40,253 nt of DNA, taken from contig JAUNEN010000021.1 in assembly GCA_030525525.1 (NCBI GenBank), forward strand, positions 1 through 40,253, given 5' to 3'. The stretch comes from Erysipelotrichaceae bacterium (GTDB taxonomy: Bacteria > Bacillota_I > Bacilli_A > Erysipelotrichales > Erysipelotrichaceae). Shown here in pieces: positions 1 to 40,253 of this stretch; the first letter of the stretch is position 1; each line of letters opens with the position of its first letter. A model generated the notes under the pieces. The model did not search any database and was not told where the DNA came from. It saw only the letters and a list, made by a program, of their open reading frames with translations. The translations under genes and the position numbers were made by a program.

Positions 1-1
1 A

Positions 2-24
2 ATGCGGGTTTTCCTGCATTTTTC
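2..24 (+). terminator. Rho-independent terminator of an upstream gene
   Basis: Positions 2-8 pair with 13-19 in a 7-bp stem (one G-T pair) around a TTTT loop, followed by five T. It faces right, so it probably ends a plus-strand gene lying just left of the window. From here to 261 I see no convincing gene; the minus-strand frame across 26-292 lacks any recognisable protein character. Confidence 0.6.
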
Positions 25-261
25 TTCAGAAACTTACGACATACATGTAACATCCGGCCCGATCCATGACATCTGTACTTCTTTGCACTTTCAGAATATG
101 CAGAATCGATGAAGTGTAACAGAACACAGAATGCTGCATTCGGCTTTTTGAGGCAATGAGACGTGAAATGTCACATATTTTTATATCTGCAGACACAGAA
201 ATATCAATTTTTGACAATTTACATGACAAAGAAGGGGACGCATCGCATGATGTGTCTTTTT

Positions 262-280
262 TATACTGAAAGCGCTTAAA
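262..280 (+). promoter_or_regulatory. -10 box overlapping a cre/LacI-type operator
   Basis: TATACT at 262-267 is a good -10 box. TGAAAGCGCTTAAA at 267-280 matches the CcpA cre consensus (TGWAANCGNTNWCA) at all but one position and has the palindromic AAGCGCTT core of LacI-family operators. The start point would fall near 274, inside the operator, and the ribosome site GGGAGG follows at 281-286. Binding here should block initiation, which fits catabolite repression or a sugar-specific LacI-type repressor of the 298-6785 operon. No good -35 box is visible. Confidence 0.6.
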
Positions 281-297
281 GGGAGGAATCAAAAAAT

Positions 298-1500
298 ATG
301 AAATGGGTCAGTTCAATCAAATACCTGTCCACGGACTTCGGCGGGCGCACCATGTCTGTTACGGACATGACACTCCGTCTTACCTTCTCAAACAATCTGA
401 ACGGAGACCGTCTCCGTATCCGCCTCACCAACCGGTACGCACCGGTGCCGCTGACAATTGCACACATGACAGCCGGCATTTTTACAGGCACGGAAATCCG
501 CAGCCTTACAGATGTAACGCTTCATGGCCGGAAAACAATGGTCATCAATCCGGATGAGGAACTGTTCAGCGATGATATTGCGCTGAATGTCAGAGCCGGC
601 GATATTCTGTCAGTTTCTGTCTATTTCAAAGAAAAGCAGGATATCTATGGACTGCGCTCCTTCTGGTCTGAAACAGGACCGAAGGTGCTGCTTGGCAAAG
701 GCGATCATACCGACGGGAGTCCGTTTGAAGAATCAGAACCGGATGATCTGGCTGAAGCGATCCGGAATGATGTTCATAAAATGTTTTATTTCTTCGGTTT
801 TGATGCTGTTCAGGTTTATACACATGACGATGTGCATGCGATTGCGGCATTCGGCGATTCCATCACTCACATGTCCTACTTCACCAATGCCCTGACCCGC
901 TGCCTGTACAGCCGGTATCCCGGTCGGGTTTCACTTTTGAACTGTGGGATCGGCGGTAACCGTCTGGTCCATGATGCGTCTTGCAATCCGCAGACCGGAA
1001 AGCCAATTACTGTATTCGGCGAAGCAGGTGTAAATCGTTTTGAAAGGAATGTATTTGAAATTGATCAGCCGGATACGGTTCTGATGCTGATCGGCATCAA
1101 TGACATCATGCATCCGCTGCAGTTTAACGAAAGCAAGGAGCCCACACCGGCGGAAGAACTGATTGCAGGCTATCGCAGGATTGCTGAAACTGCACACCGC
1201 CATCATGCGGAAATCCTGATCGGTACGATCATGCCTTGCGGCAATAATGAATATCCGGACTGGTGGATGGAAGCTTTTGAAAAGACAAGGCAGAAAGTCA
1301 ACTCCTGGATCCGCACCCAGTCGGTATTTGACGATGTGATGGATTATGATGCGCTGATGCGCGATGAAGAGAATCCCCGGTATCTGAAAGGCAATCTGCA
1401 TCTTGGAGACGGTCTTCATCCCAATGACAGCGGCGGCGAAAAAATGACTGCTGCAATTGATCTGAACAGACTGGCTGAGGGAGGAAAAGAAAATGCCTGA
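298..1500 (+). CDS. SGNH/GDSL-family hydrolase (probable carbohydrate esterase)
   Basis: A 400-residue protein in two parts. The first ~175 residues are beta-rich and resemble the N-terminal jelly-roll-like module seen in some SGNH hydrolases. The second part carries the SGNH blocks: AFGDSIT with nucleophile Ser188, a conserved GGN segment (block II), IGIND (block III) and DGLHP with Asp371 and His374 (block V). The family removes acyl groups from sugars, polysaccharides or lipids; the substrate cannot be read from sequence. No signal peptide is visible, so it probably acts in the cytoplasm on imported esterified sugars. A GGGAGG ribosome site lies 11 bases before the ATG. It is the first gene of the operon and overlaps the next by 8 bases. 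Confidence 0.85.
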   Translation: MKWVSSIKYLSTDFGGRTMSVTDMTLRLTFSNNLNGDRLRIRLTNRYAPVPLTIAHMTAGIFTGTEIRSLTDVTLHGRKTMVINPDEELFSDDIALNVRAGDILSVSVYFKEKQDIYGLRSFWSETGPKVLLGKGDHTDGSPFEESEPDDLAEAIRNDVHKMFYFFGFDAVQVYTHDDVHAIAAFGDSITHMSYFTNALTRCLYSRYPGRVSLLNCGIGGNRLVHDASCNPQTGKPITVFGEAGVNRFERNVFEIDQPDTVLMLIGINDIMHPLQFNESKEPTPAEELIAGYRRIAETAHRHHAEILIGTIMPCGNNEYPDWWMEAFEKTRQKVNSWIRTQSVFDDVMDYDALMRDEENPRYLKGNLHLGDGLHPNDSGGEKMTAAIDLNRLAEGGKENA

Positions 1501-1942
1501 AACAAAACCGGTCATGTCATTTGAGATCCATGCCGATCCGCATGAAATCACCGAGATGGAATGCCCCTACGGCTCCATTTCCATCATCCCCTTTCATGCA
1601 AAGCTGGAATCGGATCTGTTCTGCGGAGAAACCCTGCCCGGAGCCGTGGATGTTCAGCAGGAAAACGCTGCCGGACTGAGACAGATGAGTGCACGCTATG
1701 CATTCAGAGGCAGGGATTTCAAAGGCAATGCATGCACGCTGTTTATTGAAAATGAAGGCTGGATGAAACATACGGAAAAACACAGCAATGTCATCCATAC
1801 CTTTCCGCTGCTTCTGTGCGACAGCCCGGTGATCGGCAGTTATCTTGCCGAAAGACGCTTCCGTGGAGAAGTTGTCAATGAAAACGGAAAAACGGAAATC
1901 CGGATTTATGACACGCTTGATGAAAGCGATATCAAAAATTGA
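1493..1942 (+). CDS. DUF3237 family protein
   Basis: A 149-residue soluble protein. The pattern GETLPGAVD, then ARYAF and LFIENEGW is typical of DUF3237, a beta-barrel-like family of unknown function often found near carbohydrate or aromatic-compound enzymes. The start overlaps the SGNH gene stop by 8 bases and a GGAGG site lies within that gene's last codons, so the two are translationally coupled. The role is unknown; position suggests a part in handling the operon's substrate. About 100 bases without a recognisable gene separate it from the transporter. Confidence 0.7.
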   Translation: MPETKPVMSFEIHADPHEITEMECPYGSISIIPFHAKLESDLFCGETLPGAVDVQQENAAGLRQMSARYAFRGRDFKGNACTLFIENEGWMKHTEKHSNVIHTFPLLLCDSPVIGSYLAERRFRGEVVNENGKTEIRIYDTLDESDIKN

Positions 1943-2041
1943 CAATTCCCACGATAAAAAGCGGAAAGAATCTTCTTCTGCCGGATGGCAGAATGATAAT
2001 GCATCAAGGAAAACAATCAGAACTGAAGGAGGTAAATCATC

Positions 2042-3406
2042 ATGAACGAAAAAGTCAGTCCGAAAATGTCACTTCTTGAAAAACTGAGCTATGGCGCCGG
2101 CAATATGGGCATCTGCCTCATGACCACCGTCGTTACCGTATTCGCAATGTACTTCTACACCGATGTCGTCGGAATCTCCGTCATTCAGGCAGGTTCCATC
2201 ATCGCCATCGGCGGTATCGTGGATGCCGTCTCCGACGCATTGATGGGTGTCATCGTTGACAGAACAAAATCGAAATGGGGCAAATGCCGTCCCTACTTCC
2301 TGTTCTGCGCACTGCCGCTGGCCATCTCAACCTTCCTGGTCTTCCATGTTCCGGAGGCTTCCCCTGCCGTCAAATATATCTGGTGCCTTGTCACCTATCA
2401 GATCTACACTCTGGCTTATACCGCAGTGCTGATTCCTCAGAATGTCCTGATTACAGCAATCACCAATGATGAGGCAGACCGCCTTTCCACAAACATGTTC
2501 GGCAGCCTCGGTACCAATTTCGGTCAGCTGATTCCCAACGCGCTGGCTCTGACGCTGATCAGTTTCTTCGGAAAAGGATCTGAATACAGAGGCTTCAACT
2601 GGACGATTGTCATATTCGGTTTCATCGGCATGTTCCTGATTCTGATGGATGGTTTCAACACAAGAGAAAGAATGAACATGGGCAAGGCAGCGGAAGTAAA
2701 GATCTCCGCAAAAGATACACTTCGCTCCATGGCCAACCTTCCCTGGATCATCTGCACCGTATCAATGCTGCTGGTCATTGCCCAGATCGTCATCAAGTCT
2801 TCCACAACGGTTTATTACGCAACCAACGTTCTGAACAACCCCGGCATGGCTTCCACCCTGCTTTCGATCACCAACATCGTCGGTATCCCTGTCACACTTG
2901 TCATCCCTCTCATCGCCCAGAAGATCGGCAACCGGAATCTTGTCTGGTGCGGCTGCATTCTCGGTATTCTCGGCAACGCCGGAATGCTGGTATTCAAAAA
3001 CAGTTCCTTCATGCTGATTACCTGCACCGTGATTCTTTCCGTCGGTACAGCCTTCATCAACGGTATCATCTATGTCATGTGCGCACAGTCCATTGACTAC
3101 GGTGAATGGAAAATGGGCATCCGCGTTCAGGGCTTCCTGATGGCATTCATCGGATTTGCAGTCAAAATTGCAAACTCCTTCGTCGCAACAGTGTCATCCT
3201 CCATTCTCGATGCCGGCGGATATGTAGGCGGCGCCGAAACACAGACTGCATCCGCAATCTCAGCAATCGAGACCTGCTATGTCTGGATCCCGATCATTGC
3301 CTTCGCAATTATCTTCATCATCAATGCTTTCTTCAAACTTGATCAGCAGTATCCGGCAATCAAGGCAGAGCTTGACAGAAGACACAGCGAAGCGGAAGCA
3401 CAGTAA
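2042..3406 (+). CDS. GPH family glycoside:cation symporter (MFS fold)
   Basis: A 454-residue integral membrane protein with about twelve hydrophobic segments. The start (KLSYGAGNMG), the first loop (DAVSDALMGVIVDRTKSKWGKCRPY) and the middle PQNVL...ITNDEADR region are characteristic of the melibiose/xyloside-type glycoside-pentoside-hexuronide symporters, which import glycosides with Na+ or H+. AAGGAGG lies 10 bases before the ATG. It sits between hydrolases of the same operon, so it probably brings in the glycoside or oligosaccharide they act on. The family is certain; the sugar is not. Confidence 0.9.
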   Translation: MNEKVSPKMSLLEKLSYGAGNMGICLMTTVVTVFAMYFYTDVVGISVIQAGSIIAIGGIVDAVSDALMGVIVDRTKSKWGKCRPYFLFCALPLAISTFLVFHVPEASPAVKYIWCLVTYQIYTLAYTAVLIPQNVLITAITNDEADRLSTNMFGSLGTNFGQLIPNALALTLISFFGKGSEYRGFNWTIVIFGFIGMFLILMDGFNTRERMNMGKAAEVKISAKDTLRSMANLPWIICTVSMLLVIAQIVIKSSTTVYYATNVLNNPGMASTLLSITNIVGIPVTLVIPLIAQKIGNRNLVWCGCILGILGNAGMLVFKNSSFMLITCTVILSVGTAFINGIIYVMCAQSIDYGEWKMGIRVQGFLMAFIGFAVKIANSFVATVSSSILDAGGYVGGAETQTASAISAIETCYVWIPIIAFAIIFIINAFFKLDQQYPAIKAELDRRHSEAEAQ

Positions 3407-3479
3407 CAGTTACAATGAAAATGTATGGATCCGTCTGTTTGCCGCAGACAGATCTTCCCGAAAGTTTGAGGATAATAAT

Positions 3480-4292
3480 ATGACAGTACAGGAAATCATC
3501 AATCTGATTCTGGATTCTATCGGCGGGGGCAGACACATCTGTCCGACCTGCGATGTTCTTGCCTGCGGCGATCCGGATATGGAAGTCACAGGCATCGTCA
3601 CAACATTTATGCCGACGGTGGAAGTGATCCGCAGAACCATTGAATGCGGCGCCAACTTCATTGTTTCCCATGAGCCGACCTGGTTCAACGGCAGCGATGA
3701 AACAGAATGGTGTCAGAATGACAGCGTCTATCTGGCCAAGAAGCAGCTGCTGGAAGAAAATCACATTGCTGTATGGAGATTCCATGACCACATGCACTTC
3801 GGCACAAACATCGATTATATCTACCGCGGAATCATCCAGGAGCTCGGATGGCGGGCATATCTGCAGGATGATGAAAAGGAACCGTGGGTATATGAAATTC
3901 CGGCAACCACATTAAAAGATCTTGCAGAATGGCTGAAGAAAACATTTGAAATGGACGAAATCCGTACTGTCGGCAATCCTGACTGTCCGATTACACGCGC
4001 CGGTCTGCTGGTCGGAGGCGGAAGTCTAGGACTTGGCAGGGAAGTAATGCCGATGGAAGTGATGGAGCGGAACAATCTCAACGTTCTGATCTGCGGCGAT
4101 ATTACCGAATGGACAACTGTTGCATATATCCGTGATGCTTCACAGCTCGGCATGAACCGCTGCATGATCCACCTGGGCCATGAAAGAACAGAAGAACCAG
4201 GCATGAAGTATCTGCCGCTTTACCTTAAGCCATATATTCACAATATACCTATTTCCTTTATCAGTTCTGAAGAACCTTATACATATTTCTGA
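3480..4292 (+). CDS. Nif3-family (DUF34) metal-binding protein, carbohydrate-locus subfamily
   Basis: A 270-residue protein. The start at 3480 is chosen over longer in-frame openings because a GAGG site precedes it and the upstream part overlaps the transporter. Nif3 features are NFIVSHEPTWF near residue 60 and the C-terminal GHERTEEPG metal-ligand motif. The usual HHP pair is HEP here, and a WRFHDHMH segment follows. I recall this variant from a Nif3 branch found in sugar-utilisation loci. Nif3 proteins bind two metal ions, and some have been linked to hydrolase activity. The exact reaction is unknown. It is in the middle of the operon, 11 bases before the next gene. Confidence 0.8.
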   Translation: MTVQEIINLILDSIGGGRHICPTCDVLACGDPDMEVTGIVTTFMPTVEVIRRTIECGANFIVSHEPTWFNGSDETEWCQNDSVYLAKKQLLEENHIAVWRFHDHMHFGTNIDYIYRGIIQELGWRAYLQDDEKEPWVYEIPATTLKDLAEWLKKTFEMDEIRTVGNPDCPITRAGLLVGGGSLGLGREVMPMEVMERNNLNVLICGDITEWTTVAYIRDASQLGMNRCMIHLGHERTEEPGMKYLPLYLKPYIHNIPISFISSEEPYTYF

Positions 4293-4303
4293 GGAGAAAA
4301 ACC

Positions 4304-5098
4304 ATGGCAGTATTTCAGACAACATTCGCATGTGACAGTCTGTTCAGAAGCATTGATCTGAACATCATCATTCCTTTTGAATCTCCCGGCAGACCTGATC
4401 TTCTTGATCGGAAACCCAAACAGTTCAAAACCCTTTATCTTCTTCACGGTTTCGGCGGCAACCGCAATGACTGGATGAACTATACCCCGCTGCGGGATAT
4501 CGCAGAAAGATATAACCTGGCAATTGTTTTACCGGATGCAGAGAACAGTTTCTATGTGGATTCGGTTTCCCTGCCCTTCCGCTACAGTGAACTGATCAGG
4601 GAGATTGTTCAGTTCACCCGGCGTGCCTTCCCGCTTTCAGACAGAAGGGAAGACACCTTCATCGGCGGTCTTTCGATGGGCGGCTTCGGCGCCCTCCGTC
4701 TGGGAAGCTTCTATCACGATCTGTTCTCAAAAGTATTCACCTTCTCCGGGGCATTTATCATCGATAACATTGCATCGAAGAAACCAGGCTATCAGGATGC
4801 AATTGCCAATTATGACTACTATGCGCGGACTTTCGGCGATCTGGACAAGGTAAAGAATTCTGTCAATGATCCTCTCTGGTGCATGGATCAGGCAATCGCT
4901 GCCGGGGAGGCACCGGCTGTATACCAGGCATGTGGCACGGAAGATTTTCTTTATCAGGAAAATCTCAAAATGAAAAGAGAATTGGAATCACGTAAAATGG
5001 TTTATGAATATCATGAAATGCCCGGTATCCATGACTGGGTATTCTGGAACAAAAATCTGGAACCGGCAGTGAAATGGCTGCTGGACAGTCAGAATTAA
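4304..5098 (+). CDS. EstA-like alpha/beta-hydrolase esterase (first copy)
   Basis: A 264-residue esterase of the PF00756 type, close in layout to the tributyrin/acetyl esterase EstA of lactic acid bacteria. LLHGFGGNRNDW forms the oxyanion loop, GLSMGGFG holds nucleophile Ser124, CGTEDF gives Asp214 and GIHDW gives His243, so the triad is complete. No signal peptide is visible; it is probably cytoplasmic. GAGGAG lies 10 bases before the start. Related enzymes cleave short acyl esters from sugars or small esters. A second copy follows the AraC gene and a third lies at 32869-33699. Confidence 0.9.
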   Translation: MAVFQTTFACDSLFRSIDLNIIIPFESPGRPDLLDRKPKQFKTLYLLHGFGGNRNDWMNYTPLRDIAERYNLAIVLPDAENSFYVDSVSLPFRYSELIREIVQFTRRAFPLSDRREDTFIGGLSMGGFGALRLGSFYHDLFSKVFTFSGAFIIDNIASKKPGYQDAIANYDYYARTFGDLDKVKNSVNDPLWCMDQAIAAGEAPAVYQACGTEDFLYQENLKMKRELESRKMVYEYHEMPGIHDWVFWNKNLEPAVKWLLDSQN

Positions 5099-5126
5099 AG
5101 AAAATCATCAGAATCGGAGGTGCGCA

Positions 5127-5957
5127 ATGTCGGAACTGTATCAGAGCGAAGAATTCATTTACAGAAGAGTACCTGTCAAGGTATTCAATCATTCTTTCAA
5201 AGGAACCGACATCTATACAATCCTGCACTGGCACTGGAATATTGAGTTCAATCTGACAACCGAAGGAAGAATCCGCGCGACAGTTGACGGAGTCAGTCAG
5301 GATCAGTATCCCTCTGACTGGTATATTGTCAACAGCGGCGAACTGCATGGCAACCGGTGGATCAGTGAGGATGATGTCTTCAAAGGAGTTACGGTTCAGA
5401 TCTCAAAGGAATTCATTGATTCCTGGCTCGGAGAAGGCATCCGCTTCTGCGTTCCTTCTTCCGAAAGCGCAAAGAAAGAGATCGAAGCCGTCCTGCAGCA
5501 GTTCGGTGAATATCTGAAACATGAAGATACCGATGATCTGAAAAAGATGGAGCTTGTCTTCCAGTTTATGTTTCTGCTGAAAAAATACTGTATCTGTGAA
5601 CAGCAGCCGGACCTGAAGCGGGAAAAAATGATGTCCAGCATCCGTGAAATTGTGAATTATATCGATGAAAACTATACAGATGAAATCGATCTGAATTCCA
5701 CTGCCGAGCAGTTTCATTACTCCCCTGCCCATCTGTCGAGAATGTTCAAGGAACACATCGGCTTCAACTTTCATGCCTATCTGCAGAGTGTGCGTGTGAT
5801 GCACAGTGTCGAGGATATGAAAAAGAATCCGCAGATCCGGCTGATCGATGTTTCATCGCATAACGGATTCCCAAATGTTAAATCATTTATTTCCGCATTC
5901 AAAAAAACATTCGGCTGCACGCCTTCCGAATGGCTGAAAAACAGAAACAATTCATAA
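5127..5957 (+). CDS. AraC-family transcriptional regulator
   Basis: A 276-residue regulator. Residues 1-130 form a cupin-like sensor (HWHWNIEFNL, then DWYIVNSGELHG), the usual sugar-binding arm of AraC proteins. Residues ~170-270 carry two helix-turn-helix motifs, ending in the signature GFPNVKSFISAFKKTFGCTPSEW. It is encoded inside the operon between the two esterases, with GGAGG before its start, so it is probably a self-activating local regulator responding to the imported compound. The operator is not identified; the cre-like site at 267-280 would belong to a different protein. Confidence 0.92.
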   Translation: MSELYQSEEFIYRRVPVKVFNHSFKGTDIYTILHWHWNIEFNLTTEGRIRATVDGVSQDQYPSDWYIVNSGELHGNRWISEDDVFKGVTVQISKEFIDSWLGEGIRFCVPSSESAKKEIEAVLQQFGEYLKHEDTDDLKKMELVFQFMFLLKKYCICEQQPDLKREKMMSSIREIVNYIDENYTDEIDLNSTAEQFHYSPAHLSRMFKEHIGFNFHAYLQSVRVMHSVEDMKKNPQIRLIDVSSHNGFPNVKSFISAFKKTFGCTPSEWLKNRNNS

Positions 5958-5975
5958 CAGGAGAATACAAATACC

Positions 5976-6785
5976 ATGGCATATCTTAAGCTTCAGTACA
6001 TGTCCGCAGCTTTAAGCGGAATGACAACCATACACGCATATCTTCCGACCGATGCAATGTCAGGTACACCTGTCGAACCGCCGTTTAAAACCGTCTATTT
6101 CCTGCCCGGATATTCCAACGATGCGTTCAATATGATGAGCTATCTCGGTCTGCGCCGTGAATGCGAACTCAAAGGAATTGCAATTATCATTCCGGACGGT
6201 AACAATTCCTTCTATGTCGATCATCCTGAAAGAATGTGCTGCTACTCCACATTTGCAGGAAAAGAGCTGGTGGAGATGACAAGAAAGCTGCTTCCCCTTT
6301 CCGCAAAAAGAGAAGATACCTTTATCGGCGGCATTTCAATGGGCGGCTACGGTGCTTTGTACAACGGTCTGAAATTCCGTGATACCTTTTCAAAAATCAT
6401 TGCCTTTTCCCCTTCCGTTTCCGTTTATGATCTGATCATCGGCCATGATTTCATGTTTCCGCAAGAGATCTTCATAAATGCGTGCGGAAGTAAGGAAGAT
6501 TATATGAACTCCGATCTGAATCTTGACAGATTCTACCGTGAAACACCGAACGAAGAGATTCCGAAGCTCTACATGTGCTGCGGTAAGCAGGACGGACTGG
6601 TTGTCAATGCGGTAAACCGTTTCGCTTCCGTTCTGGATGAAAAGAAATTCCCCTACATTTATACAAAGGGCGATGGCAATCATGAACTGGATTACTGGGA
6701 GAGACATCTCGATGAAGCGTTCTCTTTCCTCATGGATATTGAGCCCGGTACCAGAAACCGTCTGGTTCTCGGTAATTTCGGTTGA
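5976..6785 (+). CDS. EstA-like alpha/beta-hydrolase esterase (second copy)
   Basis: A 269-residue paralogue of the esterase at 4304-5098 with the same order of motifs: FLPGYSNDAFN oxyanion loop, GISMGGYG with Ser121, CGKQDG with Asp206 and NHELDYW with His236. The oxyanion loop differs from the first copy (PGYS rather than HGFG), so the two probably have different acyl or alcohol preferences. It is the last gene of the operon; AGGAG lies 9-13 bases before the ATG. I see no clear terminator behind it. Confidence 0.87.
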   Translation: MAYLKLQYMSAALSGMTTIHAYLPTDAMSGTPVEPPFKTVYFLPGYSNDAFNMMSYLGLRRECELKGIAIIIPDGNNSFYVDHPERMCCYSTFAGKELVEMTRKLLPLSAKREDTFIGGISMGGYGALYNGLKFRDTFSKIIAFSPSVSVYDLIIGHDFMFPQEIFINACGSKEDYMNSDLNLDRFYRETPNEEIPKLYMCCGKQDGLVVNAVNRFASVLDEKKFPYIYTKGDGNHELDYWERHLDEAFSFLMDIEPGTRNRLVLGNFG

Positions 6786-7009
6786 TCAGGTGAGATCGAT
6801 ATGAAAGGAGCTGTAACAGTTCAGAATACCAAAATCTTCGTTTTGTTCTGTTCATTCTTTCAGCAGACAGTGATTCCTACACTACATTCATGACAACAGA
6901 TCAAATGTCGGAAAATCCTTTATTCATCGGATCATCCGGCATTTCTTTTCAATTCAGACTGTCAGGAAACAATACATCGATATTCTGTTATTTCATCATA
7001 CAAAGACAG

Positions 7010-7500
7010 TCAATGATATTCTTCCCGATATTCTTCAGCATTTTCATAATCAATGAAAAAGTCCTCATTCCAGTACCGGAACTCATACGGATCATCATAT
7101 CCGCTGCTGTAAGACGACGAAGAATGATTCCTCCTTTTTTCTTCTCCGGCGTTCCCGATCCGCAAAATACAGCATGGTTTGATTCGCGGTCTGCAGCTTC
7201 TGCATATTCGTTATATTAATCCTGAAGTGAAGCAGGAAGATCCTGTCTGATATGTTCCATCCCGATCAGACAGCCTGATGCAATGATATATTTTCCTTTG
7301 CTGTAATCTGAAATACAGCTGTTGTACCGCCACAGAGCAAAATATGTATCTTTCATCTGTTCTGACACATTTTTACTGCCACAGTGAAAACATTCTTCAT
7401 AATCTCAGTTTTGGCAAATCTGCATTCAGAACAATCTGACCCTCTGCAATTCTTTCCCGCAATATCTGATATTTTCTCTTCCGCAACCGTCAGTTGACAC
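7010..7500 (-). pseudogene. Decayed gene for a small cysteine-rich, acidic-tailed protein
   Basis: Read leftwards, three coding-like blocks follow one another. Block 1 (about 7500-7400) gives NCRGSDCSECRFAKTE. A frame change leads to block 2, which contains EECFHCGSKN and runs through MKDTYFALWRYN to SLQD, then TAA at 7216-7218. The same frame continues past that stop through EYAEAADRE and VFCGSGTPEKK. At a run of six A (7135-7140) the frame must shift again to reach block 3, DDPYEFRYW...DYENAEEYREEYH, with a stop at 7010-7012. Paired cysteines suggest a former zinc-binding protein. I do not recognise the family. At least one stop and two frameshifts make it inactive, unless the sequence has errors. 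The plus-strand frame 6890-7219 is its shadow. Confidence 0.5.
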
Positions 7501-7518
7501 TTTGCAAGCCCGTGATGG

Positions 7519-7548
7519 TTGTTCCCGGAATCCTGCGATTGTTAAAAT
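7519..7548 (+). promoter_or_regulatory. Probable promoter of the Xre-type regulator gene
   Basis: TTGTTC at 7519-7524 and TAAAAT at 7543-7548 are 18 bases apart, and TG one base before the -10 makes it an extended -10 box. The start point near 7555 is just ahead of the AGAGG ribosome site at 7561-7565. Confidence 0.4.
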
Positions 7549-7573
7549 GGAATCAGAAAGAGAGGTTCCTTAT

Positions 7574-8695
7574 ATGTTCAGCAAAGAGCGTCTGATCAGA
7601 CTCAGAAAAGAAAAAGGCTGGTCGCAGGAAGATCTCGGCGCACAGATGAATGTTTCCCGTCAGGCTGTCAGCCGCTGGGAAAGCGGAAGTGCTGTTCCGG
7701 AAGTTGAAAAGCTTGAAGATCTTTCAAAACTGTTCGGTGTCAGTGTTGGGTATCTTCTGGGAGCAGAAGACGAAATACCGGCTGCTGTCAGAAGTATTGA
7801 ACCTGTACGGAAGCCGAAAGGAAGATGGATCCTTTACACATTTCTCATCCTGATGTGCTGTGTATTAATATCCATTGTACTTCAGACAAAATCTGAAACC
7901 CGGCAGCTCCGCGAAGGCATCAGTCAGATTTCCGGACAATATGCAGATCTGCAGTTTCAGATGGATCAGTTGAAATCAGAACTTGCTGAAACAATTGAGT
8001 CCACTCTGCAGAACAATGACAGCCTGCTGGCGGATTATTCATTGCGGCTGGTTTCGATTGACCGCGAAAAGCAGATATTTACGGCAGAACTGACCGGCAT
8101 TCTGAAAGATCCTGCCAATACTGTGGATTTCTTTGCAAAAACACCGGATGGATCAATCATACACGCAGAAAGTGTCACAAAAAATCCTTTGAATGGTTTT
8201 TCGTGTGAGATTAAAGTTCCAAGAGAAGACAGCATTCAATGGTATCTGTCATGTGATTCAAAAACTATGAAGCTTTCAAAGGTGAATGATCTGTATGCAC
8301 AGACGAAACTTTCCTGCTACATCAGCGGATACAATAATAAAAGCTCTCAGAAGGAAGGAAAGCTGGATTACGATATGATCCTGACAATCGAGCCATATGA
8401 TCTTACCTCTATGGCTTCAGAGAAGATCACCGGAACAATGAAACTCATGAAAGACGGTGAAACCGTATGTGAATCAGAAATCGTTAAAACTGAATACAAT
8501 TACTTTGCCGCACCGTTTGAAATTGATGAGGTCGATGAAGCGGAAGATGACGAATATCTGGTTCATGTCAGCTGCTATGACGAACAGGAAAGAAGCTATG
8601 AAGGATATACATGCAAAATTCTTGTCACAAAGTCCGAAGGAATGACGCATCTGATCTTTCAGAATGTCGATGCACGAACGGGGCAGGAATATTAA
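7574..8695 (+). CDS. Membrane-anchored Xre/Cro-type HTH regulator
   Basis: A 373-residue protein when started at the ATG preceded by AGAGG; an in-frame upstream ATG at 7502 lacks a ribosome site. Residues 1-65 are a classic Xre helix-turn-helix (RLRKEKGWSQEDLGAQMNVS, then RWESGSAVPEVEKL). A linker and one membrane segment (~85-108, ILYTFLILMCCVLISIVL) follow, then a short coiled coil and a ~240-residue beta-rich extracytoplasmic domain that I do not recognise. The layout suggests a one-component system in which an outside signal controls DNA binding. aroD follows after 35 bases with no terminator, so both are probably co-transcribed. Confidence 0.8.
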   Translation: MFSKERLIRLRKEKGWSQEDLGAQMNVSRQAVSRWESGSAVPEVEKLEDLSKLFGVSVGYLLGAEDEIPAAVRSIEPVRKPKGRWILYTFLILMCCVLISIVLQTKSETRQLREGISQISGQYADLQFQMDQLKSELAETIESTLQNNDSLLADYSLRLVSIDREKQIFTAELTGILKDPANTVDFFAKTPDGSIIHAESVTKNPLNGFSCEIKVPREDSIQWYLSCDSKTMKLSKVNDLYAQTKLSCYISGYNNKSSQKEGKLDYDMILTIEPYDLTSMASEKITGTMKLMKDGETVCESEIVKTEYNYFAAPFEIDEVDEAEDDEYLVHVSCYDEQERSYEGYTCKILVTKSEGMTHLIFQNVDARTGQEY

Positions 8696-8730
8696 CGAAG
8701 TGGTAAACTGTTCTGAGTACAGGTAATCAC

Positions 8731-9483
8731 ATGAAAGAACTGAGAGTCAAAAATCTGATTTTCAAAGAAGGAAGACCGAATATCTGTGTTCCTCTGACCG
8801 GCAGAAACGAAGCAGAAATCCTCATTCAGGCAGAACAGATCAGAAACTGCGGATGCGATCTCTGTGAATGGCGGGCAGACTGTATCGAAGGACAGGTTAA
8901 TGAAGAAACAATCCTTCATCTTCTTGAATCCATTCATACAATTCTTGATCCGGTTCCTCTGATCTTTACCTTCCGCACGGAAAAAGAAGGCGGAAACAAA
9001 AATCCTGCAGCCGGTGAATACATCTCACTTCTTGAAAAAGTGATTGCTTCAAAGAATGCAGATCTTGTGGATATTGAATTATTTACCGGTGAGCCTGCTG
9101 TTTCAAGGCTGATCAGTCTTGCGCATCAAAGCGGAATTGCAGTGATTCTTTCCAGTCATGATTTTAAAAAGACACCGGATTTCAGCATCATGTTCTCAAG
9201 ACTTCAGGAAATGAAAAAGCTCGGTGCAGATCTGCCCAAGCTCGCCGTGATGCCGCAGAGTGAAGAGGATGTCAGAGCACTTCTGAGTGCATGCAGAGAA
9301 TTTACTTCATCATCAGATTCTCCCTGCATTGCCATTTCCATGTCAGCTCAGGGCTCTGTTTCCAGAATCAAGGGCGGACTTTATGGATCAGTCATGACAT
9401 TTGCGTCATGTGTCGATTCAAGCGCACCCGGCCAGATTCAGATCGATGAACTGAAAAAACTGATGGATGATATTTATAAGTGA
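8731..9483 (+). CDS. aroD: Type I 3-dehydroquinate dehydratase
   Basis: A 250-residue enzyme that converts 3-dehydroquinate to 3-dehydroshikimate in the shikimate pathway. Type I hallmarks are all present: CEWRAD near residue 45, SSHDF with the catalytic His143, and the Schiff-base Lys170 in LPKLAVMP. Both residues fall at the same numbers as in the E. coli enzyme. The C-terminal part has the usual SMSAQGSVSRI and GGLYGS substrate-loop region. No other aro gene is in the window, so the gene stands apart from the rest of its pathway, next to a membrane-bound regulator. Confidence 0.95.
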   Translation: MKELRVKNLIFKEGRPNICVPLTGRNEAEILIQAEQIRNCGCDLCEWRADCIEGQVNEETILHLLESIHTILDPVPLIFTFRTEKEGGNKNPAAGEYISLLEKVIASKNADLVDIELFTGEPAVSRLISLAHQSGIAVILSSHDFKKTPDFSIMFSRLQEMKKLGADLPKLAVMPQSEEDVRALLSACREFTSSSDSPCIAISMSAQGSVSRIKGGLYGSVMTFASCVDSSAPGQIQIDELKKLMDDIYK

Positions 9484-9516
9484 AAAGGAAACCTCAAATT
9501 GAAGTTTCCTTTTTTT
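9484..9516. terminator. Bidirectional terminator between aroD and the metallophosphatase gene
   Basis: AAAGGAAAC pairs with GTTTCCTTT around a short loop, with A before and a long T run after. It serves aroD on the plus strand and the convergent gene ending at 9516 on the minus strand. Confidence 0.8.
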
Positions 9517-10970
9517 CAATCCACTATTACAAGTCTGCCTTCGACATGCGCATCCAGTCCCTGATGAAGCGTCATGTATTCTTCAACGATGTTGTTGACG
9601 GAAGTGATGACGATTCTCGGCCGCTTATTCAGAATGATTTCATTCAGAGGAACACCGAAGAATTCATCGAAATTGATGAAATGATAATGCTGCATGGCGA
9701 TCTTCAGATACATGTCATCTCTGATATCTTCGCCGTTGAATCTGAATTCAAGAAGCTCATGTGTGCTCTTTTTGTAGACAATCCGCACGCCTTTTGAATA
9801 TTGATAGAACTCTGTATGGCCTTCCCATGCTTCATCTCTGAGTATATAAAGAACCATTCTTCTGAATTGTTCCCCGGTAACCTCAAGCATGTGGACAACA
9901 TCGTCAAACGGCGTGTTTTCCAGCATATCGGCATATTCGACAATCGGTCCGAGCTCCTGTTTGCGGATCGCGCCTGATCCGAACAGCATGATGTCAAATG
10001 AGCTGTCCTCCTGCATCATATCAGCGTAGAGATTGCCGAGTTCGGTTTCCTGAATGCGGCTCGGATGCGTCAGCTTTCTTGCAAGCCTTGTCACGATTCT
10101 TCTGTATTTGAAATCAGATTCTTCCTGATACATCTGAAGAACTTCATCAATCACAGGATCTTTCTGACAAGTCTCTTCATTCAGAGGAACGCATTCCCAT
10201 TTCCACTCATGAATATGATGTTTTTCTTCATCATATTCAATGTCAAATCTGCCGATCTGTTTTGTTCCGTAATAAGCCTGAACAACCAGAATATGATTGA
10301 TGACTTCAGGCTGTGTCATCATCGTGTGGGAGTGACCGCCGATGATCAGATTCACACCCCATTCAGGGTTGAGAAGTTCTGCCAACTTACGGTCCTGTTC
10401 GATTCCGATATGTGTTAACAGAACTGTCATATCGGTTTCTGACGTACGGTAGTTATCACAGATCACACCGACCTGCCTTGCGGCATCTTCGACATCGATC
10501 AATGTGCCGATGATCTTCTCCGACCTGGTTGACGCAAGAACTTCTTCTGTCAGGATGCCGATAAACAGAATCTTCATTCCGTCAATTTCAATATTGATAT
10601 AAGGTGTAAACAGACGGGTGTTGTTCATTGTGACGAACATGTTGGCGCATACGATCGGAAAGCGGGCACATTTTTCCAGAAACAGAAGATGTGCAATTCC
10701 GTAATCCACTTCATGATTTCCGGGACACGCCACATCGGGTGAAAGCAGATTGACAAGGTCAATTGTCGACAGCCCCATGTAATCGGCATCGATAATAGAA
10801 CCTCTGAACATGTCGCCGGCAATTGCGAAAATTGTGTTCTTTTCTTCTTCCCGGACTTTTTCCACATAGCCGCCGAGCCGTGAAATTCCGCCGCACATTC
10901 TGCCGTCAATATTGCTTTCAAAGAAGTCTCCATGCATATCATTGGAGTGAAGAAGCGTCAGTTTCTTCAT
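9516..10970 (-). CDS. 5'-nucleotidase/UDP-sugar hydrolase-type metallophosphatase
   Basis: A 484-residue protein of the 5'-nucleotidase/2',3'-cyclic phosphodiesterase family. The N-terminal metallophosphatase domain shows all metal motifs in order: HSNDMHG (residues 8-14), GDMFRG (~52), CPGNHEVD (~82) and IIGGHSH (~210). The C-terminal ~200 residues match the 5'-nucleotidase C domain that holds the nucleotide base. Most relatives are exported, but this one starts MKKLTLLHSNDMHG with no signal peptide, so it is probably cytoplasmic and used in nucleotide turnover. AAAGGG precedes the start. It lies 40 bases downstream of the CpXC gene and may share its transcript. Confidence 0.87.
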   Translation of the reverse strand: MKKLTLLHSNDMHGDFFESNIDGRMCGGISRLGGYVEKVREEEKNTIFAIAGDMFRGSIIDADYMGLSTIDLVNLLSPDVACPGNHEVDYGIAHLLFLEKCARFPIVCANMFVTMNNTRLFTPYINIEIDGMKILFIGILTEEVLASTRSEKIIGTLIDVEDAARQVGVICDNYRTSETDMTVLLTHIGIEQDRKLAELLNPEWGVNLIIGGHSHTMMTQPEVINHILVVQAYYGTKQIGRFDIEYDEEKHHIHEWKWECVPLNEETCQKDPVIDEVLQMYQEESDFKYRRIVTRLARKLTHPSRIQETELGNLYADMMQEDSSFDIMLFGSGAIRKQELGPIVEYADMLENTPFDDVVHMLEVTGEQFRRMVLYILRDEAWEGHTEFYQYSKGVRIVYKKSTHELLEFRFNGEDIRDDMYLKIAMQHYHFINFDEFFGVPLNEIILNKRPRIVITSVNNIVEEYMTLHQGLDAHVEGRLVIVD

Positions 10971-11010
10971 AGTGATTCCCTTTCCGCCTGAATGATTGAT
11001 TCAGACTTTT

Positions 11011-11655
11011 TTAAGCTTCGCCTGCTGATTCGGTGAACAGACTGATCAGCCAGTCGCTGTTGATTCTCGGAAAATGAGCATTGTCTGCTTCATAGCGGTT
11101 GCTCTGTATTTTGACCTCCTCTTCAAGAGGTCCGGTCGGAATCAGAAAGGAAAGGCCTTTGTCATCCGTGCGGACATTGATCTTCATGACACCGTTTTCG
11201 GTTCTCTGATATTCAACCGAGGTGACATCGGCAGGATTGCCCTGTCTGTTGTCAATGAATTCAATGAAGCTGTCGTATTTTGCAAGTTCTGCCACAATGT
11301 CACTGACACCGTCCTCAAAGATTGCAATCTTCTCGGTGAATTCCTGCAGCGTTGCACATCTTCTGAGTGTATATCCCTGATCCGCCAGCGGTTTTGCGAG
11401 CTGAATGAGATTTTCATTCGGCTCTTCATTGCTTAACCAGATCAGGAACTTTCTGGACGGATCAGAGTAGACAAGCGGATTCTGGATCATGAAGTCTGTT
11501 TTGCAATGCGGACAGGAATGGCGGAAGAGATCGCCGCTGACTGCCCGTTCTCTTTCTTCAGGATCGCTGTCCGCATTGACGCTGTCATAGACAGTGATTG
11601 CAAACGGTCTGCCGCAATACGGACATTTATAGTTCACTTCATGTGATGTACTCAT
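11011..11655 (-). CDS. CpXC domain protein
   Basis: A 214-residue soluble protein. Its start (NYKCPYCGRPF, then FRHSCPHCKTDFMIQNPLVY) matches the CpXC domain, named for paired Cys-Pro-x-Cys motifs that probably bind zinc. The remaining ~140 residues are acidic and unassigned. The function of CpXC proteins is unknown. GAGGTG lies before the start and overlaps the stop of the upstream gene, so the two are translated as a pair. Confidence 0.8.
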   Translation of the reverse strand: MSTSHEVNYKCPYCGRPFAITVYDSVNADSDPEERERAVSGDLFRHSCPHCKTDFMIQNPLVYSDPSRKFLIWLSNEEPNENLIQLAKPLADQGYTLRRCATLQEFTEKIAIFEDGVSDIVAELAKYDSFIEFIDNRQGNPADVTSVEYQRTENGVMKINVRTDDKGLSFLIPTGPLEEEVKIQSNRYEADNAHFPRINSDWLISLFTESAGEA

Positions 11656-11665
11656 GTATTCACCT

Positions 11666-12370
11666 CTAGTTCATTAGTTTGATGCCGTTGAAGGAAATGC
11701 CGTATCTGCTCATTTCTCTGATCAGTCTGTCTCTTTCTTCAGCTTCATCTTTGGGAAGGTTGTCTCCCGCATACATCGCATACAGATGACAGGTTCCGTC
11801 ATAGATGTAAGGCAGTGCCCAGAGCGGTTCATCCATGTGGATGCCGATCTCTTCGGGAGGCTCTTCCTCCATTGATACCACCAGGAACGGTCCCCTGACG
11901 CCGGTGATGCAGACGTCGTATTCCTGGATCATCTGATTGACGAGAATTCCGCATAAAACAATATCCGGATATGCCGCATCTCTCAACAGATCAAGTCTCG
12001 GATCCAGTCTTGTCTTCAGGAAGTCTTCATCATACCCGCGGTCCATCTCTTCAAGAAACGGCGCATTTTTCGCAATCATTGTGAAGTCGGGATCAACGAT
12101 CCTTGCTTCCTTGTCATATACCTGATCAATTGTAAAATAGCCCAGCATTTCTTTTGTTTCAAGTCCTCTTGTGCAGGTTTCCCAATCCGGGCCGATCGAA
12201 AGTACGTTGAATTCAAGCAGGCCGTCATTGGCGCAATAGGATGAACACAATGCATAGCAGTCATCCTCATGCACCTCAAAGCGGTCTTTCAATTGATCCG
12301 TCAGCACATCCGCTTCGATCGTGATGTACTGATGATAGTATTCGGTAAATCTGTATTCTTCTAATCTCAT
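11666..12370 (-). CDS. Conserved-looking protein of unknown function, partner of the CpXC gene
   Basis: A 234-residue acidic soluble protein that I do not recognise. The start at 12370 is chosen because AAGGAG sits just ahead; a start five codons earlier would overlap that site. There is no membrane segment, signal peptide or obvious catalytic motif. Notable stretches are YCANDGLLEFNVLSIGPDW, FTIDQVYDKEARI and EPLWALPYIYDGTCHLYAMY. It is first in a tight operon with the CpXC gene, only 10 bases apart, so the two may act together. Confidence 0.65.
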   Translation of the reverse strand: MRLEEYRFTEYYHQYITIEADVLTDQLKDRFEVHEDDCYALCSSYCANDGLLEFNVLSIGPDWETCTRGLETKEMLGYFTIDQVYDKEARIVDPDFTMIAKNAPFLEEMDRGYDEDFLKTRLDPRLDLLRDAAYPDIVLCGILVNQMIQEYDVCITGVRGPFLVVSMEEEPPEEIGIHMDEPLWALPYIYDGTCHLYAMYAGDNLPKDEAEERDRLIREMSRYGISFNGIKLMN

Positions 12371-12383
12371 GGTGCTCCTTAAC

Positions 12384-12413
12384 AAAAAAGCAGGTTCTTA
12401 TCCGTGAACCTGC
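12384..12413 (-). terminator. Terminator of the BI-1 family gene
   Basis: GCAGGTTC at 12390-12397 pairs with GAACCTGC at 12406-12413. On the minus strand the stem is followed by six T. It separates the BI-1 gene from the downstream unknown-CpXC operon, whose ribosome site starts only a few bases later. Confidence 0.85.
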
Positions 12414-12434
12414 ATCAGATTCTCAAAATCCGTT

Positions 12435-13160
12435 TCAGTCTCTTCTTGAGTTTCCGAGGATTCTCAGAACATAAAGGAAGATGTTAATGAAATCCAGATA
12501 AAGCTGGAAAGCGGAATAGACTGCAAGGTTGCTTCTGATTGAATCACCGTCTGCTGTTCCGTAATAGAAGGATCTGATCTTCTGCATATCAAATGCAGTC
12601 AGTACCAGGAATAACAGCAGTCCTGCATAGCCGATAAACAGGCTGTTTCTCAATACAGGAATGAACAGTGAGAGAACGCTCATGATGACAAGAGCGAGCA
12701 GAGCGCCGAACAGAAGTCCGGTGAATTTTGTCAGATCAACATGTGTTGTATAGCCGATCACTGCGCAGCAGGCAAACAATACTGCCGCAAACAGGAATGC
12801 CACGAAGACATTGCTGATGCCGTATGCCATCGGCAGGATGCTGAAGGTCAGACCTGTCAGAGCGGAATATCCGAAGAATAAGCCTGTGCATGTGCCTGTG
12901 GAGAAGCGGCTGATTCCGGCTCCCAGGGCAATCGCAATACCGAGCTGAGCAACCAGAAGGACAATTGAGAGGAACGGTATACCGGCAAGAAGCTGATAGA
13001 CAATTCCCTGATTTACGAAGGAGATGAAGCCGAATGCGGCTACCGCTGTTGTAACAGCCAGTCCGCCTGTCATCAGCAGAAATACTTTTCTGATATATTC
13101 ATTTAAAGTCATTCCGCTTTCATATGCATAAGCGGCATTTGGACGATTGAATTCACTCAT
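12435..13160 (-). CDS. Bax inhibitor-1/YccA-family membrane protein
   Basis: A 241-residue protein with a short hydrophilic N-terminus and seven hydrophobic segments, the BI-1 (YbhL/YccA) fold. The signature near the C-terminus is present: GLLLFLVLTAFDMQKI followed by ...FQLYLDFINIFLYVLRILG. Bacterial members have been described as pH-sensitive calcium leak channels or partners of FtsH; the role here is unknown. The ATG at 13160 is preferred because AAAGG lies at a proper distance, whereas for the ATG at 13172 it is directly adjacent. It has its own promoter and terminator. Confidence 0.9.
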   Translation of the reverse strand: MSEFNRPNAAYAYESGMTLNEYIRKVFLLMTGGLAVTTAVAAFGFISFVNQGIVYQLLAGIPFLSIVLLVAQLGIAIALGAGISRFSTGTCTGLFFGYSALTGLTFSILPMAYGISNVFVAFLFAAVLFACCAVIGYTTHVDLTKFTGLLFGALLALVIMSVLSLFIPVLRNSLFIGYAGLLLFLVLTAFDMQKIRSFYYGTADGDSIRSNLAVYSAFQLYLDFINIFLYVLRILGNSRRD

Positions 13161-13218
13161 GTGTGTTACCATCCTTTCTTTTGATTTCTGTTCTGCAGCT
13201 TTTCAGCTGCTTATTATT

Positions 13219-13246
13219 ATCATAGCCACATCTGACCCAAAGTCAA
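13219..13246 (-). promoter_or_regulatory. Promoter of the BI-1 family gene
   Basis: On the minus strand TTGACT (13246-13241) and TATGAT (13224-13219) are 16 bases apart, a good sigma-A promoter. The -35 box abuts the stop of the upstream gene. The leader carries a small hairpin, GCAGCT-gaaa-AGCTGC, without a T run, which may stabilise the mRNA. Confidence 0.6.
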
Positions 13247-13247
13247 A

Positions 13248-13790
13248 TTATTCACTTTCAACCTTAATCTCTGACTCTTCTCCAACAGGCGCAAACCATT
13301 CTGCCAGTGCGCTTTCAAGAACAGGTGATTTTCTGACGATCACCTTTTCCGTTCTGCCGTTTCTCATCGTCAGTTCAAGGATTGCCTGCTTAGCCTTCGG
13401 GTTGTTTGATTCAAGACGGACAGAATTCAGAATGTTCTTTGTCCATAAACGATAATCCGTTTTCTTTTTGATGATCAGCCATGTATTTCCCATCAATGTA
13501 TCTTCACTGACTCTGTGAATGGAATCACTGTCCATTGAACCGCTGATTTTCTCAAGTGAAGCAGCTCTTCTGCTTAATGCATTCAGTCTGCGCAGACTTG
13601 CAATCATGCTCACAAATACCCCGGCAAGAAGACTTGCAAGTGTCAGCACGATTGAAACCCAGAAGTGAGTATCAACTCTCATGAACATCAGCGCCATATT
13701 TGCAAGGACGGCAAAGATACCGCCGTAGATCAAACCTTTGCCGAGTGCTTCCAGACGGATGTTTTTTCTGATCCGTTTCAGATAGTTCAT
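13248..13790 (-). CDS. Two-TM membrane protein of unknown function, coupled to miaA
   Basis: A 180-residue protein. Two hydrophobic segments (~20-38, LIYGGIFAVLANMALMF, and ~45-65, VSIVLTLASLLAGVFVSMI) form a hairpin, followed by a soluble ~110-residue C-terminal domain without known motifs. The ATG overlaps the miaA stop as ATGA with GGAG ahead, so it is the third gene of mutL-miaA-X. A longer TTG start 12 bases upstream is possible but has no better ribosome site. I do not recognise the family. Confidence 0.65.
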   Translation of the reverse strand: MNYLKRIRKNIRLEALGKGLIYGGIFAVLANMALMFMRVDTHFWVSIVLTLASLLAGVFVSMIASLRRLNALSRRAASLEKISGSMDSDSIHRVSEDTLMGNTWLIIKKKTDYRLWTKNILNSVRLESNNPKAKQAILELTMRNGRTEKVIVRKSPVLESALAEWFAPVGEESEIKVESE

Positions 13791-14686
13791 AATCTGCTCC
13801 AATCCATGATCTCACCGATCATTTTCTGATATTCATCTTCATCGCTGATATCAAACCAGTGCACCGGCATCTGATGATTCAGCCATGTATACTGCCGTTT
13901 TGCAAACTGCCTGGAGTGTTTCTGGATTTCTTCCTTCACTTCTTCTGCACTCATATTTCCCCGGAAATAACCAGCCCATTCCCGATAGCCGATTCCCTTC
14001 ATGGCCGGATCATCGAATGTGATTCCCTGATCGAGAAGTGATGCTACCTCTTCCTTCAGACCAGCCTCAAACATCATTTCCACTCTGCGGTTGATCCGCT
14101 CATAAAGCTTGCTGCGCTCCATGGTGCAGCCGGCAATGAATGTGTCATAGATCATTTCATGTTTCTGATCTGCTTCAATCTCACTCTGTCTGCGGCCGCT
14201 TCTTTCAGCGATTGTGATGGTTCTCATCACTCTTCTTCTGTTGTTGGGGTGCAGTTTTTCCGCCTGGGCAGGATCGGTTTCAAGAAGCTTCTGCCATAAT
14301 TCTTCATTGCTCAGCTTTTCAAGATCCTCATTTGCATACATGCCTGATTCTTCATTGAATGTATAGTCATAAAGACATGACTTCAGATAAAGACCGGTGC
14401 CGCCGCAGATCATACTGATGCCTTCGGTCCGATCAATGATCTCTCTTGCCATCTTCTGAAAGTCAGCGGCACTGTATGAATCTTTCGGATCTCTGATATC
14501 AATCAGATGATGAACAATCCCTTCTTTTTCTTCTTCCGTCACTTTGCCCGAACCGATATCAAAACCTTTGTAGACCTGAATGGAATCACCGCTGATGATT
14601 TCACAGTTCAGCCTTTTGGCAAGATCAATCGAGAAGGATGTCTTTCCGACTGCCGTAGGGCCGGCAATCACAAGTACCTTCTTCAT
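13787..14686 (-). CDS. miaA: tRNA dimethylallyltransferase
   Basis: A 299-residue enzyme that adds dimethylallyl to N6 of A37 in tRNAs reading U-starting codons, the first step to ms2i6A. It has the P-loop IAGPTAVGKTS (residues 7-17), SGDSIQVYKGFDIGSGK, the LIDIRDPKDSYSAADF substrate loop, GGTGLYLKS and the C-terminal KRQYTWL motif. Length is normal for the family. It overlaps mutL by ATGA at the start and the next gene by ATGA at the stop. mutL-miaA adjacency is common in bacteria and supports both assignments. Confidence 0.96.
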   Translation of the reverse strand: MKKVLVIAGPTAVGKTSFSIDLAKRLNCEIISGDSIQVYKGFDIGSGKVTEEEKEGIVHHLIDIRDPKDSYSAADFQKMAREIIDRTEGISMICGGTGLYLKSCLYDYTFNEESGMYANEDLEKLSNEELWQKLLETDPAQAEKLHPNNRRRVMRTITIAERSGRRQSEIEADQKHEMIYDTFIAGCTMERSKLYERINRRVEMMFEAGLKEEVASLLDQGITFDDPAMKGIGYREWAGYFRGNMSAEEVKEEIQKHSRQFAKRQYTWLNHQMPVHWFDISDEDEYQKMIGEIMDWSRL

Positions 14687-16566
14687 CGCAGGAACTCCTT
14701 TGTCAGTTCCTTTTCATCAAGGATGACAAATGTCGGACGGCCGTGCGGACAGTGATAAGGATTTTCACAGACAGACAGCTGGGAAACAACTTCTTTCATC
14801 TCATCCATCGTCAGTGATCTGTTGAAACGGATGGAGTGGTGGCATGCCATGGTCGCAATTCTCTTCTTCTCCATTCTCGTATACTTTGATTCTCTGTCAT
14901 TGCGGAACTGATCAATGACATCTTCAAGAAACGGAAGTTCCTCAAGATCCTTCATCCATGCAGGCACGCTTCTGACTGCCAGTGTATCGGGACCGAACGG
15001 CTCAAATGTAATATGCAGATCGGCTGCCGCTTCATTGATTTCATCGCATCTGGCAACCAGATCGCTTCCGGCATGAACAACAAGCGGAACCAGACAATCC
15101 AGCATCACCGGATTGGTGTTCAGCTTCTGACAGTATTCTTCATAGTGGACACGTTCCTGGGCAGCGTGCTGATCAATGACCGCAAGTCCGTCTTTGACCG
15201 CACATAAAATGAATTTCTCATGGAGCTGTCCGATCACATCCATATGCGGAAATGAAGGTGATGTCTTCTTTGTTTCATAGACAGGTTCCGGTTCTCTGAC
15301 GCTTTCTGCAGCTTTCAGGATTTCTTCATCCTTCTTCGCTTCCGAAAGAATTGCCTGATAGGTTGCTTCATCAACCCGGTGAACCGGTTCTGTCTTAACA
15401 GGTTCATTTTTCTCAATGACTTGTTCCTGTATTTTTTCTTCAGCAGGTAATTCTGCTCTGTTTGATTCTTTCTTTGCCTGTGCCTGTTTGACTTCCGCTT
15501 CCCGGATCAGACTGTCGGTATCAAATGAGAGCGGTTCGTAATATTCCTGTCTGGCTGCGGCAGGTTCAACTTTCGGCATCAGAGGTCCGCCGGCAAGGAT
15601 CTTGTGCACATTGTCACGGATCAGATATTCAAGCTGAATCTCTTTGGACAGTCTGACTTCCCATTTGGAAGGATGCACGTTGACATCAAGAAGTCTTGGA
15701 TCCATCTCAATATTCAGTACACAGATCGGATATCTTCCTTTGACAATGAAATCTTCATATCCATCCTGAATGGCTTTATGGAGTTTATAGGTTCTGACCA
15801 TCCTGCCGTTGAGGAACACATACATGTTCGATCTTGAAGCACGGGTAATGACAGGCTTGACAAGATATCCGCTCACTTTGTAATCAAAGTCTTCAAATTC
15901 TGCTTTCAGAGCGTTTTCCGCAACTGCACGTCCGCCCGACTGGAAAAGAACTTCCAGCAGATCCCCCTGTCCGCTTGTACGGAAGGAATCACGGCCGTCC
16001 GAAGTCAGACAGAACGAAATCTCCGGATGGGAAAGTGCAAAGCGGACAATCACATCCTGGATTAATGAAGCTTCATAGGAAGCAGAGCGCATGTGCTTGA
16101 GTCTGGCCGGTGTTCTGTAAAACAGACCTTCCACGGTAATCTCCGTTCCCTGATTGCAGGGATAGGAACTGACGGAAACAGTCTTGCCGTATTCAATGAC
16201 AATCCTTGTCGAATCATGGCCGTCGCTTGTAATCATCGTCACCTTTGCGACAGATGAAATGGAAGGAAGCGCCTCACCGCGGAAACCGAGTGTGTGAATC
16301 GACCAGAGATCATTCTGTGTTCTGATCTTTGAGGTCGCATGGCGCTTAAAAGCCATCTCGGCATCTTCTGCATCCATACCGATTCCGTTGTCGCGGATCG
16401 TGATCTTTGAAATGCCGCCTTCTTCAATTGCTATATCAATTCTTGTCGATCCTGCATCAATCGCATTATCCACAAGTTCTTTCACGACTCCCATCGGACG
16501 CTCAACAACCTCGCCGGCAGCGATCATGTTGGCTGTCTGGGAATCAAGCTGCTGTATTCTTCCCAT
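14683..16566 (-). CDS. mutL: DNA mismatch repair protein MutL
   Basis: A 627-residue mismatch repair ATPase/endonuclease. The N-terminal GHKL ATPase has IAAGEVVERP, ELVDNAIDAGS, DNGIGMD, LGFRGEALPSI and GTEITVEGLFYRTPARLK. A variable linker (~330-430) precedes the C-terminal dimer domain, which carries the endonuclease motif DQHAAQERVHYEE, plus ACHHS and a final CPHGRPT. It therefore belongs to the nicking type used by bacteria without MutH. mutS is not next to it; the upstream neighbour is the divergent yigZ. GAAGGT precedes the start. Confidence 0.97.
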   Translation of the reverse strand: MGRIQQLDSQTANMIAAGEVVERPMGVVKELVDNAIDAGSTRIDIAIEEGGISKITIRDNGIGMDAEDAEMAFKRHATSKIRTQNDLWSIHTLGFRGEALPSISSVAKVTMITSDGHDSTRIVIEYGKTVSVSSYPCNQGTEITVEGLFYRTPARLKHMRSASYEASLIQDVIVRFALSHPEISFCLTSDGRDSFRTSGQGDLLEVLFQSGGRAVAENALKAEFEDFDYKVSGYLVKPVITRASRSNMYVFLNGRMVRTYKLHKAIQDGYEDFIVKGRYPICVLNIEMDPRLLDVNVHPSKWEVRLSKEIQLEYLIRDNVHKILAGGPLMPKVEPAAARQEYYEPLSFDTDSLIREAEVKQAQAKKESNRAELPAEEKIQEQVIEKNEPVKTEPVHRVDEATYQAILSEAKKDEEILKAAESVREPEPVYETKKTSPSFPHMDVIGQLHEKFILCAVKDGLAVIDQHAAQERVHYEEYCQKLNTNPVMLDCLVPLVVHAGSDLVARCDEINEAAADLHITFEPFGPDTLAVRSVPAWMKDLEELPFLEDVIDQFRNDRESKYTRMEKKRIATMACHHSIRFNRSLTMDEMKEVVSQLSVCENPYHCPHGRPTFVILDEKELTKEFLR

Positions 16567-16585
16567 AGTTATTTACCTTCACAAT

Positions 16586-16593
16586 ATTATACA
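16586..16593. promoter_or_regulatory. Overlapping divergent -10 boxes of mutL and yigZ
   Basis: TATAAT on the minus strand (16591-16586) and TATACA on the plus strand (16588-16593) share the same bases in a 53-bp gap between the two genes. The two promoters would probably compete. -35 boxes are not clear on either strand. Confidence 0.35.
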
Positions 16594-16619
16594 ATGGAAA
16601 GGAAGACAGCGAGGTCATT

Positions 16620-17237
16620 ATGCGGCTGAAAGACGAATACAGAGAAGAAACAGTGATCAACCGTTCGCGGTTCATCGCCTGTGTGGACAGATGTGAAACC
16701 GAAGAGGAAGCACGCAGATATATCGAATACATCCGGAAGGAATATCCGGACGCAACACATGTGTGCACAGCATATGTGTGCGGTGAAAACAATATGATTC
16801 AGCGTTCCTCCGACAACAAGGAGCCTTCCGGAACTGCCGGCGTGCCGATGCTCGAAAGCATCCGCAAAAGCGGTCTCTCGGATGTGACGGCTTGCGTTGT
16901 GCGCTACTTCGGCGGCGTCAAACTCGGGGCCGGCGGACTCATCCGTGCCTATTCCGGTGCGGTGGCGGATGCACTGGCCCATGCCCCGAAAACAATCGAT
17001 ATTCCCTTTGATGAGTGGAAGATCACCTATCCGTATGATTTATGCGGCACTCTTGAAAACTGGCTCAGACGGAATACGGATATCATTTCCCAGGAATATG
17101 ATGACAATGTCACATGCATCATCCAGACGGACAGAAAAGATATCCCCGAAACCGTCAGAGATTTTTCCAGAGGAACAATCCAGCCGGAATTCCTGCGGAC
17201 ATTAATGAGAGAGAAAGACGTAGAAAATGAGCAGTAG
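16620..17237 (+). CDS. yigZ: YigZ/IMPACT family protein
   Basis: A 205-residue protein of the UPF0029/IMPACT family. It has the conserved N-terminal domain with RSRFIA, DATHVCTAYVCGE, the core DNKEPSGTAGVPML and VVRYFGGVKLGAGGLIRAY, followed by the small C-terminal ferredoxin-like domain. Bacterial members are thought to touch ribosomes or act as regulators; in eukaryotes IMPACT inhibits GCN2. GAGGT sits before the ATG. It converges on the GH25 gene with only 6 bases between stops. Confidence 0.9.
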   Translation: MRLKDEYREETVINRSRFIACVDRCETEEEARRYIEYIRKEYPDATHVCTAYVCGENNMIQRSSDNKEPSGTAGVPMLESIRKSGLSDVTACVVRYFGGVKLGAGGLIRAYSGAVADALAHAPKTIDIPFDEWKITYPYDLCGTLENWLRRNTDIISQEYDDNVTCIIQTDRKDIPETVRDFSRGTIQPEFLRTLMREKDVENEQ

Positions 17238-17248
17238 TCCTGCTCATT
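17226..17248. terminator. Bidirectional terminator built into the 3' ends of yigZ and the GH25 gene
   Basis: AATGAGCAG (17226-17234) pairs perfectly with CTGCTCATT (17240-17248) around TAGTC. The loop holds the yigZ stop codon TAG, and the right arm holds the GH25 stop codon. A-rich and T-rich flanks follow on each strand, although the T runs are short. Confidence 0.65.
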
Positions 17249-18092
17249 CTTTCGGTATAAACATCAGATCCATATCCGTATCGCCTATAACTCCCGGAAC
17301 ACTTCCGCTGGATGTGTACTGCCACATGATGAAGGTATACGGATATCTCGGGTACGATCCGTATTCGGCAACCCAGAATTCAAATTCCTGAATATATTCA
17401 GTGACGAAGAGTTCTTCAAACAGCATCGTACTGTTATAAATCATCGGAGTGTATCCGGCATTCTGTATTCTGTGCAGAAATGTCACGGCGCACTCTGTTT
17501 TTTCTTCTCTTGAAAGTGAAAGAATTCTTCCGTCAGGCCCGGTATCGGATTCTTCCATATCAAAGCAGACCGGCAGATCAAGTTCATAATTTTTGATCTT
17601 TTCCAGAGTGAAATCTGCTTCTGCCCTGGCTTCCTCGGGATTGATTGCCTGGGAGTAGAAATAGACACCGACTTTGATTCCCACACGCTTGGCTTCCTGC
17701 ATGTTGTAATCAAAGTATTCGTCTTCATATATATAACCGTATTGATATCCCCGATAGCCGCATCTGATCATTGCAAACTCAACACCGGAGGCTTTCACCT
17801 GATCCCAGTCAATCAGTTCCTGATGAGCGGAAACATCGATTCCCTGAACAGAGTAGTAATTCTCATCTTCGTAGTATGCAAAATCACCGTTCCATGTCAG
17901 ATTATTCCAGTCATAGGTATTGGAATAATACGGTGTTTCGATCAATCTCTGTTCCTGTTCATGAACAATCATTTCCTGCTCTCTCAGCTTCAAACCGAGC
18001 GCAGTCAGCGCAATCAGAAGAACAGACAGAAACAAAGACAATGCAATCGGAAAATCAATCTTCTTTTTTCTGCGGTTTTGATTCCATGCCAT
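17244..18092 (-). CDS. Membrane-anchored GH25 lysozyme (N-acetylmuramidase)
   Basis: A 282-residue protein. A basic N-terminus (NRRKKK) and one membrane segment (~14-33) anchor it, with the catalytic domain outside. Residues ~75-280 are a GH25 domain: VQGIDVSAHQELIDWD at its start, MIRCGYRGY, GVYFYSQAI, CFDMEE (the DxE catalytic pair) and FIMWQYTSSGSVPGV with the terminal DMDL. It hydrolyses beta-1,4 bonds in peptidoglycan and probably takes part in wall remodelling. No ribosome site is visible. TGCTAAACT, an extended -10-like box, ends 8 bases before the ATG, so the mRNA may have almost no leader. Confidence 0.92.
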   Translation of the reverse strand: MAWNQNRRKKKIDFPIALSLFLSVLLIALTALGLKLREQEMIVHEQEQRLIETPYYSNTYDWNNLTWNGDFAYYEDENYYSVQGIDVSAHQELIDWDQVKASGVEFAMIRCGYRGYQYGYIYEDEYFDYNMQEAKRVGIKVGVYFYSQAINPEEARAEADFTLEKIKNYELDLPVCFDMEESDTGPDGRILSLSREEKTECAVTFLHRIQNAGYTPMIYNSTMLFEELFVTEYIQEFEFWVAEYGSYPRYPYTFIMWQYTSSGSVPGVIGDTDMDLMFIPKE

Positions 18093-18110
18093 ATGAATAC
18101 AGTTTAGCAG

Positions 18111-18139
18111 AAAAAATCCGCTTTATTATTTAAAGCGGA
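18111..18139 (-). terminator. Terminator of the zinc-ribbon membrane protein gene
   Basis: TCCGCTTTA (18117-18125) pairs with TAAAGCGGA (18131-18139) around a 5-base loop, with six T following on the minus strand. It lies just upstream of the GH25 gene and isolates it from transcription from the right. Confidence 0.85.
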
Positions 18140-18151
18140 CTTAAGAGATTC

Positions 18152-18802
18152 TTAATATGGCTGAACCTGACTCATGACAGCCCATGACAATGAGCTTAAT
18201 GCACATGCGGCAATGATTGCGAAGATCGCCGCAAGATACAGGGATTTGAGCCATCTGTTCATATTGGATGTATAGCGGTCAATCGAATAGACATAAACCA
18301 TGATCGCCGCCGCCAGTAAAAACAGTCTTAACATGATCACAAACGCATTCATTCCGAACAACGCAAACACACCGGAAAGTGCAGTCAGCACGGAAGGAAC
18401 ACATAATACCTGTGCTGTTTCGCTGACACCTCTCTGAATATCGAATTCTCTGCGCTCGGCAAGATAAAACAGCATGAGTGTCGATGCCCATAAGATGAGC
18501 GCCGCCAGCAGGCCGTATCTGAATCCGAAAGAAATCCAGCAGCCGATGATCGTGATGAACAATGCGGCCAATGAGCCGTAAAGGCTTAACGGAGTTTCTT
18601 CAAACGGATCTTTCAGAATGGAAAGCAGAGGAAGGAAATCATCCTTTGAAACTGAAATGTTTCCGGTTTTTTCTTTTATTTTAGCAGCCTGTTCCTGAAC
18701 AAATCCGGCAGCCGGGCTTCCGGTTTCTTCAAGCTGTGCTCCGCAATATCCGCAGAACAGACTTTCATCAGGCAGTTCTTTTCCGCAGTTTTTACAATAC
18801 AT
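18152..18802 (-). CDS. Zinc-ribbon multi-pass membrane protein
   Basis: A 216-residue protein. Residues 1-22 are a zinc ribbon (CKNCGKEL, then FCGYCGAQL). A polar linker (~25-75) is followed by about five hydrophobic segments up to residue 210. AAGGAG lies before the start. This architecture is common in Bacillota, but I cannot name a function. It has a clear terminator and lies among cell-wall genes (GH25, LD-transpeptidase), which may be coincidental. Confidence 0.75.
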   Translation of the reverse strand: MYCKNCGKELPDESLFCGYCGAQLEETGSPAAGFVQEQAAKIKEKTGNISVSKDDFLPLLSILKDPFEETPLSLYGSLAALFITIIGCWISFGFRYGLLAALILWASTLMLFYLAERREFDIQRGVSETAQVLCVPSVLTALSGVFALFGMNAFVIMLRLFLLAAAIMVYVYSIDRYTSNMNRWLKSLYLAAIFAIIAACALSSLSWAVMSQVQPY

Positions 18803-18937
18803 AACTTCTCCTTTTTGTCACTCCTCTATTTTATCACCTGTTAAAGAATATGACCGCTTAACAGACTGAAACCATGCAAGATTAATTTTCGGAAGCCTGA
18901 TTCAGATCCCTTGGATCACTGAAAGTATATTGTTTAA

Positions 18938-18952
18938 TGTTATAATCAAACC
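18938..18952 (+). promoter_or_regulatory. Extended -10 promoter predicted to give a leaderless mRNA
   Basis: TGTTATAAT (TATAAT at 18941-18946) is an ideal extended -10 box. Exactly six bases separate it from the ATG at 18953, so the A of ATG falls at the expected start point. No ribosome site exists before the ATG. Confidence 0.65.
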
Positions 18953-20098
18953 ATGAACAAAACAATGAAATCAATGATCTGGTCAGTGATCGCTGCGATT
19001 GTCGTAATCGGCGGAATCAGCGGTTATTTCATTTATGACCATGCAAAAAAAGAAGCTTCCCTGAATGAGACACTTGAAACACTCTTTCTGAATATTGATG
19101 AAGAAAAACTCAATATTGAATATGGATCTTCATTTGATCCCGAGTCACTGATCAGGGATCATGAAGGAGAGCTTACTGTTGAAGGCAGTGTCGACACAAA
19201 GAAAACAGGTGATTATCCGGTCACTTTCCGGCTCACCAAAGAAGATCAGTATCATCAGACTGCTTCAAAGGAATTCACATATACAGCTCATGTGAAAGAC
19301 ACACAGAACCCGGTGATCACATTCACCGAAGAAAGCTTCAGCTTTGAAACCGGAAGTACCTTTGTCCCTGACGCCATTGTGCAGTCTGTAAAAGACGCAG
19401 TGGATGGAGATCTCAAAGAAGCAGAAACGCTTGATAAAGGCACATGGATCATCGAGCATGACCTGGATCTGAATCAGGCAGGAGATTATACGGTTACCGT
19501 CAAAGCCATGGATTTAAACGGAAACATATCGGAAGCTTCATGTCCTGTATCCATCCATAATGCAGAACCTGACTTCGGCCTGATTGCCGGCAGTGCAGAT
19601 TATCCTTATTACATCCGCATCAACAGAGCACTCAATACGGTGACAATTTATACCATCGATGACAATGGTTATTACACAATCCCCTACATGGCGATGGTCT
19701 GCTCAACCGGAGATGCGACACCGCTCGGCACCTATAACACAACCGCACAATACAGATGGCTGTCATTATACGGCGGTGTCTACGGTCAGTATGCGACCAG
19801 AATTGTCGGTGCCATTCTCTTCCATTCCGTTCCCTACTTCACGGAAAATCCGGCAGATCTTGAATATGATGAATACAACAAGCTCGGAACTGCCGCTTCG
19901 ATGGGATGCGTCAGACTGTGTGTGAGAGATGTGCTATGGATTTATAACAACTGTCCTGTCGGGACAGCAGTTGAATTCTATGATGATTATGAATCACCGG
20001 GACCGTTGGGAAAACCGGAACCGATCACCATTGATACAAGTGATGAAAGACGCGGATGGGATCCGACAGATCCTGATCCGGCCAATCCCTGGAATTAA
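18953..20098 (+). CDS. Membrane-anchored L,D-transpeptidase with Ig-like domains
   Basis: A 381-residue protein. One membrane segment (~8-28) anchors it. Two Ig-like modules follow, each with the 'GSSFDPES...GDYPVTF' and 'GSTFVPDA...AGDYTVTVKAMDLNGN' pattern of bacterial cell-surface proteins. Residues ~215-345 are the YkuD catalytic domain with ILFHSVPY and AASMGCVRL; Cys319 is the catalytic cysteine. The enzyme makes 3-3 peptidoglycan cross-links or attaches proteins to the wall. A proline- and aspartate-rich tail of ~35 residues follows. A terminator lies directly behind it. Confidence 0.93.
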   Translation: MNKTMKSMIWSVIAAIVVIGGISGYFIYDHAKKEASLNETLETLFLNIDEEKLNIEYGSSFDPESLIRDHEGELTVEGSVDTKKTGDYPVTFRLTKEDQYHQTASKEFTYTAHVKDTQNPVITFTEESFSFETGSTFVPDAIVQSVKDAVDGDLKEAETLDKGTWIIEHDLDLNQAGDYTVTVKAMDLNGNISEASCPVSIHNAEPDFGLIAGSADYPYYIRINRALNTVTIYTIDDNGYYTIPYMAMVCSTGDATPLGTYNTTAQYRWLSLYGGVYGQYATRIVGAILFHSVPYFTENPADLEYDEYNKLGTAASMGCVRLCVRDVLWIYNNCPVGTAVEFYDDYESPGPLGKPEPITIDTSDERRGWDPTDPDPANPWN

Positions 20099-20103
20099 AA
20101 AAC

Positions 20104-20130
20104 AGCTGCAGTGCAATTCTGCAGCTTTTT
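20104..20130 (+). terminator. Terminator of the L,D-transpeptidase gene
   Basis: AGCTGCAG (20104-20111) pairs with CTGCAGCT (20119-20126), followed by a run of T. It lies 5 bases after the stop. Confidence 0.85.
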
Positions 20131-20136
20131 GAATGC

Positions 20137-20164
20137 AAAAAAGGATCCGGGCATTTCCGGATCC
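20137..20164 (-). terminator. Terminator of the aldo/keto reductase gene
   Basis: GGATCCGG (20143-20150) pairs with CCGGATCC (20157-20164). On the minus strand six T follow. The two convergent genes thus have separate back-to-back terminators. Confidence 0.85.
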
Positions 20165-20175
20165 TGCTAACTGAT

Positions 20176-21303
20176 TCAGATTCTTTCTGCGAAATCAGAC
20201 ATGATTTCTGAAATTTTGATCTGCTGGGGACAGACTGCCTCGCAGCTGCGGCAATGCAGGCATGCCTGCGGTTTTTTGTCATCATCAAGAGCGCTGAGTG
20301 CCATCGGTGCGATGAAACCGCCGCCGGTGTAGACATGCTCGTTGTAAAGAGAGATCAGATGGGGAATATCCAGTCCCATCGGACAGTGTGTAACGCAGTA
20401 ATGACATGCCGTGCACGGTACGGTGTTGACACTTAGCATTCTTTCCGCCAGATCTTCAATTGCCTTCGCTTCTGTTTCGTTCAGCTTTCTGTCTTCGGCA
20501 AATGTCTTCAGATTCTTTTCAAGCTGATCTTCAGCGGACATGCCGGAGAGAATCACCGTAATTCCCTTCTGTGACTGCAGGAAGCGGAATGCCCATGCGG
20601 CAGGATCTTCATCCGGACGTAATTCCTTCAGAATCTTTTCATCTTCTTCTTTCAGATGGGCAAGTTTGCCGCCTCTTAAAGGCTCCATGACCCATACCGG
20701 AATATTCATTTGATTCAGAAGATCAACCTTTTCTTTTCCACCCTGGAATGTCCAGTCAAGATAGTTCAGCTGCAGCTGGCAGAATTCCATATGCTCGCCA
20801 TATGCGTCCAGGAATCTCTTCAGCACATCATAATTGCCGTGGCATGAGAAACCGAGATGTCTGATCTTTCCTGCCTTTTTCTGGCTCATCAGATAATCGA
20901 AGATTCCGTATTTCGGATCAAGATATGCATCGATGTTCATCTCACAGACATTATGGAACAGATAGAAATCAAAGTATTCCATTCCTGTCTTTTCAAGCTG
21001 CTTTTCAAAGATCTCCTTCACTTTGGGCATGTTGCTGAGATCATATCCCGGGAACTTGGTTGCGATGTTGTATTTGTCACGCGGATATTTTGCCAGGCAT
21101 TTTCCGAGGACTGTTTCTGAATTGCCGCCGTGATATCCCCAGGCTGTATCGAAATAGTTGATGCCTGCTTCAAAAGCACGGTCAACCATTTCCTGTGTCT
21201 TTGCTTCATCGATCAGTCTGTCATTGCCGTCAATCACCGGCAGACGCATTGCGCCGAAACCGAGTGCGGACAGTTTTTCATTCTGAAAATCTCTGTAAAT
21301 CAT
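20176..21303 (-). CDS. Aldo/keto reductase with C-terminal 2[4Fe-4S] domain
   Basis: A 375-residue oxidoreductase. Residues 1-275 form the aldo/keto reductase barrel (ALGFGAMRLPV, then FDTAWGYHGGNSE with the catalytic Asp/Tyr). Residues ~295-375 add a ferredoxin-like domain with two cysteine sets, CTACHYCVTHCP and CLHCRSCEAVCP, enough for two [4Fe-4S] clusters. This fusion is common in anaerobic Bacillota; the substrate is unknown. GGAGGAG precedes the ATG. On the minus strand TTGTCA (21366-21361) and TTAAAT 17 bases on form a plausible promoter in the gap shared with the AEC gene. Confidence 0.9.
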   Translation of the reverse strand: MIYRDFQNEKLSALGFGAMRLPVIDGNDRLIDEAKTQEMVDRAFEAGINYFDTAWGYHGGNSETVLGKCLAKYPRDKYNIATKFPGYDLSNMPKVKEIFEKQLEKTGMEYFDFYLFHNVCEMNIDAYLDPKYGIFDYLMSQKKAGKIRHLGFSCHGNYDVLKRFLDAYGEHMEFCQLQLNYLDWTFQGGKEKVDLLNQMNIPVWVMEPLRGGKLAHLKEEDEKILKELRPDEDPAAWAFRFLQSQKGITVILSGMSAEDQLEKNLKTFAEDRKLNETEAKAIEDLAERMLSVNTVPCTACHYCVTHCPMGLDIPHLISLYNEHVYTGGGFIAPMALSALDDDKKPQACLHCRSCEAVCPQQIKISEIMSDFAERI

Positions 21304-21427
21304 GATGAACTCCTCCTTTATCCTTTATCTCATTGTTATTTAAGCATTTATTGAATTTGTTGACAAATACCTGTTCCGCATGACCTCATATTCAGAATCA
21401 GAATATCTGCAGTATTTCATATTATGA

Positions 21428-21469
21428 ATATCCAGATATATAAACGAAGTATTTGATATATCTGGATAT
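21428..21469. promoter_or_regulatory. Twin palindromic operator upstream of the AEC transporter
   Basis: ATATCCAGATATAT (21428-21441) and ATATATCTGGATAT (21456-21469) are a perfect 14-base inverted repeat with 14 bases between. Each arm holds a smaller palindrome, ATATC-CA-GATAT and ATATC-TG-GATAT, whose centres are 30 bases apart, near three helical turns. A related imperfect copy lies at 21403-21415. This looks like a cooperative operator for the AEC gene and perhaps the divergent reductase. There is no T run, so it is not a terminator. Confidence 0.6.
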
Positions 21470-21508
21470 CTCGGATAAATTATGAATGCAAACCAGACGG
21501 AGGTTCTT

Positions 21509-22441
21509 ATGAAAGTGATGACAACATTATTCCCGGTCTTCTTCATGATCGCACTCGGCATTGTGAGCAGATTAAGAGGATGGATTACAGCAGAACAGAA
21601 AGACGGCGCACGCTCGCTTGTATTCGGGGTTCTCTTCCCGATTCTGATCTTTAATGCGATCTTTACATCATCGCTTTCCGCATCAACCGCATGGATCATT
21701 CTCTATGTGACGATCGCTTTCATTGCTGTGTACTTACTCGGAACACTGCTTTGCAGAAAAGGAAACGGCAGATATGATCATCTGATTCCTTATCTGCTGA
21801 CAACCTGTGAAGGCGGCAATGTGGCATTGCCCTTATATACAACAATTGTCGGTGCAGGCTATGCGATCAATACCGTCACATTCGATATGGCCGGAACAAT
21901 CATCGCGTTCATTCTCATTCCGATTCTGGTGAGTGCAAAGACTTCTGAAAACATGGATGCGAAAGCATTGTTCAGAAAAACAATGACCAATTCACTTGTA
22001 CTGGCTGCGTTGTCCGGAATCATCCTGAATCTCTGCGGTGTCTATCATCTTCTTGAACAGTCTGTATTCCTTCCGCTTTACACAGACGCTGTCAGTATGG
22101 CACTTGCACCGATCGGCGGTGTGATTCTCTTCACCATCGGCTATGATCTAAAAGTTGATACTGCGATGATCTCTTCCATCCTGAAGGCATTCCTCATGAG
22201 AGCTGCCGGCGGTCTTCTCATCATCGGCGGATTCCGGATTCTGTTTCCTTCCCTGATGGCAGATGCGATTTTCAGAACAGCCGTCTTCCTTTATTTCATG
22301 AGTCCGACCGGATTTGCACTTCCCACTCAGCTTTCACCTTTATGCAAAGATGAATCAGACAGTGCATTCATGTCCTCATTCATTTCAATCTATATCCTGC
22401 TGACTCTGGCAGTCTATATTGCAATTGTCATCACATATTGA
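21509..22441 (+). CDS. AEC (auxin efflux carrier) family transporter
   Basis: A 310-residue membrane protein with about ten hydrophobic segments and the two halves typical of the auxin efflux carrier/malate permease family (PF03547). FFMIALGIVSRLRGW opens the first half, and the CEGGNVALPLYTTIVG loop is a family hallmark. Members export organic acids or similar compounds. The start at 21509 is chosen because GGAGG precedes it; an ATG nine codons earlier has none. Expression is probably controlled through the twin operator upstream. Confidence 0.85.
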   Translation: MKVMTTLFPVFFMIALGIVSRLRGWITAEQKDGARSLVFGVLFPILIFNAIFTSSLSASTAWIILYVTIAFIAVYLLGTLLCRKGNGRYDHLIPYLLTTCEGGNVALPLYTTIVGAGYAINTVTFDMAGTIIAFILIPILVSAKTSENMDAKALFRKTMTNSLVLAALSGIILNLCGVYHLLEQSVFLPLYTDAVSMALAPIGGVILFTIGYDLKVDTAMISSILKAFLMRAAGGLLIIGGFRILFPSLMADAIFRTAVFLYFMSPTGFALPTQLSPLCKDESDSAFMSSFISIYILLTLAVYIAIVITY

Positions 22442-22446
22442 GCAGA

Positions 22447-22472
22447 TTAAAACCGGCATCCGCCGGTTTTAA
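22447..22472. terminator. Bidirectional terminator between the AEC gene and prs
   Basis: TTAAAACCGGC (22447-22457) pairs perfectly with GCCGGTTTTAA (22462-22472) around ATCC. It can end both convergent genes. Confidence 0.9.
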
Positions 22473-22477
22473 AATTC

Positions 22478-23452
22478 TTACTTGTAGCTGTCGTATGAAT
22501 ACTGATCGTAAACATGAGATACCGGTGTGTGATTCTCGATGGAATCGATTGTTTCGGAAATCATGTTTGCGATGGAGAGAACAGTGATCTTGTCTGTTGC
22601 GGCTTTCTTTTCTTCGCTCATCGGAATTGTGTCTGTGACAACCAGTTCCTTGATGACGGACTTGTTGATCTTATCAATTGCGTCCTTGGAGAAGATCGGA
22701 TGTGTGATTCCGACATAAACATCCCTGGCACCATGATCCTTCAGAATCTGGCAGCCTGCGCAGAGTGTTCCTGCTGTATCGCAGATATCATCAACGACGA
22801 TGCAGATCTTTCCGTCAACATCACCGATGACGTTCTGAGCTTCGACCATGTTGGGCTTCGGTCTTCTCTTGTCGATGATTGCGATCGGCGCATCGAGCAG
22901 ATCGGCGAGCCTGCGCGCTCTGACAACTCCGCCGTGATCCGGAGAAATGACAACAACTTCATCCTTCGGGAAGTTCTTCTGTCTGAAATACTTACCGATC
23001 ATCGGTACAGCTGTCAGATCATCAATCGGAATATCGAAGTATCCCTGAATCTGGGCGGCGTGCAGATCGAATGTGAGAATTCTGTTTGCACCGGCTGTCT
23101 GCAGGAGGTTTGCAACAAGCTTGGATGTGATCGGCTGGCGGGGTTTTGCCTTGCGGTCCTGTCTTGCATAGCCGTAGTACGGCATGACAATGTTGATGGA
23201 GCCCGCACTTGCACGCTTGCATGCGTCGATGCATACAAGAACTTCCATCAGATGCTCTGTAACAGGTGTGCATGTGGACTGGATAATGAATACGTCGCGT
23301 CCGCGGACTGACTGCTGAGGTTCAACGATGATTTCACCGTCTGCGAAGTGTTCAACTTTGATCTTGCCGAGTGTCAGTCCGAGCTCGTTGCATACCGCAT
23401 TGGCGAGCTCGATATTGGCTGTGAGGGCGAAGACAACAGTTTCTTTGACCAT
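22478..23452 (-). CDS. prs: Ribose-phosphate pyrophosphokinase
   Basis: A 324-residue PRPP synthase, which makes PRPP from ribose-5-phosphate and ATP for purine, pyrimidine, His and Trp synthesis. It shows YYGYARQDRKAKPRQPIT, FDLHAAQIQGYFDIPIDDL, SPDHGGVVRAR and the PRPP loop VVDDICDTAGT. The start at 23452 is chosen because AGAGG lies just before it and the length then fits the family. The same frame stays open 40 codons further to 23572. It closes the conserved run tatD-rnmV-rsmA-ispE-glmU-prs. Confidence 0.95.
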   Translation of the reverse strand: MVKETVVFALTANIELANAVCNELGLTLGKIKVEHFADGEIIVEPQQSVRGRDVFIIQSTCTPVTEHLMEVLVCIDACKRASAGSINIVMPYYGYARQDRKAKPRQPITSKLVANLLQTAGANRILTFDLHAAQIQGYFDIPIDDLTAVPMIGKYFRQKNFPKDEVVVISPDHGGVVRARRLADLLDAPIAIIDKRRPKPNMVEAQNVIGDVDGKICIVVDDICDTAGTLCAGCQILKDHGARDVYVGITHPIFSKDAIDKINKSVIKELVVTDTIPMSEEKKAATDKITVLSIANMISETIDSIENHTPVSHVYDQYSYDSYK

Positions 23453-23782
23453 TTTTTTCCTCTTTTCCTTTTTGAATGCGCCTATAGTTAAGCATTCTTC
23501 GCTGAATCCGTCAAGGTTTGCGAACAACCAATCCATGGATTTTTTGTAGATTTTCACATCTTTTTCGTCCATTTAACATTCATGCATGTGATATATTCAT
23601 TTTCCATGCATAGCGCTTCGTGTATCATCATGTCTTCACATAAACGGTCTTTATGAAAATTCCGGCAGTTTATCATTGCCGGTTTTCTTTGATGCGACTT
23701 AACAGCGCATTCAAAAAGATCCCATACAATGCGGTCGGTCTGCATTGCATAAGATCTTCAATGACGATCAGATTGTGATGTT
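23453..23782 (-). other. 330-bp gap between glmU and prs with hairpin and possible leader ORF
   Basis: The gap holds a hairpin at 23662-23682 (CCGGCA/TGCCGG) with AATTTTC following on the minus strand, a weak terminator or processing site behind glmU. From 23572 a frame runs into prs without a stop. Its first ~29 residues (MDEKDVKIYKKSMDWLFANL, then DGFSEECL) look protein-like, but it has no ribosome site. It could be an N-terminal extension of Prs or a small leader peptide that has lost its stop. A 63-codon frame at 23554-23745 shows no protein character. Confidence 0.4.
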
Positions 23783-24505
23783 TCAGTCTCTGGTGCGCAG
23801 ATACTCTTCGGCACCTGCCAGTTCAGCCTTGTCATTGCATCCCTGAACTTCCTGCCAGTCATTCGCTGTGAGTGCTTTGACTGTATGACCGAGACGGTTC
23901 ATGATTTCAACAAGGTCTGTGATGTAGTATTCATGCTGGGCGTTGTCATTGTTCAGTAAAGCAAGTCCTTCCCAGAGAGATTTGTTGTTGAAACAATAGA
24001 TTCCCATATTGACTTCACGGACTTCTTTTTCGGCATCGGTCGCATCTTTGTATTCAACAATCTTTTCAACCGTTCCGTCCGCATTGCGGATCACCCGTCC
24101 GTAAGGTCTTTCTTCCGGCAGCTCTGCTGTCAGGATGACCATATCTGCATCCTTGCATGTTTCATAAAGAGCCGCATATGTGGAAGGTCTGACACACGGA
24201 CAGTCGCCGTTTGCGACAAGTGTAAGTCCTTCTTCATTTTCAAGCTGTCTTGCCTGCATGACCGCGTGTCCGGTTCCGAGCTGCGGTTCCTGAACAGCGA
24301 ACTCGCACTTGCCTTCCATTTCCTTTTCAACCAGGTCATGGCGGTAGCCGACAATGATGACGATTCTTTCAGCGCCTGCTTCCCTGATGGATTCATAATC
24401 TCTTTCGATCATGGTTTTGCCCAGGATTGTGTGGAGAACCTTGGGCAGGTCGCTCTTCATGCGGGTTCCTTTTCCGCCCGCCATAATGACTGCATTCTTT
24501 TTCAT
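23783..24505 (-). CDS. glmU: GlmU-type UTP:GlcNAc-1-P uridylyltransferase, N-terminal domain only
   Basis: A 240-residue protein matching only the pyrophosphorylase half of GlmU: AVIMAGGKGTRMKSDLPKVL, EPQLGTGHAV, VANGDCPC, RPYGRVIRN, VEYKDA, EVNMGIYCF and NDNAQHEYYITDLV. It should make UDP-GlcNAc from GlcNAc-1-P and UTP. The left-handed beta-helix acetyltransferase half (about 220 residues in normal GlmU) is absent, and none of the 330 bases downstream encodes its hexapeptide repeats. Position between ispE and prs matches Bacillus gcaD. GGGGGAG lies before the ATG. Confidence 0.85.
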   Translation of the reverse strand: MKKNAVIMAGGKGTRMKSDLPKVLHTILGKTMIERDYESIREAGAERIVIIVGYRHDLVEKEMEGKCEFAVQEPQLGTGHAVMQARQLENEEGLTLVANGDCPCVRPSTYAALYETCKDADMVILTAELPEERPYGRVIRNADGTVEKIVEYKDATDAEKEVREVNMGIYCFNNKSLWEGLALLNNDNAQHEYYITDLVEIMNRLGHTVKALTANDWQEVQGCNDKAELAGAEEYLRTRD

Positions 24506-24509
24506 TTTC

Positions 24510-25355
24510 TTACTCCCCCGTATAGATTCTTGTCTTTCTGACAAAGTATTTTTCGTTTCTGAGAATCTCCATGGATTCATTCAGCAGGCTTGAATTCTTT
24601 GTGATGCCGAATACGGTCGATCCGCTGCCGCTCATCAATACGCCGTCAAATCCCATTTCCGTGAGTCTGTTCTTGACTGTTCTGATCTCTCTGACAAGCT
24701 GCACTGCGGCCGGTTCAAGACTGTTGCCAAGTGTTGTTACCACACCTTCATAATCATTCATGATCAGAGCATTCATCAGTTTCATACAGTCGGGATGTTC
24801 ATTCTCAGAATTGTCGACAATATCGAATGCTTCTTTTGTGGAGACGCCTTTTCTCGGTTTGACGAGCAGAATGTCAAAATCAGGATGACAGCGGAACGGC
24901 ATGATCTTTTCACCGATCCCTTCCACAAGTGCCGGCCTGTTCATAATGCAGAAAGGCACATCCGCACCGACTCTTCTGCCGATTTCAATCATTTCATCCA
25001 TACTGAGATTCAGCCTTAACATGCGGTTGATCATCCGGATTGCGGCAGCTGCGTCTGCACTCCCTCCGGCGAGACCCGCACGTGTAGGAATGTGCTTTGT
25101 CAGGATGCATTCGAATTCTTCCGTGAATCCGTATTCTTCCTGCATGACACGGATTGCCTTGATGATTGTATTCTTTTCATTCACCGGCAGATAATTCCGG
25201 TTTAAGGAAAGACTTGTCTCATAGGCAGGATTCATTTCCAGAATATCGTAGAAATCAATCGGAACCATGATCATCTTTAATTCATGGTATCCGTCATCTC
25301 TTCTGCCGACCACATCGAGACAGAGATTGATTTTTGCATAAGCACGTTCTTTCAT
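24510..25355 (-). CDS. ispE: 4-diphosphocytidyl-2-C-methyl-D-erythritol kinase
   Basis: A 281-residue GHMP kinase of the MEP pathway of isoprenoid synthesis. It starts AYAKINLCLDVVGRRDDGYHEL and has the ATP loop PTRAGLAGGSADAAAAI and the C-terminal VLMSGSGSTVFGI. Length is normal. The start overlaps the rsmA stop by ATGA, so the two are translationally coupled. In Bacillus ispE lies in the same order but with yabG, veg and sspF between; those sporulation-linked genes are missing here. Confidence 0.95.
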   Translation of the reverse strand: MKERAYAKINLCLDVVGRRDDGYHELKMIMVPIDFYDILEMNPAYETSLSLNRNYLPVNEKNTIIKAIRVMQEEYGFTEEFECILTKHIPTRAGLAGGSADAAAAIRMINRMLRLNLSMDEMIEIGRRVGADVPFCIMNRPALVEGIGEKIMPFRCHPDFDILLVKPRKGVSTKEAFDIVDNSENEHPDCMKLMNALIMNDYEGVVTTLGNSLEPAAVQLVREIRTVKNRLTEMGFDGVLMSGSGSTVFGITKNSSLLNESMEILRNEKYFVRKTRIYTGE

Positions 25356-26194
25356 TGAAGCACCTCATAGATTTTCCGCAGTTCATCAACAGACAGCTGC
25401 TGGGCTCTGCGGCCTTCTTCGATTCCCGCCTCTGCCAAAGCAGCCTTTGCCTTTTCAGAGTCATCGAGATATTCTCTCAGATTGTTGTAAATCGTTTTTC
25501 TTCTCTGTTTGAAACATCCTCTGACCAGATCAAAGAAGGATGTCAGTTCTTCTTTGGAGAGGGATGTATTCTTTCTGACAAACTGAATGATCACACTGTC
25601 CACGTTCGGGGAAGGATTGAAGCTTCTGCCCGGTACCGTGAAGAGCTTCTTCACATCAAACAGATACTGACCTTCCGCACTCAGTGCACTGTATTCACTG
25701 TCATTCGGTTTTGCCGCAAAGCGTTCGCCGACTTCCTTCTGCACCATGACCGTGATGCGTTCAATTTCCGGACATTCGAAGATCCTGAACAGAACCGGTG
25801 TCGTAATGTAATAAGGAAGATTTGCACATACAGATACACTTCCGTATGTTTCTTTCAGCTCTTTCACTTTTGCGTCAAAGTCACATTCAAGGAAGTCCTG
25901 AAGAAGGATTTCCACATTGTCATAATCCGAAAGGACATCATGAAGAACGGGAATCAGGTTTTCATCGATTTCATATGCGGTCACATGCTTTGAAACTTTG
26001 GCAAGCTGCTCGGTCAATCCTCCGATACCCGGTCCGATTTCAACGACAGCTCCTTCAGCTCCCGAAGCCTTTGCGCATCTTTCCACGATGATCGGATCCA
26101 CAAGAAAGTTCTGCCCGAAATTCTTCCGTGCCCTTAATCCGTATGTTTCCAGAATTTCCTTTGTTCTGGAAGGTGTGGATATCGCTTTCTTCAT
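25352..26194 (-). CDS. rsmA: 16S rRNA dimethyladenosine transferase
   Basis: A 280-residue SAM-dependent methyltransferase (KsgA) that dimethylates A1518 and A1519 near the 3' end of 16S rRNA. It has KNFGQNFLVDP, VVEIGPGIGGLTEQL (SAM motif I), YEIDENL and the catalytic NLPYYITTP. The C-terminal small helical domain is complete. It overlaps rnmV upstream and ispE downstream by ATGA, as is typical for this ribosome-maturation cluster. Confidence 0.96.
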   Translation of the reverse strand: MKKAISTPSRTKEILETYGLRARKNFGQNFLVDPIIVERCAKASGAEGAVVEIGPGIGGLTEQLAKVSKHVTAYEIDENLIPVLHDVLSDYDNVEILLQDFLECDFDAKVKELKETYGSVSVCANLPYYITTPVLFRIFECPEIERITVMVQKEVGERFAAKPNDSEYSALSAEGQYLFDVKKLFTVPGRSFNPSPNVDSVIIQFVRKNTSLSKEELTSFFDLVRGCFKQRRKTIYNNLREYLDDSEKAKAALAEAGIEEGRRAQQLSVDELRKIYEVLQ

Positions 26195-26724
26195 TGATCT
26201 AATACCTTTCGAAGTTCTTCTTTTGTTATACCCAGGCAGTTTAATCTCTTCAGCATTGTCTTCGCATTGCCGAACCCGATATGAAGCGCATTGCCTGCTT
26301 TTTCTCTCAATGCTGAACTGTTGTCTGTTCCGCTTAAACCAAGTTCATAGAGATCTTCATATGTAATGGTTTCGGCAGGCTTTTCTTCATAGATGATCAG
26401 ATTGGCCAAAGCTTCTTCGAGATCTTCTTTTTCTGCATGTTCGATACCGACTTTGCGGTCGGTTCTCGCCAGCTTCTTATCAATAAATGCATTTTCACAT
26501 CCCGGCACTGCCTGATTGATCGCATTCCTGATGCGGTTGCCGGGGGAGTCGGGATCGGTAAAGATGATGACCCCTCTTTTTTCTTTTGCACGTCTGATTC
26601 TTTCAATGACTTCTTCACCAAGGGATGTGCCGCCGGTTTCGATCGTGTCGCAGACAAAGAATTCTTTCAGCTTTGCGCTGTCATGTCTGCCTTCCACAAC
26701 GATCAATTGTCTGATCTGTTTCAT
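26191..26724 (-). CDS. rnmV: Ribonuclease M5
   Basis: A 177-residue TOPRIM-domain nuclease that matures 5S rRNA in Gram-positive bacteria. LIVVEGRHDSAKL has the catalytic Glu and FTDPDSPGNRIRN the DxD pair; the C-terminal half has GNALHIGFGNAKTMLKRLN. Length fits RNase M5. It overlaps tatD and rsmA by ATGA on each side. Its presence supports a Bacillota host. Confidence 0.95.
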   Translation of the reverse strand: MKQIRQLIVVEGRHDSAKLKEFFVCDTIETGGTSLGEEVIERIRRAKEKRGVIIFTDPDSPGNRIRNAINQAVPGCENAFIDKKLARTDRKVGIEHAEKEDLEEALANLIIYEEKPAETITYEDLYELGLSGTDNSSALREKAGNALHIGFGNAKTMLKRLNCLGITKEELRKVLDQ

Positions 26725-27503
26725 GCACGGTCCTCATGCAGGAAACGATTCCAGTTGTCATGAATCACATCAGCCATATAAGCTTCATCAACCCCTCTGA
26801 CTTCCGCCATCTTTCTGACAATGAGCGGAATATAGGAAGGCTCATTGCGTTTGCCGCGGTAGGGAGTGGGAGCCATATAAGGGCAGTCTGTTTCGGAAAG
26901 CAGATATCTTTCATCGATTGTGCTGCAGACTTCCACCGAGTGGCGGGCATTCTTGAATGTCAGCGCTCCGCCCAGGGCAATGTAATAGCCGAGTTTTGTA
27001 AACTCTTTTGCCATTTCCTTTGTGCCGGAAAAACAATGCAGAAGGCCTCTTGTGTGATGTGCTTTCATGATATCAAATGTATCCTGCATTGCATCACGGG
27101 AATGAACAAGAATCGGCTTATTGATCTCTTTTGCAAGCTCGATCTGTCTGATAAACACTTCCCTCTGAAGTGCTCTGACATCAGGATCTTTTTCCCAGTA
27201 GTAATCAAGACCGATTTCACCGACACAGCTGATCATAGGATCTTTGACTGTCTCTTTGAATTCTTCCCACATTTCATCAGTCAGATCACTGACATCTTCC
27301 GGGAAGATTCCGGCTGCCACCTGATATCTCTCGGGATCTTTCTTTGCGAACTCAATCGCCTTCATTGTTTCATCATGAGAAAGCGTGATGATCATGATCT
27401 GATCAACGCCTGCCTCCTCACATCTCTTCAGCATTTCTTCAAAATCATCCGCATACTGTTCGGCAAAGATATGCGCATGTGTATCTACATAATGGTTCAT
27501 CAT
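26721..27503 (-). CDS. tatD: TatD-family metal-dependent DNase
   Basis: A 260-residue TIM-barrel hydrolase. Metal-binding motifs are DTHAHI near the start, CVGEIGLDYYW, PILVHSRDA, LLHCFSG and SETDCPYMAPTPYRGKRNEP. TatD enzymes are Mg2+-dependent 3'-5' exonucleases linked to DNA repair or RNA turnover. It begins directly after the mnmE stop, in ...TAAATGATG, with its ribosome site in the last codons of mnmE. Confidence 0.95.
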   Translation of the reverse strand: MMNHYVDTHAHIFAEQYADDFEEMLKRCEEAGVDQIMIITLSHDETMKAIEFAKKDPERYQVAAGIFPEDVSDLTDEMWEEFKETVKDPMISCVGEIGLDYYWEKDPDVRALQREVFIRQIELAKEINKPILVHSRDAMQDTFDIMKAHHTRGLLHCFSGTKEMAKEFTKLGYYIALGGALTFKNARHSVEVCSTIDERYLLSETDCPYMAPTPYRGKRNEPSYIPLIVRKMAEVRGVDEAYMADVIHDNWNRFLHEDRA

Positions 27504-28829
27504 TTATTTCCCCAGACAGAATCTTGAGAAGATCTCATCAAGAAGATTTTCCCTGCCTGCCTTGCCTGTTATTTCTCTTAATGCTTCCCAGCTTTTCTGC
27601 AGATCAAGCGTGACAAGATCAAGCTCCATGCCTGCTTTTAATGCATTCACCGCATCCTTCATGGAGGCTTCCGCCTGAATCGCAAGGCCGGTCTGCCGTT
27701 CATTATTCAATGTGTCGCACTCTGCCGCAAACAATTCGTTCTCATATTTTTCACGGATTGCTTCGACCAGCGGCGCAATATCGCGGTTGATCGCAGAGAT
27801 TGAAAGAACATCCTTCATTTCGGCCTGATCGTTTTTGTTATAGACAATAATGCGCTGTCTGCCTTCGGTCATTTCCAGAAGCTTCTGATCTTCTTCATTG
27901 ATCTCTTTGCCTGCTTCCAGAACAAGAATGACAAGCTGTGCTTCATTCATCGCATCAATCGATCTCTGAATACCGATTTTCTCCACTTTGTCTTCACTGT
28001 CTCTGATCCCTGCAGTATCAATCAGATTGAGTGTGATTCCGCCGATTCTGACCGTGCCTTCGACAAGGTCTCTGGTTGTGCCGGCAATATCCGTCACAAT
28101 TGCTTTGTCTTCTTCAAGCATGGCATTGAGAAGTGAAGATTTGCCGACATTCGGTCTGCCGAGAATGACGGTTTTGATTCCTTCTCTGGCAATATGTGCT
28201 TTTTCAGCTGTTTCAATGATTTCATGAATCTCTCTGATCCACTTCTCACAGGAAGGAAGAATCTCTTCTTCTGTCAGCTGGTGTACATCATCGTATTCCG
28301 GATAATCAATGTTGACTTCGATATTGGCAATGATCTGTGTCAGCTCTTCTTCCAGCGGTGCAAGCAGCTTTGTGACAGCACCTTTGAGTGAATGCACTGC
28401 GCTTTTTGCATTGGTGGAATCCTTCGCATTGATCAGATCATTGACAGCTTCCGCCTGGGAAAGATCCATCTTGTCATTCAGGAATGCCCTCTCTGTAAAT
28501 TCACCGCGTCTGGCCGGCCGCACACCGCAGCCATAGACGAGAGACAGAATTCTTCTGGTGATATAAACACCGCCATGACATCCAAGCTCGATCACATCTT
28601 CACCGGTATATGACTTCGGCGCTCTGAAAACAGACACAAGAACTTCATCCACCGGTTCATTTCCGTCATAGACAGTCGCATAGTGAATGGTATATCCTTT
28701 CGCATTCATAAAATCCTTATGCGTCAGCTTTGAAACAGCATTCAATGCGTCATCTCCGGATATTCTGATTAAGGAAACAGCTCCCATGGCAGGTGCTGTG
28801 GCAATTGCCGCAATCGTATCTCTGAACAT
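27504..28829 (-). CDS. mnmE: tRNA modification GTPase MnmE
   Basis: A 441-residue GTPase that works with MnmG to modify U34 of certain tRNAs. It begins MFRDTIAAIATAPAMGAVSLIRISG, the typical N-terminal folate-binding domain, and has the G domain GRPNVGKSSLLNAM, DIAGTTRD and DTAGIR. It ends with CLGK, the catalytic C-x-G-K. The start at 28829 is chosen on homology and a GAGG site; the open frame upstream to 28934 overlaps the divergent helicase gene. It heads the run mnmE-tatD-rnmV-rsmA-ispE-glmU. Confidence 0.96.
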   Translation of the reverse strand: MFRDTIAAIATAPAMGAVSLIRISGDDALNAVSKLTHKDFMNAKGYTIHYATVYDGNEPVDEVLVSVFRAPKSYTGEDVIELGCHGGVYITRRILSLVYGCGVRPARRGEFTERAFLNDKMDLSQAEAVNDLINAKDSTNAKSAVHSLKGAVTKLLAPLEEELTQIIANIEVNIDYPEYDDVHQLTEEEILPSCEKWIREIHEIIETAEKAHIAREGIKTVILGRPNVGKSSLLNAMLEEDKAIVTDIAGTTRDLVEGTVRIGGITLNLIDTAGIRDSEDKVEKIGIQRSIDAMNEAQLVILVLEAGKEINEEDQKLLEMTEGRQRIIVYNKNDQAEMKDVLSISAINRDIAPLVEAIREKYENELFAAECDTLNNERQTGLAIQAEASMKDAVNALKAGMELDLVTLDLQKSWEALREITGKAGRENLLDEIFSRFCLGK

Positions 28830-28870
28830 TTTTCTTATCCTCGCTAAACAGTGTAACACAAGAAGGGCTG

Positions 28871-28885
28871 TGCTATGATACCGGT
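28871..28885 (+). promoter_or_regulatory. Extended -10 promoter predicted to give a leaderless helicase mRNA
   Basis: TGCTATGAT (TATGAT at 28874-28879) is an extended -10 box ending exactly six bases before the ATG at 28886, and there is no ribosome site. The same spacing is seen at the L,D-transpeptidase gene. On the other strand TGTTACACT lies in the same gap and could serve mnmE. Confidence 0.55.
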
Positions 28886-30250
28886 ATGGAAAAAACAGAT
28901 ATCCCCGAAACAATTCAGAAAGGCATGAAATCACTCGGTTATGATTCCCTTCTGCCTGTTCAGAAAGAGATCATACCTCATATTCTGAACAAAGAAAATC
29001 TGATCATTCAGGCAGAGACAGGTTCCGGAAAAACAGCTGCTTATCTGATTCCTGTTCTGACGATGATGAATCAGCTTTCTTCAACAACAGAAACACTGAT
29101 CATTGCCCCGACAAGAGAACTTGCCGTACAGATTCATAAGGAAGCTGCCGCACTGGGTGCATATAAGGGAATCCATTGTATTTCGGCAATCGGCGGACTT
29201 GATACAGATGCACAGATCAATGCATTGAAACACAGACCTCATCTCATATCGGCAACCCCGGGCAGACTCTGCGATCTGATCAGATCGGGAAGTGTCGATC
29301 TTTCTGCCCTTCAGACTCTGATCATTGATGAAGCAGATCAGATTTATTCAACCGGACAGATGGAAGAAATGAAATTCATTCTGGATCAGATGAATACGGT
29401 ACAGATAATTCTGGTGTCTGCGACACTGGATGAGAATGTGACTTCATTCATGAAAAATGAATATCAGAAACTGATCTTCCATTCGGAAAAAGAAGTGAAC
29501 CAGAATATCGATGAATATTATCTGCTGAGTGAAAACAAGGAAAAGACATTATACAGTCTGCTTGAACACGAACAGATTGAATCAGCTGTCATCTTTGTCA
29601 ATCACCGCAGCACTGTCAAAGAACTGAATGGAAAACTCAGAAAGAAGAATATCCTTTCGGCACCTTTTTCTTCGGACTATGACGAGAGGACAAGACTTAA
29701 AACAATGAAGGCTTTCCGGGAAGGAAATATCCGGATTCTTGTCGCAACCGATGCGATGGCAAGAGGAATCGATCTGCCGGGAATCTCTCATGTCATTCAC
29801 TTTGATCTACCGGTTGATCAGAATACATATATCCACCGCAGCGGCAGAAGCGGCCATCAGCAGAATGAAGGAATCACAATTTCACTGATCTCAAAACAGG
29901 AAATCACTTCTGAAACTGCATTGTTAATCATGAAGGATTCATCCGAATATGTGATTGATGAGACACAGATCAATGCTCTTTCTGTTCCTCTTCAGAAAGA
30001 AACAAGAGGAACGGATTTTACGTTTGTGATTCTCATCAGAGCAGGCAGAAATGACAAAATAAGGCCGAAGGATATTGTCGGTGCACTCACTTCCAGAATT
30101 CCGTTTGAAGAGATCGGCACAATCGAAATTCAGGACTCATACTCCCTCATCAGAATTCTCAATCATGATTCATCTGTTGTTGAAGAACTCAGAGATCTGA
30201 AAATCAAAGGGAAAAAGAGAAGAATTGAAGCTGCGAAGAATCAGTATTAA
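28886..30250 (+). CDS. DEAD-box RNA helicase, DbpA/YxiN-like
   Basis: A 454-residue helicase. Motifs in order: AETGSGKTAAY (I), APTRELA (Ia), TPGRL (Ib), DEAD (II), SAT (III), VATDAMARGIDLP (V) and HRSGRSGH (VI). The last residue of motif VI is His, where the family has the arginine finger (HRxGRxxR). Residues ~375-450 resemble the DbpA RNA-binding domain (TDFTFVILIRAGRNDKIRP, KGKKRRIEAAK), which targets hairpin 92 of 23S rRNA. It probably helps in large-subunit assembly, fitting the rRNA genes next door. The DbpA assignment rests on this tail and is moderately sure. Confidence 0.85.
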   Translation: MEKTDIPETIQKGMKSLGYDSLLPVQKEIIPHILNKENLIIQAETGSGKTAAYLIPVLTMMNQLSSTTETLIIAPTRELAVQIHKEAAALGAYKGIHCISAIGGLDTDAQINALKHRPHLISATPGRLCDLIRSGSVDLSALQTLIIDEADQIYSTGQMEEMKFILDQMNTVQIILVSATLDENVTSFMKNEYQKLIFHSEKEVNQNIDEYYLLSENKEKTLYSLLEHEQIESAVIFVNHRSTVKELNGKLRKKNILSAPFSSDYDERTRLKTMKAFREGNIRILVATDAMARGIDLPGISHVIHFDLPVDQNTYIHRSGRSGHQQNEGITISLISKQEITSETALLIMKDSSEYVIDETQINALSVPLQKETRGTDFTFVILIRAGRNDKIRPKDIVGALTSRIPFEEIGTIEIQDSYSLIRILNHDSSVVEELRDLKIKGKKRRIEAAKNQY

Positions 30251-30285
30251 CCAAAATACATTTCACAATTCTTTCATCAATTTCT

Positions 30286-30315
30286 ATTGACCGCCGGTCA
30301 ATCTGTATGTATATT
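30286..30315 (+). promoter_or_regulatory. Promoter of the flotillin operon with a TetR-like palindrome over the -35 box
   Basis: TTGACC (30287-30292) and TATATT (30310-30315) are exactly 17 bases apart, a strong sigma-A promoter. The -35 box is part of the perfect palindrome ATTGACC-GCC-GGTCAAT (30286-30302), whose form is like many TetR-family operators. The start point would be about 30322, right at the 5' end of the structured leader. No regulator gene lies next to it. Confidence 0.65.
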
Positions 30316-30321
30316 AATCTC

Positions 30322-30454
30322 AAGTGAGGGAGTAGCAGGCGACGCCGCATATCGCGGCTGATCGTCACCACGATGAAACCATCCGGTCAGCCTCAATCTG
30401 CAAGACTCACGAACAGTCAATCACTGTCCGTGAGACAAAACAATCGTTCAGTCA
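30322..30454 (+). ncRNA. yybP-ykoY-type (Mn2+) riboswitch in the flotillin operon leader
   Basis: P1 pairs GUGAG (30324-30328) with CUCAC (30406-30410). GGAGUAGC follows its 5' strand and GCAAGA precedes its 3' strand, as in the yybP-ykoY consensus as I remember it. Inside are GACG/CGUC with an inner CCGC/GCGG, then CGUCACCACG, a GAUG/CAUC hairpin and CCGG, again as in that class. The P1 3' strand also belongs to a 12-bp hairpin (30406-30417 with 30423-30434, one mismatch). When P1 forms, 30422-30433 is free to pair with 30452-30465 (12 bp, 2-base bulge), which destroys the terminator stem. Ligand binding should therefore switch transcription on, as known for Mn2+ riboswitches. Confidence 0.85.
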
Positions 30455-30482
30455 CGGGTACAGTGAAGCTGTATCCGTTTTT
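30455..30482 (+). terminator. Riboswitch-controlled intrinsic terminator
   Basis: CGGGTACAG (30455-30463) pairs with CTGTATCCG (30469-30477; one G-T pair) around a 5-base loop, followed by TTTTT. It lies 84 bases before the flotillin start, so it can only act as an attenuator. Its 5' arm is shared with the antiterminator helix. Confidence 0.85.
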
Positions 30483-30565
30483 CGTCAGATCGTACTATGA
30501 AGCCTGATGGCTGAAAATATGCGGCAGCACGGAAGGCTGTGAGATGAAACAATATGGAGGTTACC

Positions 30566-32023
30566 ATGGAAAAATTATTTGTTTACATCCCGATTTTCAT
30601 CATTCTCGTACTGGCTGTGATCATCCTGTTGACAGGTTATGTCAAAGCCTCTCCCGACAAAGCAGTCATCATTTCCGGCCTGAAGAAAACACCTCGTGTA
30701 TTGATCGGCCGGGCCGGACTGAAGATTCCTTATCTTGAAAAAGTCGACCATCTCTATCTGAATCAGATTTCCGTCGACATCAAGACAGATTCTTATATTC
30801 CGACCAACGACTTCATCAATGTCAAAGTCGATGCAATCGCAAAAGTCAGAATCGATACAAGTCCCGAAGGCATGTTGAAAGCGGAAAGAAACTTCCTGAA
30901 TAAAAAGCCTCAGGATATCGCTCTTGATCTGCAGGACTCCCTGCAGGGCAACATGCGTGAAATCATCGGCACACTGGATCTCAAGACAATCAACACCGAC
31001 CGTGATTCCTTCTCAGATCAGGTGATGGCAAAGGCAAGCAAGGACATGGAGAAGCTCGGTATCGAAATTCTCTCCTGCAACATCCAGAATGTCACCGATG
31101 AAAACGGACTGATCAACGATCTCGGTATGGACAACACAGCCAAGATCAAAAAAGACGCTGCGATCGCAAAAGCTGAAGCTGACAGAGACGTGGCAATCGC
31201 CAAGGCGGAAGCAGACAGAGCTGCCAATGACGCAAGAGTCGCTGCCCAGACAGAAATTGCCCGCAAGAACAATGAACTCAGCGTCCGGGAATCTGAACTG
31301 AAATCAATGTCCGATACCGCAAGAGCCCAGGCAGATGCGGCTTATGAAATCCAGAATCAGGAACAGCAGAAAGTCATTCAGACCGCAACCGTCAATGCAC
31401 AGATTGCAAGAGCGGAAAGAGAAGCAGAACTGAAACAGAAGGAAGTCAGTGTCAGACAGCAGGAACTGGCTGCCGCAATCGAAAAGAAAGCAGACGCTGA
31501 CAAATACGCTGCTGAAAAAGCTGCCGAAGCTGCCCTGATCAAAAAGCAGAAAGAAGCGGAAGCCGCCAGATTCACAGCCGAGCAGGAAGCTGCCGGTATC
31601 AAGGCAAAATATGAAGCAGAAGCTGCAGGTATTGCCGCAAAGGGTAAAGCGGAAGCAGAAGCCGCAAGACTCAAGGGTCTGGCTGAAGCAGAAGCGATGG
31701 AAAAGAAAGCAGAAGCCTACAAGAAGTACAATGGCGCTGCGATGGCAGAAATGATGATCAGAATCATGCCTCAGATGGCTGCTGAAATTGCAAAGCCTCT
31801 CTCCTCCATCGATAAGATCAATATCTATGGTTCAGGTAACAGCGAAGCAGGTGCTTCCCAGATCTCCGGTAATATGCCGGTCATTATGAAACAGGTATTT
31901 GATACAATGAGTGAAGCAACAGGTGTCGACTTTGCGGAAATCATGAAGGCAAATACATATGATGCCAAGGTCAACCGCAACATCCATCTGGACAGCTCAA
32001 ATGTTGCTTTGGAGGTAAAGTAA
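30566..32023 (+). CDS. floT: Flotillin-like SPFH membrane scaffold protein
   Basis: A 485-residue flotillin. A hydrophobic segment (~5-25, PIFIILVLAVIILLTGYV) inserts in the membrane. The SPFH/band-7 domain (~30-190) begins SPDKAVIISGLKKTPRVLIGRAGLK, and a long Ala/Glu/Lys-rich coiled coil (~195-395) with repeated KAEAD-like units follows. Flotillins organise membrane microdomains and affect fluidity, secretion and signalling. The start at 30566 is chosen because the ATG at 30554 is fused to the GGAGG ribosome site. No NfeD gene is near; the partner is a zinc-ribbon protein. Expression appears to be under a Mn2+ riboswitch. Confidence 0.92.
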   Translation: MEKLFVYIPIFIILVLAVIILLTGYVKASPDKAVIISGLKKTPRVLIGRAGLKIPYLEKVDHLYLNQISVDIKTDSYIPTNDFINVKVDAIAKVRIDTSPEGMLKAERNFLNKKPQDIALDLQDSLQGNMREIIGTLDLKTINTDRDSFSDQVMAKASKDMEKLGIEILSCNIQNVTDENGLINDLGMDNTAKIKKDAAIAKAEADRDVAIAKAEADRAANDARVAAQTEIARKNNELSVRESELKSMSDTARAQADAAYEIQNQEQQKVIQTATVNAQIARAEREAELKQKEVSVRQQELAAAIEKKADADKYAAEKAAEAALIKKQKEAEAARFTAEQEAAGIKAKYEAEAAGIAAKGKAEAEAARLKGLAEAEAMEKKAEAYKKYNGAAMAEMMIRIMPQMAAEIAKPLSSIDKINIYGSGNSEAGASQISGNMPVIMKQVFDTMSEATGVDFAEIMKANTYDAKVNRNIHLDSSNVALEVK

Positions 32024-32024
32024 G

Positions 32025-32240
32025 ATGAAAAACACAGGCGTCTGTCCCAAATGCGGACAATCCCGCATCATCCGGATCGAAGGCCAGGCAAGAGCGTACG
32101 GCGCAGGAAATAATATTCCTGTCGGCGTCACAATTTTCTCTTATGTGAAGGTTCCCCGCTACCTGTGTCTGAACTGCGGATATTCCGAAGAGTGGATTGA
32201 TCTTGAAGATCTTCCTGTCCTGGAAGAAAAATTCGGTTAA
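32025..32240 (+). CDS. Small zinc-ribbon protein coupled to the flotillin
   Basis: A 71-residue protein with two cysteine pairs, CPKCGQSRI (residues 7-15) and CLNCGYSEEW (~48-57), one zinc ribbon in which the two halves are separated by ~35 residues. It starts 1 base after the flotillin stop, and its GGAGG site lies within the last codons of the flotillin, so translation is coupled. The function is unknown. It may bind zinc or sense metal, which would be of interest given the Mn2+ riboswitch in front of the operon. Confidence 0.8.
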   Translation: MKNTGVCPKCGQSRIIRIEGQARAYGAGNNIPVGVTIFSYVKVPRYLCLNCGYSEEWIDLEDLPVLEEKFG

Positions 32241-32285
32241 CATGTATCAGAATGGAATAATCCGTTCTGAGTGATCAGATATGAA

Positions 32286-32331
32286 AACAGCAGGAATGCC
32301 ATCCAAACGGATCATTCCTGCTGTTCTTTTT
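32286..32331. terminator. Terminator of the flotillin operon, usable on both strands
   Basis: AACAGCAGGAATG (32286-32298) pairs perfectly with CATTCCTGCTGTT (32313-32325), with CTTTTT after it on the plus strand and TTTTC on the minus strand. It separates the operon from the convergent gene that ends at 32330. Confidence 0.9.
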
Positions 32332-32869
32332 AAACGGTGATACCGGCCCCGAGTTCTTTCAGTGTGCCCTGTCCCTTCGGTTCAATATTCTTCAGAAGAA
32401 TTCCCGGATTCTTCCGTTTCATGAATGCCGCAAACCGGGCAGTTTCATCTTTATCGATTGCCTGCGCATCAAATGTACCTTCGTCATTTGTGATGTGAAG
32501 GATCAGTCTTCTTCCTTTTTCTTCCAGTTCAAGAGAACGGATACCGGTTGTTTTCAGCTCTTTGATATTCAGACCGCAGCCTGCCAGCATTCTGTCTTCA
32601 AGAATGAATGATCTTTCAAGCATACCGCCCTTTTCATATTCATTCACATTCTCGGCATGGCGGAGAACAGAAGAAATTCTGAACTTGTTCCGGTAGTAGA
32701 AAAACATAATCACACCCAACAGAAGTGCCAGAGCAAACATCACAATCTTCAGATTCTGCGAATGATTCCTGTTCTGCACCCAGGCAACCGAGAATACAGC
32801 CAGAGCCAGAAGTGTCATCGGCATGCTGTAGACGATCGCAAGCCGTGACATGTAATAACGCTTAACCAT
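32330..32869 (-). CDS. Two-TM membrane protein of unknown function
   Basis: A 179-residue protein. Two hydrophobic segments (~13-30 and ~40-60) are followed by a soluble domain of ~115 residues that alternates strands and ends KELGAGITV; it resembles a PH-like or YcxB-like layout, but this is a guess. The ATG overlaps the esterase stop by one base (TAATG), so it is translationally coupled to it. It is the last gene of the pyruvate-kinase-like/esterase/membrane-protein operon. I do not recognise the family. Confidence 0.65.
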   Translation of the reverse strand: MVKRYYMSRLAIVYSMPMTLLALAVFSVAWVQNRNHSQNLKIVMFALALLLGVIMFFYYRNKFRISSVLRHAENVNEYEKGGMLERSFILEDRMLAGCGLNIKELKTTGIRSLELEEKGRRLILHITNDEGTFDAQAIDKDETARFAAFMKRKNPGILLKNIEPKGQGTLKELGAGITV

Positions 32870-33699
32870 TACACACCGACATTGCCGCTGGATTTGCCTG
32901 CTTCACCCTGCTCAAGAGGAAGCCAGGGAATGAATTTCATGATGCATTCCTGCCAGAAAATCCAGTCGTGCTTTCCTTTCCATTTGGACCATTTCACTTT
33001 GAAACCGAGCTCTTTGAGTTTCTTTGCATATTCTTCATTTGCAGGATACAAAGAGTCCTCCGTTCCGCAGGCCATCCAGATGACAGGCTTTTCTGCATCC
33101 TTCAGCTTTTCCGCCAGTGCATCATAATCATTGACACTGCCTTCATAGTCCTTTGCGTCTTTGAGATCGAACATCGTTTCGTAATTCTTCTTAGTCAGAA
33201 GATCAGTGACATTCTTATTCTTTGAATTGATGATGTTGTTTTTGATCAGAGCTGCCGAGAAGAGTCCGAGATAGCCGAACTTTTCAGGATGCTTCAGGCC
33301 GTTGACAATCGTTCCGAAGCCGCCCATGGACAGACCCGCCAGGAATGTATGTTCTCTGTCTGTATATACCGGGAATGTTCTTTCGATGAAATCCGGAAGT
33401 TCTTCAGAGATGAATGTGCCGTAGAGATCTCCGCTCTTTGTGGAATCGACATAGAATTTATTGTCTCCGGAAGGCATGACCACACAGAGATTGTATGTAT
33501 CAGCGAGTGCCTGAACGGTTGTGCCGCTGATCCAGTCTGTATAGTTGCCGAGAATTCCATGCAGAAGATACAGCACCGGGAATTTTGCAGGTGCTGCCAG
33601 CTGACCGAGATTTGTTCTCTTGTCTGTCGGGATAATCACATTGACTGTCGCTGTTCTCATCAGAGAGTTTGAATAGAAGTTGATTTCCATCTGTGCCAT
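32869..33699 (-). CDS. EstA-like alpha/beta-hydrolase esterase (third copy)
   Basis: A 276-residue esterase of the same family as those at 4304 and 5976. It shows YLLHGILGNYTDW, VVMPSGDNKFYVDS, GLSMGGFG with Ser124, CGTEDSLY with the acid residue and KHDWIFW with the His. The catalytic set is complete and no signal peptide is visible. GGAG lies within the end of the upstream gene, whose stop is only 3 bases before the ATG. Why a pyruvate-kinase homologue is paired with an esterase is unclear. Confidence 0.9.
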   Translation of the reverse strand: MAQMEINFYSNSLMRTATVNVIIPTDKRTNLGQLAAPAKFPVLYLLHGILGNYTDWISGTTVQALADTYNLCVVMPSGDNKFYVDSTKSGDLYGTFISEELPDFIERTFPVYTDREHTFLAGLSMGGFGTIVNGLKHPEKFGYLGLFSAALIKNNIINSKNKNVTDLLTKKNYETMFDLKDAKDYEGSVNDYDALAEKLKDAEKPVIWMACGTEDSLYPANEEYAKKLKELGFKVKWSKWKGKHDWIFWQECIMKFIPWLPLEQGEAGKSSGNVGV

Positions 33700-33702
33700 A
33701 GC

Positions 33703-34695
33703 TTATTTCTCCTTCATATAACATTCAGCTGACTCAGCTGTTCTGTATAAATAACGAATCACTTCGGCAGGATATTCACCGGCTGCCGTTTCATTTGTGA
33801 CCATGACTGCCGCACAGCCGTCATAAACTGCATTGAAGATATCGGAAACTTCCGCTCTTGTCGGCACCGGTGAATGAATCATCGATGTCAGCATCTGCGT
33901 CACGACCAGGAAGGGTTTCTGTTTTTCAATACAGACCTTTTCAATTTCCTTCTGCGCTTTGGGCAGTTCCCAGAGCGGCATATCATTGCCGAGATCCCCT
34001 CTTGCAATCACGATCATATCAGCATACTCAATGATCTCTTCAAGATTTTCAATTCCTTCTCTTGATTCGATTTTGGCAAATATTCTGATGTCTTCGCATC
34101 CGTTCTCATTGAGCACTGATCTGACTTCTTTCAGTTGATCGCCGCTTGTGACAAACGGCTGCATCAGTGCGCTGACACCGTATTTCTTCGCGTCTTTGAT
34201 ATTGATCAGATCCATGTCCGTCAGCACCGGACCGTGGATATTCTTATCCACCACCTTGATCGATTTACGGGAGGAGACAGTTCCTCCCCTGATGACTGTG
34301 CAGACAATTGAATGTTCTTTCTTCTCTTCTGCAAGAAGTTCGATCTTTCCGTCATCGATCAGGATATGGTCATTTTCTTCAATTGCATCAAGAACACGCT
34401 TTGGAACGGTGATTCCTTCGGATATGGAAAGGATCACTGTTTCGTTTTCTCTGATCTCGTAGGGTGTGCTGACCTTGCCGATTCTGAGTTCAGGTCCCTG
34501 CATGTCAATGAGCAGCTCCGCCTGAACACCCGCGTTTTTTGCGGCGGTATGGAAATGATCAAGCATTTCTTTCGCTGACTCCAAAGAACTGTGGGAAAGA
34601 TTGAGACGCATGCCGCTCATACCGTTGCGGAACATTTCTTCAAGTATTTTCACATCCGAACAGGCCGGACCGATTGTGCCGAATATTTCAATCAT
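33703..34695 (-). CDS. Pyruvate-kinase-like protein lacking the C-terminal domain
   Basis: A 330-residue protein matching the A and B domains of pyruvate kinase: GTIGPAC, MRLNLSHSS, IDMQGPELRIG, IFAKIESREGIENLEEI with the catalytic Lys, VIARGDLGNDMPL, VTQMLTSM and PTRAEVSDIFNAVYDG. Full-length enzymes have 470-585 residues; the C-terminal regulatory domain is missing. Two usual motifs are altered: DTKGPEIR is DMQGPELR (Lys to Gln) and SGETA is TNETA. It may be a divergent, unregulated enzyme or use another 2-oxo acid. It is probably not the main glycolytic pyruvate kinase. The ribosome site (GGTG) is weak. Confidence 0.75.
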   Translation of the reverse strand: MIEIFGTIGPACSDVKILEEMFRNGMSGMRLNLSHSSLESAKEMLDHFHTAAKNAGVQAELLIDMQGPELRIGKVSTPYEIRENETVILSISEGITVPKRVLDAIEENDHILIDDGKIELLAEEKKEHSIVCTVIRGGTVSSRKSIKVVDKNIHGPVLTDMDLINIKDAKKYGVSALMQPFVTSGDQLKEVRSVLNENGCEDIRIFAKIESREGIENLEEIIEYADMIVIARGDLGNDMPLWELPKAQKEIEKVCIEKQKPFLVVTQMLTSMIHSPVPTRAEVSDIFNAVYDGCAAVMVTNETAAGEYPAEVIRYLYRTAESAECYMKEK

Positions 34696-34733
34696 GATTT
34701 CACCGCTACAATCATATCATTTCCCCGAAAAAT

Positions 34734-34759
34734 GAAAACCGCATGCCTTCGACATACGG
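34734..34759 (-). terminator. Terminator of the PTS/GH1 operon
   Basis: CCGCATG (34739-34745) pairs with CATACGG (34753-34759; one wobble), with TTTTC following on the minus strand. The ~130 bases between it and the GH1 stop hold no gene that I can support. Confidence 0.6.
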
Positions 34760-34891
34760 TTCATCATCAGTTGATTACTGTTTTTTTCAGCTATGCAGCT
34801 TTTGTTCCGGCGATCTGTCCGCAGACGAATGTCCGGGACTGAGCGGAGATATGCGGCTTCCTGAAACAAGCTGCACAATACAGATTGTTTT

Positions 34892-37664
<2,773 letters not shown>

Positions 37665-37720
37665 TTTTCCTATCTCCTTTTTTGTCCGGGATACCGGATC
37701 ATCTGACACAGGAAGAATAC

Positions 37721-37762
37721 AAAAAAAGAACCGCAGATCTTTGATTTTTCAAAAATCCGCGG
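37721..37762 (-). terminator. Terminator or attenuator between rpiR and celB
   Basis: CCGCAGAT (37731-37738) pairs with ATCCGCGG (37755-37762; one wobble) around an A/T-rich loop that itself has a GATTTTT/AAAAATC repeat. On the minus strand it is followed by TTCTTTTTTT. It ends rpiR, but since celB lies just beyond with no clear promoter it may act as an attenuator. Confidence 0.7.
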
Positions 37763-37799
37763 CTTGTTTTGTTGATTTGTTCATGTTTCAGAAAATGAA

Positions 37800-38558
37800 T
37801 CATTCTTGACGCAGCGTGTAGGAAATATAGTTGACAAACATATTCATCGCAGCGTTTGCCTGAAGCCACTTGTTCTGCATACCGAGACAGATCTTCCGGA
37901 TCTTCGGATGCAGTGCAGCCTTTGAATCCGCAAACGTGATCATATAGACTTTCGGCGCATTTTCACCGTCAAGGAAATGCATGTTCATATCCATGCGCTT
38001 AAAGTATTCACCGGAAGCGGAAAAGATGATAAACAGATCATCCCTGCCGGCTGCTTTCATCTTCTCTGCCTGCTCCGTCCAGGATTGCGTACAGAAGCAG
38101 AAAATATTATTCATTCCCAGATTATTTCCCAGGATATAGGCGATATGACTGGCCTGAAGATGGCCGAAGGCAGATACTGTTCTGCTTTGTTTCAGATCCT
38201 CAATGAGTTCCTTCACAGCAGGATCTTCAGCAGCTGCTCTTACACTTTTCAATGTCTGATCCATCTCGCCGAAAAACTCTTCTTTCCGTAATGAATCAGA
38301 AATTGCTGCGCTGCTCAGCGCGTCCTGCCCGCTTGCCCTGATCAGCATCTGCAGATCAATATAATCCATCAGTCCAAGATCCTTGCAGAAACGGCTGACA
38401 GCAGCTTTGGATAGATTGCATTTTTTTGATATTTCTGTCAGAGAAACACCGGAAAGGGTGTTGTAATTCTCAAGAATGAATTTTGCAATGATGTAATTAT
38501 TGCTGGAAGAATCCTCACTGTCGAGGATACTGAACAGCGCAATTTTCAACCAATACAT
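37800..38558 (-). CDS. RpiR/MurR-family transcriptional regulator
   Basis: A 252-residue regulator. Residues 1-75 form the RpiR helix-turn-helix (VSLTEISKKCNLSKAAVSRF, then CKDLGL). Residues ~110-245 are a SIS domain that binds a phosphosugar (SRTVSAFGHLQASHIAYILG, LFIIFSASGEY). It probably controls the downstream EIIC/GH1 genes in response to a phosphorylated beta-glucoside. GGAAAGG precedes the start, and a good promoter lies 50-80 bases upstream. Confidence 0.9.
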   Translation of the reverse strand: MYWLKIALFSILDSEDSSSNNYIIAKFILENYNTLSGVSLTEISKKCNLSKAAVSRFCKDLGLMDYIDLQMLIRASGQDALSSAAISDSLRKEEFFGEMDQTLKSVRAAAEDPAVKELIEDLKQSRTVSAFGHLQASHIAYILGNNLGMNNIFCFCTQSWTEQAEKMKAAGRDDLFIIFSASGEYFKRMDMNMHFLDGENAPKVYMITFADSKAALHPKIRKICLGMQNKWLQANAAMNMFVNYISYTLRQE

Positions 38559-38607
38559 ATGTGAAACCTTTCCAGTGATTCTGCTGAACCACGATGTTCA
38601 TAACATT

Positions 38608-38636
38608 AGTATAGTTATTTTCCTCCACTGCTTCAA
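38608..38636 (-). promoter_or_regulatory. Promoter of rpiR
   Basis: On the minus strand TTGAAG (38636-38631) and TATACT (38613-38608) are exactly 17 bases apart. The start point would be near 38601, giving a leader of about 43 bases. Confidence 0.65.
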
Positions 38637-38693
38637 TGACGCCGCCAGATGATTCATGACATCGGGAAGGTCATCTTCCATTCTCTGTCAGTT

Positions 38694-38724
38694 TAAAAAA
38701 GCAGATACCTTTCGATATCTGCTT
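38694..38724 (-). terminator. Terminator behind the atpC remnant
   Basis: AAGCAGATA (38699-38707) pairs with TATCTGCTT (38716-38724), followed by a long T run on the minus strand. It starts at the atpC stop codon and is probably the original terminator of the ATP synthase operon. Confidence 0.85.
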
Positions 38725-38857
38725 ACTGGCCTTTGACATTGAGTCGGTTGAGAGCTTTCTGAAGAGCGATTTCCGCACGTCTGAGATCGTAGTTGCGGTC
38801 TGTGGCATGCAGTCTTCTTTCTGCTCTTACCTTCGCTGCCTCCATACGTTTAACTCT
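38723..38857 (-). pseudogene. atpC: 3' fragment of atpC (F1Fo ATP synthase epsilon subunit)
   Basis: Read leftwards from about 38857, the frame gives RVKRMEAAKVRAERRL, then DLRRAEIALQKALNRLNVKGQ and a stop at 38723-38725. This matches the C-terminal helical hairpin of the epsilon subunit (in Bacillus DVERAKAAKERAERRL and FKRAELALKRAMNRLSV). The first ~90 codons are absent: similarity begins at the stop of the ATPase gene at 38850. An ATG at 38845 could give a 40-residue peptide, but no ribosome site is present. Whether an intact atpC exists elsewhere cannot be seen here. Confidence 0.8.
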
Positions 38858-40229
38858 GCTGTTCTGATGATTCCGTCAATTCATCCAGCCAGAATGACAC
38901 ATAATAATACGGAATTGTTAACAAGTGATTTTGTTCGCTGTATCCATAATGGTTCTGACTGATTTTGACAGACATGCCATATGCATTGTTTTCCCGATAC
39001 TTATTCAGGGATGATAAAGATCCTTTGTTTTTCTTTGCATCGACGGGAATGATCTCTCCGTTATGCTCAATGATGAATTCAAGTTCAGAACTTGTCTTTC
39101 CTTTCCAGTAGAACAACTTAATTCCATGTGCAGCCAGTTCATCAGCCACATAGTTTTCGAAGAAGATTCCGGACAGTGTATTATTCGACAGATTGCTTTC
39201 CAGAAATGTCTGCGGAGAAATTCCGCTTTGCAGACTGAACAATCCACAATCAGCCAGGTAGATTCTGAAAAGAGACTCTTCATCTTCTTTCAACGGAAGT
39301 GTCACATGATCTTTCAGTTGATAACTTGGATATATAACTCTTGCTTCTCTGAGCCAGTCGAGCGGATTGTAATAGTCCCTGAAACGTTTACCTTTTTCAA
39401 TCAGAGAAATCTTGAAATTCTTGTTTTCTTTTGAAAGCTGTGCATAAACATTCTCGTAAACACGCCTTGTTCTGAGCAGTGATTCGCTGCTGATCTGATA
39501 CAAACTCATATCATTAAGATAATTGCTGTAAATAGTTCTGAGCGTCATAAGTGCACGCTGGTAAGAACCGGTCTGAATGAATATATCCACTGCTTCGGGC
39601 ATTCCTCCGACCAGCATATATTCAAAGAAATACTTCATGCCAAGATCATGATATTCCTGACTGATTTCTTTTCTTTCCTTCCAGCTCTTTTTCAAAAAAT
39701 CATAAAATGTCTTATTTCGTACATACAGATATTCTGAAAAATCCATCGGATAAAGATTCAATTCATCAACCTTCCCGACCGGAAAAAGAAAAACTGTATC
39801 TTCCTGAATTTCAGGATCTTTCTTTAATACACCGTCTTCAATCTGTTTCAGACGAATTCTCACCATAGAACCTGTTGCGATCACAGGTATTTCACGATAA
39901 TCCTGACAGAAATATTTCAATGCTGTGATCAACGGCATACATTCCTGAATCTCATCAAAAATCAAAAGTGTATCAGAATCAATCACTGCATTCTTCTGAA
40001 TTGAGAGATACTGAATAATTTCTCCTGCATTCACATGATTTTTGATAAATCTGCGGGCAGATGCATCTTCTGCAAGATCTATATAAATCACTTTCTGATA
40101 GTTTTCTTTTGCAAAGATATCCCGTACCAGATATGTTTTGCCTACCTGGCGTCCACCGTAAATCAGCAGCGGTTTACGATACGGATCATTTTTCCATCTA
40201 ATCAGTTCTTCTGCTTTTTTCCGGTACAT
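38850..40229 (-). CDS. AAA ATPase with DUF4143 domain
   Basis: A 459-residue protein of the AAA_14/DUF4143 family. It has the Walker A IYGGRQVGKTYL (~23-34), the Walker B TLLIFDEIQEC (~88) and the sensor VIATGSMV (~117). The C-terminal DUF4143 part has the GIFFENYVADELAAHG and YWKGKTSSELEFII segments, which resemble a restriction-endonuclease fold with a final DAKKNKG motif. These proteins are abundant in gut bacteria, often in many copies and variable positions, and their function is unknown. GAGGTGA precedes the start. The gene's 3' end is fused to the broken atpC, so it probably arrived by insertion. Confidence 0.88.
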   Translation of the reverse strand: MYRKKAEELIRWKNDPYRKPLLIYGGRQVGKTYLVRDIFAKENYQKVIYIDLAEDASARRFIKNHVNAGEIIQYLSIQKNAVIDSDTLLIFDEIQECMPLITALKYFCQDYREIPVIATGSMVRIRLKQIEDGVLKKDPEIQEDTVFLFPVGKVDELNLYPMDFSEYLYVRNKTFYDFLKKSWKERKEISQEYHDLGMKYFFEYMLVGGMPEAVDIFIQTGSYQRALMTLRTIYSNYLNDMSLYQISSESLLRTRRVYENVYAQLSKENKNFKISLIEKGKRFRDYYNPLDWLREARVIYPSYQLKDHVTLPLKEDEESLFRIYLADCGLFSLQSGISPQTFLESNLSNNTLSGIFFENYVADELAAHGIKLFYWKGKTSSELEFIIEHNGEIIPVDAKKNKGSLSSLNKYRENNAYGMSVKISQNHYGYSEQNHLLTIPYYYVSFWLDELTESSEQQS

Positions 40230-40253
40230 ATACAGTCACCTCTCTGATCTTAC

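Follow-up and report, generated by a model that had tools for sequence, protein, structure and literature searches.

The window analysed here, the whole stretch of 40,253 nucleotides, comes from an Erysipelotrichaceae-type genome of 3.5 Mb in 212 contigs (G000) and contains a leader of 240 bases that follows a DEAD-box helicase gene (28886-30250) and precedes a flotillin gene starting at 30566. A sigma-70-type promoter on the forward strand (TTGACC-17 nt-TATATT; 30287-30315) puts the start point at ~30322, where an earlier note on this DNA had the leader begin; in relatives, a promoter likewise lies immediately upstream of the leader. The flotillin gene (30566-32023, forward strand) encodes a FloT-like protein of 485 aa with SPFH and flotillin domains, and the closest kin of this protein in a flotillin tree are from Erysipelotrichaceae. 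It is followed on the same strand by a gene for a zinc-ribbon-like protein of 71 aa (32025-32240), which is likely co-transcribed with it. A perfect inverted repeat, TGACC-GCC-GGTCA (30287-30301), overlaps the -35 box upstream of the leader; it is also present in the loci L002, L006, L007 and L008 and may be the operator of a repressor and, thus, a second layer of control.

The first part of the leader (30322-30412, forward strand, as are all elements below) folds into the helices of a yybP-ykoY aptamer. The 5' strand of P1 (GUGAG, 30324-30328) pairs with CUCAC (30406-30410), and is followed by the 5' strand of L1 (GGAGUA, 30329-30334; GGAGUAGC at 30329-30336, with coordinates checked against the sequence), which contains the conserved A of the class, here at 30331 (A10 in L. 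lactis). The helix closing L1 is formed by GCAG (30335-30338) and CUGC (30398-30401), and leads into the P2 hairpin (GCGA/UCGC, 30339-30355, taken from the minimum free energy fold) and the P3 region (30356-30392), in which 30356-30363 pair with 30385-30392 to form P3, and 30372-30375 with 30380-30383 to form P3.1. The L3 core, GUCACCAC, occupies 30364-30371 and includes the invariant A (30367); GUCA (30364-30367), together with the CGG that closes L3 (30384-30386), constitutes the L3 signature by which members of the class are recognised. A short linker of 7 nt (UCAAUCU, 30393-30399) lies where crystallised members have P4, and the element ends with the 3' strands of L1 (GCAAGA, 30400-30405) and P1 (30400-30410 together). 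P1, the closing helix, P2 and P3/P3.1 are all present in the unconstrained minimum free energy fold of 30322-30412, the leader folds more stably than shuffled versions of itself (z = -3.5), and the pattern GGGAGUARC-N40-70-GYRAGAC has one match in the window and none in 100 shuffles. Thus, the class feature of P1 with a GGAGUA/AAGA loop and a GC/GC closing helix is present, while the four-way junction with P4 is replaced by a three-way junction. All helix coordinates that the earlier note had claimed for P1, its flanks, hairpin A, the antiterminator and the terminator (see below for the last three) were verified on the sequence.

Among known systems, one of the closest is the yybP-ykoY Mn2+ riboswitch of Lactococcus lactis yoaB (crystal structure 4Y1I). 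yoaB and the window element share P1 as the switch helix, GGAGUA in L1, an L3 with UCA (A41 in yoaB) and the closing CGG; they differ in that yoaB has a four-way junction with P4. In crystal structures, the conserved A10 of L1 docks against P3.1 and Mn2+ sits on an invariant adenosine, which in L. lactis is A41 (UCA41AUUC) and in X. oryzae is A48 (ACA48UACU) (PMC6754395). The counterparts in the window are 30331 for the L1 adenosine and UCA(30367)CCAC for L3, such that the Mn2+-specific adenosine (A41/A48) is kept at 30367. The E. coli alx element (L125; GGGAGUAAC, GAUCGUCAnnACGAUG, CAUCCGGUC, GUGAGACC) has almost the same core as the window element: GAUCGUCAUUACGAUG...CAUCCGGUC in alx and GAUCGUCACCACGAUG...CAUCCGGUC in the window are nearly identical, and the layout of the L3 core (UC-GUCAnnAC ... 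C-GG) is the same in both. The E. coli alx and mntP leaders, of which the latter is a translational switch (PMC11647493), have P4 hairpins and target Mn2+ exporters, whereas the window element lacks P4 and targets a flotillin. Based on these core residues, we infer that Mn2+ is the ligand of the window leader.

The earlier note proposed a search with the Rfam model RF00080 as a check and a missing hit as a refutation, and formally this check failed: neither the gathering threshold nor a permissive search with E up to 10 gave a match in the window element, and there was none anywhere in the source genome. RF00080, the 177-position Manganese model, also reached its cut-off in none of 198 genomes of the class and none of 344 genomes of the phylum (Bacillota) and exceeded it in only 2 of 14 control genomes; in the L. 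lactis control genome, it stayed below the threshold although the Mn2+ riboswitch of this species has been studied experimentally. Sub-threshold matches precede genes for MntP, P-type ATPases and Ca2+/cation exchangers, and look like yybP-ykoY elements. RF00080 thus seems to miss most members in Bacillota, and because the model is overly strict in this group, its silence is not counter-evidence to the class assignment. In this way, a form of the riboswitch that is common among Bacillota of the gut and rumen would be overlooked, so that the manganese regulons of these bacteria are probably larger than annotated.

To recognise the class independently of flotillin genes, covariance model R1 was built from 16 aligned non-flotillin yybP-ykoY elements preceding mntP, P-type ATPase and Na/Ca-exchanger genes, with E. 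coli mntP included and without a single flotillin leader. In the 40-kb window, R1 identified the window element with 38.8 bits (E=3.2e-7), while the next best match had 11.5 bits. When 84 sources (392 kb) were searched with E up to 10, there were 44 matches, including the window element and its same-genus copies L002 and L003, and R1 recovered about half of the 80 flotillin leader loci fetched. The only matches elsewhere were a second element in L026 and, at a low score, E. coli alx, with flotillin loci without a leader serving as negative controls. The yybP-ykoY identity proposed in the earlier note is, therefore, borne out by a model that had seen no flotillin leader, and from sequence we regard the class assignment of the window element as strongly supported. 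L026 is a short Lachnospiraceae contig with copies at 1089-1188 and 4008-4107, one before the flotillin gene and the other downstream of it and ahead of another gene. In L055 and L077, both from Lachnospiraceae, insertions in the P2 region extend the aptamer to 140 and 157 nt, respectively, compared with ~95 nt; L055 is among the weakest R1 matches (20.3 bits), and L077, whose P2 insert is very long, was picked up by the pattern only.

At the DNA level, BLAST against 60 relatives returned only two further leaders, the rest being too divergent. We aligned 34 flotillin leaders using MAFFT (alignment A3). All 34 share GGGAGUA and the C of the L3 motif without exception, and by inspection the L3 core and the CGG are preserved, with the L003 row shifted by MAFFT and L010 having UACA. 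In P1, U-A is exchanged for A-U (21/11) and G-C for A-U (23/11), and in the pair closing L1, A-U for G-C (17/16). Altogether, five of the seven pairs of P1 and the L1-closing helix covary, with 92-100% of the cells paired; over all helices, 14 of 18 pairs vary on both sides, a count in which P3 is under-represented because MAFFT misplaces it in some rows. Paired cells amounted to 77.6% compared with 63.1% in shuffles, and none of 500 shuffles attained the score, a test that is inflated by kinship among the sequences; every slid register was far worse than the true pairing. Covariation in relatives, the absence of which the earlier note had named as a refutation, is accordingly seen for P1, the closing helix and P3, as well as for the antiterminator. 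A chance collection of hairpins and a terminator, with no riboswitch involved, would agree with the lack of an Rfam match; the R1 matches, the covariation and the absence of the pattern from shuffles exclude this reading, which we consider almost certainly wrong.

Several points speak against the leader being an Mn2+ riboswitch of this class: RF00080 does not match, P4 and with it the four-way junction are missing, a flotillin is not a metal transporter, variants for other divalent metals may exist in the yybP class, and 39 of 53 flotillins on the Lachnospiraceae side have no such leader. With P4 replaced by a 7-base linker, we classify the window element as a variant and not as a plain member. 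L086, L087, L113 and L118 share the three-way layout, in which a short unpaired linker stands in for P4; they differ from the window element in having classic export targets (MntP, P-type ATPase) and an L3 mostly of the AACA type. Because P4-less elements precede mntP and P-type ATPase genes, the loss of P4 marks a variant of the class rather than flotillin loci, and P4 is characteristic rather than defining. The main rival to the Mn2+ reading is that the P4-less subtype has the same architecture and senses another divalent metal, e.g., Fe2+, Co2+, Ca2+, Zn2+ or Cd2+, to which flotillin responds. Breaker and colleagues expect that the yybP class may contain variants specific for other divalent metals, partly in view of unexpected target genes (PMC7266159), and both the missing P4 and targets such as flotillin, FMN reductase, ABC transporters and Na/Pi cotransporters fit this proposal. 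However, neither the adenosine that discriminates Mn2+ nor the L1/L3 core is changed, and the same P4-less form precedes mntP and a gene for a cation P-type ATPase, which makes sensing of another metal unlikely in our judgement. It is also rather unlikely that there is a large P4-less yybP-ykoY subclass, invisible to Rfam, in which metal specificity or sensitivity has shifted and which governs a broader stress regulon (flotillin, Na/Pi cotransporters, ABC transporters), so that membrane microdomains would answer directly to a metal other than Mn2+.

From the 3' strand of P1 onwards, three further helices were identified. Hairpin A, an anti-antiterminator (30406-30434; 11 bp with one internal mismatch), has CUCAC in common with P1; the antiterminator is formed by 30422-30433 and 30452-30465 (12 bp with a 2-nt bulge); and the intrinsic terminator (30454-30482) consists of a hairpin at 30454-30478 (11 bp, loop of 3) and U's to 30482. 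In most relatives, a homologous hairpin follows the aptamer. Folding of the growing transcript gave, in this order, the aptamer, hairpin A, P1 with the antiterminator, and hairpin A with the terminator. In the absence of ligand, the terminator state is favoured over the state with P1 and the antiterminator by ~8 kcal/mol (-46.5 vs -38.3) and, therefore, ligand energy or kinetics would have to tip the switch, as is normal for switches of this kind. In 16 leaders of this two-hairpin type, the 3' arm of hairpin A and the 5' arm of the leader's own terminator are complementary, with mean pairing energies of -12.6 kcal/mol for own arms, -8.1 for swapped arms and -5.9 for shuffled arms. None of 20,000 permutations matched the antiterminator partners as well in these 16 leaders, where the arms were chosen by hand and the related loci are dependent samples.

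The arrangement of hairpins varies among relatives. In Lachnospiraceae leaders (e.g., L048 and L060), the hairpin formed by the P1 3' strand is followed by U's, such that P1 and the terminator compete directly. The window leader and those of its near relatives lack a U tract after the first hairpin, and the second hairpin acts as the terminator; as modelled, the window switch is a relay of hairpin A, antiterminator and terminator, unlike the direct competition in several relatives and in L. lactis yoaB. In L016, L019, L021 and L023 from Erysipelotrichaceae, a P1 3'-strand hairpin with U's is followed by a second terminator, and the two successive terminator-like hairpins downstream of a single aptamer could possibly function as a double-lock platform.

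Known terminator-bearing members of the class are ON switches that act via P1.1 (PMC11087558), and yoaB is turned ON by transcription antitermination, as predicted for the window switch. We suggest that Mn2+ would fill the L1-L3 site and hold P1 closed, so that CUCAC could not build hairpin A and 30422-30433 would remain available for pairing with the terminator's 5' arm, allowing RNA polymerase to read through into the flotillin gene. Without Mn2+, P1 would open, hairpin A would form, the terminator would fold and transcription would stop. According to this model, the leader is a transcription-terminating yybP-ykoY (Mn2+) riboswitch without P4 that turns ON flotillin expression with Mn2+, a reading to which we assign a probability of roughly 0.8; the arrangement of the helices predicts the ON direction. 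Alternatively, the leader may descend from yybP-ykoY and have lost its ligand response, with attenuation now governed by a protein or by the speed of transcription. The junction is three-way instead of the four-way form of the crystal structures, and a relayed platform could in principle run without a ligand; however, all core residues that serve only metal docking are kept across two families and would not be required for attenuation, and we regard this alternative as very improbable.

The same leader, which the earlier note proposed to look for as a check, is found before flotillin homologues in relatives: in a tree of 81 flotillins, it precedes 27 of 28 flotillins of the Erysipelotrichaceae clade; on the Lachnospiraceae side, 14 of 53 have it and the other 39 do not. 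A quick flotillin tree requires 9 changes to explain its presence. Cultured carriers include Erysipelotrichaceae bacterium NK3D112 and Butyrivibrio proteoclasticus P6B7. Upstream genes vary from carrier to carrier, so the RNA tracks with flotillin. Assignment of the leader to the DEAD-box helicase gene upstream was rejected, as only L006-L008 have this gene in common with the window. The earlier note had suggested the flotillin and zinc-ribbon pair as the target; flotillin, kept across two families, stands; the zinc-ribbon gene lies downstream of it in only 7 of 80 loci.

The role and timing of bacterial flotillins are still debated. A metal riboswitch before flotillin genes in two families provides a concrete candidate signal for flotillin, i.e., manganese excess. 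The presence of the leader suggests that carriers raise flotillin at high manganese, and flotillin may help the cell to cope with an excess of this metal. In B. subtilis, the TerC proteins MeeF and MeeY, which are Mn2+ exporters, co-purify with FloT and FloA (PMC10550928), making a functional tie between flotillin and manganese plausible. Among 5.39 million open papers, those naming both riboswitch and flotillin were compared by titles, counts and one checked passage, and no link of a yybP-ykoY RNA to flotillin was found. Flotillin is probably a new target of the class; the target of L. lactis yoaB is a P-type ATPase. The unusual points of the window element are, thus, the absence of P4, the relayed terminator switch and the flotillin target.

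Model R2, built from alignment A3, identified seven copies in the source genome and also matched in 53 of 60 relatives, in which the element precedes genes for MntP, Na/Ca and other exchangers, P-type ATPases and Na/Pi cotransporters; the MntP, exchanger and ATPase targets favour the Mn2+ riboswitch reading. The six other copies in the source genome precede genes for a Na+/Ca2+ exchanger, a Na/Pi cotransporter, a CitMHS/ArsB-like transporter, an ABC ATPase with a permease, an unknown membrane protein of at least 473 aa and, 390 nt away, an FMN reductase. The source genome has one MntP and no TerC. Control of this mntP gene (in C88) by the switch of the Na/Pi cotransporter gene was considered and is unsupported, as a terminator-like sequence and ~630 nt lie between them.

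Na/Pi cotransporter genes are preceded by the P4-less aptamer in L130/L192 (G000:C88), L137, L138, L145 and L154, which suggests a link between manganese and phosphate handling; the Na/Pi cotransporter in the source genome carries a PhoU domain. The copy in L126/L193 (G000:C107; R1, 44.9 bits) lies ahead of the gene for the membrane-anchored protein of at least 473 aa, for which no Pfam or NCBIfam match was found. In L127 (G000:C199) and L135, the aptamer precedes genes for ABC-transporter ATPases, with a permease gene next in L127.
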